A program made the translations under genes and the position numbers. From NCBI GenBank assembly GCA_009380095.1, contig WHSL01000005.1, forward strand, positions 1-63,066: 63,066 bases of DNA. The letters run 5' to 3'. Source of the DNA: Streptosporangiales bacterium. GTDB taxonomy: Bacteria > Actinomycetota > Actinomycetes > Streptosporangiales > Streptosporangiaceae. A model generated the notes under the pieces. It was not told the DNA's origin. It was given only the letters and a program-made list of their open reading frames with translations, and did no database searches. Positions 1-63,066 of this stretch are shown here, one piece after another (position 1 is the stretch's first letter; each line of letters opens with the position of its first letter).

Positions 1-225
1 CTAGGGGAGGGGCTGCGGGCAGCCCTGCGCGGGCTCGATCTCGCCCGGATCGGGCTCGTCGGCCGGCCGTCCCTCTTCCTCCGTGAGGCCGGACGCCCGT
101 TCCCCCGGGCCCGTGAGCCCGAGACCCTCGATGGCGGCCCGCAGCCGCCTGAGGGTCTCGTCACCGCCGTTCGGCGGATCCACGTGTGGTTGCACGTGCC
201 CAAGCTTGGATGTATCTCGCGCCAT
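1..225 (-). CDS. small hypothetical protein (74 aa)
   Basis: Unrecognised small, acidic, Pro/Gly-rich hydrophilic protein starting MARDTSKLGH and ending at a TAG at the very edge of the window. The ATG at 225 is chosen because a purine-rich ribosome site (GGGGGTGACT) lies directly upstream; the longer reading frame upstream has no such site. The middle (ETLRRLRAAIEGL) should be a short amphipathic helix and the rest is probably disordered. There is no signal peptide, membrane segment or cysteine pair. It is transcribed away from the DUF998 gene, so the operator at 313-356 may serve both genes. Function unknown. Confidence 0.55.
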   Translation of the reverse strand: MARDTSKLGHVQPHVDPPNGGDETLRRLRAAIEGLGLTGPGERASGLTEEEGRPADEPDPGEIEPAQGCPQPLP

Positions 226-312
226 AGTCACCCCCTGGCCGCAAAAGGTTGTCTGCTCAGGGTGATCGGCACTTTTGTGTCCGTTCTGCGCCTGCGGCGG
301 CCCATCCCGTCT

Positions 313-356
313 GTCAATTGAACTTGACGCGGATTCGGGCGTCAACTTACATTGAC
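313..356. promoter_or_regulatory. Symmetric four-half-site operator over a promoter
   Basis: The site contains GTCAA-N6-TTGAC at 313-328 and again at 341-356. The two halves are inverted copies: GTCAATTGAACTTGACGC matches the reverse complement of 339-356 at 15 of 18 positions, all symmetric about 334.5. A plausible promoter lies inside: -35 TTGACG at 324-329 and -10 TACATT at 348-353, spacing 18. A dimeric or tetrameric repressor bound here would cover both promoter boxes of the DUF998 gene. The cognate regulator is not visible in the window. Confidence 0.6.
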
Positions 357-380
357 GGGGTCGGTGTACGAGGAGGGACG

Positions 381-1109
381 ATGGTGACCAAGTTGACGGC
401 CATGGCCGAGGCTCCTCAGCCGCCGCTCAGGCCCACGGGCAAGCGGCTCTTGCTCTGCGGGCTCGTCGCCGGGCCGCTGTTCACGGTGGCGTACCTGATC
501 GAAGGGGCCACGCGGGCGGACTACGACCCGATGCGGGACCCGGTGAGCTCGCTCGCGCTGGGGCCGTACGGCTGGACGCAGGTGATCAACTTCCTGGTGG
601 CGGGGGTGCTGATGGTCGCCTTCGCCGTGGGGGTGCGACGCGAGCTGCGTGCCCGCGACCGGCGGTCGTTCTTCGGGCCGGTGCTGCTCGGCCTGTTCGG
701 GGTCGGCCTGATCGGCGCGGGCCTCTTCCTCACCGACCCGGTGAGCGGCTATCCGCCGGGGACCGCGCACGAGCTGCGGTACACCTGGCACGGCGCGCTG
801 CATGACGGCCTGTCCATGCTCGTCTTCCTGGGCTTCCCGATCGCCTGCCTCGTCTTCGCCCGCCGGTTCCTCGGCTGGCGCCAGTGGGCCTGGGCGGCGT
901 ACTCCGCGCTGAGCGCGGTGGTCTTCCTCGTGCTGTTCGTGCTGGCCGGCTCGGGCTTCGCGCAGGAGCCCGGGTACGTGGACGTGGGCGGCCTGATGCA
1001 GCGGCTGTGCATCAGCGTGGCCTGGCTGTGGATCACGCTGTTCGCGGTCCACCTGATCCGCACGCGGCCACTCCAGCCCTGCGGCCGGCCGCCCGGTCAC
1101 CCGGGCTGA
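381..1109 (+). CDS. DUF998 family integral membrane protein
   Basis: A 242-residue membrane protein resembling the DUF998 family. About six hydrophobic segments are visible, with the family-like 'DPVSSLALGPYGW' loop after the first and a later 'FLTDPVSGYPPG' stretch. The ATG at 381 follows AGGAGG at 371-376; a longer upstream reading lacks a ribosome site and would run through the operator. DUF998 proteins have no established biochemical role, though they often sit beside or under TetR-like repressors, which fits the palindromic operator upstream. It is monocistronic here: the next feature is a relic on the other strand. Confidence 0.8.
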   Translation: MVTKLTAMAEAPQPPLRPTGKRLLLCGLVAGPLFTVAYLIEGATRADYDPMRDPVSSLALGPYGWTQVINFLVAGVLMVAFAVGVRRELRARDRRSFFGPVLLGLFGVGLIGAGLFLTDPVSGYPPGTAHELRYTWHGALHDGLSMLVFLGFPIACLVFARRFLGWRQWAWAAYSALSAVVFLVLFVLAGSGFAQEPGYVDVGGLMQRLCISVAWLWITLFAVHLIRTRPLQPCGRPPGHPG

Positions 1110-1144
1110 CCGAGGTCCGTGACTCGTCCGGTGCGTAGCAGCGG

Positions 1145-1345
1145 TCACCGCCGTCGTCGGCGGGCAGCGCGAGCTCCTCGTGCCAGGAGGGCGAGGAAGG
1201 CGTCCCGGTCGGTGACGTCGAGAGGTTCCACGGTGACCCGGCCGGCGAGGAACGACGGGACCTCGGTCCGGCGGTGCGCGGTCACGACCACCTCGTGTCC
1301 GAGGTCGAGGAGCGCGCGGGCGGTCACTCCGGGTGAGTGAGGGGT
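1145..1345 (-). pseudogene. NAD(P)-dependent epimerase/SDR fragment
   Basis: The minus strand encodes a short stretch of Rossmann-fold character: '[19 protein letters not shown]' followed by '[18 protein letters not shown]'. This resembles the first two beta-alpha units of extended SDR or epimerase proteins. The Gly-rich dinucleotide loop at the front and everything after about 70 residues are missing, and the tail becomes poly-Arg. I read it as a remnant truncated on both sides, not a functional small gene. Confidence 0.45.
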
Positions 1346-1446
1346 GTAATTCCGAGGCGGAACGTCACCGGGGCGCGCTACCGTGGAAGCGACCGAGACG
1401 ACCAAGGGTCACAGAGCAAGTCAGAGCAGGGGTACGTGAGCTTCAT

Positions 1447-1540
1447 GGAGATGGGCCGGCGAGCTAGTCGCGCCGAGCCGGGGAACGAGTCGTCGTTCTC
1501 GGCCCGGCTCGGCGTGTCGCGCCGACGTTCACCCATCTCT
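1447..1540 (+). promoter_or_regulatory. Highly structured RNA leader before the alaS-like pseudogene
   Basis: The 100 bases before the alaS-like start fold strongly on paper. A perfect 12-bp stem pairs 1471-1482 with 1503-1514. Its loop holds a 6-bp stem (1483-1488 with 1493-1498, tetraloop GTCG). An outer 8-bp helix pairs GAGATGGG (1448-1455) with CCCATCTC (1532-1539). The outer helix ends 15 nt before the ATG. No T-box consensus was seen, so it could be an unrecognised leader or simply a compact hairpin. Confidence 0.5.
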
Positions 1541-1545
1541 CGTGA

Positions 1546-3965
<2,420 letters not shown>

Positions 3966-4043
3966 CAACGCTGAACCGAAGGAGCCGCCGCAGGGTGGAA
4001 CCGGAGCCGCCGGAGTCGAGGCCGGCGGCTGCGGAGGGGCCGG

Positions 4044-4748
4044 TCAGATGCCGAAGGGGGGTGGGTAGTGGATGAGGCCGCTGGGGGCCGGGCGGGAGTC
4101 GTCCAGGACCAGGGCCATCATGGCCTCGTCCGGGACGTCCATGGGCGCGCGGATGCCGTAGCGCGAGGCCGGCACGAAGCCGAAGCGCGGGTAGTACTCG
4201 GGGTGGCCGAGCACCAGCACGAGCCGCTCGCCTTGTTCGCGGGCCGCGCGCAACGCCGCCTCGATGGCCGCCGAACCCGCCCCCGACCGCTGGTGCTCCG
4301 GCGCGACCGCACACGGGGCGAGCGCCAGTGCGGGAACCGGCCCCGGCGCGTCGCCCTCGTGCCCGTGTGGCGGCGCGTCGTCCACGTCGCCCAGCGGGGC
4401 CTGTGCCGGCGCGTCGTCCAACTCGCTCAGCGGGGCCTGCGGCGGCGCCACGTCGCTGAGGGGCGCGGGTGTCGGCCGGTCGCCTACGTGGCAGCGGGTG
4501 AGCAGGGCATGGGCGACGACGTGAGTGGGTTCCGACGGGTCGGCGGCGACGATGGAGAGGCCGGGGAGCCAGGCCGGGGAGGCGCGCAGCGCGTCGACCA
4601 GGTCGGCCTCCTCGGGCGTGGGGAACGCGGCGAGCTCGACCGCTCGGACGCCCGCGATGTCCTGCTCGGTCTCGGCGCGCGAGATCCCCGGTGCGTCATG
4701 GTGATCATTGTCCCGGTCACCTCCGCCGCCGGTTGTCACGCTCGGCAT
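4044..4748 (-). CDS. GNAT-family N-acetyltransferase with a repeat insertion
   Basis: The protein (about 234 aa) has a GNAT fold signature. The N-terminal 'DIAGVRAVELAAFPTPEEADLVDALR' is typical, and the acetyl-CoA loop is present as 'VAPEHQRSGAGSAAIEAAL'. The family motif 'GHPEYYPRFGF' follows, as in YhbS-like acetyltransferases. Between the N-terminal strands and the CoA loop there is an Ala/Pro/Asp-rich insert of about 45 residues made of imperfect repeats (APLSDVAPPQ, APLSELDDAPAQ, APLGDVDDAPPH), absent from ordinary members. The start is uncertain: ATG at 4748 overlaps the end of rsgA, GTG at 4739 is an alternative, and neither has a strong ribosome site. Translation is probably coupled to rsgA. 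Substrate unknown. Confidence 0.75.
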   Translation of the reverse strand: MPSVTTGGGGDRDNDHHDAPGISRAETEQDIAGVRAVELAAFPTPEEADLVDALRASPAWLPGLSIVAADPSEPTHVVAHALLTRCHVGDRPTPAPLSDVAPPQAPLSELDDAPAQAPLGDVDDAPPHGHEGDAPGPVPALALAPCAVAPEHQRSGAGSAAIEAALRAAREQGERLVLVLGHPEYYPRFGFVPASRYGIRAPMDVPDEAMMALVLDDSRPAPSGLIHYPPPFGI

Positions 4749-5781
4749 ACCGCTCACGCTGCGCCTTGACCCGCGCCTTCCACTCCTGCCGGATCTCGGC
4801 GCGCAGCCGCGCGTCCCGGCGGGACGCCGCCCACTGGCTCTCCCGCTGCAGTTTGCGATAGCTGGCGAGGCGCCGTTCGGGCAGCTCGCCGGAGTCGGTC
4901 GCGGCGAGCACGGCGCAGCCCGGCTCGGTCTCATGGCCGCAGTCGTTGAACCGGCACTCCGCGGCGAGCCCCTCGATGTCGGAGAAGACCTGCTGCAGGC
5001 CCTCCTCCGCGTCGAACAGGCCCACGCCGCGCAGCCCCGGAGTATCGATCAGCACGCCGCCGCCGGGCAGCGCGACGAGCTCGCGCCGCACCGTGGTGTG
5101 CCGGCCGCGCAGGTCGGAGGACCGGACCTCGCCGGTGGCGAGCGCGTCCTCGCCGAGCAGCGCGTTGCCGAGCGTCGACTTGCCGACACCGGACTGCCCG
5201 AGCAGCACCACCGTGCCGGTGAGCACGGCGGTCAGCGCATCGACGCCTTCGCCGGTGGTGACGCTGGTGGCGACGACGTCCACGCCGGGGATCTCGCCGG
5301 CCACCGTGGCCGCCTCGGTGGCGGCGTCGGCGGATCGGTCCGCCTTGGTCAGCACGACGACCGGCCGGGCGCCGCTCTCCCAGGCCAGCGCGAGCATGCG
5401 TTCGAGCCGGCCGGGGCTGGGCCGGTTGGTGAGCGCGGCGAGGATCGCCACGGTGTCCACGTTGGCGGCCAGGGCCTGGCCGAACGAGTGCCCGGACACC
5501 GAGGAGCGCACGATCACGCTGCGCCGGGCCAGCAGCTCCTCGACCTCCGGCGCCTCATCGAGCCGTACGGCGGTCCAGTCGCCGGTGGTGGGCGCCGCCG
5601 ATGGGTCAGCGGTACGGAACCGCGCCGTGCCGGCCCGTACGGTCCCGGAGGCGGTCACGACGTCACAGGCGCCGCGGTCGACCGCGGCGATGCGGCCGGG
5701 TACGCGCCGGGCGGCGTAATGGTCGGCGAAGGACGACTCACGTGCGTCGTCCCAGCCGTAAGCAGACAGGTCTGCCGACAT
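4717..5781 (-). CDS. rsgA: ribosome small subunit-dependent GTPase A (RsgA/YjeQ)
   Basis: This is a circularly permuted GTPase that assists late 30S ribosome assembly. The permuted motif order is clear: G4 TKAD at residues 145-148, G1/P-loop GQSGVGKST at 195-203, G3 DTPG at 246-249. The C-terminal zinc knuckle is C-x4-C-x-H-x5-C (residues 276-289), followed by a basic helical tail. The N-terminal part carries the expected OB-like domain. Length 354 aa is normal. ATG at 5781 has AAGGGA upstream. A 22-codon ORF sits 40 bp upstream on the same strand and the GNAT gene overlaps the 3' end, suggesting a small operon. Confidence 0.93.
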   Translation of the reverse strand: MSADLSAYGWDDARESSFADHYAARRVPGRIAAVDRGACDVVTASGTVRAGTARFRTADPSAAPTTGDWTAVRLDEAPEVEELLARRSVIVRSSVSGHSFGQALAANVDTVAILAALTNRPSPGRLERMLALAWESGARPVVVLTKADRSADAATEAATVAGEIPGVDVVATSVTTGEGVDALTAVLTGTVVLLGQSGVGKSTLGNALLGEDALATGEVRSSDLRGRHTTVRRELVALPGGGVLIDTPGLRGVGLFDAEEGLQQVFSDIEGLAAECRFNDCGHETEPGCAVLAATDSGELPERRLASYRKLQRESQWAASRRDARLRAEIRQEWKARVKAQRERYAERDNRRRR

Positions 5782-5821
5782 TGCTGAAGATCCCTTGGTG
5801 AGAGGGCCCGGCGAGCGTCGC

Positions 5822-5890
5822 TCAGCCGCAGGCCCGGAAGGTGAGGATGGACGCGAAGCCGCATGCGGCGGCCAGAACCTTGACGGCCAT
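5822..5890 (-). CDS. 22-residue leader-like ORF upstream of rsgA
   Basis: A 22-codon ORF begins with ATG at 5890, preceded by the excellent ribosome site GGGAGGTGACCACG. It starts MAVKVLAAACGFA and ends TFRACG. It is hydrophobic with two cysteines at positions 10 and 21. It ends 40 bp before the rsgA start on the same strand. The strong translation signal argues that it is expressed, perhaps as a leader peptide or a tiny membrane-associated peptide. No family recognised. Confidence 0.5.
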   Translation of the reverse strand: MAVKVLAAACGFASILTFRACG

Positions 5891-6024
5891 CGTGGTCACC
5901 TCCCAAGGGATCTCGTCGTGAGACGTCGCCCGACAGTCAAGCAGCCCGGCCCTGGCGGCGCATCTCATTTATCGGCCGCCTCATCGGGCCGCGCCACGGC
6001 CGCGGGTAGCGTCAAGGCGGTCCC

Positions 6025-6400
6025 TTGACCTTGTCCGCGACCCGGTGCGACCGCGGTCTCGTCCGGGAGAACAACGAGGACGTCGCTGGCCGGGCTCGGC
6101 ACGACGCTGACCGCGATGCACTGGTCGGGTTCCCGGCTGGCGCTGGTGCACATCGGGGACTCCCGGGCGTACGTGCTGCGCGACGGTGACCTGTTCCAGG
6201 TCACCCACGACCACTCGGTCGTCCAGTCGCTGATCGACGAGGGACGGCTCACCCCGGAGGAGGCCATGTCCCACCCGCAGCGGCTCGTCGACCTCGCCTA
6301 CGAGGGCGGCGGCCCGGACAACGTGACCTGCATCGTCGCCGACGTCGTGGACATGTCGGCGCGCACCGGAAACAGAATTCCGGAACCCGTTGCGCAATGA
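6025..6400 (+). pseudogene. PP2C-type Ser/Thr phosphatase relic
   Basis: Pieces of a bacterial PP2C phosphatase (Stp/PstP type) are recognisable. An N-terminal 'GLVRENNED' metal-site motif sits in one frame (start probably TTG 6025 with AAGG upstream). The next frame has 'GLGTTLTAM', 'LALVHIGDSRAYVLRDGDL' and 'QVTHDHSVVQSLIDEGRLT', then 'LAYEGGGPDNVTCIVADV'. The segment between RENNED and GLGTTLT, with the second metal-binding DGMGG motif, is deleted along with a frame change. The centre between 'SHPQR' and 'LVDLAYEGGGPDN' is missing too. It cannot encode an active phosphatase. Confidence 0.8.
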
Positions 6401-6487
6401 GGACCGAAGTGGTCCGCATATCCCCATAGCGTCGGAGACGTGCCGAGGGAAGCCCTTCCCCGGCCGTCATCGAGGGAGCGGATCAAC

Positions 6488-6853
6488 ATGGACTGGAAGC
6501 TCGAGCTCGTACAGGTGCCCGTCTCCGACGTGGACCGCGCGAAGGCCTTCTACGTGGACCAGGTCGGCTTCAAAGCCGACCACGACCACCGGGTCGACGA
6601 GGCGATCCGCTTCGTGCAGCTCACCCCGCCCGGGTCGGCCTGCTCGATCGCCATCGGGACGAGCCTCGGCGATGCCGGCGCCCCCGGCTCGGTCAAGGGT
6701 CTCCAGGTGGTGGTCGCGGACGTTGCGGCCGCCCGTACGGAGCTCACCGGGCGCGGTGTCGACGTCAGCGAGGTCGAGGAGTACCCGTGGGGGAAGTTCG
6801 TGTACTTCAGCGACCCCGACGGCAATGGCTGGGCGCTGCAGCAGATCGTCTGA
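6488..6853 (+). CDS. VOC/glyoxalase-like protein
   Basis: A 121-residue single-domain protein of the vicinal oxygen chelate superfamily. It opens with 'ELVQVPVSDVDRAKAFYVDQVGF' and closes with 'YFSDPDGNGWALQQIV', both characteristic of the glyoxalase/bleomycin-resistance fold. Members bind small molecules or catalyse metal-dependent reactions as dimers; the substrate cannot be told from sequence. ATG at 6488 follows GAGGGAG. It is convergent with the molybdenum hydroxylase gene, leaving only 18 bp between the stops. Confidence 0.85.
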   Translation: MDWKLELVQVPVSDVDRAKAFYVDQVGFKADHDHRVDEAIRFVQLTPPGSACSIAIGTSLGDAGAPGSVKGLQVVVADVAAARTELTGRGVDVSEVEEYPWGKFVYFSDPDGNGWALQQIV

Positions 6854-6871
6854 TCGGAGGCGGGTCCCCGG

Positions 6872-8992
6872 TCAGAGCGCTGCGGCGATGTGCTCGGGGG
6901 TGAGCGGGAGGTCGCGGACCCGTACCCCCAGCGCGTGGCCCAGCGCGTTCGCGATCGCGGCGGACGTGGGGCCGGTGGCGACCTCACCGGCCCCCAGGGG
7001 CGGCTCGTCCGGCCGGTCGGTGAGCACCACCTCGACGTCGGGGACCTCGGAGAACCGCAGGATCGGGTACGACTCCCAGGTCGTGCTCGTCACCCCCGCC
7101 CGGTCGAACCGGACGCGCTCCTTCAGCGTCCAGCTCGCGGCCTGTACGGCCCCGCCCTCCAGCTGGTTCCGCGCGCCGTCCGGGTTCACCACCATGCCGA
7201 GGTCCGCCGCGACGACGAGCCGCTCGACCCGTACCTCGTGCACCGCGGCGACGTCCGCGACGACCGCGCAGTAGCCGGACATGTTCTTGTAGCGGGCGAA
7301 CGCGATGCCCTGGCCGCGGGCCTGGTCCGGGTCGCCGCCGCGCCATCCGGCGTGCTCGGCGGCCGCCTCCAGCACCGCGCGGGCGCGCGGGTCCGTGAGG
7401 TGCCGCAGCCGGAACTCCACCGGGTCGGCGCCCGCGGCCTCCGCGAGCTCGTCCATGAACGACTCGATCGCGAAGACGTTGGGGTGCGCGCCCAGCGAGC
7501 GCAGCGACGAGGTGCGCAGCGGTGATTCGAGCAGCGTGTTGCCCACGATCCGCCGCGGAACGTCGTAGTACGGCACGGAGTTGCGGCCGGAACCGCCGAC
7601 TGCCAGCGGCTCGCGGTCCACGGCGACCCACGGCTGGTACGGCTCCGCCAGCACCGACGCCGAGACGAACGCGGACGAACCGGCGCCGGCGAACCCGGGG
7701 CGGCCCATGTATCCGTTGCTCCAGTGTTCGTGCCGCCAGTGCGTGATCCTGCCGTCGGCGTCGAGGTCGGCCTCGAGCTCCACGAGCGCCGCCGAGCCGA
7801 ACGGGGACCAGGCGAGCTCGTCCGCCCGCGACCACTGCAGGCGTACCGGCCGGCCCGGCGCGGCGCGGGCCAGCAGCGCCGCCTCGAACATCACGTCGTC
7901 GGCGCCGTTGTGGCCGTAGCAGCCCGGGCCGTCCAGGTGCCGTACGGTCACCCGGTCCGGGTCCAGCCCGAGCACCCGGGCGAGTTCGGCGCGGTGGGGA
8001 TAGATGCCCTGGGTGGAACCCCAGACCTGGAGGGTGTCGTCCTGCCAGAGGGCGATCGCGCAGGCCGGGCCGATGGAGGCGTGCGCCAGGTAGGGGCGGG
8101 TGTAGGCGGCCGTGAGGGTGCGTACGGTGCCGTCGGCGGGCCGGCCCTGTTCCTCCACCAAGCGGGTCTGGGCGGGGGCCGACCTCAGGTAGGCCGGGAG
8201 GTCGTCCTCGTCGGGCAGCTCCGCACCCTTCTCCCAGCGGGCCGCCGCGCGCAGCCGGTCGGCGGCGATGAGGGCCTGTTCCTCGCGCTCGGCGAGTACG
8301 CCGAGGAAGCCGCCGTCGCGGACGACGGCCGTCACTTCGGGCATGGCGCGGACGGTTGTCTCGTCCAGCTCCGCGAGGACGGCGCCGGGGCCCGGCGGGC
8401 GGACGACCCGGGCGTGCAGGAGGTCCGGCGGGGCGTGGTCGGAGATGTACGCGGCGCCGCCCGAGACCTTCGCCGGCAGGTCGATGCGCGGGACGGGGGT
8501 GCCGATCAGCCGCCGGTCCGCGGGCGCCTTGGGCTGCGCCTCCCCGGTGGCGTCCCGGTCCAGCAACCCCGGCTTGACCAGCTCCCAGTACGTGACGCCC
8601 GCACCACCGCCAGCGGCCTCGACGGTCCCGTCACGCACCGTCCAGCCACGATCCCCAGAGTCATCGCTCGGGGTCAGATGGCGCGCGGCTTCGGCGAGGA
8701 GGATGGCGCGTATCTCGGCGCAGACCTGGCGGAGCGCCTGGCCGCTGTGCTGGATGGAGAAGCTGCCCGCGGTGTAGCCCTCGTTCGGCCCGGTGGGGGC
8801 GGCGGCCGGAACCATCCTGACCCGGGTGAGCTCGACGTCGAGCTCGTCCGCCACGATCTGAGCCAGCGCGGAGACGATGCCCTGTCCGAGCTCCACCTTC
8901 CCCGGCGTCACGGTGACGACGCCCGGCTCGTCGAGCCGTACCCACTGGGACAGCCGCGGGTTGGCCCGCAGGGTCTGCGGCAGTTCGTTCAC
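6872..8992 (-). CDS. molybdopterin-binding hydroxylase subunit (IorB/xanthine dehydrogenase family)
   Basis: A 706-residue large subunit of a molybdenum hydroxylase. It resembles isoquinoline 1-oxidoreductase beta and nicotinate dehydrogenase large chains: 'VTPGKVELGQGIVSALAQIVADELDVEL' near the N-terminus, 'VWGSTQGIYPHRAELARVLGLD' and 'GPGCYGHNGADDVMFEAALLAR' in the middle, and a terminal 'GAGEVATGPTSAAIANALGHALG'. The GTG start at 8992 overlaps the stop of the 2Fe-2S gene as GTGA, so translation is coupled. These enzymes hydroxylate N-heterocycles or aldehydes using Mo-cytosine/pterin cofactor, with electrons leaving through the ferredoxin subunit. There is no FAD subunit, as in the two-component Ior type. 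Substrate unknown. Confidence 0.88.
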   Translation of the reverse strand: MNELPQTLRANPRLSQWVRLDEPGVVTVTPGKVELGQGIVSALAQIVADELDVELTRVRMVPAAAPTGPNEGYTAGSFSIQHSGQALRQVCAEIRAILLAEAARHLTPSDDSGDRGWTVRDGTVEAAGGGAGVTYWELVKPGLLDRDATGEAQPKAPADRRLIGTPVPRIDLPAKVSGGAAYISDHAPPDLLHARVVRPPGPGAVLAELDETTVRAMPEVTAVVRDGGFLGVLAEREEQALIAADRLRAAARWEKGAELPDEDDLPAYLRSAPAQTRLVEEQGRPADGTVRTLTAAYTRPYLAHASIGPACAIALWQDDTLQVWGSTQGIYPHRAELARVLGLDPDRVTVRHLDGPGCYGHNGADDVMFEAALLARAAPGRPVRLQWSRADELAWSPFGSAALVELEADLDADGRITHWRHEHWSNGYMGRPGFAGAGSSAFVSASVLAEPYQPWVAVDREPLAVGGSGRNSVPYYDVPRRIVGNTLLESPLRTSSLRSLGAHPNVFAIESFMDELAEAAGADPVEFRLRHLTDPRARAVLEAAAEHAGWRGGDPDQARGQGIAFARYKNMSGYCAVVADVAAVHEVRVERLVVAADLGMVVNPDGARNQLEGGAVQAASWTLKERVRFDRAGVTSTTWESYPILRFSEVPDVEVVLTDRPDEPPLGAGEVATGPTSAAIANALGHALGVRVRDLPLTPEHIAAAL

Positions 8993-9468
8993 GACTCGCC
9001 TCCCCCGCCGCCCGCTCCGTTCTCGGCCGCGGCGCGTCGTATCGCGCGGAGCATCCGTGGCTGGGCGCCGCACCGGCAGAGGTTGCCGTCGAGCGCGGCG
9101 CGGATCCGCTCCTCGCTCGGGTCGGGTTCCTCGTTGAGCAGGCCGACCGCGCTGACCATGATCCCGGAGACGCAGATCCCGCACTGCGCGGCCTGCTCGT
9201 CGAGGAAGGCCCGCCGCAACGCCCCCGCCACCCCGTCCTCGGGCAGCCCCTCGACCGTGGTGATCTCCTTGCCCTCCACCGCCCACAGCGGCGTGTCACA
9301 CGAGGCCACCACCCGCCCGTCCACGAGCACATGACAGGCCCCACAGAGGTTCAACCCACACCCGAACCGCGTCCCGTACAACCCGAAGTCGTTCCGCAAC
9401 ACGTACAAAAGCGCCGTATCCGCCTCGGCCTCGACGCGCCGTACGCGCCCATTCACCCGCAGCTCCAC
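8989..9468 (-). CDS. (2Fe-2S)-binding subunit of the molybdenum hydroxylase
   Basis: A 159-residue small subunit with two iron-sulfur motifs: a plant ferredoxin-like 'CGLNLCGAC' with a following Cys in 'VASCDTP', and the C-terminal 'QCGICVSG...LCRCG' four-helix cluster. The N-terminal 'VELRVNGRVRRVEAEADTALLYVLR' is the usual beta-grasp start. GTG at 9468 is preferred by homology; ATG at 9501 would add 11 residues, and neither has a strong ribosome site. It is first in the operon with the large subunit and passes electrons from Mo to an external acceptor. Confidence 0.9.
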   Translation of the reverse strand: MELRVNGRVRRVEAEADTALLYVLRNDFGLYGTRFGCGLNLCGACHVLVDGRVVASCDTPLWAVEGKEITTVEGLPEDGVAGALRRAFLDEQAAQCGICVSGIMVSAVGLLNEEPDPSEERIRAALDGNLCRCGAQPRMLRAIRRAAAENGAGGGGGES

Positions 9469-9592
9469 CGTAGCGACGATAGACCTGCAATCTCTTTGCA
9501 TCCAGGTCGACGGTGCGGGGTCGCCGGAGGAGAAGCGGCCGGCGCTCCGCGCTCGCCCTGCGGCTCCGGCGGAGGGGTGAAAGGATCGGGGG

Positions 9593-10570
9593 GTGGAGTC
9601 CCCGGTGGGCGGGCGGATCGTGGCGTGGGATGTGCTGCGAGGGTTCGCCGTGGGCGGGATCGTTTTCGTGAACATTCCGCAGACGATGGGGATGTTGCCG
9701 CATGTCGGGGTGGCGCCCGAGGTGATGCGGTTGTTCGTGGTGGGGCGGTTCTATCCGATCTTCTTCCTGCTCTTCGGGCTGAGCTTCGGGATCTTTCTGG
9801 CGAGCGCGGCGCGGCGGACCGAGGAGCCGCGGGTGCCGATGGTGCGGCGGCTGGCGGCGCTCGCGGTGATCGGGGCGCTGCACCAGCTGCTGCAGCCGAA
9901 TGAGGTGCTGCTGCCGTTCGCGGTCGTCGGCCTCGTCGTGCTGTTGCCGCTGAGCTACGCGTCGTACGTGGTGAACGTCGCGGCCGGCCTGGGGCTCACG
10001 GTGGCGGGGCTCGCGCTGGGGATCGGCGGGTACGGGGTGCTGCCCGGGATCTTCGTGCTCGGGTTCGCGATGGCGCAGGGCGGGCTGCACCGTACGCTGC
10101 CGGCGCGCGTACGCACCCTGACCGTCGCGCTGCTCGTCGCGGCGGCGACCGCGGTCGCCTGCTACCTGATCATCGTGGGTGGCGCGCCGGAGGGGGTGGG
10201 GATCCGGCTGGGGCTGGTGTTCTCGCTGGCGATGTCCGCCGGGTACGCCTGCGCCGTGCTCCTGCTGCTGCGCACCGCGCTGCGGCCGGCCATGACCGCG
10301 GCGCTCGCGCCGATGGGGCGGATGGCGCTCACCAACTACCTCAGCGCGACGCTGATCTTCGTCCTGGCCGGGCCGGCGCTGGGGCTGCGCGGTTCCGCCG
10401 ACTTCGGCACGGCGGCGCTCCTCGCGGCGGCGATCGTGCTGGTCCAGCTGGTGTGGAGCGCACTGTGGATGCGGCGTTACCGGTACGGCCCCGCGGAGTG
10501 GGCCTGGCGCTGCATCACCTGGTGGCAACGCGTCCCGCTACGACGGCCTGACGCGGAACCGGCCGGCTGA
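9593..10570 (+). CDS. DUF418-like multi-pass membrane protein
   Basis: A 325-residue polytopic protein that begins 'RIVAWDVLRGFAVGGIVFVNI' and ends with the family-typical block 'ALAPMGRMALTNYLSATLIF' and 'RYRYGPAEWAWRCITWW'. These mark DUF418-type membrane proteins, related to acyltransferase-3-like folds. About nine hydrophobic segments are visible. GTG at 9593 is preceded by GGAGGGGTGAAAGGA. The role of the family is not settled. It converges on a frameshifted membrane gene. Confidence 0.82.
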   Translation: MESPVGGRIVAWDVLRGFAVGGIVFVNIPQTMGMLPHVGVAPEVMRLFVVGRFYPIFFLLFGLSFGIFLASAARRTEEPRVPMVRRLAALAVIGALHQLLQPNEVLLPFAVVGLVVLLPLSYASYVVNVAAGLGLTVAGLALGIGGYGVLPGIFVLGFAMAQGGLHRTLPARVRTLTVALLVAAATAVACYLIIVGGAPEGVGIRLGLVFSLAMSAGYACAVLLLLRTALRPAMTAALAPMGRMALTNYLSATLIFVLAGPALGLRGSADFGTAALLAAAIVLVQLVWSALWMRRYRYGPAEWAWRCITWWQRVPLRRPDAEPAG

Positions 10571-10587
10571 GCGGCGGCCGGTGGGGG

Positions 10588-11249
10588 TCAGCGCAGGACG
10601 GTCCAGGTGAGGAGGGCGGTGGCGGCGGCGATCGGGCCCGCCGCGGCCGTCAGCAGCGGGCCACCCCAGGCGGCGAGCACCCCGAGCGCCGGGTCCACAG
10701 GATGCAGACCAGCGCCGCCACCAGCGTGGCCCCACCGGCCGACCACCACACCCCCCAGGCGGCCTGTCCGGCCACGGTCAGCGGGTCGCCGCAGGAGGCG
10801 GGGTTGCCGTCCGGGGCGGGGAACGCACAGGGCGGGCGCAGCTCCGCCTGCGCCGTGATCGCCGACATGAAGACCGGCAGCGGCAAGAACAGGACGGTGG
10901 GCAGCCAGAGCAACCGATACCACCCGCCCGGCGGAGAACCCGCCGCACGCCCGCGGGCCCGCTCCCGCCACGCGGCGACGACGAGCACCATCGCGGCGGG
11001 CACCAGAACCAGGGGCGACAGCAGCCACCAGAGGTGGTTCGCGAGCCCCGACACGACGAACGGCCCGGCATAGGCCACGCCGAGCCCCACCCCCAGCACA
11101 CCCGCCGCCACACCCCCGGCGACACGCCGCACGGGCACGGGCACGGGCACGGGCACGCCAGCCGAACCACCGACGTCCGGCGGCGGCATCGCACCGCCGT
11201 CCACAGGGCCGGCCGGACCACCCCGCCATGTCTCCGCCGATCCATCCAT
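10588..11249 (-). pseudogene. membrane protein gene with one frameshift
   Basis: From ATG 11249 the product has a Pro-rich head (VPVPVPVPVRR), then about four membrane segments, with 'VFMSAITAQAELRPPC' between the third and fourth. The reading frame breaks at a C4 run at 10680-10683: in one frame it ends '...WTRRSGCSPPGVARC', while adding one base gives a sensible last membrane segment 'VLAAWGGPLLTAAAGPIAA' ending at 10588. A single missing base in a homopolymer explains it. This may be real decay or a sequencing error. No family recognised. Confidence 0.6.
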
Positions 11250-11302
11250 ATCGGCTGGGACGCTACCGCCCCGCCCCACGGTTCCGCGCCGGAAAGCCAG
11301 GG

Positions 11303-12190
11303 TCAGCGGTGGGCAGGAGGCTGAGCGTCGGCCCGGCACTCGGCGAGCGTCTCCTCGGTCCCGCCAAGCGCCTCGGAGATCGACCAAGCCGCGGCCCTGA
11401 CCTGCGGCGCCAGCTCGTACATGCGCTCCGCGGGCATCCGCATCTCCGGCCCGCTGAGGCTCAGGCAGCCCACCACCCGCCCGGTCCCGTCGAAGATCGG
11501 CGACGCGACCGTACGGATCCCGGGCGTGCGCTCGGAGAACGACAGCGCGACCCGCTCCGCGCGGATCGTCGCGAGCTGCGCGCGCAGCCGGTCCGGGTCG
11601 GTGACCGTGGTGGGGGTGACCTGCTCGAGCGGGACGGCGAGCTGCTCCTCCTGCACCTTGTACGGCACGAACGCGAGCATCGCCTTGCCCGGCGCGCCGT
11701 ACGGCAGCTGGATCGGCTCGCCGATCTCGGTGTACGTGCGGCGCAGCGGTTGCCTGCTCTCCACCTGGTCGATCACCACGCGCTGCCAGGACGGCAGCAG
11801 CTCGTGCAGACCCGCCGTCTCGTCCACCTGGTCCCGCAGCTGATACATCACCGGCAGCGCGAGGTCGCGCAGCGCGGTCGGCACCTCGACGTCGCGGGCC
11901 AGCTGCGGGATGAGCGGGCCGAGCGCGTACCGACGGTGCGCCGTCTGCCGGACCAGCCGGTTCTGCTGCATCGCGGCGAGCAGCCGGTGCGCGGTGCTGG
12001 TGGACAGCCCGGTGGCTCGGGAGATCTCGCTGATGCCGAGCTCGGGGGTGTGCGGGCCGAAGCAGCGCAGGATCGCGGCCGCCCGGTCGATGGCCTGGAC
12101 GCCGGAGCGCTGCGGAACCGGCGCGGCGTCTCCGGTGACACCGCCGTTTCCATCGACGGACTGCACGTCGTGCGGGGGTGTGCTGGTCAC
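11303..12190 (-). CDS. IclR-family transcriptional regulator
   Basis: A 295-residue regulator. The N-terminal winged helix reads 'QAIDRAAAILRCF...ELGISEISRATGLSTSTAHRLLAAM', and the C-terminal effector domain is typical ('LALPVMYQLRDQVDETAGLHELL', 'GAPGKAMLAFVP', 'ERTPGIRTVASPIFDGTGRVVGCLSLSGP'). GTG at 12190 has GGGAGGGAC upstream. It is divergent from the CoA-transferase/crotonase/tct cluster, with palindromes at 12295-12320 between them. IclR regulators usually sense an intermediate of the pathway they control, so this one probably responds to the transporter's substrate or its CoA ester. Confidence 0.9.
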   Translation of the reverse strand: MTSTPPHDVQSVDGNGGVTGDAAPVPQRSGVQAIDRAAAILRCFGPHTPELGISEISRATGLSTSTAHRLLAAMQQNRLVRQTAHRRYALGPLIPQLARDVEVPTALRDLALPVMYQLRDQVDETAGLHELLPSWQRVVIDQVESRQPLRRTYTEIGEPIQLPYGAPGKAMLAFVPYKVQEEQLAVPLEQVTPTTVTDPDRLRAQLATIRAERVALSFSERTPGIRTVASPIFDGTGRVVGCLSLSGPEMRMPAERMYELAPQVRAAAWSISEALGGTEETLAECRADAQPPAHR

Positions 12191-12258
12191 CCGAGTCCCT
12201 CCCGAGGCGATTGCGTGGCGATGGCTGCGATGGCGCCGGGCCGTGGCGCGACGGCCCA

Positions 12259-12320
12259 TTGACGAAACGAGACGGTAACACTTACGGTTTCCTGCAATGC
12301 GGCATTGTATCCCACAATGC
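12259..12320 (+). promoter_or_regulatory. Promoter and nested palindromic operators of the CoA-transferase/tct cluster
   Basis: A -35-like TTGACG lies at 12259-12264 with a possible weak -10 near 12282. Just downstream two palindromes overlap: CAATGC-G-GCATTG at 12295-12307 and GCATTGT-N5-ACAATGC at 12302-12320. They lie 12 bp before the TTG start of the first gene and face the divergent iclR gene. Their position and sequence suit binding by the IclR protein. Confidence 0.55.
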
Positions 12321-12332
12321 GGGAGGGATGAG

Positions 12333-13565
12333 TTGCTTCCACTGGACGGGTTCAAGGTCCTTGACCTCACGAGGTTCTTGTCGGGCCCGTACTGCACGAT
12401 GGTTCTCGCCGAGCTCGGCGCCGACGTCATCAAGATCGAGCAGCCCGGCACGGGGGACGACTCCCGCCGACTGGCCCCCAAGGTCGAGGGCGAGAGCTAC
12501 CCGTACGGGATGCCCAACCGCAGCAAGCGGAGCATCTCGCTGGACCTGAAGAACCCGCGCGGGCACGAGGTCTTCATGCGCCTGCTGGACGGCGCCGACC
12601 TGGTGATCGAGAACTTCCGGCCCGGGGTCGCCAAGCGGCTGGGCATCGACCACGAGACGCTGCGCGCGGACCGTCCCGATCTGATCTGCGCCTCGATCAG
12701 CGGCTTCGGGCAGACCGGGCCGTACCGCGACCGGCCGGGCTTCGACATCATGGCGCAGGGCATGACCGGCCTGATGCGGATGACCGGCCACCCCGACGGC
12801 AGGCCCGCCAAGGTCGGCATCGCGGTCACCGACATCGCCGCCGGCGTCACCGCCGTCTACTCCATCCTCGCCGCCGAGCTGATGCGGCGCACCACCGGCG
12901 AGGGCACCTACATCGACGTCTCGCTGGTGGACTCCGCGCTGGCGTGGACGGTCTGGGAGTCCGGCGCGTTCTTCGCGGCCGGCGAGCTGCCCGCCGCGAC
13001 CGGCACACGGCACCGCAGGTCCACGCCCTACCAGGCGTACCGCAGCGCGGACGGCTTCGTGACCATCGGCGCCAACAGCGACCGGCTGTGGAAGCGGCTG
13101 GTGCTCGACGTGTTCGAGCTGCCGGACTGGCTGGAGGACCCGCGGTTCGCCACCCTGCCCGACCGGATGGCCAACATCGACGAACTCGAGCGGGAGATCG
13201 AGGCGATCACCACCACCAAGACCACCGCCGAGTGGATCGAGATCCTGGACAAGGCCGGCGTGCCCGGCGGTCCGGTGCTCACGTACGAGGAGGCGCTCGC
13301 CGACCCGCACACCCAGGCGCGCGACATGGTCACCGAGCTCGAGCACCCCATCATCGGCACGATGCGCACGATCTCGCCCCCGGCCAAGATGGCGGGCGTA
13401 CCGATCAAGGTCCGCAACCCCGCCCCCTGGCTCGGCCAGCACACCGCCGAGGTGCTCGAGCAGCACGGCTTCACCGGCGCCGAGATCGAGACGCTCGTCG
13501 CCGAGGGCGTCGCCTTCGACCAGCACCCCGACCTGCACGCCGCGGGCGACGAGAGCGAGGAGTGA
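12333..13565 (+). CDS. CaiB/BaiF class III CoA-transferase
   Basis: A 410-residue family III CoA-transferase. It starts 'LLPLDGFKVLDLTRFLSGPYCTMVLAELGADVIKIEQP' and carries 'NRSKRSISLDLKNPRG', 'SISGFGQTGPYRDRPGFD' and the likely catalytic Asp in 'GIAVTDIAAG'. The TTG at 12333 is chosen because GGGAGGGATGAG lies immediately upstream; an ATG at 12297 lies inside the operator. Such enzymes move CoA between carboxylic acids, commonly from succinyl-CoA. As first gene of the block it probably activates the acid imported by the TctABC system. Confidence 0.9.
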   Translation: MLPLDGFKVLDLTRFLSGPYCTMVLAELGADVIKIEQPGTGDDSRRLAPKVEGESYPYGMPNRSKRSISLDLKNPRGHEVFMRLLDGADLVIENFRPGVAKRLGIDHETLRADRPDLICASISGFGQTGPYRDRPGFDIMAQGMTGLMRMTGHPDGRPAKVGIAVTDIAAGVTAVYSILAAELMRRTTGEGTYIDVSLVDSALAWTVWESGAFFAAGELPAATGTRHRRSTPYQAYRSADGFVTIGANSDRLWKRLVLDVFELPDWLEDPRFATLPDRMANIDELEREIEAITTTKTTAEWIEILDKAGVPGGPVLTYEEALADPHTQARDMVTELEHPIIGTMRTISPPAKMAGVPIKVRNPAPWLGQHTAEVLEQHGFTGAEIETLVAEGVAFDQHPDLHAAGDESEE

Positions 13566-13571
13566 CGAACC

Positions 13572-14354
13572 ATGTCCGATGACCTGCTTGTCGAGCGCTC
13601 GGGCGCGGTCGTCACGCTGACCCTCAACCGGCCGGACAGCCACAACGCCATCCGGCTCGGCATGTACGAGGCGCTGCCCAAGGTGATCGAGGAGATCGAG
13701 AACGACGCCACGGTTAAGGTGCTGGTGCTCCGCGGCGCCGGGGAGAAGTCCTTCGCCTCCGGCGCGGACATCAGCGAGTTCGAAGAGGTACGCGGCAACG
13801 CGACGAGCGCCAAGGCGTACAACGAACAGGTGGCCGCCGCCGAGCGCGCGCTGAGCGGGCTCACCAAGCCCACCATCGCGATGATCCACGGCTACTGCAT
13901 CGGCGGCGGCCTCGGCCTGGCGCTGGCCTGCGACATGAGGTTCGCCGACGAGCGCGGCAAGTTCGCGATCACCCCCGCCAAGCTGGGGCTCGTCTACAGC
14001 CTCGAGTCCACCAAGCGGCTCGTCGACGTGGCCGGGCCGTCCCGCGCCAAGTGGGTGCTGATGTCCGGCCAGCAGATGGACGCCGGTACGGCCCTGCGCG
14101 TGGGCCTCGTCGACGAGGTGGTCCCCCGCGACGAGCTGAACGCGCACACGTACGCCTTCGCCAAGCTGATCACCACCCGCGCGCAGTTCAGCGTGCGGGC
14201 GGCGAAGCGGATCGTGGGCATGATCGCCGACGGTCAGACCGAGGACGACGAGAAGTCGTGGGACCTGCGCAACTCGTCGTTCGACACCGAGGACTACGCC
14301 GAGGGCGTACGGGCCTTCCTGGAGAAGCGCCCGCCGGTCTTCACCTGGTCGTAG
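13572..14354 (+). CDS. crotonase-superfamily protein lacking the hydratase Glu pair
   Basis: A 260-residue crotonase fold protein starting 6 bp after the CoA-transferase, with GGAG upstream of ATG 13572. It has the CoA/oxyanion motifs 'GEKSFASGADISEF' and 'HGYCIGGGLGLALACDMRFAD'. The two glutamates of true enoyl-CoA hydratases are absent: the usual 'GGGxE' reads GGGLG, and 'PE' in the second motif reads 'ITPAKLGL'. It is therefore probably not a simple hydratase; isomerase, decarboxylase or thioester-hydrolase chemistry is possible. It likely acts on the CoA ester made by its neighbour. Confidence 0.85.
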   Translation: MSDDLLVERSGAVVTLTLNRPDSHNAIRLGMYEALPKVIEEIENDATVKVLVLRGAGEKSFASGADISEFEEVRGNATSAKAYNEQVAAAERALSGLTKPTIAMIHGYCIGGGLGLALACDMRFADERGKFAITPAKLGLVYSLESTKRLVDVAGPSRAKWVLMSGQQMDAGTALRVGLVDEVVPRDELNAHTYAFAKLITTRAQFSVRAAKRIVGMIADGQTEDDEKSWDLRNSSFDTEDYAEGVRAFLEKRPPVFTWS

Positions 14355-14387
14355 AACCTTCTTCCAAACAAAAGAGAACGCCGAACC

Positions 14388-14433
14388 TCCGGCGGATCCG
14401 CCCGGTCGACCCAGGACGGGCGGAACCGCCGGA
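14388..14433 (+). terminator. Intercistronic hairpin before tctC
   Basis: The 17-nt arms 14388-14404 and 14417-14433 pair with one A-A mismatch around a 12-nt loop, and a pyrimidine-rich stretch follows. It separates the enzyme genes from the transporter genes. It may attenuate or protect the mRNA, since all genes point the same way. Confidence 0.5.
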
Positions 14434-14578
14434 TCTTCCCAACTGAGACAACGCCCCGGGTTCCAGGTCGTCGCGTGCGGGGACGCCGCGGCCCGGCCCA
14501 CCTCGATTCCGGGCTCCGCCGGCCGGGGGACGACGCGCCCTCGACCCTCCGGTGGACCCTCTCCGGAGGAGGTCACAC

Positions 14579-15571
14579 GTGCGATTCCGAATCAGGTCCG
14601 CGCTCGCGGCTGCGCTCGCGATGGCGCTGCTCACCGCGTGCGGCGCCGGCAGCACCGGCGGCGGCAGCGCGGAGAGCGCGGAGGACTATCCGAGCAAGCA
14701 GCTGGACTGGACGATCGCGTTCGGTCCCGGCGGCGGCAACGACATCATGGCCCGCACCATGGTGGACATCCTGAAGAAGAAGAAACTCTACCCCGAGGAC
14801 ATCCGCATGGAGAACCGGGACGGCGGCAGCGGCGCCACCGGCTGGGGTCACCTGTTCAGCAAGCGCGGCGACGGGTACGCGATCTCCACCACGTCGGGCT
14901 CGTTCATCACCACGCCGATGCAGGCCAAGACCGGCTGGACGTGGAAGGACTTCACCCCGGTCGGGCTGATGGCCACGGACAACTCGCTGTTCACGGTCAA
15001 CCCCAAGAGCAACATCACCACCTGGGAGGCCTGGGTCGACTCCGCCAAGGAGAAGGGCACGGTCAAGGTCGGCGGGATCGGCACCGTCAACGTCGACTTC
15101 ATCCAGCACGCGATGCTCGCCCAGCAGGCCGGTTACAAGATCGACTATGTGCCCTTCAACGAGGAGGGCCAGCTCATCACCTCGCTGAGCTCGGGCGCGC
15201 TGGACGCGATCGTGTCCAACCCCTCGGAGGTCGTCGGGCAGATCGACGCGAAGAAGATGAACGCCTTGCTCTACACCGGCAAGAAGCCGCTTCCTTCGCA
15301 CCCGCACATCCCGACGGGAGAGTCGCTCGGGTACGAGGATCTGCCGTCAACGCCGCGTGGCCTGATCCTCGCCCCCGACGCGCCGGAGCACGCGCAGAAG
15401 TGGTGGACGGACACGATGAAGAAGGTCGTCGCCACCCCCGAGTGGAAGGCGTACCTGAAGAAGAACGACCTCACGCCGGACGAGCGCTGGGGTGACGACT
15501 TCACCGCCTACCTCCAGGAGACCTCGGGCCTGCTCGAGACCAAGCTCAGGGAGCAGGGTGCGTTGAAGTGA
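14579..15571 (+). CDS. tctC: TctC-like substrate-binding lipoprotein
   Basis: The extracytoplasmic solute receptor of a tripartite tricarboxylate transporter (Bug family), 330 aa. GTG 14579 is preceded by GGAGGAGG. A lipoprotein signal 'RSALAAALAMALLTAC' gives lipid attachment at Cys21. The mature protein has 'LDWTIAFGPGGGNDIMARTMVDIL' and 'VKVGGIGTVNVDFI', typical of Bug proteins that bind carboxylate groups. It delivers substrate to TctB/TctA, whose genes follow with coupled or close spacing. Whether the ligand is citrate or another carboxylate cannot be read from the sequence. Confidence 0.88.
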   Translation: MRFRIRSALAAALAMALLTACGAGSTGGGSAESAEDYPSKQLDWTIAFGPGGGNDIMARTMVDILKKKKLYPEDIRMENRDGGSGATGWGHLFSKRGDGYAISTTSGSFITTPMQAKTGWTWKDFTPVGLMATDNSLFTVNPKSNITTWEAWVDSAKEKGTVKVGGIGTVNVDFIQHAMLAQQAGYKIDYVPFNEEGQLITSLSSGALDAIVSNPSEVVGQIDAKKMNALLYTGKKPLPSHPHIPTGESLGYEDLPSTPRGLILAPDAPEHAQKWWTDTMKKVVATPEWKAYLKKNDLTPDERWGDDFTAYLQETSGLLETKLREQGALK

Positions 15572-16161
15572 CCGCCGCGCCCGAACGATCGGCCCCCGAA
15601 GCCGCCCGCCCCACGGGCGGGCGGCTCCGGACCTCCGGTCTCACCGTGTTCCTCGGCGTCCTCGTGGTCGTCCTCGCGTTCTACACGCAGCAGGCCCTGG
15701 GGATGGAGTGGCGGACGACGGCCGGGCGCATCGGGCCCGGCTTCTTCCCGCGCATCATCGGCGTCATCGGCATCGTGCTCTGCGTGGCGGCCGCGATCCG
15801 GTCGCTCCGGCGTGAACCGGCAGGGCCGGAGGGGGCGGCGGACGCACCGGAGGGTACGGCCGCCGGGGACACGCCGGGCGACGCCGCGGACGGCGACCGG
15901 GACGGCCCCCCGGACCTCGGCACCCACCCCCGCGTGCTGCTCGGCATCGCCGCCGCGCTGCTGGTCCTGGTGACGTTCTTCATCCCGCTGGGCGCCCTCG
16001 TCGGCGGCGCGCTGTTCATGTTCGCGGTCTTCTGGGTGCTGGGCGATCGCCGGCCGCTCCGCGACGCCGCGTTCTCCGTACTCGTCCCGCTCGTCCTCTA
16101 CCTGCTCTTCGAGGTGTTCCTGGAGGCGGGCCTGCCCGAGGGCATCGTGCCGCTGCCCTGA
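15568..16161 (+). CDS. tctB: TctB-like small membrane subunit
   Basis: A 197-residue protein with four hydrophobic segments and a Glu/Ala/Asp-rich cytoplasmic loop between the second and third. It matches the small TctB subunit in size, topology and position between tctC and tctA; the 'GRIGPGFFPRIIG' motif before the second segment is typical. The GTG start overlaps the tctC stop (GTGA), so translation is coupled. Confidence 0.85.
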   Translation: MTAAPERSAPEAARPTGGRLRTSGLTVFLGVLVVVLAFYTQQALGMEWRTTAGRIGPGFFPRIIGVIGIVLCVAAAIRSLRREPAGPEGAADAPEGTAAGDTPGDAADGDRDGPPDLGTHPRVLLGIAAALLVLVTFFIPLGALVGGALFMFAVFWVLGDRRPLRDAAFSVLVPLVLYLLFEVFLEAGLPEGIVPLP

Positions 16162-16213
16162 TCCCCCGGGCGTCTCGCGCGCCACGATCCCCCTCGTGTG
16201 GAGGCCCTAGAAA

Positions 16214-17743
16214 GTGGAAATTCTCGGCAACCTGGTGGGCGGCATCGGCCACGCCGTCTCACCGCTGAACCTGGCGCTGCTGGCGGCGGGGGTGCTGCTC
16301 GGCATGGTCGTGGGGGTCATGCCCGGCCTCGGCCCCTCGGCCGGGCTGGCGATCCTGCTGCCGCTGACGTTCAGCCTGGACCCCACGGGCGCCATCGTGA
16401 TGCTGGCCGCCGTCTACTACGGCGCCATGTACGGCGGCACGATCACCTCGGTGCTGATCAACACCCCCGGCGAGTCCGCCACGGTGGCCAGTACGTTCGA
16501 CGGGTATCCGCTCGCCCAACAGGGCCGGGCGGGCCCGGCGCTGGTGATGGCCGCGGTGGCCTCGTTCGTCGCGGGCACGGTGGGCACGCTGATGCTCAGC
16601 GTCGCGGCTCCGGTCACCGCCGGCGTGGCCGAGAGCTTCGGGCCCCCCGAGCTCTTCCTGCTGGTCATGGCCGGCCTGCTCACGCTCATCGTGGTGATCG
16701 GCAAGAACCGGCTGCTCGGCGTGATCTCCGCGATCATCGGCTTCGCGCTGGCCACCGTGGGGATCGACATCGGCGGCGGCGAGCAGCGCTACACCTTCGG
16801 CTCGCCGGAGCTCATCAACGGCATCGACTTCATCCCGGTCGCGATCGGCCTGTTCGGCGTGGGCGAGGTGCTCTGGACGCTGTACAACGGCGGGCACCTG
16901 GAGCGGCTGCGGTACTTCAAGCTGAAGGCGGGCTCGCAGGGCTTCTGGCCGACCCGGACCGACTGGCGGGAGTCCCGCGGCCCGTCCGTACGGGGCTCCT
17001 TCCTCGGCTTCTTCGTGGGCGTCGCCCCCGGCGCGGGCGCCACGATCGCGTCGCTGATGTCGTACAGCCTGGAGAAGTCGCTGTCCAAGAGGCCGGAGCG
17101 GTTCGGCAAGGGCGCGATGCCCGGTCTCGTCGGGCCGGAGGCGGCCAACAACGCCGCCACCTCCGGGGCCATGGTGCCCCTGCTGACCCTCGGAATCCCC
17201 GGCTCGGCCGCCACCGCGGTGCTGCTCGGCGGATTCCTGATGTGGGACCTGAAGCCGGGACCGCTGCTCATGGAGCAGGAGCCGGACTTCGCGTGGGGCC
17301 TCATCGGCAGCATGTATCTGGGCAACGCGATGTTGCTGGCCATCAACGTCTTCTGCATCCCGATCTTCGCAAGCCTGGCCCGGGTGCCGTTCCGTGATTT
17401 GGCACCTGTCATCCTCGTGATGTGTGCACTTGGGACCTTCACGGTGAACGACAGCATCATCGAGGTCGGCATCATGGCGGTCTGCGGTGTGCTCGGGTTC
17501 TTCATGCGATTGTTCGGACTGGTGCCGGCGGCGACGGTGATCGCCTTGGTGCTCGGTCCGATGGCGGAGGAAACACTTCGCCAATCGATGATCATCTCGG
17601 GAGGGAGTTTCGCCGTCTTCGTGCAGCGCCCCGGCTCGTTGGTGCTGCTCGGCGTGATCGTCGTCCTGAGCCTGCTGCCGCTGTACGGCGCTTGGGCACG
17701 GCGCCGCGCCCCGGACCAGAGTCGTTCCGGAGAGCGGGTCTAG
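16214..17743 (+). CDS. tctA: TctA-like large permease subunit
   Basis: A 509-residue large permease subunit with about eleven or twelve membrane segments. Family hallmarks include 'GMVVGVMPGLGPSAGLAILLPLTF', 'AAVYYGAMYGGTITSVLINTPGE' and the duplicated 'GVAPGAGATIASLMSY...GPEAANNAATSGAMVPLLTLGIPGS'. It forms the secondary-transport channel of the TctCBA complex, using ion gradients for carboxylate uptake. GTG at 16214 lies 52 bp after tctB. A hairpin at 17747-17791 follows directly. Confidence 0.92.
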   Translation: MEILGNLVGGIGHAVSPLNLALLAAGVLLGMVVGVMPGLGPSAGLAILLPLTFSLDPTGAIVMLAAVYYGAMYGGTITSVLINTPGESATVASTFDGYPLAQQGRAGPALVMAAVASFVAGTVGTLMLSVAAPVTAGVAESFGPPELFLLVMAGLLTLIVVIGKNRLLGVISAIIGFALATVGIDIGGGEQRYTFGSPELINGIDFIPVAIGLFGVGEVLWTLYNGGHLERLRYFKLKAGSQGFWPTRTDWRESRGPSVRGSFLGFFVGVAPGAGATIASLMSYSLEKSLSKRPERFGKGAMPGLVGPEAANNAATSGAMVPLLTLGIPGSAATAVLLGGFLMWDLKPGPLLMEQEPDFAWGLIGSMYLGNAMLLAINVFCIPIFASLARVPFRDLAPVILVMCALGTFTVNDSIIEVGIMAVCGVLGFFMRLFGLVPAATVIALVLGPMAEETLRQSMIISGGSFAVFVQRPGSLVLLGVIVVLSLLPLYGAWARRRAPDQSRSGERV

Positions 17744-17746
17744 GAA

Positions 17747-17791
17747 GTGTTCGAAATGGGCTGTCCGATCCAGGAGTGGCATTCCGAACAC
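17747..17791 (+). terminator. Hairpin after tctA
   Basis: Arms GTGTTCGAAATG (17747-17758) and CATTCCGAACAC (17780-17791) pair at 11 of 12 positions around a 21-nt loop. It starts 3 bp after the tctA stop and lies 78 bp before gltA. It probably ends or attenuates the tct transcript before citrate synthase. Confidence 0.5.
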
Positions 17792-17869
17792 GGGATTATC
17801 GAGGCAAGCGCGGCCGAGGCATGAACCCGGTGCCTTAGTTCGAGCCTGTTCCTCTGGGAGGGAAGATTC

Positions 17870-19198
<1,329 letters not shown>

Positions 19199-19217
19199 GT
19201 CCCTTCTGATGTTCAGC

Positions 19218-19241
19218 GCCCCCGGGGGGTGTCCCGGGGGC
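19218..19241 (+). terminator. gltA terminator hairpin
   Basis: Perfect 9-bp stem: GCCCCCGGG (19218-19226) with CCCGGGGGC (19233-19241), 6-nt loop, 19 bp after the citrate synthase stop. There is no U-tract, as is common in high-G+C actinobacteria. Confidence 0.7.
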
Positions 19242-19962
19242 GGACTCCGTCGTCGGCGACCGCGACATGATCGTGGTGATGCCGGACGGCGGCTTCAACG
19301 GCTGGTACTCGGACTGGTTCGGCAGCGATCTGGACGGCCACACTCCGTACCCGCCCCCCGCCTGGGAGACCCACCACCTGCGGGAGCTGCTGCCCTGGGT
19401 GGACGGTCACCTGCGCACCGTGCCGACACGGGAGAGCCGGGCGATCGCGGGGCTGTCCATGGGCGGCTTCGGCACGATGTCGTACGCGGCCCGCAACCCC
19501 GAGCTGTTCGGCGCGGCCGGCGCGTTCTCCGGCGGCGTGCACCCGACCCTGCTCTATCCCTCCGTGGCGCTGGTGCTCAGCGGGACCAACCTGCCGTACG
19601 GGAGACCGCTCGACCTGTGCGTCCGGGGCAACCCGTTCACGAAGTACCGGAACTGGGCGGCGCACGACCCCACCCGGCTGGCCGGAGAGCTCCAGGACAC
19701 CCACCTGTACGTGGCCACGGGCACGGGCACGCCGAGCGACCCCGACGACCTCGACGCGGGCCTGCTCGGCGCGGCCGGGATCGAGGGCGTGGTGCTGCTG
19801 ATGAACCTCGAGTTCCGCCGGGCCCTCGACAAGGCCGGCGCCGACTACACGTGGGACGTGCACTCCGGCACCCACACCTGGCGCTACTGGCCGGAGGATC
19901 TGCGGCGCTTCCTCACCCACCTGGACGGCTGGCAGGGCCGGACCGAGGCCGCGCGGCGCTGA
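19242..19962 (+). pseudogene. 5'-truncated alpha/beta-hydrolase esterase
   Basis: Coding sequence of the esterase-D/antigen-85-like hydrolase family begins abruptly after the gltA hairpin, at 'DSVVGDRDMIVVMPDGG'. The rest looks intact: nucleophile elbow 'IAGLSMGGFGTMSYAAR', and a C-terminal 'YTWDVHSGTHTWRYW' holding the likely catalytic His. The missing N-terminal 60-100 residues would carry the signal peptide and first strands. An ATG at 19267 could still give a 231-residue protein, but no ribosome site precedes it. I read it as a deletion remnant. Confidence 0.7.
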
Positions 19963-19973
19963 GCGGGCGGGGG

Positions 19974-20330
19974 TCAGGCGGTGTCGCGGGGGACGGAGCG
20001 GAGCCGGGGGTGGCGGGCGCGCAGCATGGCCTCGCCGGCGCGTTCGTAGTTGGCGAGCGCGCTCTTCCAGGCGTGGTCGAGCGCGGCGTCGTCACCGGGC
20101 ATGCCGGTGGCGTCGCCGGGGCCGGCGTCCCCCGAGTCGCCGCCGACCCGGCGCCGATCGACCTCGTCGAGCACGTAGGACGCGTCGACGAAGGCCTGTC
20201 GGGCCGCCTGCACATCGCCCCTGTTTCCAGCCCGTTCCGCGCGTTTCACCGCCTCGGCGGACCTGACGAGCAGGCGGTCGACCTCAAGGCCCGTCCGTAC
20301 GAGACGTACGGTGCGAGATTCACCCAGCAT
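19974..20330 (-). CDS. helical hypothetical protein (118 aa)
   Basis: A hydrophilic, mostly helical protein starting MLGESRTVRLVRTGLEVDRL, rich in Arg/Ala with a Gly/Asp-rich linker near the middle and 'HAWKSALANYERAGEAMLRAR' later. No family recognised. ATG at 20330 is preferred with GGGGCGTGATC upstream; GTG at 20336 is an alternative. It converges with the truncated esterase, 11 bp apart. Confidence 0.55.
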   Translation of the reverse strand: MLGESRTVRLVRTGLEVDRLLVRSAEAVKRAERAGNRGDVQAARQAFVDASYVLDEVDRRRVGGDSGDAGPGDATGMPGDDAALDHAWKSALANYERAGEAMLRARHPRLRSVPRDTA

Positions 20331-20487
20331 GATCACGCCCCTGCTGGTGGAGAGGTCGGGTGTGCAACATCGCCGAATGTAGGCGGACCGGGACGCTCCG
20401 GCATGAGCCCGAGAGCCCAGTTCGGGGGCCCAATTAGTTGGGCCTGGCGCACCCGGTCGGAACGTGCTTACGCAGGTCAGAGGCAGA

Positions 20488-20925
20488 TCAGGGGGCGAGG
20501 CCGGTGATCAGGGCGCCGATCAGCCGAGGCGCCACGAGCCGCCCGTCGGCCAGCCGCTTGGCGGTGAGCCGGTCGGACAGCGTGAGCTCGACGAGGCCGT
20601 GCATCTCCGCCCAGATCAGCGCGGCGAGGTCGTCCAGCGGCAGCGGCCGGATCTGCCCGGCGTCCCGGCAGGACGCGAGCACGCCGAGGAGGGCCTCGAT
20701 CACCTCGTGGATGGTGGCCTCGAGCTCCGGCTCCGCCTTCTTGTCCACCGGCCCGCTGAACATCAGCCGGTAGTAGGCGGGACTGTGCAGCCCGAAGCGC
20801 ACGTACGCCGTGCAGCCCTGCCGCAGGGCGTCGAGCGGGGTGCCGTCGGAGGCGGCCACCGCGGCCCTGATCTCGGCGTTCAGCCCGGCGAAACCGACCT
20901 GGGCGACGGCGGCGAGCAGCTCGCG
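20488..20925 (-). pseudogene. TetR-family regulator, C-terminal half only
   Basis: The minus strand encodes a TetR ligand-binding domain of the WHG type: 'ALRQGCTAYVRFGLHSPAYYRLMFSGPV' and 'PLDDLAALIWAEMHGLVELTLS'. The N-terminal helix-turn-helix is absent; just upstream the opposite strand already reads as xanthine dehydrogenase sequence. The gene was therefore cut near 20925 and cannot bind DNA. Confidence 0.75.
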
Positions 20926-23368
20926 GGCTGCCTGACCCCGTGCGAGGCGCTCCAGGGGCGCGAGGTGACGACCGTCGAGGGGCTCGGCGGCGTGCACCCC
21001 GTGCAGCGCGCGTTCGCCGTCCACGACGCCCTGCAGTGCGGCTACTGCACGCCCGGCTTCGTGGTCGCGGCCGCCGCCTTCGTGGACGGCTGGCGGGCCG
21101 AGCACGGCGACGTGGAGCCGGCGCGCGAGGACGTGGCCGCCGCGCTCGCCGGGCACCTGTGCCGCTGCGGCGCGTACCCCGGCATCTACCGGGCCGTCGC
21201 GGCCGCCTGCACCGGCGCGCACGACGAGGACGACGCCGAGCCGGCGCGCGTCGAGGCCATGGAGAAGATCACCGCGCGCGCCGTCTACTCCACCGACGTA
21301 CGGCTGGACGGCATGCTCGAGGGCGTCATCATCCGCTCCACTGAGGCACACGCCCGGGTCGAGAAGGTGACCGCCCCCGGCGGCGCGCCGCTGGTCGAAC
21401 TGCTCCCGCCGGACCGGGTGGTCCGGTACGCGGGCCAGCCCGTCGCCGCCGTCGCCGCGCCGACCGCCGCGGAGGCCCGCGCGGCCGCCGCCGCGGTCGA
21501 GGTGGCATACGAGCCGCGCCCCGCGGTGATCGGCACCGATGAGGCCGTACGGCCCGGGGCGCCGCTCGTCTATCCCACGGCCGAGGAGCGCAAGCACGCG
21601 GCCAACTCGGCCGAGAACGTGCCGGGCGTGGGCCGCTGGTCCGGCAACCGGCACATCCCGCGGGGCCTGATGACCTGGCGCGGCCGGACCGCGGACCGGC
21701 GGATCGCGGCGGCCCGCTCGGCCGGCTCCGATCGCCTCGTCACCGGCACCTTTCTCCACCGCCGTGCAGATGCGCACGCCGATGGAGCCGCACGCCTGCG
21801 TGGCGTACTGGGAGGGCGAGGACCTGCACCTCTACGCCTCCACGCAGATCGTTTCCATGATCCCGGCGGAGGCCGCGAAGCGGTTCAAGGTCCCCGCGGA
21901 GCGGGTGCACGTGCACGCCGACCACGTGGGCGGCGGCTTCGGCGCCAAGGGCGCGCTGAGCGCGGAGATGGCGGCCGCCACCGAGCTGGCCCGGCTGCAC
22001 GCCGCGCCGGTCCGGGTGGTGTTCGGCCGGGATGAGGAGCTCACCGACGCCGGGCACCGCCCGGGGGCCCGTACGGAGCTCGCGCTGCTCATCGGGGACG
22101 ACGGCGAGTTGTCCGCGCTCCGCATGGGGATCGAGTCCGACGGCGGCGTCTCGATCGGATCCAACACCGCCACGCACGGGCGGTTCGTGTACGGCACCGC
22201 CCCCCGCCGGCTCATCGACATCGACGTGGTGACGGACCGCCCGCCCGCCGCCCCGTTCCGCGGGCCGGGCGCGCCGCCCGCCCTGTGGGCGCTGGAGCAA
22301 GCCGTGGACGAGGCGGCCGTACGGCTGCGGGTCGACCCGATCCGGCTGCGGCAGCGCTGGGACGGCAATCCCAAGCGCGCCGCGCTCTACCGGAAGGCGG
22401 CGGAGACGGCGCTCTGGGAGGCCCGGCCGGCGCTCGGCTCGCAGACCGGCAGGTTCCGCCGCGGCGTGGGCGTGGCGGCCTCCAACTGGCTGTACCTGCT
22501 GGACCCGAAGGCCGAGGTCGAGCTGGTGGTCCGGGACGGCGTGGTGGTCGCGCGCAGCGGCACGCAGGACATCGGCACCGGGATCCGCAGCGTGATCGAG
22601 TCCGTGGTCCGCGACGAGCTCGGCATCCCGGCCGACCGGGTCGAGGTGGAGATCGGGCACAGCGACTCCGTGTACGGGACCGGCTCGTTCGGCAGCCGTA
22701 CGACGACCTCGATCGCGCCCGCCGCGCGGGAGGCCGCCGCCGAGCTCCGCCGCGAGCTGGCCGGGCGCGGCCCGGACGTGCAGGCGGCGCTGAAGGAGTC
22801 GGACGGGCTGCGCGCGACGGGCCGGCGGCGCCGGGACCGGCGCGGGTACGTGATGTCACTGCCCGGGCAGCCGCCGGCGATCGGCCGCGGCTTCTCCGGG
22901 GCCGTACACGTCACCGAGGTCGAGGTGGACACGCTGCTCGGCCAGGTGCGGGTGCTCCGGGTGTGGGGCGGCATCGCGGCGGGCCGGATCTACTCCGAAC
23001 GGGCCGCGATCAACCAGTGCGAGGGCGGCATCGTGCAGGGCATCGGCTACGCGCTGTACGAGCAGCGGCACGTCGACCCGGCCACCGGCGTGAACCTCAC
23101 CGACAACCTCGCCGAGGCGGTCGCGGTGGTGGACCTCGACGGCGGCGTGATCAGGTCCGCGGCCGTCGCCGCGGGCGCGGTGGCCCGTACGCCGCTGCGC
23201 CTCACCGAGGTCGAGGAGGCGCTGACCGGCGTGCGGCCCTCCGAGGAGGCGCTGCGTACGGCGGCCGCCCGGGTGCTGGACCGGTGTTCGCCGCTGCCGG
23301 GGACCGGGTACAAGGCCCCGCTGCTGCGCGACGTGCTCGTCGACGTGCTCACCACCGCGACCGCCTGA
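20926..23368 (+). pseudogene. xanthine dehydrogenase-type gene, deleted and frameshifted
   Basis: The plus strand runs from the middle of a 2Fe-2S subunit ('GREVTTVEGLGG...QCGYCTPGF...LCRCGAYPG') into a molybdopterin subunit ('EKITARAVYSTDVRLDGML', 'HADHVGGGFGAKGALSAEM', 'GTGSFGSRTTTSIAPAAR'). The first ferredoxin motif is missing at the 5' end. An extra T in TTT at 21751-21753 breaks the frame. Near 23110 the sequence jumps from the Mo-subunit 'GYALYEQRHVDPATGVNLTDNL' to what looks like the C-terminal domain of an FAD subunit ('VVDLDGGVIRSAAVAAGAVARTPLRL'). At least three lesions make it non-functional. Confidence 0.8.
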
Positions 23369-23389
23369 CGCCCGACACGCCCCGACACG

Positions 23390-23422
23390 CCCCCGAGGCG
23401 GCCGCAGTGGCCGCCTCGGGGG
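23390..23422. terminator. Strong 14-bp hairpin
   Basis: CCCCCGAGGCGGCC (23390-23403) pairs perfectly with 23409-23422 around the loop GCAGT, 21 bp after the end of the xanthine dehydrogenase relic. It is a likely transcription terminator retained after the gene decayed. Confidence 0.75.
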
Positions 23423-23817
23423 GCATGTCCGGGAGCGGAATTTTCGGCTAAATGTCCAGGTCGTCCGGGGAAATGCCGCTCCCGCGCAATCGGCCGGCCC
23501 GGGGATCGCCGATGCGGGCCTTTGTCTCAGCTTTGTCTCAGTCTTCTCGGATCGGCCAGCATAAGCACACTGATTACCTCCTTCGGGTGACCAAGCGCCC
23601 ACATCGGGCAATCTTCACATCACGGTCATTTGTGCTGGCCAGAGTGAGGTCCTAGCGTCCGTGTCGTCCGTGTCGTACCTCTTGACCAGGCAACTTGTGA
23701 AAGGCCGCACGATCGGCGAAACTCCCCGACCAAGGTCGATTCGGCCGTGTAAAGTCGTGCGCACCTTTCGGGGGATCCAAAAGGTTCTCGGTCCATATTT
23801 CCGCGTGGGAGACGCCA
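23423..23817 (+). promoter_or_regulatory. Upstream region of the L,D-transpeptidase gene, with an 11-bp tandem repeat
   Basis: This 395-bp gap has no convincing gene. It contains CTTTGTCTCAG twice head to tail at 23520-23530 and 23531-23541, the helical-turn spacing expected of a response-regulator direct-repeat site. It is also less GC-rich than its surroundings. No c-di-AMP riboswitch consensus was recognised, although such switches often precede cell-wall genes in actinobacteria. The promoter was not pinpointed. Confidence 0.4.
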
Positions 23818-24600
23818 GTGCGAAGATTGTCGGGGTTAATGCCGGTCACGGCCCTGTTGCTCGGGGTCCTGACCGCGTGCGGCGGCGAGGAGCCGGCCGC
23901 CGCACCGCCCCCGCCGGCAGGCCAGGCAGCGGGCAAGCAGGGCCCGGCCAAGCTCCCTGAGGCCACCACCTACACCCGTGTCGCGGGGGCCCCGCGGGAC
24001 ACCGGAACGACGGCGGCGAACTCCGTCATCCGTGTGCTCAAGAAGCAGGTCGTGTACGACCGTCCCGACGGGAAGCCCGTCGCGATGCTGCCCATCACCC
24101 AGCTGGGCGCGCCGACCTGGGTGCCGGTCGTGGAAACCTCGGGGGAGTGGCGCCGCGTGCTGCTGCCCAGCCGTCCGAACGGCACCAGCGGCTGGGTCCG
24201 TCCGGCCGAGGGCACCGTCCGCTCGGCCAAGACGCCGTACGCGGTGCGCGTCGAGCTCGGGGCCCGTAGGCTCCGGCTCACCAACGGCCGCACCACGGTC
24301 GGCACCTGGAAGGTGGCGGTGGGCACCGCCAAGCACCCGACCCCCACGGGGCGGACCTTCCTGCTCGCGGTCCTCAAGCCGCAACGGGGTGGCTACAGCC
24401 CATTGATCATGCCGCTGGGCAGCCACTCCAACACGCTCGAAACCTTCGGCGGTGGCCCAGGCACCGTCGGACTGCACGGCTGGCCCGACGCCAAGGTGTT
24501 CGGCCAGGCCGTGACCCATGGCTGCGTACGGGTCCCGAGTGACGCCCTCCGCGCGCTCGCCAAGGTCCCACTCGGTAGCCCTGTCCTCGTGACCGCCTGA
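23818..24600 (+). CDS. L,D-transpeptidase (YkuD) lipoprotein
   Basis: A 260-residue lipoprotein with signal 'MPVTALLLGVLTAC' and lipidation at Cys21, then a Pro/Ala/Gln-rich linker. An SH3-like segment (about 70-130, 'WVPVVETSGEWRRVLLP...GWVRP') precedes a YkuD catalytic domain (about 140-258). The active-site motif is 'GLHGWPDAKVFGQAVTHGCVRVP', with His220, His234 and nucleophile Cys236. It should form or edit 3-3 peptidoglycan cross-links, or attach proteins to peptidoglycan, outside the membrane. GTG 23818 is chosen because it completes the signal peptide; ATG 23839 would shorten it. A secreted LPVTG-ending protein follows 29 bp downstream. Confidence 0.88.
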   Translation: MRRLSGLMPVTALLLGVLTACGGEEPAAAPPPPAGQAAGKQGPAKLPEATTYTRVAGAPRDTGTTAANSVIRVLKKQVVYDRPDGKPVAMLPITQLGAPTWVPVVETSGEWRRVLLPSRPNGTSGWVRPAEGTVRSAKTPYAVRVELGARRLRLTNGRTTVGTWKVAVGTAKHPTPTGRTFLLAVLKPQRGGYSPLIMPLGSHSNTLETFGGGPGTVGLHGWPDAKVFGQAVTHGCVRVPSDALRALAKVPLGSPVLVTA

Positions 24601-24629
24601 CGCGGTCGACCCCCCAAGGAGAAGAAGAG

Positions 24630-25346
24630 ATGAAGAGGCCCAAGCACCTCGCCAAATATGTTGCTGGAGCGACAGGAGTGGCCGCCGTTGCGGTGACCGC
24701 GATGATCGTCGCGACCCCCGCTCAGGCCACCAGCGGCCCCGCGGGCGCGTACGCGCTCAAGGCCGAGGGGCCGATCTCGGTGCCGGCCGTGTCCGCCGTC
24801 GAGGTGCAGTCGGACGGCGCGCCGCAGCAGCGCTCGCTGGCCTCCCTGCCGCCGAACCCGATCATCGAGGCCTCGGTGCTCAACGCCAAGGCCGCGCCGG
24901 GCTGGGCGCGCGCGAGCACCACCGACCTTCGCGTGCTGAAGATCGGGCTGAGCGCCGAGGTCGTCGAGGCCGCCTGCAAGAACGGCCGTGGCGTCACCCA
25001 CCTGGTGGACGTCACCCTCGGCAAGCAGCGCCTCGCCGTCACCCCGACGCCGAACAGCACCCTCACCGCGCGCGTCGGCACCCTCGGCGTCGCCGAGGTC
25101 ACGCTGAACAAGCAGGTCCGCAACGCGGACGGCACGCTCAAGGTGACCGCCATCGAGGTCAAGCTGCCGCTCGGCGCGGGCAAGACCGAGACGATCTCGA
25201 TCTCCTCGGCCACCTGCGGCAAGATGGTCGCCGACCCGGGTGACGGGGACGGTGACGACGGCGACAACGGCGGCGGCGACGCCACCCCGCCCGGCCAGGC
25301 GCCCGCTCCGCAGCCCGTTCCCGGCAACCTTCCGGTGACCGGCTGA
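24630..25346 (+). CDS. secreted choice-of-anchor P-like protein ending in LPVTG
   Basis: A 238-residue secreted protein: basic start, hydrophobic helix, cleavage after 'ATPAQA', then a beta-rich domain with two cysteines (AACKNGRG and SATCGKM). A Gly/Asp-rich linker and Pro-rich tail end in 'PVPGNLPVTG'. LPVTG matches the sortase LPXTG motif but is the extreme C-terminus: no membrane segment or basic tail follows. The core resembles choice-of-anchor P proteins. ATG 24630 has AAGGAGAAGAAG upstream. With the L,D-transpeptidase just upstream, a cell-wall role is likely; a classical sortase route would require the missing tail. Confidence 0.75.
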   Translation: MKRPKHLAKYVAGATGVAAVAVTAMIVATPAQATSGPAGAYALKAEGPISVPAVSAVEVQSDGAPQQRSLASLPPNPIIEASVLNAKAAPGWARASTTDLRVLKIGLSAEVVEAACKNGRGVTHLVDVTLGKQRLAVTPTPNSTLTARVGTLGVAEVTLNKQVRNADGTLKVTAIEVKLPLGAGKTETISISSATCGKMVADPGDGDGDDGDNGGGDATPPGQAPAPQPVPGNLPVTG

Positions 25347-25365
25347 CACGGCGTTCGAGCTGATC

Positions 25366-25401
25366 ACTGAGGGGCCCGGCGGACGCGCCGGGCCCCTCAG
25401 T
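25366..25401. terminator. 16-bp perfect terminator hairpin
   Basis: Arms 25366-25381 and 25386-25401 (ACTGAGGGGCCCGGCG and its complement) enclose the loop GACG, 20 bp after the LPVTG protein stop. It probably ends the L,D-transpeptidase transcript. Confidence 0.85.
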
Positions 25402-25639
25402 CATGTTCACCGGGCCGAAATCCGCGCGGACGTCGCAGCTCAGCGCCGGAAGATCGGCCCTCGCGGGGGTCTGGGGTCTCGTGCTGGGGCCGCCGGTGGT
25501 GATATGAACGAAACATAAGCGAATCCAATTCGGTTAGGCCGTTCAACGGCCAGGGCTGTTTCGCGCATGCCGTCCGGGGGCGCGCAGGCATCGGCGCCGG
25601 AGCACGTCCCTGCCGGGGCGGCCAGTGGGGACGGCACAC

Positions 25640-26749
25640 ATGAAGACCAGGGCGGCTGTGCTCCGCGAGGCCGGTAAGGACTGGGAGATCACCGAGCTCG
25701 ACCTCGATCCCCCCAAGGCGGGCGAGGTCCTCATCCGGTACGTGGCCGCAGGCCTGTGCCACTCCGACGAGCACGCGCGCACCGGCGACCTGACACCCCG
25801 TTTCCCGCTCGTGGGCGGCCACGAGGGCGCGGGCGTCATCGAGGAGGTCGGGCCGGGCGTGACCCGCCTGAAGGCCGGCGACCACGTCATCTGCTCCTTC
25901 CTCCCCGCCTGCGGGCACTGCCGGTTCTGCGCGGACGGCCGCAGCAACATCTGCGACGTCGGCGCGAACACCATGGTCGGCTGCCTGGCCGATGGCACGT
26001 TCCGCTTCCACGGCGGCGGCGAGGACTTCGGCGCCATGTGCATGATCGGCACGTTCTCGCAGTACTCCACGATCTCCGAGTACTCCTGCGTGAAGGTCGA
26101 CGACGACGTACCGCTGGAGACGGCGGTGCTGATCGGCTGCGGCGTGCCCACCGGGTTCGGCACCACCGCCAACGCCGGCGGCCTGCGGCCCGGCGACACC
26201 GTCGCCATCTACGGCATCGGCGGCATCGGCATCAACGCGGTGCAGGGCGCCAAGATCGCCGGGGCACGGCACATCGTGGCGATCGACCCGCTGGGCTTCA
26301 AGCGGGAGACCGCGCTCAAGCTCGGCGCCACGCACGCGGTGGGGACCGCCGAGGAGGCGCAGGCGCTCATCCTCGACCTCACACGGGGCGTCGGCGCGCA
26401 CCAGGCGCTGGTGACCGTCGGCGTGGTGGACGAGGACGTGATCAGCTCGGCGTTCGCCGCCATCCGCAAGGGCGGCGAGGTCGTGGTGACCGGCCTGGCC
26501 GACCCGCTGAAGAAGACCATCAACGTCTCCGGTGCCGAGCTGACGCTGTTCGAGAAGCGGCTGCGCGGCGCGCTGTTCGGCGGCGGCAACCCGTTCGCCG
26601 AGATCCCCAGGATGGTGGAGCTCTACCAGTCCGGCCAGCTGAAGCTGGACGAGCTGGTGACCCAGCGGTACACCCTGGACGAGATCAACCAGGGCTACCA
26701 GGACCTCAACGACGGCAAGAACATCCGCGGCGTCATCTCCTACGCCTGA
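25640..26749 (+). CDS. NDMA-dependent (mycofactocin-type) alcohol dehydrogenase
   Basis: A 369-residue zinc alcohol dehydrogenase. Catalytic-zinc residues sit in 'AGLCHSDEHARTGD' and 'GGHEGAGVIEEVG'; the structural zinc site is 'CGHCRFCADGRSNIC'. The NAD-binding loop reads 'VAIYGIGGIGINAVQGAKIAGA'. Overall wording (for example 'GANTMVGCLADGTFRFHGGGEDFGAMCMIGTFSQY') matches the NDMA-dependent group, whose members keep NAD(H) bound and are re-oxidised through mycofactocin. That partner pathway is not in this window. ATG 25640 is preferred over GTG 25625 by homology. Monocistronic between strong hairpins. Confidence 0.9.
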   Translation: MKTRAAVLREAGKDWEITELDLDPPKAGEVLIRYVAAGLCHSDEHARTGDLTPRFPLVGGHEGAGVIEEVGPGVTRLKAGDHVICSFLPACGHCRFCADGRSNICDVGANTMVGCLADGTFRFHGGGEDFGAMCMIGTFSQYSTISEYSCVKVDDDVPLETAVLIGCGVPTGFGTTANAGGLRPGDTVAIYGIGGIGINAVQGAKIAGARHIVAIDPLGFKRETALKLGATHAVGTAEEAQALILDLTRGVGAHQALVTVGVVDEDVISSAFAAIRKGGEVVVTGLADPLKKTINVSGAELTLFEKRLRGALFGGGNPFAEIPRMVELYQSGQLKLDELVTQRYTLDEINQGYQDLNDGKNIRGVISYA

Positions 26750-26769
26750 GCCTCATCGGGCATCGCCCC

Positions 26770-26810
26770 CGTACGGGCCCTCGCCGGACATCCCGGCGAG
26801 GGCCCGTACG
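26770..26810. terminator. 18-bp perfect terminator hairpin
   Basis: Arms 26770-26787 and 26793-26810 pair perfectly around the loop ACATC, 21 bp after the alcohol dehydrogenase stop. It is the longest perfect hairpin seen in the window. Confidence 0.88.
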
Positions 26811-26906
26811 TCTGCGCCCGAGCCCCGGGGATGCGAGGGGACGGGTCACCCCGTACCGTTTTGCGGCGTACCCGTTGTCGCCGCCAGGGAGACGAGAGGA
26901 GCCCGC

Positions 26907-27935
26907 GTGACCGTGCAGCGCGAAGCCCCCGACGTGGTCACCGCCCGGCACGAACTCGTCGTCACCGGCGTCGTCACGGCCGTCCTGACGACGCTCGCGG
27001 CCACGGTGTGGACCCGCCCGGCACCGGTCCCCGGGCTCACCACGGCGGGCCCCGCGGTCGACTACGGGCTCCCCGTGGTCCGGGTGCTGCTGGACGTGGC
27101 GGCGGTGGCGGTGGTCGGGCTGAGCCTGCTGCCCAAGCTGCTCGGCTTCGACAAGCCGGAGGAGACCGAGCCGGTGCTGCGCCCCGCGCGGCGGCTCGCG
27201 GTCTCGGCGGCCTGGATCTGGATGGCGAGCGCGCTGACCGCGGTGGTGCTGCAGACGGTGGAGATCCACCCCGACCGCCCGCTCTCCCTCGACCTCGTCG
27301 TGGACTACGTGGACCGGATCGGCGCGGGCAAGGGCCTGTTGCTCAGCGCGGCCTGTGCGCTGGTCTGCGTGGGGCTGGGCCGGCTCGCCGTACGGTTCGG
27401 CGAGAACGTGCCCGCGGAGCTGCGGCTCGTGGTGGCGCTGTTCGGGCTGCTGCCGCTGCCGGTGACCGGGCACGCGGCCAACTGGGACTGGCACGACCTG
27501 AGCATGGTCTCGATGGAGCTGCACGTGATGGGCGCGGCGCTGTGGGCCGGCGGCCTGTGCGCGGTGGTGGTCCCGCTGGCCGCCCGTCCGGAGCTGCTGT
27601 CGGCCGCGCTGCCGCGCTTCTCCCGGCTCGCCACCGTGGCGCTGTTCCTGGTGGGCGCGACGGGGCTGTTCAACGGCTTGGTGGAGCTGGCGCTGAGTCC
27701 GGTCACCACGCTGCCGGGCTCGCTGTTCTCCACCGGGTACGGGCAGCTCGTGGTCGGCAAGTTCGTGTGCGTGGTGGCGCTCGCCGCGCTCGGCGCGTCG
27801 ATCCGATACCGGCTGCTGCCGCGCGTAATCCGGCGAGAGCCCGCGGCGCTGGCCGCGTGGGCCCTGGCCGAGGTCTCGGTGATGGGCGTGGCCTACGGGC
27901 TCGCGGTGGTGCTGACCCGGGCCGCGGTGGCCTGA
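26907..27935 (+). CDS. CopD-domain membrane protein
   Basis: A 342-residue polytopic protein with about eight or nine membrane segments. The CopD-type core is visible: 'LPVTGHAANWDWHDLSMVSMELHVMGAALWAGGL' carries His residues at the expected places, followed by 'RFSRLATVALFLVGATGLFNGL' and 'GYGQLVVGKFVCVVALAALGA'. CopD proteins are associated with copper uptake or resistance, and actinobacterial forms may be joined to CtaG domains; this one lacks the CtaG half. GTG 26907 has GAGAGGAG upstream. Its end overlaps the convergent membrane gene by 43 bp. Confidence 0.85.
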   Translation: MTVQREAPDVVTARHELVVTGVVTAVLTTLAATVWTRPAPVPGLTTAGPAVDYGLPVVRVLLDVAAVAVVGLSLLPKLLGFDKPEETEPVLRPARRLAVSAAWIWMASALTAVVLQTVEIHPDRPLSLDLVVDYVDRIGAGKGLLLSAACALVCVGLGRLAVRFGENVPAELRLVVALFGLLPLPVTGHAANWDWHDLSMVSMELHVMGAALWAGGLCAVVVPLAARPELLSAALPRFSRLATVALFLVGATGLFNGLVELALSPVTTLPGSLFSTGYGQLVVGKFVCVVALAALGASIRYRLLPRVIRREPAALAAWALAEVSVMGVAYGLAVVLTRAAVA

Positions 27936-29035
27936 GCGGCCGCGCTCGGCCCGCTGAACAGCCGGTCGGCGAGCAGCCACAGCATGGCCAGGCAGACGGC
28001 GGTGAAGACGGCCGAGGGATAGGAGATCGGCGGCGCCACGAGCAGCTCGCCCTGCACGTACAGGCCGGCGTAGCCGCCGACGGTCACCAGCACCGCGCCG
28101 GCGCAGGCCCGCTTCCAGTCGGGCAGCCGCCCCGCGCGGAACGCGAGGTCCACGCAGACCGCGCCGGCGACCAGATAGAACGGCACCGCCGAGGGCGGGA
28201 AGGTGCCCAGCACGAGCAGCGGCCAGATCAGGCACCGGTAGGCCACGTACGTGCCCGCGACGGCGGTCGCCGTCCACCGGGCGCCCACGGTGCGGCGGGC
28301 GACGACGAGCACCGCCATGGCCGCGCCGAGCCCCCACATCGGGTAGACCCAGTCGGGCATGGGCAGCGCGAAGTTCACGAACGCGTCCCGGCCGACGGGC
28401 TGGCCGAGCTGGTCGGCGGCGAACTTCATCAGGCTCGGCTCCGCGTACGGCTCGCCCCGGTCGAACGCGGCGATGCCGAGGACGCCGTACTCCTGCTGCA
28501 TGTCCGGGAACAGCAGGTTCTCCAGGAAGTAGACCCAGAGCAGGGTGAGCCCGGCAACGTACCAGCGGTCGCGCGGGGCGCCGCGGTACCAGCCGCGGAT
28601 CACGCCGGCGATCATCAGCGCGGTGCCGAGGTACAGCAGGACGTGTGAGGGGCTCCAGGTGGTGATGTCGAGCCCGTTGACGCGGTGGTTGATCAGATCC
28701 AGCGGGACGGCGATCAGAAAGGTCCCGGTGCCCCACTGCATGAGGCGGAGCGTCACCTTGTCGGCGCCGTACCCGGTGAAGCCGTGGATGATCACCAGGG
28801 CCACGACCATCGCGGTGCCCACCGAGTTCAGCAGGTGCGGCGGGGCGAGGTCGTCGCGGAGCCATTTGAAGTGCCACGACACGTCCCAGGACGAGCCGAG
28901 CACCTTGAGCGCGAACGCGACCAGCCAGGCGCGATAGAGGAGGGTGAACAGCTCCTGGGGCGTCTCACGCCCCGCGGTTCCCCGGCTCCAGAACCCTGCC
29001 GCCCACGCTGCCTTGTTTCTGATCACCCCGTACAC
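27893..29035 (-). CDS. hypothetical multi-pass membrane protein (about 380 aa)
   Basis: A membrane protein with nine or ten hydrophobic segments. Distinct conserved-looking patches are 'LGSSWDVSWHFKWLRDDLAPPH', 'DLINHRVNGLDITTWSPSHVLLY' and 'ENLLFPDMQQEYGV', with several His residues near membrane faces. I recognise no characterised family. Its tail overlaps the CopD gene tail by 43 bp, so the two are transcribed convergently. The His-rich loops would suit a metal- or heme-related role, which is speculation. GTG 29035 or GTG 29026 may be the start. Confidence 0.8.
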   Translation of the reverse strand: MYGVIRNKAAWAAGFWSRGTAGRETPQELFTLLYRAWLVAFALKVLGSSWDVSWHFKWLRDDLAPPHLLNSVGTAMVVALVIIHGFTGYGADKVTLRLMQWGTGTFLIAVPLDLINHRVNGLDITTWSPSHVLLYLGTALMIAGVIRGWYRGAPRDRWYVAGLTLLWVYFLENLLFPDMQQEYGVLGIAAFDRGEPYAEPSLMKFAADQLGQPVGRDAFVNFALPMPDWVYPMWGLGAAMAVLVVARRTVGARWTATAVAGTYVAYRCLIWPLLVLGTFPPSAVPFYLVAGAVCVDLAFRAGRLPDWKRACAGAVLVTVGGYAGLYVQGELLVAPPISYPSAVFTAVCLAMLWLLADRLFSGPSAAAQATAARVSTTASP

Positions 29036-29146
29036 CTGCTCGATAATGCCGGTTCGGGAGTGATAAGGGAAAGCGATTGGCCGGGATGTGACGAGACTTT
29101 CCGGTCATGTCCGGTTTTGTCGAGCACGGTCCGTGAGGAGCGGTGC

Positions 29147-29806
29147 TCACTCCGCGAAGAGCAGCGCCCAGACGTTCTTGCCGCCCTGCCCGAGCATGGT
29201 CCATCCCCAGTCCTGGCTGAGCGCGGCGATGATGTGCAGCCCGCGGCCGCCCGGGGTGAACGGGTCGGTGCCCCGCTGCGCCGGCGCGGTGTCCACCGGA
29301 TCGCTCACCGCACACAGCAGGTGCCGGTGGTGGCGCAGCAGGTGGAGCTGGAATTGGATCGGCCGCCCCGCCGTCAATGGAGATGGGGAGGACCCCGATA
29401 CTCCTCGTGGAGGGGGGAGGGAGGAGCACGGAGGGGCGGCCGATGTCTGAAGGGCGTGCCGGAGCGCGTTGGTGACGAGCTCGCTGACGATCAGCGTGGC
29501 GTCGTCGTGCAACGGCGTCAGGTCCCACGACTGAAGGGTCGACGCGGTGAACCGGCGCGCGGTGTGAACGGACTCGTCGGTGGGCGTGAGCGGGCATGTC
29601 GCGGCGTCCGCGACGCCGGGCGTGGACTGGACGCGCGCGGCGACGCGCTGCGGCCAGGTGCAGACGGACGGTGCGCTTACGGGCCACTCCGGGTGCGCAC
29701 GCGTCACTCCGTCGGCCGACTGGTGGCCGAACCTGAACCCCGACCGCACGCCACTGAGCGGGTCCGTGTGCGCGCGTCCGACGTGTGCCGAATTCACAAC
29801 GCACAT
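29147..29806 (-). CDS. HATPase_c-like ATP-binding regulatory protein
   Basis: A protein of the RsbW/anti-sigma serine-kinase-like family common in actinobacteria. N-box: 'LHDDATLIVSELVTNALRHAL'; G-box region: 'GTDPFTPGGRGLHIIAALSQDWGW', then 'GQGGKNVWALLF'. An unusual Ser/Pro-rich stretch (about 20 residues) separates the N-box from the next strand 'PIQFQLHLLRHHRHLLCAVSD'. The N-terminal 60-70 residues before 'PLTPTDESVHTARRF' are unstructured and the start is uncertain: ATG 29806 gives 219 aa but lacks a good ribosome site. Such proteins bind ATP and often control sigma or anti-anti-sigma factors. Confidence 0.72.
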   Translation of the reverse strand: MCVVNSAHVGRAHTDPLSGVRSGFRFGHQSADGVTRAHPEWPVSAPSVCTWPQRVAARVQSTPGVADAATCPLTPTDESVHTARRFTASTLQSWDLTPLHDDATLIVSELVTNALRHALQTSAAPPCSSLPPPRGVSGSSPSPLTAGRPIQFQLHLLRHHRHLLCAVSDPVDTAPAQRGTDPFTPGGRGLHIIAALSQDWGWTMLGQGGKNVWALLFAE

Positions 29807-29919
29807 CCTGGGGCACGGACCTTGCAGATGCAAGACCCGGATGCACGTGCATTTTGAGCGTGCAGATTCAAGCGACATTTGTTCCGCTGAGGGGTACAAC
29901 TCGGCTCGAACCGGCCTCG

Positions 29920-30183
29920 TCAACCCCCAGGTTCCCAGCTCAATCGGGAAATATCGGGTTCCGCGGGAAGGTACTCGGCGCCACCGGACCGGCGAAGGTG
30001 TACTCCACCCGATGCCTCCCCCGGGGCCCCCGGGTCCATCGGCTTGCCCTCGAGCCTGACGGCGACACCCGCCGCGGGCTTCGACGGCGTGGCGTCCGGC
30101 CCGGCTCCGCCGGGGATGAGCGAGCACCCCCCGGCCGAGCCGAGCGCGGTCACGACAAGGGCTCCCGAGGCCCGGGCGGTCAG
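29920..30183 (-). CDS. candidate small lipoprotein with unclear start
   Basis: The minus strand just after the aminotransferase stop encodes 'SGALVVTALGSAGGCSLIPGG', a plausible lipoprotein signal with a Cys after SAGG. An Ala/Pro/Gly-rich region and 'EYLPAEPDISRLSWEPGG' follow. No ATG, GTG or TTG exists before the signal; a CTG overlapping the aminotransferase TGA (CTGA) would be needed, while GTG at 30153 leaves the signal too short. It may be a remnant whose start was lost. The stretch 29807-30179 holds nothing else convincing. Confidence 0.3.
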   Translation of the reverse strand: MTARASGALVVTALGSAGGCSLIPGGAGPDATPSKPAAGVAVRLEGKPMDPGAPGEASGGVHLRRSGGAEYLPAEPDISRLSWEPGG

Positions 30184-31439
30184 TCCAGGAGGTCCGCGAG
30201 GACCGTGCGCAGCCGGCGCAGCGCGGCGTCGATCCACGGCAGCGAGACCGGGTCGCCGGACGCCAGCGCGGTCTCGCGCTGCTCGGTGGTCTCCCCGTAG
30301 AGCAGGCTGCTGGCCACCCGCAGCCGCAGCGCGGTGGCGGGCTCGCCGAACTCCGAGGCGGGCAGCACGCCCACGCCGTACTCCTCCAGCAGCACCGAGC
30401 TCAGATCTGCCCCGGTGAGCGTGCCGTACTTCTCGTATAGATGACCTCGGCGGGGCTCGAAGTCCGGGTAGCAGTAGAACGCGGCCTGCGGGGGCACGAC
30501 CAGGGCCCCGGCCGCGGTGAAGGCCTCGGCGACGGCCCGCGCCACCGTCGCGTGCAGGCGGGTGCTCGCGGCGATGTGCTCGACGAGCTCGGCGGGCTCG
30601 CCGAACGCGTACGCGGCGGCCTGCTGGATCGGGCCGGACGGGCTCGACCAGATCTCGCTGACGATGCCGAGCAGCTCGTCGCGGAGCCGGGTGCCGAGCG
30701 GGCCGTCCGGCAGCCGGGCCACGCCGATGCGCCAGCCGCCGAGCGCGAGGTTCTTGCTCAGCGCGGTGGTGATCACCGTGCGCTCGGGCGCGTGGCTCGA
30801 CGGGCAGCTCAGCGGCGTGGCCGCGGGGTCGTGGATGAGGTCGCGGTAGATCTCGTCGGCGACGATGACGAGATCCAGCTCGCGGGCCGCCGCGCAGAGC
30901 CGGCGTACGGTCTCCGGCTGCGCGATCGTGCCGGTCGGGTTGTCCGGCAGCGTCACCACCACGGCGCGCACGTCCCGGCCCGCCCGGCGGGCCTCGGTGA
31001 CGGCGGTGGTGAGCAGTTCCGGCTCGGGGACACCGCCCTGTCCGGGCGGGGTGGGCACGAAGATCGGTTCGCGCCCGGCCAGCCTCGCCTGGGCCGCGTA
31101 GCTGACCCAACTCGGGCCGGGCACCACCACGTCTCCGCCGATGGCGAGCAGCAGCCCGTACAGCAGCGGCTTGCTGCCCGGCCCGCAGATCACCTGGGCG
31201 GGGTCGGTGGGGAGCCCACGGCGGCCCCAGTACCCGGCCGCGGCGCCGCGCAGGTCGGCACTGCCCGCCACCGGCCCGTACGCGTTGCGGCCGGCGGCGG
31301 CCGCGAGCGCGTCACTGAGCGTGGGATGCACGGGCAGGCCGGCCTCGCCGAACGCCATCGGGAGCACCGGGGCGCCGGACCTTCGTTTTCGGGCGATCGC
31401 TTCGTTTGCGGCGAGCGTGGCGGACATGGTTACGGACAT
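30180..31439 (-). CDS. class I/II PLP-dependent aminotransferase
   Basis: A 419-residue fold-type I aminotransferase. Visible motifs: 'AYGPVAGSADLRGAAAGYWGRRGL', 'GPSWVSYAAQARLAG', 'VVVTLPDNPTGTIAQPETV', 'IVADEIYRDLIHD', and the PLP-binding Lys in 'TTALSKNLALGGWRIGVARLPDG'. ATG 31439 has GGAG seven bases upstream; ATG 31427 is an alternative. It is divergent from a LysR regulator 148 bp away, which probably controls it. It belongs to the aspartate-aminotransferase-like group, but the amino donor and acceptor are unknown. Confidence 0.88.
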   Translation of the reverse strand: MSVTMSATLAANEAIARKRRSGAPVLPMAFGEAGLPVHPTLSDALAAAAGRNAYGPVAGSADLRGAAAGYWGRRGLPTDPAQVICGPGSKPLLYGLLLAIGGDVVVPGPSWVSYAAQARLAGREPIFVPTPPGQGGVPEPELLTTAVTEARRAGRDVRAVVVTLPDNPTGTIAQPETVRRLCAAARELDLVIVADEIYRDLIHDPAATPLSCPSSHAPERTVITTALSKNLALGGWRIGVARLPDGPLGTRLRDELLGIVSEIWSSPSGPIQQAAAYAFGEPAELVEHIAASTRLHATVARAVAEAFTAAGALVVPPQAAFYCYPDFEPRRGHLYEKYGTLTGADLSSVLLEEYGVGVLPASEFGEPATALRLRVASSLLYGETTEQRETALASGDPVSLPWIDAALRRLRTVLADLLD

Positions 31440-31574
31440 GCGTGACTCCACAGCGTTGTGTCGGAATTGCGGGGAGAAGGTCGATGGGCTGCCGACTTGT
31501 TCCTGATCGACCTGCATATTCACCCTGTACCCAGAGGCTCCATCGGCACAAGCGGGGCTTGGTTGGGCTGGGCG

Positions 31575-31587
31575 TAAGCTCTGCTTA
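31575..31587. promoter_or_regulatory. Palindrome overlapping the LysR start codon
   Basis: TAAGC-TCT-GCTTA at 31575-31587 is a perfect interrupted palindrome whose last base is the A of the LysR ATG. It fits the T-N11-A pattern of LysR operators and is the most obvious candidate for autoregulation and control of the divergent aminotransferase. A site over the start codon implies very short or leaderless transcripts. Confidence 0.5.
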
Positions 31588-32501
31588 TGCTCGATATCCA
31601 CCGGCTCCGGCTGCTGTACGAGTTCGCGCACCGCGGCAGCATCGCCGCGACGGCCGCCGCCACCGGTTACAGCGCCTCCGCCGTCTCCCAGCAGCTCGCC
31701 ACGCTCGAGCGGGAGGCGGGCACGGCCCTGCTCGACCGCACCGCGCGCAGCGCCGAGCTGACCGACTCCGGACGGCGCCTCGCCGTGCACGCCGAACGCA
31801 TCCTCGACCTGCTGGAGGAGGCCGAGGCGGACATGTCCGCGGCGGCCGGGGCGCCGGCGGGCCGGGTGGTGGTCGGCGCCTTCCCCACCGCGGCGGTCGC
31901 GTTCGCCCCCGCGCTCGCCCGCAGCCTCCGCTCGCACCCGGGGCTGACGCTACGGCTGCGCCAGACGCGCCCGGGCGACGACGGGCTGCAGCAGATCCGG
32001 TCCGGCGAGGTGGACATCGCGCTCATCGACGACTGGAGCGGCAAGCTACCCGACCAGGGTGTGGGCACGCTGCGGTTCTTCCGGCTACTGCGGGATCCGC
32101 TGGTGCTGGTGGTGGGGCGCAGGCATCCGATGGCCGACCTGGACCGGCCCGTCGACCTCGGCGAGCTGCGCGAGGAGTCGTGGCTGGCCGCGCCCGCGGG
32201 TGAGCCGTCCCGGCAGGCCGTGGACCGGCTGCTGGCGGGGGCGGGCGGCGCGCACCCGGTGCCGTGGGAGTTCGAGGGGCTCAGCACGATCCTCGGCCTC
32301 GTCGCGCGGGGCATCGGCATCGCGGCCATCCCCGCACTGGCCCTGGCGGCCGGCGACCGCGGCGTCGTCGTGCGCGAGCTCCCCCGCCGTACCCTCGCCC
32401 GAGACGTCTACGCCGTGGTCCGCGCCTCCAGCGTCCGCCGCCCCTCGGTCTCCGTCTGCCTCACCGCCCTCCACCAAGCCTCCGAACACGTCCTCAAGTA
32501 A
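31587..32501 (+). CDS. LysR-family transcriptional regulator
   Basis: A 304-residue LysR regulator. Its N-terminal helix-turn-helix reads 'LRLLYEFAHRGSIAATAAATGYSASAVSQQLATLEREAG' and the LysR substrate-binding domain follows ('GRVVVGAFPTAAVAFAPALARSL', 'GLSTILGLVARGIGIAAIPALAL'). ATG 31587 is used, although no good ribosome site precedes it, consistent with a short leader. It is divergent from the aminotransferase gene, the classical arrangement for a regulator and its target. A dispersed-repeat segment begins right at its stop codon. Confidence 0.9.
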   Translation: MLDIHRLRLLYEFAHRGSIAATAAATGYSASAVSQQLATLEREAGTALLDRTARSAELTDSGRRLAVHAERILDLLEEAEADMSAAAGAPAGRVVVGAFPTAAVAFAPALARSLRSHPGLTLRLRQTRPGDDGLQQIRSGEVDIALIDDWSGKLPDQGVGTLRFFRLLRDPLVLVVGRRHPMADLDRPVDLGELREESWLAAPAGEPSRQAVDRLLAGAGGAHPVPWEFEGLSTILGLVARGIGIAAIPALALAAGDRGVVVRELPRRTLARDVYAVVRASSVRRPSVSVCLTALHQASEHVLK

Positions 32502-32520
32502 CCCAATTTGTTGATCTTGC
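32502..32520. repeat. Dispersed repeat, partial copy (segment S1)
   Basis: CCCAATTTGTTGATCTTGC matches the reverse complement of 52111-52129 at 17 of 19 positions and is related to the palindrome at 37112-37135. It fills the gap between the convergent LysR and def genes, touching the last base of the def stop codon. Confidence 0.65.
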
Positions 32521-32996
32521 TAGGGGTGGAAGTTGAGCAGGACCTCGCGGCGGAGGGGTTTGGCGAGGTGGTCGATGTAGAGGCGGCCGTCGAGGTGGTC
32601 GGTCTCGTGTTGGAGGCAGCGGGCGAGGTAGTCGCGGCCCCGTACGGTGATCGCGTCCCCGTTGGTATCCTGCCCGGTGACGGCGACCGCGGTGGGCCGC
32701 GCCGTGGGGTACTGGTGGCCCGGGATGGAGAGGCAGCCCTCCTCGTCGAGCTGCTCGGCCGGGTCGTCCACGGTGAGCACGGGGTTGGCCACCATCCCGG
32801 GCCGGCCGTCCTGGACGTCGTACACGAACAGCCGCAGGCCGACGCCGACCTGCGGGGCGGCGAGACCGACGCCGTCGGCCGCGTACATGGCCTGGAACAT
32901 CCGGTCCACCAGGGTGCGCAGCGCCGGGCCGAAGTCCCTGACAGGGTCCGCGGGGGTGCGCAGGACGGGGTCACCGAGGTAGCGAATGTCCATCAT
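32520..32996 (-). CDS. def: peptide deformylase
   Basis: A 158-residue peptide deformylase that removes the N-formyl group from nascent proteins. The three metal/active-site motifs are intact: 'GVGLAAPQVG', 'EGCLSIPG' with the metal Cys, and 'HETDHLDG' with the two His ligands and catalytic Glu. Start ATG 32996 or 32993, with AAGGA upstream. It converges with LysR. Many actinobacteria carry more than one def, so this may be a paralogue. Confidence 0.93.
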   Translation of the reverse strand: MMDIRYLGDPVLRTPADPVRDFGPALRTLVDRMFQAMYAADGVGLAAPQVGVGLRLFVYDVQDGRPGMVANPVLTVDDPAEQLDEEGCLSIPGHQYPTARPTAVAVTGQDTNGDAITVRGRDYLARCLQHETDHLDGRLYIDHLAKPLRREVLLNFHP

Positions 32997-33121
32997 GCCG
33001 AGGCGTCCTTCGATCCGGTAAGTGCTGCCGAGCCGTAGCGATCCTTACAGTAGAAGACGTGGCCGCCGGGCGCGACCCGGACGGCCGACCCCGCCGTCCG
33101 GGCATGATCCGGCCGGACCGC

Positions 33122-33752
33122 GCCGCCTCGGCGTCGACCACATCGACGTGTACTACCTGCACCGCCCCGACCCGGACGTGCCGATCGAGGAGAGCGTGGG
33201 GGCGCTGGCCGAGCTGGTACGGGCCGGCAAGATCGGCTCCGTCGGGCTGTCCGAGTGCGACGTGCCCACCCTGGAGCGCGCGTCCGCGGTGCACCCGATC
33301 GCCGCGGTGCAGTCCGAGCTCTCGCTGTGGACGCAGGACCGGCTGGCCGACGTGCTGCCCTGGTGCCGCGAGAACGGCTCCCGCGTTCGTGGCGTTCTCC
33401 CCGCTCGGCCGGGGTTTCCTGACCGGCCGGTACCGCTCGGTCGAGGACTTCGCGCCCGGTGACATGCGGCGCACCCGGCAGCCGCGGTTCGCGCCGGACG
33501 CGTTCGACGCGAACCTGTCCATCGTGGCGGAGGTGGAGCGGCAGGCCGAGCGGATGGAGGTCACCGCCGGCCAGGTCGCGCTGGCCTGGTGCCTCGCGCA
33601 GGGCGAGCACGTGGTCCCGATCCCGGGCACCAAGCGGATCGCGTACCTGGAGGAGAACCTCGGCCGCCGCCGACCTGCACCTGCCGGCCAAGGTTCTGGT
33701 CCAGCTCGGCGCGCTGCCCGCTCCGGTCGGCGCGCGCTACCGAGCCCGGTGA
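33122..33752 (+). pseudogene. aldo/keto reductase relic
   Basis: Three frames in succession give one aldo/keto reductase: '[40 protein letters not shown]' (split here only for reading), then after a shift near 33380 '[15 protein letters not shown]...VEVTAGQVALAW'-like sequence ending 'VVPIPGTKRIAYLEENL', then after a shift near 33662 'LHLPAKVLVQLGALPAPVGARY'. The first 100 or so residues, including the catalytic Tyr/Asp region, are absent. Two indels plus 5' loss make it a pseudogene. Confidence 0.82.
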
Positions 33753-33807
33753 CGACGAGGTCCCCGGCGCCTTCGCGGCGTCCGGGGACCTTCGTGTACG
33801 GCGCGCG

Positions 33808-34833
33808 TCAGCGCTGCGGGGCGTACTTGTTCGCGTAGTCCCACAGGCTCTTCACGTAGCCGTTGAAGAACGGCGACCACGTCCGCAGCTTGCGGTCGGC
33901 GGTGCTGTTGACGCCGTAGGCGTACCAGTTGCCCGCGGAGCTGCGCCACAGCCACGGGCCGCCGCTCGCCCCGCCCACGAACTTGCACGGGATGACCAGC
34001 TGGCGACCGGTGTAGTACGTCGTGTCGCGCTTGGTGACGGTGCTGCAGGTGTACGGCTTGGCGCCGGTGTACGGCGACTGCGCCGGGTAGCCCCAGGCCA
34101 GCGTGCGCCAGGAGGTCTGCTTGTTCCACAGCAGCCCGTTGTTGCCGGTGTAGCTGGAGACCCCGCGGCCGCTGGTGGTGCGCCAGACGTTCACGAAGGC
34201 GTAGTCGTAGTCGAGGCTGCCCTGGCTCGTGGTCCGCTGGGTGTACCGGCTCCAGGCCCAGAACCGCTCGGCCGCCCACTTCCCGTACGGCGCCTTGCCG
34301 CTCTCGTACGCCGGCACGTAGACCCAGTTGCGGTGCCAGGTGCTCTTCGTGCCGTTGATGCCGTGCACGCAGTGCCCCGCGGTGAGCACGACGTTGCGCT
34401 TGCTGCCCGGCACGGTGCTCGCGGAGCACACGTAGTTGGCCCAGCTGCCCGCCTCATATCCGGTGAAGAACACCTTGCCGACCGTGCGGTGCGGCTTGTG
34501 GTAGATCACCGTAGCCTTCGTGGAAACGTCCGAGGTGCCCGCGGCCGTTCCGGCCTGCCCGGCCCCGTCCACCGGGATCGCCGACCTCATCCGGCTCGGC
34601 GTCCAGTAGTCCACCGCGGCCTTGGCCACCGCGGCGGGTGCCTGCCCGGCCGCCGCGGTGGCGGCCGGGGCGGCGCTCACCAGCCGCCCGGGGTCCACGC
34701 CGGCGGGACGCGCCGCGGGTGTGTCGCTGTCGGCCGCGGCGGCGCCGGTGAGACCGGCGACGGCGAGCGCGCCCGTGGCCGCGAGGGCCAATGCCGCACG
34801 TGTGCGGGAGATCGGTGCGTTTCGAGCCTTCAT
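33808..34833 (-). CDS. secreted chymotrypsin-fold serine protease
   Basis: A 341-residue secreted protease: signal peptide (about 1-34, cleavage near GAAAA), an Ala-rich propeptide, then a trypsin-like domain. Catalytic residues are visible as His154 in TAGHC, Asp208 or 210 in 'LDYDYAFVNV', and Ser290 in 'GGASGGPW'. Cysteines 136/155 and 263/283 probably form disulfides. It resembles V8/glutamyl-endopeptidase-like extracellular proteases of actinobacteria. ATG 34833 has GAAGGGTC upstream. It stands alone between an aldo/keto reductase relic and a beta-lactamase-like gene. Confidence 0.88.
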   Translation of the reverse strand: MKARNAPISRTRAALALAATGALAVAGLTGAAAADSDTPAARPAGVDPGRLVSAAPAATAAAGQAPAAVAKAAVDYWTPSRMRSAIPVDGAGQAGTAAGTSDVSTKATVIYHKPHRTVGKVFFTGYEAGSWANYVCSASTVPGSKRNVVLTAGHCVHGINGTKSTWHRNWVYVPAYESGKAPYGKWAAERFWAWSRYTQRTTSQGSLDYDYAFVNVWRTTSGRGVSSYTGNNGLLWNKQTSWRTLAWGYPAQSPYTGAKPYTCSTVTKRDTTYYTGRQLVIPCKFVGGASGGPWLWRSSAGNWYAYGVNSTADRKLRTWSPFFNGYVKSLWDYANKYAPQR

Positions 34834-34982
34834 GTGACCCTTCGCAGCGCTGGGGGCGTATGCGGGCAATTGCCGCGTACTTGGGCAGCGGTCAAGTTAG
34901 CGAAGGGGCACGCGAGACACGCGCACACTCCCCAAAGATTAGCGAATTGGCCAATTTCGGACTCGGGGCGGTGTGGGGCGGC

Positions 34983-35837
34983 TCAGTCCCTGGTGAGAAG
35001 GGTTGCGGCGAACAGCGGGTCCGCCGACCGGGCGGCCGCCGCCGGTGCGGGACATCCCGCCGTCACCAGGTGGGTGGCCAGCGCCTCGTCGATCGGGTGC
35101 TGCAGCGGGTTGCCGTTGTCGTCCAGCCGCTGGTATTTGCTGAGGTTCATGCCCAGCGAGACCTGCCGGTCGTTCTCGGTGCTGACGAAAGCCTGCGTGA
35201 GGGCGCCGAAGACCGCGCCGTCGTGCCCCCAGATCCGGCCGCAGCCGGGGATGTCCACCGCGTAGACACCGAGGCCGTAGTGGCCCGCGACGTGGCCCTC
35301 CGGGCCGACCATCGGCACGGTACGGCGCATCTCGGCGAGCTCCGCCGCGGAGCCCTCGGCGAGTGAGGGGAAGGCGGGCAGCACGAAGTCGGCGATCCCG
35401 CTGGTGTGGTTCAGCAGCATCCGTACGGTGACCGTCCGCCCGCGCTCGCCCTGTACGACCTCCGGCAGGTACCGGCCGATCGGCGCGTCGAGCCGTACGC
35501 GGCCGGTGGCGACCTGCTGGAGCACGGCCGCGGCCAGGAAGCTCTTGGTGATGCTGCCGGCGCGGTGCCGCATCTCCGGATGCACCGGCCGCCCGGTCCT
35601 CAGGTCGGCCACGCCCGCCGCGCCGCGCCAGGTCTCGCCCCCGCCGCGGACGGCGGAGTAGAGGCCCGGCATGCCCGCCTCGTGCACCGCCTCCAGCGTC
35701 TCCTGCAGGGCGGTGGGATCGAGGCCGCCGTCCCGGGTGTCCGCCGCGGCGGTCCCGGTGGACGCGAGCCCGGTGAGCCCGGTGAGTAGAGCGGTGCCCA
35801 GGGCGGCCGTCGTCAGCCGCCATCCCCGAAATGACAT
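34983..35837 (-). pseudogene. serine beta-lactamase/D-Ala-D-Ala carboxypeptidase-like gene with an internal deletion
   Basis: The 284-residue ORF is open but lacks the centre of its family. The signal peptide, 'RAGSITKSFLAAAVLQQ' (S-x-x-K motif) and 'MLLNHTSGIADFVLPAFPSL' are normal. The next residues, 'AEGSAAELAEMRRTVPM', already belong to the late part of the fold, ending with 'GYGVYAVDI'-like and 'WGHDGAVFGALTQAFVS'. The Y-x-N motif and roughly 100 surrounding residues are missing in frame. Without the Tyr the enzyme should be inactive. ATG 35837 has GGAGAGG upstream, so a protein could still be made. Confidence 0.7.
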
Positions 35838-36030
35838 GGCCGTCCTCTCCTGCGCTACGAGTCGGCGGACGCGCGCCGATCCATGTGGCGAACCGAGCCT
35901 GCCGGGTCGTGGCGGACATGTCAGCAATCGGCCGGCGATAATGGCGGGTGAGGCCGGAGCAGGACAGGTGCGTACGGCTCACTAATCTGGAGGCGGTAGC
36001 GCCGTCGCCCCAGCCCACCGGAGGACGAAG

Positions 36031-37110
36031 ATGTCCGACCAGGCTTCCCCGCGTTTCCGGCCCACCCTCGAGGAGATCGTGGCCTACAAGCCGGGCCGCG
36101 TCACCACGTCGCCGGAGGGCCGCTCCTACAAGCTCTCCTCGAACGAGTCGCCGTACGGGCCGCTCCCCTCGGTGGTCGAGGTGATCGCCGAGGCCGCGCG
36201 CGGGGTGAACCGGTATCCGGACAACGGCGCGGTGGCGCTCACCGAGGCGATCGCCGAGCGGCAGCGGGTGCCGTACGACCACATCGCGCTGGGCTGCGGC
36301 TCCGTCGGCGTGACCCAGCAGCTGCTGGAGGCGATCGGCGAGCCGGGGGCCGAGGTGGTGTACGCCTGGCGCTCGTTCGAGGCGTACCCGATCCTCGCCG
36401 GCCTCGCGGCCACCACGTCCGTACGGGTGCCGCTGCGGGACGAGACGCACGACCTGGAGGCCATGGCCGGCGCGGTCACCGACCGCACCCGCGCGATCTT
36501 CGTGTGCAACCCCAACAACCCCACCGGGACGGTCGTGCACCGCGCCGAGCTGGAGCGCTTCCTGGACCGGGTGCCCGAGCACGTGCTGGTGGTGCTGGAC
36601 GAGGCCTACCACGAGTACGTCCGGGACGTACTCGTGCCGGACGGGATCGAGCTGTACCGCGACCGCCCCAACCTCGCCGTGCTGCGCACCTTCTCGAAGG
36701 CGTACGGGCTGGCCGGGCTGCGCGTCGGCTACATGGTGGCCCAGCCGGTGGTGGCGGAGGCCGTACGGAAGACGATGCTGCCGTTCACCGTCAACGCCGT
36801 GGCGCAGGCCGCGGCGATCGCCTCGCTGGGGGTGGAGGACGAGCTGTTCGCGCGGGTGGAGGCGACCGTCAAGGAGCGCACCCGGGTGCGCGAGGCGCTG
36901 CTCGCCCAGGGCTGGTCGGTGCCGCCCACCGAGGCCAACTTCGTCTGGCTGCCGCTCGGGCCCGACACGCTGGACTTCGCGGCCGCCTGCGAGCCGGCCG
37001 GGGTGGCGGTGCGTCCGTTCGCCGGCGACGGCGCGCGGGTCTCCATCGGCGACCCCGAGGCCAACGACGCCTTCCTCACCGTGGCGGCAAACTTCCCCAC
37101 CAAGCACTAA
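36031..37110 (+). CDS. hisC: histidinol-phosphate aminotransferase
   Basis: A 359-residue PLP enzyme of fold type I, HisC-like. Motifs: '[20 protein letters not shown]', '[18 protein letters not shown]', '[16 protein letters not shown]', '[13 protein letters not shown]', '[11 protein letters not shown]', PLP Lys223 in '[19 protein letters not shown]', and '[16 protein letters not shown]'. It converts imidazole-acetol phosphate to histidinol phosphate; some actinobacterial homologues act on aromatic amino acids (Pat) instead. The 'NNPTG' and '[11 protein letters not shown]' wording is equally good for both. It stands alone, away from other his genes, which slightly favours a second, aromatic-type copy. 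Confidence 0.85.
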
Positions 37111-37111
37111 C

Positions 37112-37135
37112 CCAAGATCAACTTGTTGATCTTGG
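37112..37135. repeat. Palindromic dispersed repeat after hisC
   Basis: CCAAGATCAA-CTTG-TTGATCTTGG forms a 10-bp perfect stem with a 4-nt loop, starting 2 bp after the hisC stop. Each arm matches the S1 segment found at 32502-32520 and 52111-52129. It can act as a terminator for hisC. Confidence 0.7.
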
Positions 37136-37171
37136 GGATTTCGGGAGGGGTTGGGGTTGCTTGGTAGGGGT

Positions 37172-37596
37172 GTGACCTCCCAGCCCTCTCGTCCGTCGCC
37201 CGCGCTCGTCTGGGCCGCACTGACCGTTATCTACACCTCGGCGGCGGGTTCCGGTTCCTCACCGCGGCCCTGTTGATGGGCACCTTCATCGTGCTCAAGG
37301 CCCGGTCGGTACGGGTGCTGCGGGTGTCCCGCCGCGAGCTGGGCGGCGCCGCGCTCGTCGGACTGCTGCTTCCGGCAGGCGGACAGGGACTGGTGACCAT
37401 CGGCGAGCAGTGGCTGCCGTCCAGCATCGCCGCGCTGCTCATCGCGTCCGTGCCGCTGTGGCTCGTGGTGTTCCGCACGGGGCGAGCGGCTCGATCTCGC
37501 CGCGATCTCGTGAGCGGCGTCGGGCTGGTGGTCACCACCGAGCGCACCGCGCGCGCCCCGAGCCCGATCGAGACGCCGGAGCCGGTCCGCACCTGA
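37172..37596 (+). pseudogene. EamA/DMT-type transporter relic
   Basis: A GTG at 37172 (GGTAGGGG upstream) begins 'VTSQPSRPSPALVWAALTVIY', a typical DMT-transporter first helix. It then loses the frame and resumes in another frame with 'FRFLTAALLMGTF', 'GGAALVGLLLPAGGQGLVTIGEQ' and 'LPSSIAALLIASVPLWLVVF', and stops after about 140 residues. A full EamA protein has ten helices, so both an internal deletion and loss of the second half have occurred. Confidence 0.75.
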
Positions 37597-37623
37597 GCCA
37601 GGCGCATTAACCCGGAGGAGAAA

Positions 37624-37647
37624 CCATTCCCCCAAAATGGGGGATGG
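37624..37647. terminator. G/C-run hairpin after the transporter relic
   Basis: CCAT-T-CCCCCA and TGGGGG-ATGG pair around AAA (37624-37647), one bulged T. It has GGGGG/CCCCC arms like the dispersed elements but is not clearly one of them. Confidence 0.45.
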
Positions 37648-37749
37648 AACTCCCGTGGCTCGTGTGATAACGCAAATCCGCCGAGACTTGACGCGTTGGT
37701 ATGGCCGATCTTGTCCGTGGTAAATGCGTCCGGTAATTAGGCCGGCGAG

Positions 37750-39072
37750 TCAGCGGGGGCGCGGTGGTTGTTCGAGCTTTTCCACGATGAGCCGGTAGAG
37801 CTGACGCGGGCGTCCCGGCTGCGGGGTGCGGTTCGGCGGGAGCGGCCAGGCCAGGCCCTCCTCGACGAGCGTGCGCAGCAGGCGGCGGGCCGTACGGGGG
37901 GTCACGCCGAGCATGCGTCCCGCGCTTTCGGCGTCAACGACCAGCGGCGCGTCGGTCTCCGCCAGCTTCTCGGCCAGCCGGGACAGGGTCTCGATGCCCT
38001 TCGGGCGCGCGGGCTGCGGCCCGCGCCCCGGCGCGCGCGGCGAGGGGACCAGCGCACGGCCCTCCCGGTCCACGGCGAAGCCCTGCGCCTGGCGGCTCGC
38101 CTGCGCCCGGGTGAGCGCAGCGCGGGCGTGCGTCTCCGCGTCCTGCGTGGTGCGGCCCATGCCGATGCCGACCTCGACGGCGATCCCCAGCTCGGCGCGG
38201 ACCCGCTCCACGAACGGCGGTATTCGGAAGCCCTCGGTGGCCGCGGCTATGGAGCCGCGGGTGGCCGCGATGAGGAACGTGTGGTCGTCGATCGCCCAGG
38301 CGGCGGCGTGCATCCGGTGCGCCTCCTGGACCAGCAGCCGCTGCAGCGCGAGCTTGAGTTCCTCGCGCCAGTACCGCGGGGCGGTGCGCCGGGTGGACTC
38401 GCGCAGCGTCGGGACGTCCACGATCACCACGGCGAGCTGGGCCTCCTCCAGCCGGTGGTGGGCGCCGAGCAGCGCGGCCGTCTGCAGCGCCGAGCGGATC
38501 GCGGCGCCGGTGGGACGGACGCGTATCGTCGGCACGCCCGCCGACTCCAGCCGGTCGGCCACGGCCCGTACGCAGGTCAGCGCGGCGGAGGTGGTCTCCC
38601 GCCGCCACAACCGCTCATGGAATGCGGCGAGCGTCGCGGCGGCCGCCATCTCCTCCCGCACGTGCACGTTCTCCGCGGACAGCCCTACCTCGGCGTACGC
38701 CTCCTCGACGTCGGCCCTGTTCAGGATGTCGATGCTCAGCCGCTTGACGTCGAACCGCTCGTCCAGCGCGATGCGCAGCAGCGCCTCGTGCAGGCTGGCC
38801 CCGTTGAGCGGCACGTACGTGGCCGGCATGGTCAGCACGCCGGACTTGCGCGCGTACTCGTACGGCACGGGGCTGGCGAACAGGCACACGTCGACGCCGC
38901 CGCCCAGCCGCATGACCTTGTCCGCGGCCTCCTGCTCGTCCCGGTACGCCGCGGCCACGAGCCGGCTGGCCACCGGACCGGTGGCGCCGTGGCCCATCAG
39001 CATGACCCGCTCTACGAGGTCGTGCGGCCCCACGACCCCGATGGTGAGGTCGCCGACGCGTTGCGCGCTCAC
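37750..39072 (-). CDS. three-domain transcriptional regulator (ligand domain, GGDEF-like, winged helix)
   Basis: A 440-residue protein downstream of murA. Residues 1-150 look like an alpha/beta ligand or phosphorelay domain ('GVVGPHDLVERVMLMGHGA'). Residues 200-320 resemble a degenerate nucleotide-cyclase/GGDEF fold ('LAVVIVDVPTLRESTRR', 'ELGIAVEVGIGMGRTTQDAETHARAALTRAQ') with no GGDEF signature. The C-terminus is a winged helix ('LVVDAESAGRMLGVTPRTARRLLRTLVEEGLAW'). GTG 39072 with GGGGAG upstream. The combination suggests a transcription factor that senses a small molecule. Its position after murA, with a hairpin between, is its only functional clue. Confidence 0.7.
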   Translation of the reverse strand: MSAQRVGDLTIGVVGPHDLVERVMLMGHGATGPVASRLVAAAYRDEQEAADKVMRLGGGVDVCLFASPVPYEYARKSGVLTMPATYVPLNGASLHEALLRIALDERFDVKRLSIDILNRADVEEAYAEVGLSAENVHVREEMAAAATLAAFHERLWRRETTSAALTCVRAVADRLESAGVPTIRVRPTGAAIRSALQTAALLGAHHRLEEAQLAVVIVDVPTLRESTRRTAPRYWREELKLALQRLLVQEAHRMHAAAWAIDDHTFLIAATRGSIAAATEGFRIPPFVERVRAELGIAVEVGIGMGRTTQDAETHARAALTRAQASRQAQGFAVDREGRALVPSPRAPGRGPQPARPKGIETLSRLAEKLAETDAPLVVDAESAGRMLGVTPRTARRLLRTLVEEGLAWPLPPNRTPQPGRPRQLYRLIVEKLEQPPRPR

Positions 39073-39229
39073 CTCAGGTCGCTCCCCGCTGCCGCCTCGT
39101 CAATTGCCCCGTCTGCAAATGCTCCGTCGCTTGCGCCCACAGGTTCGACCATCCCGTCGCCGCGTACCTGGGCCGATCGTACATTTGGAATTCATCCTGT
39201 GGAGATCACGCATTGGCAGCGAAAAGCGA

Positions 39230-39262
39230 CGCGGGGTGTGTACACGTGTGTACCACCCCGCG
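39230..39262 (-). terminator. Hairpin after murA
   Basis: CGCGGGGTG (39230-39238) pairs with CACCCCGCG (39254-39262); the loop contains the further palindrome GTACAC/GTGTAC. It lies 20 bp beyond the murA stop, between murA and the downstream regulator. Confidence 0.65.
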
Positions 39263-39282
39263 ATGAACTGCAAAAACAAGAC

Positions 39283-40569
39283 TCACACAGGAATTTCACG
39301 CCTGACATCGGCGCCCAAAGCGGCCAACCGTTCGGCGATCTGGGCGTGTCCCCGGTCCACCAGATAGCCCTGTCCGACCACGGTCTCGCCCTCGGCGACG
39401 AGCCCGGCGAGCACGAGAGCGATGCCCGTACGGAGGTCGTGCGCCTCCACGGCGGTGCCCTTCAGATCGCGCGGCCCGTAGATCGTCGCCCGGGTGCCCT
39501 CCACCTTGATCTGGGCGCCCATCCTCGACAGCTCGTCGGCGAGCCGGAAGCGGCCGTCGTAGATCGACTCGTGGATGTAGCTCTCCCCGTCGGCGAGGCA
39601 GGCGAGCGCCATCAGCGGCGACTGCAGGTCGGTGGCGAAGCCCGGGTACGGGCAGGTGATCGCGTTGATCGGCTTGACCCGCAGCCCGGGGTCGCGGCGC
39701 ACGTGCAGCACCGCGCCCTGCTGGGTGAACTCCACGCCCATCTGCTCGAGCTTCCACCGGGCCACGCCGAGGTGCTCGAGGTTGGCGCCCACCAGGCTGA
39801 CCTCGCCGCCGGTGGCGGCGGCCGCGATGGCGAACACGCCGGCGTCGATGCGGTCCGGCATCACGGTGTGCTCGACCGCGGTGAGCCGGTCCACGCCCTC
39901 GACGGTGATGAAGCCGGTGCCGCCCCCGCTGATCTTGGCGCCCATCTTGGAGAGGAACTCGATCACGTCGAGGACCTCGGGCTCCAGCGCGCAGTTCTCG
40001 ATCACCGTGGTGCCCGGGGCCAGCACCGCGGCCATGATCAGGTTCTCCGTGCCGGTGTGCGAGGGCGTGTCCAGGTAGAGATGGGCGCCCTGCAGCCGGC
40101 CGACCTTGATGTGCTTGTAGCCGTCGCCCTCCACCACGTCGGCGCCGAGCCGGGCGAAGCCGCGGTAGTGGAAGTCGAGCGCGCGCACGCCGAGGTTGCA
40201 GCCGCCCACGCCCTCGATGATCGCCTCGCCGAGGCGGTGCAGCAGGGCCGGCACGAACAGGAACGAGCCGCGGAACCGGCGCGCGATCTCCTCGGGGAGC
40301 ACCGGGCTGCTCAGCGTGGACGCGTCGATGACCAGCGTGCGCTCGGACTCGTGGAACTCGACCCGGGCCCCGACGGACTCGGCCAGTTCGATCGCGCGCC
40401 GGACGTCCTCGATGATCGGGACGTTGCGCAGCACCGTGCGGCCCTCGGCGGCCAGCAGGGCCGAGCCGATCATCGGGAGGACGGCGTTCTTGGCGCCCTG
40501 GATGAAGGCCGTTCCTCGAAGTTCACGGCCGCCACGCACGCGGTAACGGACCTGCGGGCCCATGCTCAT
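39283..40569 (-). CDS. murA: UDP-N-acetylglucosamine 1-carboxyvinyltransferase
   Basis: A 428-residue EPSP-synthase-fold enzyme that adds enolpyruvate from PEP to UDP-GlcNAc, the first committed step of peptidoglycan synthesis. It has 'FIQGAKNAVLPMIGSALLAAEG', the PEP-attacking loop Cys124 in 'EGVGGCNLGVRALDFHYRG', and 'ITCPYPGFATDLQSPLMALA'. The Cys loop (GGCNLG rather than GGCAIG) and Tyr/Phe variations suggest it could be a MurA paralogue. Cys rather than Asp at this position predicts fosfomycin sensitivity. ATG 40569 has AAGGAG upstream; ATG 40563 is possible. Confidence 0.92.
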   Translation of the reverse strand: MSMGPQVRYRVRGGRELRGTAFIQGAKNAVLPMIGSALLAAEGRTVLRNVPIIEDVRRAIELAESVGARVEFHESERTLVIDASTLSSPVLPEEIARRFRGSFLFVPALLHRLGEAIIEGVGGCNLGVRALDFHYRGFARLGADVVEGDGYKHIKVGRLQGAHLYLDTPSHTGTENLIMAAVLAPGTTVIENCALEPEVLDVIEFLSKMGAKISGGGTGFITVEGVDRLTAVEHTVMPDRIDAGVFAIAAAATGGEVSLVGANLEHLGVARWKLEQMGVEFTQQGAVLHVRRDPGLRVKPINAITCPYPGFATDLQSPLMALACLADGESYIHESIYDGRFRLADELSRMGAQIKVEGTRATIYGPRDLKGTAVEAHDLRTGIALVLAGLVAEGETVVGQGYLVDRGHAQIAERLAALGADVRREIPV

Positions 40570-40884
40570 ACGGCGAGAGCTCCTTCGGCTTAGCAAGATC
40601 GGGACGGGACGGGGTTTCGAAGCAAGATGCGAATGTGCGGGGAGCCGGGTTCGGGCCGGCCCCGCGGCCGTACGCCCCCGCCACGGCGCTTGAGTATGGC
40701 ACCGCGTCACGGCCGATGAGGCCGAGATCGGCCAGGCGAACGGCCCGCCGAATCCGCGGTGCTCCGCCGGCCGCGGCCGCCCGGGCTCAGGGGGCGATCT
40801 CGTACGGGCCGTCGACCAGCCTATGTGCAAGGCGAGGTCGCCCGAACGACGACGCCCCGGCGCGTCAAGGCCCGGTTCCGTGGT
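40570..40884. other. Intergenic region between purC and murA
   Basis: A 315-bp gap with no convincing gene on either strand. It must contain the murA promoter (reading leftward) and the purC 3' end. No strong hairpin, riboswitch consensus or tRNA was recognised; several short GC-rich inverted repeats such as GGCCGCGGCC at 40771-40780 are present. Confidence 0.5.
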
Positions 40885-41786
40885 TCACCGGAAGGTACGG
40901 CCCGTAAGCCGCTCGTACATCTCCACGTAACGCGATCGGGTGCGCTCCACGACGGTCTCCGGCAGCGGTGGGGGCGGCCGCTCGGAGCGGCGGTCCCAGC
41001 CGGAGGCCGGTGAGGTCAGCCAGTCGCGGATGATCTGCTTGTCGTAGCTCGGCTGGGCGTGCCCGGGCCGCCACGCGTCCGCCGGCCAGTAGCGCGAGGA
41101 GTCGGAGGTGAGCACCTCGTCGCCGAGCGTCAGCACGCCGGAGGCGTCGTGGCCGAACTCGAACTTGGTGTCGGCCAGCAGGAGGCCCCGCTCGGTGGCG
41201 ACCCGCCGGCCGAAGTCGTACACCGCCAGCGTGGTGTCGCGCAGCTCTGCGGCCAGCGGCTCGCCGACCTCGCGGACCACGGCCTCGTACGACACGTTCT
41301 CGTCGTGTTCCCCGACGGCGGCCTTGGTGGCCGGGGTGAAGATCGGCGCGGGCAGCTCGGAGCCGTCGGTGAGCCCATCCGGTAGCGGCACGCCGCAGAC
41401 GGAGCGGGTCGCGCGATACTCCTCCAGCCCGGAGCCGGCCAGGTAGCCGCGGGCCACGCACTCCACCGGGACCATGCTGAGCGGCTGGCAGACCAGCGTG
41501 CGCCCCACCCAGTCGGCCGGGGCGCCGGGCGGCGGGGAGTCGGAGATCACATGGTTCGGCACCAGGCCGCCGAGCCGCTCGAACCACCACACCGAGAGCC
41601 GGGTGAGCACGCGGCCCTTGTCCGGGATGGGCGTCTCGAGCACGAAGTCGTACGCGGAGACCCGGTCGCTGGCCACCATGACCAGGTTCCCGGCCTCGTC
41701 GTTGTACAGCTCGCGCACCTTGCCGGTGTAGACGTGGGTGAGGCCGGGCACCTCGGCCGGGGCCGGCGGCGGGGTGGTGAAACCGC

Positions 41787-41790
<4 letters not shown>
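40885..41790 (-). CDS. purC: SAICAR synthase
   Basis: A 301-residue phosphoribosylaminoimidazole-succinocarboxamide synthase, purine step 8 (ATP plus aspartate). Motifs: 'HVYTGKVRELYN', 'VASDRVSAYDFVLETPIPDKG', 'VPVECVARGYLAGSGLEEY', 'LADTKFEFGHD', 'DEVLTSDSSRYWP'. The GTG at 41790 overlaps the purB stop (GTGA), so translation is coupled. It is the last gene of the purD-ltrA-purB-purC group. Confidence 0.95.
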
Positions 41791-43097
<1,307 letters not shown>

Positions 43098-43205
43098 GGT
43101 GGGCGTCCTCAACGGAGAGCGGGCGGTCAACGGACTCCCAATTCTCGCAGGTGGGCAACCGCCCCGGGCGCCGCCCCCGGCCGCCTGTGGATAACTCCCG
43201 GAGCC

Positions 43206-44339
43206 TCAGGCCGGGGCGGCGAGTCGCGCCCGCCGGGTCTCCACCGCGAGGGTCAGCGCGACGATCGCGAGCACCGCGCCGAGCTGCGTGATGCCGTTCA
43301 GGGCGACGCCCACGGGCACGGTGAGCAGCAACGCCAGCCCGGCGGCCGACCGCAGCAGGATCGGCCCGATGCCGAGCACGCGGCGGAACCAGGCGTCGCC
43401 GAGGACGTACAGCCCGACCCCGCCGGCCAGCGCCAGCGCGGGCCCGAGGTGCAGGTGCTCGTCGGCGTGCGCGAGCACGTTCTTGACCCCGACGGCGAGC
43501 ACGATGATGCCGAGCAGCATCGGGATGTGCGCGTAGAAGTACGCCCGGAGGGCCAGCCCCACCCGGTCCACCGGGGCGCTGTCGCGCAGCACCCGCTCCG
43601 CGGCCTCGTCGTCGCCGCCGAAGTACATCCACCACAGCGCCGCGGAGAGCAGCAGCCCGAGGGTCGCCGTGACGAGCAGCTCGGTGGTCAGGTCCAGCCC
43701 GGCGGCGCCGATGCCGATGGCCACCACGGACTCGCCCAGGGCGACGATCATCAGCAGCCCGTGCCGCTCCACGAAGTGCGCCGGGTTCACGGTGTGCCAG
43801 CGCTCCGGGGCGGCCAGCATCGGGGTCGCGGCCTGCAACAGCAGCGCGACCGCCCAGAGCACGTACGCCGGCGGCCCGTCCACGAACCCCGCCCCGAGCA
43901 CGATGAGCGCGGAGGCGATGTTGAACGGGCCCACCCGGCCGATCCCCGCGGCGCTGCGCCGGAACAGCGCGGCGTGCACGCAGACGACGATCAGGTACCC
44001 CACGCCGAGCGCCACGCCGCCGCCGTCGAAGGCGGTCGGGATGGCCAGCGCCACGATCAGGAACCCGGCCATGCCGAGGATCAGCAGCATCCGCGCGTAC
44101 GGGGTGGTGGGCATGACCGCGTTGGTGAGCCACGCGTAGCCGCCGTACATCCACCAGAGCACCCCGAACAGCAGCAGCACCTGGAGCACGCCGAGCGGGC
44201 CGAGCCGGTCCACGAGCACGCCGGTGAGCTGGGTGAGCGTGAACACGAACACCAGGTCGAAGAAGAGCTCCAGGGTGGTGACCCGCGGCTCCTCGTCCTG
44301 TCTCCCCTGGCCACCGGGCGTGGGGCGTGGGGGACGCAT
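43206..44339 (-). CDS. ltrA: low temperature requirement protein A (LtrA) family
   Basis: A 377-residue membrane protein with about twelve hydrophobic segments. It opens with the family signature 'RVTTLELFFDLVFVFTLTQLT' and 'WWMYGGYAWLTNAVMP', and continues with 'ERHGLLMIVALGESVVAIGIG' and 'LWWMYFGGDDEAAERVL'. LtrA was named for low-temperature growth in Listeria; its molecular function is unknown. ATG 44339 has GGAGGATC upstream. It interrupts the purine cluster in the same orientation, 98 bp after purD and 108 bp before purB, so it may be cotranscribed. Confidence 0.88.
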   Translation of the reverse strand: MRPPRPTPGGQGRQDEEPRVTTLELFFDLVFVFTLTQLTGVLVDRLGPLGVLQVLLLFGVLWWMYGGYAWLTNAVMPTTPYARMLLILGMAGFLIVALAIPTAFDGGGVALGVGYLIVVCVHAALFRRSAAGIGRVGPFNIASALIVLGAGFVDGPPAYVLWAVALLLQAATPMLAAPERWHTVNPAHFVERHGLLMIVALGESVVAIGIGAAGLDLTTELLVTATLGLLLSAALWWMYFGGDDEAAERVLRDSAPVDRVGLALRAYFYAHIPMLLGIIVLAVGVKNVLAHADEHLHLGPALALAGGVGLYVLGDAWFRRVLGIGPILLRSAAGLALLLTVPVGVALNGITQLGAVLAIVALTLAVETRRARLAAPA

Positions 44340-44437
44340 GGGGATCCTCCGTCGGTGGGCACGGTTGGGCGGTGATACGACCGTGCCGAGCGTACCGATC
44401 GGATTCGGGTGATCGTCGCGATCCCCCAGATCGGGCG

Positions 44438-45697
44438 CTATTCGGACGCCACCTCGGCGGACGCCGCGAGCGCCGCGATGTCGCTCCGGTGGTGCGCGCC
44501 GCGCAGCCGGATCCGCGCCACGGCCGCGTACGCCGCCGCCCGCGCGGCCTCCAGGTCCGCGCCGGTGCCGACCACGTTCAGCACCCGGCCCCCGGAGGTC
44601 ACCAGCCGGCCGCCGTCGATCCGCGTCCCGGCCTGCAGCACGTACGCCCCGGGCACCGACTCGGCGGCCTCGATCCCCTCGATGGCGTCGCCCGTGACCG
44701 GTGTGTCCGGGTAGTTCTCCGCGGCCATCACCACCGTCACCGCCGCACCCGGCCGCCCCACCGGCGGTGGCACGTCGCCGAGCCGTCCCCGCGCGGCGGC
44801 CAGCAGCAGCCCGCCCAGCGGCGTCTCCAGCCGGTCCAGCACGACCTGCGCCTCCGGGTCCCCGAAGCGCGCGTTGAACTCCACCACCCGGACGCCGCGC
44901 GAGGTCAGCGCCAGCCCCGCGTACAGCACGCCGACGTACGGGGTGCCGCGCCGCGCCAGTTCCTCCACGGTCGGCCGGACGACGGTGGCGGTCACCTCGT
45001 CCACCAGGCCGGGCGGCGCCCAGGGCAGCGGGGTGTACGCCCCCATGCCCCCGGTGTTGGGGCCGGCCCCGCCGTCGTACGCGCGCTTGAAGTCCTGCGC
45101 CGGCGACAGCGGCACCACGGCGCGCCCGTCGCTCAGCGCGAACACCGACACCTCGGGACCGTCCAGGAACTCCTCGATCACCACGCGCTCGCTGCCCGCG
45201 GCGTGCGCCCGCGCGGCCGCCAGGTCCTCGGTGACCACGACGCCCTTGCCGGCCGCCAGGCCGTCCTCCTTGACCACGTATGGCGGGCCGAACTCCGCCA
45301 GCGCGGCGTCCACCTCCGCCGCGGTGACGCACACCCGGGCGGCCGCGGTCGGCACCCCGGCGGCGGTCATCACGTCCTTGGCGAAGGCCTTGGAGCCCTC
45401 GATCCGCGCCGCCGCCGCGTCCGGCCCGAAGCACGGCACGCCCGCGGCGCGCAACGCGTCGCCCACCCCGGCCACCAGCGGCGCCTCCGGCCCGACCACC
45501 ACCAGATCCACGGCCAGCGGCCGGGCCAGCCCCACCACGGCCTCGGGATCTGCGGGCGGCACGTCGTGGTTGTGCGCGAGCGCGGCGGTGCCGGGGTTGC
45601 CGGAGGCCACGTGCAGTTCGGAGACTCCGGGGTCACGAGAGAGCGCACGGGCCAGCGCGTGCTCGCGCCCCCCACCGCCAAGCACAAGAACCTTCAC
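44438..45697 (-). CDS. purD: phosphoribosylamine-glycine ligase
   Basis: A 419-residue ATP-grasp enzyme (GAR synthetase), purine step 2. Motifs: 'VLVLGGGGREHALARAL', 'VVVGPEAPLVAGVGDAL', 'YVVKEDGLAAGKGVVV', 'LSPAQDFKRAYDGGAGPNTGG' (20 residues shown of the GAR signature), and 'VEFNARFGDPEAQVVL'. GTG 45697. It heads the minus-strand purine group. Confidence 0.95.
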   Translation of the reverse strand: MKVLVLGGGGREHALARALSRDPGVSELHVASGNPGTAALAHNHDVPPADPEAVVGLARPLAVDLVVVGPEAPLVAGVGDALRAAGVPCFGPDAAAARIEGSKAFAKDVMTAAGVPTAAARVCVTAAEVDAALAEFGPPYVVKEDGLAAGKGVVVTEDLAAARAHAAGSERVVIEEFLDGPEVSVFALSDGRAVVPLSPAQDFKRAYDGGAGPNTGGMGAYTPLPWAPPGLVDEVTATVVRPTVEELARRGTPYVGVLYAGLALTSRGVRVVEFNARFGDPEAQVVLDRLETPLGGLLLAAARGRLGDVPPPVGRPGAAVTVVMAAENYPDTPVTGDAIEGIEAAESVPGAYVLQAGTRIDGGRLVTSGGRVLNVVGTGADLEAARAAAYAAVARIRLRGAHHRSDIAALAASAEVASE

Positions 45698-45754
45698 GCC
45701 CCGACCCTACTGACCCCACCCCCCGGCACACGGCGGCCGTTCCCTGTAACCGGG

Positions 45755-45838
45755 GTTCGTCAGTTGGGGGGTTGTCGGCCTGGGCGCGGAGGTCGTCGGC
45801 GGTGCGCCGGAGGTTCTTGGCCGCGTCCAGGCAGTCTG
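45755..45838 (-). pseudogene. coil fragment 3' of the hybrid ORF
   Basis: Out of frame with the ORF that ends at 45840, the next bases read 'DCLDAAKNLRRTADDLRAQAD' and then stop making sense. This resembles a heptad-rich helix of secreted small helical (WXG-like or coil) proteins. It may be the displaced end of the neighbouring ORF or a separate relic. Confidence 0.3.
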
Positions 45839-45839
45839 C

Positions 45840-47201
45840 TCAAGGTCCTCGATCTCGCGGCGGCGCGCCCGCGAAATCCGACCTGATGTCGCCCCTGATC
45901 ATTGCCTCGTAGGTGAGTGTGTAGCGGCGGCGCGCGGTGCCCGGGGGACAACCTCTGGTGTCGTCGACACTCGTCCGGTCGTCGATTTTGTCCGGTTCAA
46001 GCTTGATCCCTCTGATGATCGTTTGACCGTCCGTGGACAGGACTTGGGTGGCGCCAGCCAGGGTCGACGCCCTGGGAGTGGGGGTGGCCTTGGCTTCGGG
46101 GGTGCCGTTGCAAGCGGTGAGTGAGGTGGCCAGGGCCAGGGTGGTGGCCGTGGCGGCGAGCCGAGCCATGAACTGCCGGGCCGTCTGAGCGCTGACCAGG
46201 TCCCACGGCGCTCCAGGGTGGAACGTCGCATCCTCCTCGTTCGCGGCGGCGGCGGCGATGCCGGCCAGTTGAGGGAAGTACTGGCCGGAGTTCTTGGCCA
46301 GGACGGCATTAAGGGGGGAGCCGGCGCTGAGGGTCTGCTTGTACTCGTCCGTCCCGAGCAGATTCATCGCGTTGATGAAGATCTGCTGCCGTTCCTCGGG
46401 CCTCCCCATGCCGGGCGCGGTGACGCCGTCGATGGCCTTGGCGAGCTGGGCCTCGAACCCCGGCGTTCCAATGTGCTTGGTCACCTGCGGGTGCAGCAAC
46501 AACGCAAGGTCATGCCGATTGCTCACGACCTCCCGCATCGCGTCGCGGTTGCGGGCGAGTGCGCTCACCATCCAGTGGGTGTTCCAGTTGGGGTCCTTGC
46601 CGTGACCGGCGGGGATCAGGCTCCGTGCCGCAGGCACCAGCAGGGTGGTGGGCTGGTCGGCCAGGGCGAGCAGCGCGCTCAGCCCTGCGTCGGGCAGACC
46701 GTTCAGCACGGTGTCGCGGATATCCGCGGGCAACTCGCCAGCCGCCTCCGCGCTGGCAAGGGCCTCGGCGATCGGGCCGAGTTCGCTGCGGACGCCTTCG
46801 AGCTCTCCTTTGCAGAGCCCCGGCTTCCCGCCGCCGCCGGTGGTCCTCTCGGTGATGAGAACGATGAAGTTCTCCCTGCCGAGGGTGCGCAGGAGGGCGG
46901 AGGCGTACGCATGGTCCCTGGTCTTGGTGGCGCCGAGGCCCCGCAACCATCGCGTGAGGGCGAGGCGGTTGGAGCCGCTGGGGTCGCGCCGCCAGGCCTC
47001 CCAGAGCCGCTTGCCCTCGCCTCCGGCGACAATCCCCGCCTGCTTGGCCGCGTCCATGCTGGGGAAGGGCAGCTCACCAGAGAGGAAGCCGATGGACTCG
47101 GCCAGGATCGGCTTGAGCTGCGCGGCGAGCAGCCCCGTGTCACGAAGCGCACTCGCCAGCCGGCGTACGGCGCCGGGATCCATCCCGACGAACTTCCTCA
47201 T
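45840..47201 (-). CDS. hybrid ORF: unknown N-terminal region plus internal lipoprotein module
   Basis: From ATG 47201 (GGAGGACGTG upstream) the ORF has 453 codons. Residues 1-340 are soluble and mostly helical, starting 'MRKFVGMDPGAVRRLASALRDTG', reminiscent of secreted helical-bundle proteins of this order, but not a known family. At residues 345-364 it suddenly encodes a perfect lipoprotein signal 'MARLAATATTLALATSLTAC' (lipid Cys364). A Thr/Pro linker and a short basic domain with 'GCPPGTARRRYTLTY' follow. A lipoprotein signal cannot work in the middle of a protein. Either a deletion fused two genes in frame, or translation also starts at ATG 46169. Confidence 0.6.
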   Translation of the reverse strand: MRKFVGMDPGAVRRLASALRDTGLLAAQLKPILAESIGFLSGELPFPSMDAAKQAGIVAGGEGKRLWEAWRRDPSGSNRLALTRWLRGLGATKTRDHAYASALLRTLGRENFIVLITERTTGGGGKPGLCKGELEGVRSELGPIAEALASAEAAGELPADIRDTVLNGLPDAGLSALLALADQPTTLLVPAARSLIPAGHGKDPNWNTHWMVSALARNRDAMREVVSNRHDLALLLHPQVTKHIGTPGFEAQLAKAIDGVTAPGMGRPEERQQIFINAMNLLGTDEYKQTLSAGSPLNAVLAKNSGQYFPQLAGIAAAAANEEDATFHPGAPWDLVSAQTARQFMARLAATATTLALATSLTACNGTPEAKATPTPRASTLAGATQVLSTDGQTIIRGIKLEPDKIDDRTSVDDTRGCPPGTARRRYTLTYEAMIRGDIRSDFAGAPPRDRGP

Positions 47202-47263
47202 CACGTCCTCCACGGCGGAGCGGGGCCTAGGTGGCCGGACCGACGTCAAGATACGTGGGCTGC

Positions 47264-47353
47264 ATGAGTTGTGACCTCCATGACCGCATGCGGCCCGAGT
47301 GCCTGGATTGCGAACTCCGCGCGGATCGCGAAAAGAAATCAGGGTTGTTGTGA
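47264..47353 (+). CDS. candidate 29-residue Cys-rich small protein
   Basis: An ATG-started 29-codon ORF begins MSCDLHDRMRPECLDCELRA and ends with a basic Lys-rich tail. Three Cys and one His (C-x2-H, C-x2-C) could bind a metal. The ribosome site is poor and the ORF may be chance. It lies in the 311-bp gap between the hybrid ORF and the next small ORF; the rest of that gap shows GC-rich runs only. Confidence 0.25.
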   Translation: MSCDLHDRMRPECLDCELRADREKKSGLL

Positions 47354-47512
47354 TCCGGGGGGCGGGGTGGGGCGTCCTCTCCTGGGTGCCCGGGCCGGCC
47401 CCGGCGATGAATCCCGTCGTTCGCGGTGTTCAGGCAGGGGAGAGCAGGGCCCGTGGTAGCTTGTTACGGCCTTTTGCCATGCCGTGACGCGAAGCCGAAG
47501 GAGGTGGTCGGG

Positions 47513-47614
47513 ATGAGTACCGGCGATCCCAGTAGTACGCGCTCCAACGCCGTTGTCCCCGTCCGCCTCGACCAGGCGCCCGGATTCTCGCGTCACGTGC
47601 CGCACCGCTCCTGA
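47513..47614 (+). CDS. 33-residue small ORF upstream of corA
   Basis: A 33-codon ORF with an excellent ribosome site (AAGGAGGTGGTCGGG) before ATG 47513. The product starts MSTGDPSSTRSNAVVPVRL and ends HVPHRS. It is hydrophilic and matches no family I know. It ends 51 bp before the corA start on the same strand. The strong site suggests real translation, perhaps as a leader peptide for corA. Confidence 0.45.
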   Translation: MSTGDPSSTRSNAVVPVRLDQAPGFSRHVPHRS

Positions 47615-47665
47615 TCCAGCCGGTGCGCGCGTGGGCGCGGAGCCGGGCCGGAGAGGAGCCCCCCG

Positions 47666-48766
47666 GTGCGTCCCGGAATCACGCTGCTCAAGCCGCTCGC
47701 CCGCCCCTCCCGTACGCATGGACGCCGCCGTCCGCTGTCCTCGCCGGTCCCGATGCCCCCGGCACCCTCGGCGATCATCGACTGCGGCGCGTACGTGCAC
47801 GGCCGACGGGTCCACGCCACGGACGTCAAGAACGCGTACGCGCGGGTGCGCGCGGCCGCGAGCGAGGGTGAAAGGCCCTTCGTCTGGGTCGGGCTGCACG
47901 AGCCCGAGGCCGCGGAGCTGGACGAGATCGCCGAGATCTTCGGCCTGCACCCGCTCGCCGTGGAGGACGCGGTGCACGCGCACCAGCGGCCCAAGCTCGA
48001 GCGCTATGACGACATCCAGTTCGTGGTGATCAAGACCGTCACCTACCAGGAGGGCGGCAGCGGCGCCGGCGCCAGCGAGGTCGTGGACTCCGGCGAGATC
48101 ATGGTGTTCCTCGGGCCGGACTTCGTGGTGACCGTGCGGCACGGCGACCACTGCGAGCTGCAGCCCGTACGGCGCGAGCTGGAGGGCAAGTCCGAGCTGC
48201 TCGAGCTCGGCCCCTCGGCGGTGCTGTACGCGGTGGCCGACCGCGCCGTGGACGGGTACATGGCGGTCGCCAACGCGCTGCAGGAGGAGCTCGACGAGGT
48301 GGAGGCGCGGGTCTTCTCCACCCAGCGGAGCAACGAGGTGGAGCGCATCTACCAGCTGAAGCGCGAGCTGATCGACCTGAAGCGGGCCGTGGTGCCGCTC
48401 GCCCAGCCGATGCGCCAGGTGACGGCGCGGCGCAAGTTCCCCGCGGAGATGCGGGACTACTTCCGCGACGTCGAGGACCACCTGACCCGGGTCCGCGAGC
48501 AGGTCGAGTCCTGCGACGAGTTGCTGACCTCGATCCTGCAGGCGCACATGACGCAGGTGACGGTCGCGGAGAACCAGGACATGCGGCGCATCTCGGCCTG
48601 GGTCGCGATCTTCGCCGTGCCCACCATGATCGCCGGGATCTACGGCATGAACTTCGACCACATGCCGGAGCTGCACAGCACGTACGGCTATCCGATGGTG
48701 CTGGCGATCATGGCCGGCGCATGCACGCTGATGTACCGGGGCTTCCGCCGCAACGGCTGGCTCTGA
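47666..48766 (+). CDS. corA: CorA-family magnesium/cobalt transporter
   Basis: A 366-residue CorA-type divalent cation channel. A long cytoplasmic N-terminal domain carries 'VWVGLHEPEAAELDEIAEIFGLHPLAVEDA' and the stalk helices. Two C-terminal membrane segments hold the pore signature 'IYGMNFDHMPEL' (GMN), with the basic tail RGFRRNGWL after. GTG 47666 follows GGAGAGGAG. It works as a pentamer in the inner membrane. Two tiny ORFs precede it; it converges with the phosphodiesterase gene. Confidence 0.93.
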   Translation: MRPGITLLKPLARPSRTHGRRRPLSSPVPMPPAPSAIIDCGAYVHGRRVHATDVKNAYARVRAAASEGERPFVWVGLHEPEAAELDEIAEIFGLHPLAVEDAVHAHQRPKLERYDDIQFVVIKTVTYQEGGSGAGASEVVDSGEIMVFLGPDFVVTVRHGDHCELQPVRRELEGKSELLELGPSAVLYAVADRAVDGYMAVANALQEELDEVEARVFSTQRSNEVERIYQLKRELIDLKRAVVPLAQPMRQVTARRKFPAEMRDYFRDVEDHLTRVREQVESCDELLTSILQAHMTQVTVAENQDMRRISAWVAIFAVPTMIAGIYGMNFDHMPELHSTYGYPMVLAIMAGACTLMYRGFRRNGWL

Positions 48767-48768
48767 AG

Positions 48769-48806
48769 GACCGTCCGGGGCCGTCCCGGGTCAGACGGGG
48801 ACGGTC
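48769..48806. terminator. Convergent hairpin between corA and the phosphodiesterase gene
   Basis: GACCGTCC (48769-48776) pairs with GGACGGTC (48799-48806) around a 22-nt GC-rich loop. It spans the 3' ends of both convergent genes and could terminate both. Confidence 0.4.
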
Positions 48807-49744
48807 GCGGCGTACGCGCGGGGCAGGCGCATGCCGTGGTCGAGCATGACGGCGCGGAGCCGGTTGGGGTAGTCGGTGATCAGCGCGGAGACCCCGAGGT
48901 CGATGAGCCTGCTCATCTCCGCGGGCTCGTTGACCGTCCACGCGATCACCGGCAGCCCCCGGTCCCAGGCGGCCCGCATGAGCGGCTCGTCCACGAGGTC
49001 CCGGCGCGCGGCGAGCGCGTCCGCGCCGGCCTTGGCCGCGGCGGCCGCCACGTCCCCGCCGAAGTCGGCGAGGTCCAGCCCGTCCAGCCACGGCGAGCCG
49101 GGGACCAGCGTCTTCGGCTCCACCAGCGCGTTGCGCGGCACCGCGGGGATCAGGTCGCGCGCGTGCCGCAGCACCCGCCAGTCGAAGCTCTGCAGGCTCA
49201 CCCGGTTCAGGAAGCCCTCGTCCGCGAGCACGGTGACCACGCGTTCGGTCAGCTCGCGGGGGCCGGCGGAGATCCCGCCGGCGCTCGCCACCGACTTGAG
49301 CTCCACGGTGAGCCGTACGCGGTCGGCGCGGTACGTCCGCAGCAGCGCGATGACCTCGGCGAGAGTGGGCATGCGCGATCCGGGCACGGGCACCTGGGTG
49401 CCGACGAACGGGTCGGCCTCGGGGTCGGCCCGCCGCCTGCCGCCCACGTCGAGCATGCGCAGCTGGCCGAGCGTGAGGTCCACGAGGCGGCGCCCCACGT
49501 ACGGGAAGAGCGGGTCGCCGGTGAAGGCGGCCGCGGTGTCCCGAGTGGTGGTCGCCGAGATCACCGGGTCGTGGGTGATGACGGCCTCGCCGTCGGAGGA
49601 GAGTCCGACGTCGAGCTCGAGGGCGTCGACCCCGAGCTCGAGCGCATGGGCGAACGAGGCCAGCGTGTTCTCCGGACGGAGCCCCATGGCCCCCCGGTGA
49701 CCATGCAGATCGATGGGCGCGATCACGCCCGTGACGTTAGCCAC
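48791..49744 (-). CDS. glycerophosphodiester phosphodiesterase
   Basis: A 317-residue GDPD/UgpQ-type TIM-barrel enzyme that hydrolyses glycerophosphodiesters to glycerol-3-phosphate and an alcohol. Catalytic elements: 'HGHRGAMGLRPENTLASFAHAL' (HR and E), 'DALELDVGLSSDGEAVITHD' (E-x-D and second His), and 'VELKSVASAGG'. No signal peptide is seen, so it is probably cytoplasmic. GTG 49744 is used; GTG 49729 is possible. It lies 75 bp downstream of purA on the same strand. Confidence 0.9.
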   Translation of the reverse strand: MANVTGVIAPIDLHGHRGAMGLRPENTLASFAHALELGVDALELDVGLSSDGEAVITHDPVISATTTRDTAAAFTGDPLFPYVGRRLVDLTLGQLRMLDVGGRRRADPEADPFVGTQVPVPGSRMPTLAEVIALLRTYRADRVRLTVELKSVASAGGISAGPRELTERVVTVLADEGFLNRVSLQSFDWRVLRHARDLIPAVPRNALVEPKTLVPGSPWLDGLDLADFGGDVAAAAAKAGADALAARRDLVDEPLMRAAWDRGLPVIAWTVNEPAEMSRLIDLGVSALITDYPNRLRAVMLDHGMRLPRAYAATVPV

Positions 49745-49819
49745 GGCAGTCAGAGCTCTGTGAATCCCCAGGTGAAGTCAGTCTTGATCTTTGGTGAACG
49801 ATCCCCTACCCATCGTGCC

Positions 49820-51103
49820 TCAGATCAGCGGCCTGATCTCCATCGTCTGGTCGCGGCCGGGTCCCACTCCGATCGCGGAGACCGGCGCGCCCACCATCTC
49901 CTCCAGCCGGCGCACGTACGCCTGCGCGTTGTGCGGCAGGTCCGCGAACGTGCGGGCCTCACTGATGTTCTCCCACCAGCCGTCCAGGTACTCGTACACC
50001 GGGGTGGCGTGGTGGAAGTCGGTCTGCGTCATCGGCAGGTCGTCGGTCCGCTCGCCGTCCACCTCGTACGCCACGCAGACCGGCACCTTCTCCAGCCCGG
50101 ACAGCACGTCGAGCTTGGTGAGGAAGTAGTCGGTCATGCCGTTGACCCGAGTGGCGTACCGGCCGATGACCGCGTCGAACCAGCCGCAGCGGCGGTTGCG
50201 GCCGGTGGTGACGCCGTACTCGCCGCCGGTCTTGCGCAGGAACTCGCCCCACTCGTCGAGCAGCTCGGTCGGGAACGGGCCGGACCCGACGCGCGTCGTG
50301 TAGGCCTTGAGGATGCCGATGACCTTGGTGATCCGGGTGGGGCCGATGCCGGAGCCCGTGCAGGCGCCCCCGGCGGTCGGGGAGGACGAGGTGACGAACG
50401 GGTACGTGCCGTGGTCCACGTCGAGCAGCGTGCCCTGGGCGCCCTCCAACAGCACGACCTTGTCGTCCTCCAGTGCCTGGTTGAGCACCAGCGTGGTGTC
50501 CGCGACGTACGGGCGGAGCCGCTCGCCGTAGGTCACGTACTCCTCCACCACGGCGTCGATCGCGATGCCGCGGCGGTTGTAGACCTTGGTGAGCAGCTGG
50601 TTCTTCTCCCGCAGCGCGAGCTCCAGCTTCTTGCGCAGGATGCCGGGGTCGAACAGGTCCTGCACCCGGATGCCCATCCGCGCGATCTTGTCGCCGTACG
50701 TGGGGCCGATGCCGCGGCCGGTGGTGCCGATCCGGGCCTTGCCGAGGTAGCGCTCGCTCACTTTGTCCAGTGCGCGGTGGTGCGGCATGATCAAGTGGGC
50801 GTTCGCCGAGATCAGTAGGCGATCGCAGGAGACTCCGCGCTCCTGCAGCCCCTCGATCTCCTCGAACAGGACGGCGGGGTCGAGTACCACGCCTCCGCCG
50901 ATCACCGGCACCACGTCCGGCGAGAGCACGCCCGAAGGCAGAAGGTGCAGCGCGTAACTCTGATCGCCGATGACCACCGTGTGGCCGGCGTTGTTGCCGC
51001 CCTGGTAGCGGACGACGTACTCGACACGGTCCCCGACCAGGTCGGTGACCTTGCCCTTACCTTCGTCCCCCCATTGGGCGCCGACGATCACGACTGCGGG
51101 CAT
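49820..51103 (-). CDS. purA: adenylosuccinate synthetase
   Basis: A 427-residue GTP-dependent ligase making adenylosuccinate from IMP and aspartate. Motifs: '[19 protein letters not shown]' at the N-terminus, '[12 protein letters not shown]', '[19 protein letters not shown]', '[20 protein letters not shown]' and '[17 protein letters not shown]'. ATG 51103 has AAGGGGTG upstream. purB, which acts next, is 7 kb away on the same strand. Confidence 0.96.
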
Positions 51104-51226
51104 GAGGTGTAACACCCCTTCCGGGCAGGGCGGGCTGCTGCGGCGGCCCCTAACACGACAGTTGCCCCGTACCGTGCAAGCGGCAGGGGCTCTTGCGCTC
51201 AGAGGTTACCTGAGGAGGCACTCGCG

Positions 51227-52144
51227 GTGGCAGATGGCCCGACGCTACTGCTGATCACCAATCCCCTGGCCGGAGCGGGCGACGAGTCCGCCATCGCGGA
51301 GGCCGTCAAGGTGCTGCGCGCCCGCGCGGACGTACGGATCGCCGAGTGCAGCGACCCGCGTGAGCTGCGCGCCGCGCTGGGCCGGCGAGAGGGCCGCATG
51401 CCGGTTGTGTGCGGCGGGGACGGTTCGCTCAACCTGCTCGTGGGCGAGCTGCGCCGCCGTACCGAGCTGGCCGACACCGACATCGGCCTGATCCCGCTCG
51501 GCACCGGCAACGACCTGGCGCGTGGGGTCGGCGTGCCGCTGGCTCCGGAGCAGGCGGCCGCCACGGTGCTGGACGGGTACGGCAGGCCGCTGGATCTGCT
51601 CGTCGCCGACGAGGGCGGGGTGGCGGTGAACGCCGTGCACCTCGGGGCCGGCGCGGAGGCGGCGCGGCGGGCGCAGCCGTTCAAGTCGCGGCTCGGCCGG
51701 TTCGCCTTCCCCATGGGCTCGCTGCTGGCCGGGCTCGGCATGCGCGGGCTCCGGCTCAAGGTGATCGCCGACGGGCGCACGCTGGCCCGGAGGCGGGTGC
51801 TCATGGTGGGGCTGGCCAACGGGCCCACGATCGCGGGCGGCCGGGGCAAGCTCGCGCCGCGCGCGGTGCCGGACGACGGGCTCGTGGACGTGGTGGTGTC
51901 CGCCGCGATCGGCCCGGTGGCGCGGGTCGGGTACGCGCTGCACCTGCTGCGCGGGGTGCACGAGGCGCGCGCCGACGTACGGACGATACGTGCGCGCCGC
52001 GTCGTAATCATCGGCGAGCCGTTCGAGTACAACGCCGACGGCGATCTCGGCGGGCCGGTGACCCACCAGTGCTGGCGCGTCGAACCCCAAGCCTGGCGCC
52101 TCCGCGTCCCCCAAGATCAACAAGTTGGGGGAAGGAATTTGTAG
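51227..52144 (+). CDS. diacylglycerol/lipid kinase (DagK/YegS-like) with a repeat-derived end
   Basis: A 305-residue lipid kinase with the nucleotide motif 'VVCGGDGSLNLLVGEL' and 'IGLIPLGTGNDLARGVGVPL', divergent from purA. GTG 51227 follows TGAGGAGG. The domain should finish around 'GPVTHQCWRVEPQAWRLRVP'. The last ten residues, QDQQVGGRNL, and the TAG stop are encoded inside a dispersed palindromic repeat that begins at about 52108. The original stop was probably replaced when the element arrived. The enzyme phosphorylates diacylglycerol or related lipids at the membrane; the exact substrate is unknown. Confidence 0.88.
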   Translation: MADGPTLLLITNPLAGAGDESAIAEAVKVLRARADVRIAECSDPRELRAALGRREGRMPVVCGGDGSLNLLVGELRRRTELADTDIGLIPLGTGNDLARGVGVPLAPEQAAATVLDGYGRPLDLLVADEGGVAVNAVHLGAGAEAARRAQPFKSRLGRFAFPMGSLLAGLGMRGLRLKVIADGRTLARRRVLMVGLANGPTIAGGRGKLAPRAVPDDGLVDVVVSAAIGPVARVGYALHLLRGVHEARADVRTIRARRVVIIGEPFEYNADGDLGGPVTHQCWRVEPQAWRLRVPQDQQVGGRNL

Positions 52145-52247
52145 GCGAAGGCGCAGGTCGTGCCCGCAAAATTTTTCGACAAGTTGGGGGAAGGATTTTG
52201 CGACCCCCACCTGCGGTTCCCTCCACAAATTCCTTCCCCCAACTTGT
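52108..52247. repeat. Composite dispersed palindromic element (copy c)
   Basis: The element lies between convergent genes. It contains S1 (CCAAGATCAACAAGTTGGG, 52111-52129, itself flanked by CCCCCAA/TTGGGGG at 52108-52114 and 52125-52131). It also contains three copies of a 23-bp unit: 52120-52142, 52179-52201, and inverted at 52225-52247. The last two pair at 21 of 23 positions around a 23-nt loop containing ACCTGCGG. The copy at 62837-62903 has the same arm sequence, loop length and loop core. Confidence 0.8.
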
Positions 52248-52261
52248 GGAAGGGGGGTGGG

Positions 52262-53917
52262 TCAGACGGGGCGGGAGCTTTCGAGGGCGTCCCAGAAGCC
52301 GCGGCGGAGGGCGTGGCGGACCTCGTCGTGCAGCAGGTAGTCGATCGGCAGGGAGGAGCCCTGCAGCAGCCGGGCCTCCAGGTCGGACGGCATGCGTGGC
52401 TTTCGGGCCAGTACGGCCTCGAGCCAGAGCGCGGGCGCGTCGCGGGCCACCGAGTCGCCGAAGTCCCGCCCCTCCTGGTGGGCGGCCTTGACCGCGTCGG
52501 CCAGTGACGGTGACGCGGCGGGCTGCCCGCCGTACCCCGCGTGGACCGGGGGTTGTGGCGCCTGCTGGGGCTGTCGGCCGTACGCGGCGCCTTGATCGGC
52601 CGACGACTGCCCCATGATGTCGTGTCCCGCGTCGCCGTAGCCGCCGGGCTGGGGGTAGGCGGGCTGCTGGGCCGGCTGAGCGGGTGGCTGGGCGGCGGGC
52701 TGCTGATAGGCGTGCGAGTAGGGCGTCTGCTGCACCGGGGACGCGTACGGCCCCGTGGAGTACGACGGCGGGCCGGACTGCGACGCGAACTGACCGGTGT
52801 TACCGGAGTGCTCCACCGCGTACCCGCCCGTGCCGTTGACCGAGTGGCCCTGCGCGTGCTGGGCCGGTGCGGCGGCGGGCGGCGGTGCGCTCAGTGGTGG
52901 GGTGGGCGCGGCCTGAGGCATCGCGCCGCTGGTGGGGCCGGCCGGCGTCCCGCCGGGAGGCGTGCCGCCCTGCGGCGCGCCGTGCTGGAGACCCCCGCGC
53001 TGTGGGCCTGTGTGCTGGGGGCCGGTGTGCTGCGCCGCCCCGTGCTGGCCGGTGCCGTACTGACCCGTGCCGTAGGGGCCCGTGCCGTGCTGGCCGGCAC
53101 CGTGGCCGGCACCGTGGCCGGCACCGTGGCCGGCACCGTGCTGGCTCGCGGCGTGCTGGGGAGCGGACTCGGATGCCGCGACGGCGCCGAGCGCCTGGTG
53201 GGCGCCGGTGGTGTGGCCGTGCGCGACGGACGCCCCGGCGCCCGCCGGCGGCCCGGCGTAGATCGCGGGCGGCCCGCCGTGCGCCTGGATCGGCTGGTGC
53301 GAGGTGTGCCCGCCGGTGTCCTGCGCGCGGCCGTTGCTCATCGGTGAGGTGCCACCCGTCGGCGTGCCGGCGCTCTCCACACCGGTGATCAGGCTGACGT
53401 GCGGCCGCAGGTGCCCGGCCCCGATCTCGATGAGCTCGTCGCACTCCTGCCGCAGCGACCGCGCCACCGTCCAGTTGCCGTCGACCGCGACGTGCACGAC
53501 GGTGACCCGCACCCCGAGGTCCTGCGCCTCGGTGACGATGGGCGCCATGTCCTCGTCGCCGCTGATCAGCACGGCGTCGCAGATCGCGTGGCTGCGGGCG
53601 AGCCCGAGCAGGTCGCGGTGCACGTACGCGTCGACGCCCTCGCGCCGGCCCGGACGGCTACGGCCGAGCCGCAGCTTCAGGCCCGGGAGGTCGGCGAGCG
53701 CGTCGTGCTCCGGCGTGCGCCGCCCCTCGACCGTGGCCTCATACCAGTAGCAACGCAACAGCGGCAGGCCCGTCCGTTCGCGCGCCAGATCACCGACCAG
53801 CCGGAGTAGGCCGGCATGGTTCCAGGAGCAGGCCTCGCGATGACGGGTCCCATGCACGGCCATCGCGCCGTCTGCCAGCAAATAGCCGGCGTCGACGAAC
53901 AGCGCGCAGCGATCCAC
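52262..53917 (-). CDS. NYN (LabA/PIN-like) domain protein with a long repeat linker
   Basis: A 551-residue protein. Residues 1-165 are a NYN nuclease-like domain: 'MDRCALFVDAGYLLADG', 'GVDAYVHRDLLGLARSHAICDAVLISGDEDMAPIV' motifs (key Asp10, the DAY and SGDED acidic residues). Residues 170-490 form a low-complexity linker with (GAGH)4, GTGxYGTGQ and HTGPQ repeats and many Gln/Pro/Tyr. Residues 490-551 form a helical C-terminal domain ending 'DYLLHDEVRHALRRGFWDALES'. NYN proteins act on RNA; the linker resembles phase-separating regions of RNA-binding proteins. Start GTG at 53917. It converges on the repeat element. Confidence 0.8.
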   Translation of the reverse strand: MDRCALFVDAGYLLADGAMAVHGTRHREACSWNHAGLLRLVGDLARERTGLPLLRCYWYEATVEGRRTPEHDALADLPGLKLRLGRSRPGRREGVDAYVHRDLLGLARSHAICDAVLISGDEDMAPIVTEAQDLGVRVTVVHVAVDGNWTVARSLRQECDELIEIGAGHLRPHVSLITGVESAGTPTGGTSPMSNGRAQDTGGHTSHQPIQAHGGPPAIYAGPPAGAGASVAHGHTTGAHQALGAVAASESAPQHAASQHGAGHGAGHGAGHGAGQHGTGPYGTGQYGTGQHGAAQHTGPQHTGPQRGGLQHGAPQGGTPPGGTPAGPTSGAMPQAAPTPPLSAPPPAAAPAQHAQGHSVNGTGGYAVEHSGNTGQFASQSGPPSYSTGPYASPVQQTPYSHAYQQPAAQPPAQPAQQPAYPQPGGYGDAGHDIMGQSSADQGAAYGRQPQQAPQPPVHAGYGGQPAASPSLADAVKAAHQEGRDFGDSVARDAPALWLEAVLARKPRMPSDLEARLLQGSSLPIDYLLHDEVRHALRRGFWDALESSRPV

Positions 53918-54168
53918 GCGACACCGCCCCTTCCTTGGTCGCGATTCCGACAGCGCCGGTCCACTAGCAGATCGTCACTGTGTGATGCCAGGAGAGTTCC
54001 TCAGCGTAGTGAACTTGAAAGCCCGCAGAGGCGACTCCGTCGATTCGGGCATCACCGGAAGTATGCGCCACTTGCCCCGTGGCGTCCGCGCGATCCGAAA
54101 CTCCGTACCGGAAAAGCCGGATTGGCCGGGGCATATCGACCGGGGGTGGTCAGGTGGTCCGTCCGAGG

Positions 54169-56595
54169 TCAGCTCCGCGTGGCGGCCGTCACCCCCACCA
54201 CTCCGGCGAGCACCGCGTCCTGCCCGGTCGTCACGCGCAGTGCGGGCCGGTCCGGCAGCTCCGCCGCGAACCGGTCCACATCGGTACCGAAGGACAGGGG
54301 CCGTCCCTCGGCGCCGGCGGACGAGCCGTCCAGTGCGTTGCCCGCGTCCCGGTCGCCGTCCTCCGGCGTCAGCGGGCGGTCGCCGAGCCGTACGCGGTCG
54401 CCCGGCAGGTCGGCGTCGCCCTCCCAGGCCACCACGCTCAGCTCCGCGGGCATCCCCGCCGTCAGCAGCCCGGCCAGCGGGAACGTCATGCCGTCCGGGT
54501 CACGGAACAGCGCGCGTACGCCGTCCAGCACCATCGCCTGGGCGAACGGCGCCTCCGGGTCCTCGACGACCACGACGAGCGCCCAGCCGGCGTACCGCCC
54601 GTGGCCGTGCGCGGCGGGCGTGTCCGCGACCCACCAGGTGCCGCCGCCCGCCCCGCGCACCTGTTCGGTGACGTCCGCGAAGGCCTGGTACGCGGGGTAG
54701 CCCGGTAAGTCGTCGCGGCCGGTCTCCGCGGCCCGTACGGTCCCGTACGCGCCACCCGGGCCGCGCAGCTTGGCCGTCGGCGCCGCCTCGCCCCCCGCGC
54801 CGGACCAGTACAGACCCGCCCAGCGCACCCGGCCGCCCTCCGGCACCTCCACCCGTGCCGCGCTGGAGCTGCGCGTGTCGTCCTGGTCGTCGGCGTCGAG
54901 CGGGGCCATGTCCCATAGGTCGTTGTCCCGGCGGTCGCCCTTCCGATCGGCCGCCTCCGCACACCCGTCCGCTCGGACCGGGCAGGTCAGCAGCGCGTTG
55001 CCGGCGGCCACCGTACGGACCCGCCCGTCCGCCGCGTACCGCGCCGGCATACCGTCGCGGACCACGCCGGACCGGCCCGACGCGCGGGTCTCCGTCCGCC
55101 CGGCACGGACGATCACGGACGGCGGCTCCCCGGGCCGCGCCTCGGGGCCTACCTCCACCCCCAGGTACAGCGTCGTGCCGGCGCCGGGCCGCAGCGGCCC
55201 GTGCACGCAGCCGACCTCCACCTCACCCGGCCGGCAGGCCCAGCCGTCACCCGCCGCGGACGAGGTGTGCCCGGCGAACCGCCCGCCCCGGGCGGACGAC
55301 CGGTAGAGCACACCGCGCGGCAGCCGTACGTCCGCCTCCACCTCGGCGGCGGCGCCTCCGCCCGCGTGCTCCACGCGCACCGCGACGATCCCGCGGCGCC
55401 CCGGGACGAGTGCGCCCACCGGCTCCACCCGGACGGTGACGCGGGTCGGCGGTGGAGGGCTGGGACTCGGGGTCGGTACGGGGCTCGGGAGCTCGGGGGC
55501 CGGGGTGGGCGGGGACGGGCGCCGCTCCTCGGGCGGTGGCGCGGGCGGCGGTGCGGGCGGCGGTGCGGGTTCCGGTACGGGGGTCTCGGGCTTGGGCTCT
55601 GGCTTCGGCTCCGGGCGCGGCGGGGGCGGCGTCGGGGCCACGGCTATCCGCGGCGGTGCCGTCGGCTTCTCGTCGGAGACCAGGGCGAACGCGAGCCCCG
55701 CCGCGACCACGACCACGGCGGTGCCCACCGCGGCGGCCTGCTGCTGCTTGGGGGCGCGCTGCCACCAGCCGAAGATCCCCGAGCCGAGCCAGCCGCCCTT
55801 GACCGCGGCCAGGTAGCCGGCCGTCGCGGGCCCGAGCACGATCGGCCCGAGGACGCCCTTGAGCGCCTCGTTGAGACCGGTGAGCTCGGCCACCAAGCCC
55901 CGGCAGTCGTCGCAGCCCTTGAGGTGGCGGCCGACCGCCAGCGCGGCCCGCTTCGCCAGCCCGCCGCGGACGTAGCCGCCGAGCTTCTCGTGGTGCTCCC
56001 GGCAGCCCTCGGCGACCGCGCCGGAGGCCAGGTGCTCCTGCAGGTACGCCTGGCGCAGCCCCTCCCGGGCGCGATACGCGAGCGCGGCCACGCCGTTCGG
56101 CGAGATGCCGAGCAGCGGTGCGACGTCGGCCGGCTTGGCCTCCTCCACCTCGGTGTGCCAGAGCACCACCTGCCAGCGCTCGGGCAGCGAGTTGAAGGCC
56201 CGCGCGATGAGGCTGCGCTCCAGGTCCGCGACCGCCGGGTCTTCGAAGTCGACGGGGATCTCCAGCGTGCCGGCGTCGTCGGTGACCACCTGGCGGGCGG
56301 TCTCGCGGAACCTGTCGTAGGCGGAGCGCCGTACGGCGGTCAGCAGGTACGGCCGGAACGCGCCCGACGGCCCCCGTCCGCGGCTGATCGCGTCGAGCAC
56401 CTTGGTGAAGGTGTCCGCCACCACGTCCTCGATGGTGGCCTCGTCGGTGACCAGCTGGCGGGCAAGGCCGAGCGCGGCGTGCACGTGCCGCTTGTAGAGG
56501 AGTCCGTACTCGCCGGTGTCGCCGTCGCGGACGGCCTCGATGAGGTCCGCGTCGCTCGGCCCGGCCTCGGGGGTGCCGGACCTCTTGGCGCTCAC
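54169..56595 (-). CDS. membrane-anchored ECF sigma factor with zinc finger and exterior domain
   Basis: An 808-residue fusion. Residues 15-95 resemble sigma region 2 and 125-185 region 4 ('FNSLPERWQVVLWHTEVEEAKPADVAPLLGISPNGVAAL' in pieces). A zinc-finger anti-sigma-like domain follows (Cys198, His224-x3-Cys228-x2-Cys231). One membrane helix spans about 287-306, then a Pro-rich spacer (311-395), then a roughly 400-residue beta-rich exterior domain with four Cys. The sigma and anti-sigma parts are thus one polypeptide tethered to the membrane. GTG 56595 is preferred for GGGAG upstream; ATG 56613 and 56637 are alternatives. A degenerate GGDEF gene is divergent. Confidence 0.82.
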   Translation of the reverse strand: MSAKRSGTPEAGPSDADLIEAVRDGDTGEYGLLYKRHVHAALGLARQLVTDEATIEDVVADTFTKVLDAISRGRGPSGAFRPYLLTAVRRSAYDRFRETARQVVTDDAGTLEIPVDFEDPAVADLERSLIARAFNSLPERWQVVLWHTEVEEAKPADVAPLLGISPNGVAALAYRAREGLRQAYLQEHLASGAVAEGCREHHEKLGGYVRGGLAKRAALAVGRHLKGCDDCRGLVAELTGLNEALKGVLGPIVLGPATAGYLAAVKGGWLGSGIFGWWQRAPKQQQAAAVGTAVVVVAAGLAFALVSDEKPTAPPRIAVAPTPPPPRPEPKPEPKPETPVPEPAPPPAPPPAPPPEERRPSPPTPAPELPSPVPTPSPSPPPPTRVTVRVEPVGALVPGRRGIVAVRVEHAGGGAAAEVEADVRLPRGVLYRSSARGGRFAGHTSSAAGDGWACRPGEVEVGCVHGPLRPGAGTTLYLGVEVGPEARPGEPPSVIVRAGRTETRASGRSGVVRDGMPARYAADGRVRTVAAGNALLTCPVRADGCAEAADRKGDRRDNDLWDMAPLDADDQDDTRSSSAARVEVPEGGRVRWAGLYWSGAGGEAAPTAKLRGPGGAYGTVRAAETGRDDLPGYPAYQAFADVTEQVRGAGGGTWWVADTPAAHGHGRYAGWALVVVVEDPEAPFAQAMVLDGVRALFRDPDGMTFPLAGLLTAGMPAELSVVAWEGDADLPGDRVRLGDRPLTPEDGDRDAGNALDGSSAGAEGRPLSFGTDVDRFAAELPDRPALRVTTGQDAVLAGVVGVTAATRS

Positions 56596-56835
56596 GCGGA
56601 CACTCCCGGCCATTGCCACGAACGGCCGCATACCCATGCAATTAACGTTCTGTATATCAAATGATTACACACAGTGACCATCCTGAACACTCGTCGTGCC
56701 AGGGAACGATTCACGTACATAGCCCCCACACCTTCACGGCCGTCGCCGGAAAAACCTTGAGAATCATTCCGCAACCGGCGTCATGACTAACCCCGAACGT
56801 CGTCTTTCCCCTGACGGATGACGAACGGAGACGCC

Positions 56836-57576
56836 ATGAGACAGGGACGGAGCAGCGCGGCGGGCGCGCTCTCCACGGGCCCGCTCTGCCAGGCCTGGCG
56901 CCGGCGCAGCCTCGAGGTGGGCTGGAGGGTGCCGGGCGACTGGCACACCGGAGCGGTGGACGACGTTGTGGCCGTGGCCTGCCGGGGCGACGACCTTCGC
57001 GGACCGTGCGAGCTGCTCGGCCGGGCACGGGCCCGGGCCGGGGTGGGCATCCGCGAGACGCTCGGCGACCTCGGCGCGCTGGGGGACGTACTGGACTGGC
57101 GCGACCCCCCGCTCCGGCTGATCACCGCCACGGCGGAGGGCTGGGTTGAGGCCGGCCTGGCCGTACTCGTCGACGGCGCCTGCGAGGACCCGCTGACCGG
57201 GCTCGTCACCCGGCCGTACCTGCGGACGCGGCTGTCCGAGCTGTACCGCGAGGCCGAGGCGGAGGGGATCCCGCCGCGGTACGGGCACACGCTGGTCGTC
57301 GCGGAGCTGGAGCAGCACGCGGACCCCTGGCGGCGGATGGCCCGGGCCATCGTCTTCGGTGATGACCTGCGCACGGTTTTCTCCGGTGGCGAGACCCGGT
57401 CTTTGCTCGGGATGGGCAAGGCCGCGGTGCTCACGCCGCTCGGCCCCCGGCTGGAGGCGCGGATGGCGGAGGTACGGGACTCCGTCTCCGACATTCCCGG
57501 CAGCCGGGTGTGGCTGGAGGAGCTGCCCGCGACCGTGACGGAGGCATTGAACCTGGTGGAGAAGCTGGCACGTTGA
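56836..57576 (+). CDS. degenerate GGDEF-like protein
   Basis: A 246-residue protein. The C-terminal half has the fold of a diguanylate cyclase: 'CEDPLTGLVTRPYLRTRLSELYREA' matches the usual 'D.LTGL.NR..L...L' entry, but there is no GGDEF signature, so it should be inactive as a cyclase. ATG 56836 has GGAG seven bases upstream and is preferred over 56818. It is divergent from the membrane-fused sigma factor, with about 240 bp between them. It may bind a nucleotide or act with the sigma factor. Confidence 0.65.
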   Translation: MRQGRSSAAGALSTGPLCQAWRRRSLEVGWRVPGDWHTGAVDDVVAVACRGDDLRGPCELLGRARARAGVGIRETLGDLGALGDVLDWRDPPLRLITATAEGWVEAGLAVLVDGACEDPLTGLVTRPYLRTRLSELYREAEAEGIPPRYGHTLVVAELEQHADPWRRMARAIVFGDDLRTVFSGGETRSLLGMGKAAVLTPLGPRLEARMAEVRDSVSDIPGSRVWLEELPATVTEALNLVEKLAR

Positions 57577-57718
57577 CGCCGCCGGCGCCGCGAGTCCCGT
57601 AGAGGGGGTGGGACACGGCGTCGGCGGCCCGAGGGGGGTCCCGGCTGAAGGTACGCCGGAACCACCCAGGGCCGGGCACGACCCAAGGGGAGGGGTCGAG
57701 CCAGGGAGGGCGGCCCTA

Positions 57719-57760
57719 GGCCCCGCGTCCAGGCATATCCGGAATGCCGGACGCGGGGCC
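57719..57760. terminator. Long two-tier hairpin
   Basis: GGCCCCGCGTCC (57719-57730) pairs with 57749-57760, and inside it GGCAT (57732-57736) pairs with ATGCC (57744-57748). It lies between the convergent GGDEF-like and hydrolase genes and probably terminates both. Confidence 0.75.
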
Positions 57761-57808
57761 ACCTATGCCCCGGCCCCCTGGCGAGCCGGGCCGTGGCCGT
57801 CGGGCAGG

Positions 57809-58507
57809 TCAGATCCGGTCGATGAGGTCGAGGAGCGCCGACGTCGTCTCCGCGGGGTGCTCGTGCCCGGGGAAGTGGCCGAGGTCGCGGCGGAGCACCG
57901 GCCAGCCGCGCAGCTCGGCCTGGCGGGCCGCGGCGTCGTACGCGTCCGAGGTGCGCAGGTATCCGCCCGGCGCGTCCGGCCAGTCCGGGGCCGTGGGCAG
58001 CGCCTCGGTGAAGAACGCCTCACCGCGTGGCCGCAGCGTCCCCTCCAGCCCGGCCGGCGGGTCCCAGTCGGGATAGACGCCCCCCGCCGCGAAGAGCTCG
58101 CGGAGCGGCGGCAGCGCCTCCGGCATCTCCGCCTCCAGCCGGTCCAGCCGGTTCGGCGAGCCGCCCTGTGGCAGCCCGGCGTCGAGGAACACGTACCCCC
58201 CGACGAGCCGGTGCGCCGCCCGCTGCGCGGCCCCGATCGCCGGCAGCAGCGGGCCCGCGCCGCTGTGCGCGACGAGCAGCAGCGGCGTCGCCGGGGCCGC
58301 GGCGTTGATCTCCAGCGCGGCGCGGGCCACGTACCGGGCCGCGTACGGCGGGCTCTCGTCGTCGGTGATCCGCGGCACCAGCACCGCCAAGCCGTGCGTC
58401 CGCAACCGGCCGGGCAGCTCACCCCAGGCGTCGGCGGTGGTCAGCGGGCTGTGCAGCAGAACGATCGTGCCGGGGCGCATCCCGGCATTGTGCACCGCAC
58501 TGCTCAT
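57809..58507 (-). CDS. alpha/beta hydrolase
   Basis: A 232-residue alpha/beta-hydrolase-fold protein. 'TIVLLHSPLTTADAWGELPGRLRTHGLAVLVP' is the usual opening, 'LLLVAHSGAGPLLPAI' is the nucleophile elbow (Ser in H-S-G-A-G), and 'RRDLGHFPGHEHPAE' carries the likely catalytic His. Size and motifs fit small esterase or lactonase members. ATG 58507 has GAGGGTGAG upstream. Divergent from pyrE. Confidence 0.85.
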   Translation of the reverse strand: MSSAVHNAGMRPGTIVLLHSPLTTADAWGELPGRLRTHGLAVLVPRITDDESPPYAARYVARAALEINAAAPATPLLLVAHSGAGPLLPAIGAAQRAAHRLVGGYVFLDAGLPQGGSPNRLDRLEAEMPEALPPLRELFAAGGVYPDWDPPAGLEGTLRPRGEAFFTEALPTAPDWPDAPGGYLRTSDAYDAAARQAELRGWPVLRRDLGHFPGHEHPAETTSALLDLIDRI

Positions 58508-58628
58508 GGGTCGCTCACCCTCCTCACGCGCTCCGCGGCCGCCGCGCAGGTCAGTGGCGCGGCGGCGGTGACGGGCGGCGGCCACTCCGCGCGCTGCGTA
58601 CGGTTCGCTCCCGATAGGCTTGCCTCTC

Positions 58629-59162
58629 GTGGATTCGCGCGAGGCGCTGCTGCGGCAGATCAAGGACAAGGCCGTCGTGCACGGCAGGTTCGTGCTCTCC
58701 TCCGGCAAGGAGGCCGACTTCTACGTCGATCTGCGCCGCGTCTCGCTGGACGGCGAGGCCGCCCCGCTGGTCGGGCGGACCATGCTGGAGATCACCGCCG
58801 ACCTCACGTACGACGCGGTGGGCGGGCTCACCCTCGGCGCCGATCCGGTGGCCACCGCGATGATGCACGCGGCCACGGAGCAGGGGCGGCGGCTAGACGC
58901 GTTCGTGGTCCGGAAGACCGGCAAGGCGCACGGGCTGCAGCGGCGCATCGAGGGGCCGGACGTCAAGGGCCGCCGGGTGCTCGCGGTGGAGGACACCTCG
59001 ACCACCGGGGGTTCGGTGCTCACCGCGGTGGAGGCGCTGCGCGAGGCGGGTGCCGAGGTCGTGGGGGTCGCGGTGATCGTGGAGCGCGGGGCGCAGCCGC
59101 GCATCGAGGCCGAGGGGCTGCCGTTCCGGGCCGCCTTCACCCTGGCCGACCTGGGGCTGTGA
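58629..59162 (+). CDS. pyrE: orotate phosphoribosyltransferase
   Basis: A 177-residue phosphoribosyltransferase making orotidine monophosphate. It starts 'DSREALLRQIKDKAVVHGRFVLSSGKEADFYVD', has 'GLTLGADPVATAMMHAA', and the PRPP loop 'RRVLAVEDTSTTGGSVLTAV'. GTG 58629 is chosen by family length; TTG 58620 is in frame. No strong ribosome site is visible, so the mRNA may be short-leadered. Confidence 0.94.
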   Translation: MDSREALLRQIKDKAVVHGRFVLSSGKEADFYVDLRRVSLDGEAAPLVGRTMLEITADLTYDAVGGLTLGADPVATAMMHAATEQGRRLDAFVVRKTGKAHGLQRRIEGPDVKGRRVLAVEDTSTTGGSVLTAVEALREAGAEVVGVAVIVERGAQPRIEAEGLPFRAAFTLADLGL

Positions 59163-59217
59163 GCGCGGGCCGATCGCGTACGGGCGCCGAGCGCGCGCGT
59201 CTGTGAGACGCGGAGCC

Positions 59218-59655
59218 TCACTGCGTAGTGCGCTGGCTCACCACGAAGCTGTAGTCCTCCTTGGCCTTGGAGAGATCCAGCCTCTTGCCGTTCTCGAAGA
59301 CCTCGACGGCCGCCGGGGTGCCGATCTTCACTTCCAGCTGCGAGTAGTCCGTCGTGAAGTACTGCCCGCGCTGCAGGGTCTCGTCGACCAGGATGTCGCC
59401 GCCGGTCTGCTTGACGAACAGGTCGCTGCGCTCGCCGATCACCCGGACGTAGAGGGTCTTGGTGAGGTCCGGAGACGCAGCCGGCTGGTTTCCCGAGCCG
59501 GTCTGCGTCTCCGCTGTCGAACCCACGCCCTCAGAGCTGAGGGCACCACTCAATGCGTACGCGCCGATGCCCAGCAGGGCCAGCGCCGCGAGGATGCCCG
59601 CGACGGCGATCGCGATGCGAGCAAGGCCGCGGGGATCCGTTCGATGACGTCCCAC
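59218..59655 (-). CDS. single-pass membrane protein with a RodZ-C-like (DUF4115) domain
   Basis: A 145-residue protein: a short basic N-terminus, one membrane helix (about 12-36), a Ser/Gly/Gln linker, and a beta domain 'LYVRVIGERSDLFVKQTGG...LQRGQYFTTDYSQLEVKIG...AVEVFENGKRLDL' resembling the C-terminal domain of RodZ. There is no cytoplasmic helix-turn-helix as in true RodZ. It may work in cell-envelope assembly. GTG start at 59655. Cotranscription with the upstream DedA gene is possible, 64 bp apart. Confidence 0.68.
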   Translation of the reverse strand: MGRHRTDPRGLARIAIAVAGILAALALLGIGAYALSGALSSEGVGSTAETQTGSGNQPAASPDLTKTLYVRVIGERSDLFVKQTGGDILVDETLQRGQYFTTDYSQLEVKIGTPAAVEVFENGKRLDLSKAKEDYSFVVSQRTTQ

Positions 59656-59719
59656 ACCGCCGAATCTAGCGGTAATCGCGGCGGCTGATCGACGGTCCGG
59701 GTTTCTTACTCGTCCACAC

Positions 59720-60463
59720 TTAACCTTTATGCGCCCGCTGTGACTCAGAGTCCGCAGGCGGATACGCAGAGTTGGCGGAAGCGCCTGGGGCGTCGTCCTT
59801 GCGGGCCTTCGCCTCCTTACGCGTCACGTACACCTCGCGGACGATCGGCAGGATCGACAGCAGGATGATGACGAGGATCGCCGGCAACAGGTACTTGTCG
59901 ATGTCGATCGCCTCGCCGAGCGCCGCGCCCAGGAAGTGCCCGATCAGCAGGATGCCGTCGGTCCACAGGATGCCGCCGATGACGTTCCAGATGAAGAACT
60001 GCCGGGCCGACATGCCGAGCACGCCCGCCACAGGGTTCAGGAACGTGCGGACGATCGGGATGAACCGGGCGAGCACCACCGCCTTGGCCGGCCCGAACTT
60101 CTCGAAGTAGTACTCCGCCTTGTCGACGTACTCCTTCCTGAAGAACCGCGAGTCCGGCCGGGCGAACATCTTCGGCCCGGCCTTGGCGCCCAGCAGGTGG
60201 CCCACCTGCGCGCCGGCGATGGCGAACACGGGCGCGCCGACGAGCAGCAGCGCCAGCGGCAGCCGGGCGATGCTCGCGGTGGCGTCGCTGGTGAAGAAGC
60301 CCGCGGTGAACAGGAGCGAATCGCCGGGCAGGAAGAACCCGATGAGCAGGCCCGTCTCGGCGAAGATGATGGCAAGGACACCCAGCGGCCCGAAGGTCTC
60401 GATCAGCCACTGCGGATCGATGATCTGGAGAACTGAGTCAAGGGAACTCGCGGCGATGGACAC
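59720..60463 (-). CDS. DedA-family membrane protein
   Basis: A 247-residue DedA protein. Signatures: 'ETGLLIGFFLPGDSLLFTAGF', 'GAQVGHLLGAKAGPKMFAR', 'YFEKFGPAKAVVLARFIPIVRTFLNPVAGVLGM' (split: F-x-x-R and P motifs), 'NVIGGILWTDGILLIGHFLG'. DedA/VTT proteins move or scramble lipid carriers such as undecaprenyl phosphate. The charged Asp/Lys-rich tail is cytoplasmic. GTG start at 60463. Divergent from fba. Confidence 0.92.
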   Translation of the reverse strand: MSIAASSLDSVLQIIDPQWLIETFGPLGVLAIIFAETGLLIGFFLPGDSLLFTAGFFTSDATASIARLPLALLLVGAPVFAIAGAQVGHLLGAKAGPKMFARPDSRFFRKEYVDKAEYYFEKFGPAKAVVLARFIPIVRTFLNPVAGVLGMSARQFFIWNVIGGILWTDGILLIGHFLGAALGEAIDIDKYLLPAILVIILLSILPIVREVYVTRKEAKARKDDAPGASANSAYPPADSESQRAHKG

Positions 60464-60590
60464 CTCGCAAAGGCTACCCGCGCCGCGCGGGCGCGAGGCC
60501 GGTTCCGGCTGAGAGCCGGCTTGGTTCCCGCTGGGAGCCGGGTCCGGGATACTGGGCCCGACGCCACACGCTCGTCAGGGAGTACACACC

Positions 60591-61616
<1,026 letters not shown>

Positions 61617-61621
61617 GCCGC

Positions 61622-61655
61622 ACCGGGCCGGCCCGTCCGCGAGGGCCGGCCCGGT
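61622..61655 (+). terminator. fba terminator hairpin
   Basis: Arms ACCGGGCCGGCCC (61622-61634) and GGGCCGGCCCGGT (61643-61655) pair perfectly around GTCCGCGA, 5 bp after the aldolase stop. Confidence 0.85.
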
Positions 61656-61747
61656 CGGCCGGGGTGGGCGGACCGGTGACCGGTGGAGGCCCGCGCCGAA
61701 GGGACCCCGGCCGTTCGGCGGTGAACCGGGGTGGGCAGGATTGGCCC

Positions 61748-62167
61748 ATGAGCGTGGAGCATCGAAATCTGCTCGGCGGCCCGGCGGCCACCCACCTGCC
61801 GGACACCGCCGAGGCGCGTGAGGCCCTGGAGTCCGGCATCGACGCCGTCGAGGTCGCCGCGCGCTTCCCCACCTACTCGGCCGCCTGGGCGGCCCTCGCC
61901 GAGCGCGCGTTCGCGGCCGGCAACGCGGTCGAGGCGTACGCCTACGCCCGCACCGGCTACCACCGAGGGCTGGACGCGCTGCGCCGCGCCGGCTGGAAGG
62001 GACACGGCCCCATCCCCTGGGAGCATGTCCCCAACCAGGGGTTCCTGCGCTGCCTGCACATGCTCGCCCGGACCGCCGCGGCGATCGGCGAGAACGACGA
62101 GGCGGAGCGCTGCCGCACCTTCCTCGCCGAGAGCAGCGCCGAGGCCGCCGAAACGCTGGGGAGCTGA
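61748..62167 (+). CDS. DUF3151 family protein
   Basis: A 139-residue soluble helical protein conserved in actinobacteria and usually found after fba. Typical features are 'NLLGGPAATHLP', 'ARFPTYSAAWAALAERAFAAG', and 'YARTGYHRGLDALRRAGWKGHGPIPWEHVPNQGFLRCLHML' (in parts). It is predicted to be a TPR-like helical repeat. ATG 61748 starts 'MSVEHRNLLGG'. Function unknown; conserved linkage suggests a role near sugar metabolism. Confidence 0.9.
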   Translation: MSVEHRNLLGGPAATHLPDTAEAREALESGIDAVEVAARFPTYSAAWAALAERAFAAGNAVEAYAYARTGYHRGLDALRRAGWKGHGPIPWEHVPNQGFLRCLHMLARTAAAIGENDEAERCRTFLAESSAEAAETLGS

Positions 62168-62256
62168 CCCTCGCGCGGGGTGGCCGGCCGGGCCGGATAA
62201 GAACGGGATTCTTGATCGAGCGCGTTTCGATCAGCCGTAGCGGGTAGCGTCGGCAT

Positions 62257-62826
62257 GTGCCCGACCTGAACGACCTCGACGCGCTCGAGTTCGACGCCGC
62301 GCGGAGTGGTGACCACGCCGCCGCGGCCGAGCGCATGACGCGACTTGCCGAAGGGATCCTCCCGGAAGGCGAACCCTCGCGAGCCGAAGTGCTCGCACGG
62401 GCCGGTGAGCAGTGGCAGCTCGCCGGGGATCCCGCCCGTGCCGTACAGCTGTTCCGGCAGGCGATCGCCGACGGCGGCCGTACCGGAATCGACCCGCGCG
62501 CGTCGCTCGCCGACGCGCTCTTCGAGGTCGGTGAGGCCGCCGAGGCGCGGGATGTGCTGGCCGCGCTACGCGCGGAGCCCCGCCTGTCCCCGGCCACGTG
62601 CCTGACCGCCGCGGAGACCCTCATGGCCCAGGGGGATCTCCGCGCGACGCAGGACTGGGCGACCGAGGGCGTGCGCGCCGCACACGGCGGCGAGTGCGGC
62701 CCCGAAGGCGTGGAGCTGCTCGGCCAGTTGCTGCGCCTGCGCTTCCGCTGCCGGTCCGACCTCGGCCTACCCGAGGACGACTACGACCGCATGCTCGACG
62801 CCGGCACCTTCAAGGCCTCCCAGTAG
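62257..62826 (+). CDS. TPR-like hypothetical protein (189 aa)
   Basis: An acidic helical protein with TPR-like spacing: 'AEVLARAGEQWQLAGDPARAVQLFRQAIADGG', then 'ASLADALFEVGEAAEARDVLAALRAEP' and 'AAETLMAQGDLRATQDWATEGV'. GTG start at 62257. It lies 89 bp after the DUF3151 gene in the same direction and ends 10 bp before a dispersed palindromic element. No enzyme motif. Probably a protein-interaction scaffold. Confidence 0.75.
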   Translation: MPDLNDLDALEFDAARSGDHAAAAERMTRLAEGILPEGEPSRAEVLARAGEQWQLAGDPARAVQLFRQAIADGGRTGIDPRASLADALFEVGEAAEARDVLAALRAEPRLSPATCLTAAETLMAQGDLRATQDWATEGVRAAHGGECGPEGVELLGQLLRLRFRCRSDLGLPEDDYDRMLDAGTFKASQ

Positions 62827-62836
62827 CGCCCAAACC

Positions 62837-62903
62837 ACAAATTGGGGGAAGGATTTTGTTAAGGCGACCTGCGGGTTCTCCTACAAAATCCTTCCCCCAG
62901 ATT
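62837..62903. repeat. Dispersed palindromic element (copy d)
   Basis: A 23-bp unit at 62837-62859 (ACAAATTGGGGGAAGGATTT then TGT) pairs with the inverted 62883-62903. The inner 16 bp (62844-62859 with 62883-62898) are perfect. The 23-nt loop contains GACCTGCGGG, close to copy c. It follows the TPR-like gene and may end its transcript. Confidence 0.8.
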
Positions 62904-63066
62904 CGCGGATTCGGGGGATCCTGGGGGTTGACCTGGGGTTCCACGCTCACGCGGCCCGGAGTTCGGGGGTTTGGCCCGCAGGTGGCCCAGCGTCCGCGTT
63001 TTCGCTGGTCGCGGCGTTCCAGCCGTTTTCAATGAGGCTGTTGGATGTTGCTTCGAAGCCGGTCAC
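62904..63066. other. Window end without recognisable gene
   Basis: After the palindromic element 163 bp remain with G-rich runs (CGGGGGATCCTGGGGG) and no supported coding sequence on either strand. A TTGACC at 62929-62934 could be part of a promoter, but no -10 was recognised. Confidence 0.4.

What the first reader, a model, noticed from the sequence alone, without database searches (positions are those of the whole stretch)
52108..52247. Family of dispersed palindromic intergenic elements with a conserved loop
Four related sites occur: 32502-32520, 37112-37135, 52108-52247 and 62837-62903. Two segments recur: S1 (CCAAGATCAACAAGTTGGG) and a 23-bp arm around TTGGGGGAAGGATTTTG. Copies c and d have arms of the same sequence, loops of exactly 23 nt, and a shared loop core ACCTGCGG. 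Each copy touches the 3' end of a gene. This looks like a REP/MITE-type element or a mobile terminator, not chance.
Basis: partly seen in the sequence, partly recalled or inferred. Interest (0 to 1): 0.78.

Follow-up and report, generated by a model that had tools for sequence, protein, structure and literature searches.

The report
Hairpin repeats capping bacterial gene ends
About fifty full-length copies and some twenty short remnants of one roughly 85-base hairpin sequence sit at the ends of genes in this high-GC bacterium, closely resembling the palindromic repeats known from other bacteria and probably acting as portable two-way stop signals or end caps for messenger RNAs.

Summary
In detail: the four sites are real and belong to a genome-wide family. 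A covariance model finds about 50 distinct full copies (plus ~20 truncated ones) in the 6.09-Mb genome; reversed-pattern controls give 0 to 1. Consensus: CCAAGATCAACAAATTGGGGGAAGGATTTTG, a 23-25-nt loop with core GACCTGCGGG, and the inverse arm. The family was not detected in ~120 same-family genomes, ~120 of the order and ~390 of the class. Of 70 scorable copies, 69 have a stop codon within 36 nt of the element edge, mostly within a few nt. They lie between convergent or co-directional genes, with at most one (doubtful) divergent site. In seven genes the repeat itself supplies the last codons and the stop (tail ...QDQQIGGRNL*). No target-site duplications and no REP-type (Y1) transposase were found, so REPIN/RAYT membership is not supported. 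Best reading: a lineage-specific, probably once-mobile hairpin repeat kept at gene ends because it works as a bidirectional terminator or mRNA 3'-end cap. That function is inferred, not shown. Some relatives carry unrelated gene-end palindrome families, so this is a new member of a known kind. Two of those share the GTTGATC core in their arms, which is suggestive only.

The parts
32497..32520 (-). Remnant: one outer arm (AAGATCAACAAATTGG on the minus strand) filling the gap between two convergent stop codons (TAA 32499-32501; minus-strand TAG 32520-32522)
   Evidence: does not fold on its own
37112..37136 (.). Short form: perfect hairpin CCAAGATCAA-CTTG-TTGATCTTGG, 1 nt after the TAA (37108-37110) of an aminotransferase-like gene
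   Evidence: -13.1 kcal/mol, z -4.9
52109..52177 (-). Truncated copy; its left arm is read in frame as the last codons and TAG stop (52142-52144) of the upstream gene, tail QDQQVGGRNL*
   Evidence: the upstream protein ends ...AWRLRVP before the tail, and relatives end near there without the tail
52168..52258 (+). Full copy: inner arms about 52184-52200 and 52226-52242, loop core ACCTGCGG 52209-52216; minus-strand gene stop (TCA 52262-52264) 3 nt away
   Evidence: E 1.7e-22; -43.0 kcal/mol, z -4.0
62826..62917 (+). Full copy: inner arms 62843-62859 and 62883-62899, 23-nt loop, core ACCTGCGG 62867-62874; begins at the TAG (62824-62826) of the upstream gene
   Evidence: E 1.3e-20; -46.1 kcal/mol on +, -54.0 on -

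Best explanation
It is a lineage-specific family of miniature interspersed hairpin elements (about 85 bp; 31-nt inverted arms and a 23-25-nt loop with conserved core GACCTGCGGG; about 50 full copies plus about 20 truncated ones). Shown: copy number, confinement to this genome among those sampled, gene-end placement, strong predicted folding, and cases where the element supplies a gene's stop codon. Inferred: copies spread in the past by a copying process whose enzyme is not identified and which leaves no target-site duplication. Copies persist only where they abut stop codons because there they do no harm and, once transcribed from either side, form a long GC-rich hairpin that ends transcription and/or blocks 3' exonucleases for both convergent genes. 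Short forms are decay products, most of which keep a hairpin.
For: Genome-wide family with clean controls. Not detected in sampled relatives. Of 70 scorable copies 69 lie -36 to +25 nt from a stop codon and 58 lie -4 to +13 nt. Gaps holding an element: 33 convergent, 29 co-directional, 1 divergent; gaps without: 30, 159, 55; co-directional copies sit by the upstream gene's stop. Folding z-scores -4 to -11 in full copies; compensatory changes above column shuffles and slid pairings. Seven genes end in the element-encoded tail; homologues of the window's gene 51227-52144 in relatives lack tail and element. Many element-bearing convergent gaps are 84-95 nt, essentially the element alone. U-tract-free hairpin terminators, mostly within 20-50 nt of stop codons, are described in the literature, including for Streptomyces and M. 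tuberculosis (PMC8355165).
Against: No transcript or terminator data. No target-site duplication, no sharply defined ends, and outer arms often eroded on one side, so transposition is not demonstrated. Own-arm pairing of the outer arms is only slightly better than pairing with other copies' arms (p about 0.035). No mobilising enzyme was found, and only one enzyme family was searched. The gene-end position would also arise from purging of copies elsewhere, without any function.
Confidence: 0.6

Rival explanations
1. A REPIN-type selfish element mobilised by a Y1/HuH transposase (RAYT), retained at gene 3' ends only because other insertions are lost; any effect on transcription is incidental.
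For: Architecture (inverted arms, spacer, single-arm remnants) and downstream location match REPINs/REPs (PMC3116915, PMC3733652). Lineage-restricted copies.
Against: No Y1 transposase domain (PF01797) in the 97%-complete genome although the search rings in E. coli; no GTAG or CGTC terminal tag, and the junction tetranucleotide is variable.
Confidence: 0.17
2. A MITE derived from a conventional DDE insertion sequence, now immobile.
For: Terminal inverted repeats, small size, dispersed copies; another palindromic element nested in one copy shows a clean 9-bp duplication, so DDE-type MITE activity exists in this genome (sequence).
Against: No target-site duplications for this family; no parent IS sharing the arms was seen; the larger repeat next to three copies is a different unit.
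Confidence: 0.1
3. Not mobile: host terminators whose sequences are homogenised by recombination or gene conversion.
For: Tight fit between stop codons; ordinary hairpins follow other genes too.
Against: About 79% mean identity over about 50 unlinked sites, family seen only in this genome, and the element-supplied stop codons of seven genes fit arrival by insertion or replacement better.
Confidence: 0.08
4. A DNA-level site (nucleoid protein, gyrase or replication) rather than an RNA element; the conserved inner arms and loop core are the binding site.
For: The inner arms and the loop core are more conserved than base pairing alone requires; the loop is asymmetric.
Against: Strict gene 3'-end location and near-absence from divergent gaps point to transcripts; loop orientation relative to genes only weakly biased (6:16, p 0.05).
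Confidence: 0.05

Closest known systems
REPIN / REP sequences with RAYT transposases (Pseudomonas, E. coli; PMC3116915, PMC3733652)
   Same: Dispersed palindromic repeats; inverted pair of conserved arms around a spacer, hairpin-forming; single-arm remnants; mostly downstream of genes between convergent or co-directional ORFs
   Different: No RAYT/Y1 transposase found, no GTAG/CGTC terminal tag, the loop core itself is conserved, and edges lie at the stop codon
U-tract-free hairpin terminators (Streptomyces, M. tuberculosis; PMC8355165)
   Same: Stable hairpin just after the stop codon, no U-tract
   Different: Those are ordinarily unrelated in sequence; here one sequence family recurs at about 70 gene ends
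ERIC / NEMIS-Correia-type intergenic palindromes (from memory)
   Same: Roughly 100-bp palindromic interspersed elements that are co-transcribed
   Different: No sequence relation tested; different hosts
Gene-end palindrome families in relatives: G123/G124 TGATCACGTTAACGTGATCA; G021 CGTTGATCTCGG...CCGAGATCAACG
   Same: Dispersed hairpins at gene 3' ends in high-GC relatives; share the GTTGATC/GATCAAC heptamer in the arms
   Different: Inner arms and loops unrelated; the G021 arms run in the opposite order; the heptamer is not enriched at gene ends in most other genomes sampled

Membership tests
REPIN/REP (RAYT-associated) | Inverted conserved arms around a spacer forming a hairpin, many copies in one genome | tested here: met
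REPIN/REP (RAYT-associated) | REP-associated Y1 tyrosine transposase in the genome | tested here: not met
   PF01797: 0 matches in the own genome, positive in E. coli control; draft genome, 97% complete
REPIN/REP (RAYT-associated) | Terminal GTAG or CGTC tetranucleotide | tested here: not met
   The arm/loop junction reads GTAG in 10 of 47 copies, otherwise variable, and it is internal rather than terminal
MITE of a DDE insertion sequence | Target-site duplication flanking copies | tested here: not met
   Flank direct repeats equal shuffled pairs, 3.52 against 3.46 +/- 0.11
MITE of a DDE insertion sequence | Autonomous parent with the same terminal repeats | tested here: inconclusive
   No arm pair flanking a transposase was noticed among the copies; contigs are short and the genome fragmented
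Intrinsic terminator | Stable hairpin shortly after the stop codon | tested here: met
Intrinsic terminator | 3' U-tract (canonical type) | tested here: not met
   The arms end in G-rich sequence, in convergent gaps followed at once by the opposite gene's stop (by eye); U-tract-free types are described
Intrinsic terminator | Transcripts end at the element | not testable with these tools
   No transcriptome available
Known Rfam RNA family | Match at the gathering score | tested here: not met
   No match in the window; a permissive scan of one copy gives only sub-threshold matches, mostly to microRNA hairpin models

The most novel reading that the evidence does not exclude
Several high-GC actinobacterial lineages each carry their own, independently diverged family of mobile 3'-end hairpins built around a GTTGATC/GATCAAC arm module, spread by an unrecognised machinery that is not Y1-based and that places copies at stop codons or terminators, so that the element can take over a gene's stop codon and add a standard C-terminal peptide.
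Probability: 0.2. Interest if true: 0.65.

Novelty: new member of a known kind. Interest (0 to 1): 0.42.

Why it matters
REP-type repeats are best studied in proteobacteria. A family without a detectable RAYT in a high-GC bacterium, fitted to stop codons and sometimes supplying them, offers about 50 natural replicates for testing whether a repeat can serve as a portable bidirectional terminator, and a starting point for finding how such repeats spread without the usual transposase. Unrelated gene-end palindrome families in three of twelve other genomes sampled suggest the phenomenon recurs.

Tried and rejected
Parent-transposon idea: three copies (contigs C403, C404, C254) share at least 150 bp of downstream flank, reaching the contig end in two; a fourth place (C233) carries this flank without a full hairpin copy, next to an ORF that I read from memory as an EndoU-like toxin, so it is a different repeated unit and not the parent. 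Y1 transposase: none. Target-site duplications: none. An exact arm search in the named genome collection gave 39 scattered single hits in very diverse organisms, read as chance. The weak hit in G147 (E 0.008) looks like coding sequence, not a gene-end hairpin. Rfam: nothing. Class-wide enrichment of GTTGATC at gene ends: not general.

Full report
OBSERVATION. The four reported sites are present: a single-arm remnant (32497-32520), a short perfect hairpin (37112-37136), two abutting copies in opposite loop orientation (52109-52177 truncated; 52168-52258 full) and one full copy (62826-62917).

FAMILY. Searching the own genome gives 72 hits to GGGGGAAGGATTTTG (<=1 mismatch, reversed control 0) and 54 hits to AAGATCAACAAGTTGG (<=2, control 1). 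A covariance model built from 30 copies returns 106 strand-matches at E <= 1, which collapse to about 50 distinct full-length places because the palindrome matches on both strands. With short forms I tabulated 74 places. The consensus is CCAAGATCAACAAATTGGGGGAAGGATTTTG / loop (c-n-ggcgcGACCTGCGGGTTCTCCta) / inverse arm. Mean pairwise identity of the core is 79%.

DISTRIBUTION. The genus holds only this genome in the collection. The arm pattern or the model is absent, beyond single chance-like hits, in 120 genomes of the family, 120 of the order and about 390 of the class; the search used stricter filters that lose weak matches. The large named collection gave only scattered single hits, with the caveat that the window's own record may be left out there. 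The family is therefore lineage-specific as far as sampled.

POSITION. Gene calls were made with a simple codon-usage script, so individual starts and some small genes are uncertain. Of 74 places, 70 could be scored and 69 have a stop codon between -36 and +25 nt of the element edge, 58 between -4 and +13. Gaps holding an element are 33 convergent, 29 co-directional and 1 divergent (the last, in L208, may be a missed gene); gaps without are 30, 159 and 55. In co-directional gaps the element hugs the upstream stop, not the downstream start. In seven genes the reading frame runs into the element and ends at its TAG, giving the tail ...QDQQIGGRNL* or a close variant. In the window this is the gene 51227-52144; 22 homologues in relatives end near the same residue or a little beyond it, without this tail and without the element. 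The simplest reading is that arrival of the element displaced the stop codon there.

STRUCTURE. The four full copies folded give -43 to -64 kcal/mol, z -4 to -11, and the one copy folded on both strands folds on both. On 47 aligned copies the 31-pair stem is 79.7% paired; cells changed on both sides number 71 against 54.2 +/- 5.5 in shuffles (0 of 500 reach it), and no slid pairing reaches it. The inner stem hardly varies and so cannot show covariation; the outer arms vary, sometimes compensated (CCATGATC/GATCATGG in C144; GATCGAC/GTCGATC in C257). Own-arm pairing of the outer parts is only slightly better than pairing with other copies' arms (p about 0.035). Support for a conserved hairpin is therefore real but modest, and shared ancestry of copies inflates such counts.

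MOBILITY. Sequence identity over unlinked sites, lineage restriction and element-supplied stop codons argue for past spread. Against a classical transposon: no target-site duplications, no sharp ends, no parent. Against REPIN: no Y1 transposase, no terminal GTAG/CGTC tag. The flank shared by three copies belongs to another repeated unit. How it spread is unresolved.

FUNCTION. I think a bidirectional terminator and/or 3'-end cap is most likely: position, convergent bias, strong predicted hairpin, and published reports that hairpin terminators without a U-tract are common, including in Streptomyces and M. tuberculosis (PMC8355165). Published REPs show the same downstream bias and the same proposed roles (PMC3733652; PMC3116915). 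No step of this function is demonstrated here.

COMPARISON. Scanning pieces of twelve other genomes for repeated hairpin arms found analogous families with different sequences in three: G123 (76 hits of TGATCACGTTAACGTGATCA per strand with <=3 mismatches, 22 in its relative G124, reversed control 0; next to at least one gene 3' end in 16 of 17 inspected sites, though often some tens of nt away), G021 and G192. In G123 and G021, as here, the arms contain GTTGATC/GATCAAC, but G192 lacks it and the heptamer is not generally enriched at gene ends, so a common origin is only a possibility. Literature searches in the open-licence library found no description of such a family in actinobacteria, which is weak evidence of absence.

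VERDICT. A real repeat family that I found no published name for, ordinary in kind (REP/REPIN-like interspersed hairpins) but unusual in lacking the expected transposase and in fitting stop codons so tightly.

Noticed in passing
L169 (G000:C364:19166-19376): One copy is interrupted by another palindromic element of roughly 110-120 bp with terminal repeats CAGGGCGATTRCAAGGTCG and a 9-bp target-site duplication GGATTTTGT: apparently a separate, DDE-type MITE that has moved in this genome.
   Followed up: partly
window 62918-63066; L178, L194, L219: A repeated flank (GGTTGACCTGGGGTT...) follows the hairpin on three contigs and ends two of them; on C233 it lies near an ORF that looks, from memory, like an EndoU-type toxin with a small possible immunity gene.
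   Followed up: partly
L324-L333, L339-L348 (G123, G124): Repeat family of different sequence with palindrome TGATCACGTTAACGTGATCA, in G123 often next to inner arms GGACTTCACCTCGT...ACGAGGTGAAGTCC, near gene 3' ends.
   Followed up: partly
L380, L382, L383 (G021): Four 64-bp hairpins CGTTGATCTCGG...CCGAGATCAACG in 100 kb, in gene-end positions as far as inspected by eye, with inner arms that differ between copies yet stay largely complementary.
   Followed up: partly
L384-L388 (G192): Two further dispersed palindromes (GGTGACACCCCTTACT... and CGCTTCACTCG...) in another family of the class.
   Followed up: no
seven genes, e.g. window 51227-52144, L173:419-2536, L178:1865-2536: Different proteins share an element-encoded C-terminal tail QDQQ(I/V)GGR(N/I)L, or part of it.
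   Followed up: partly
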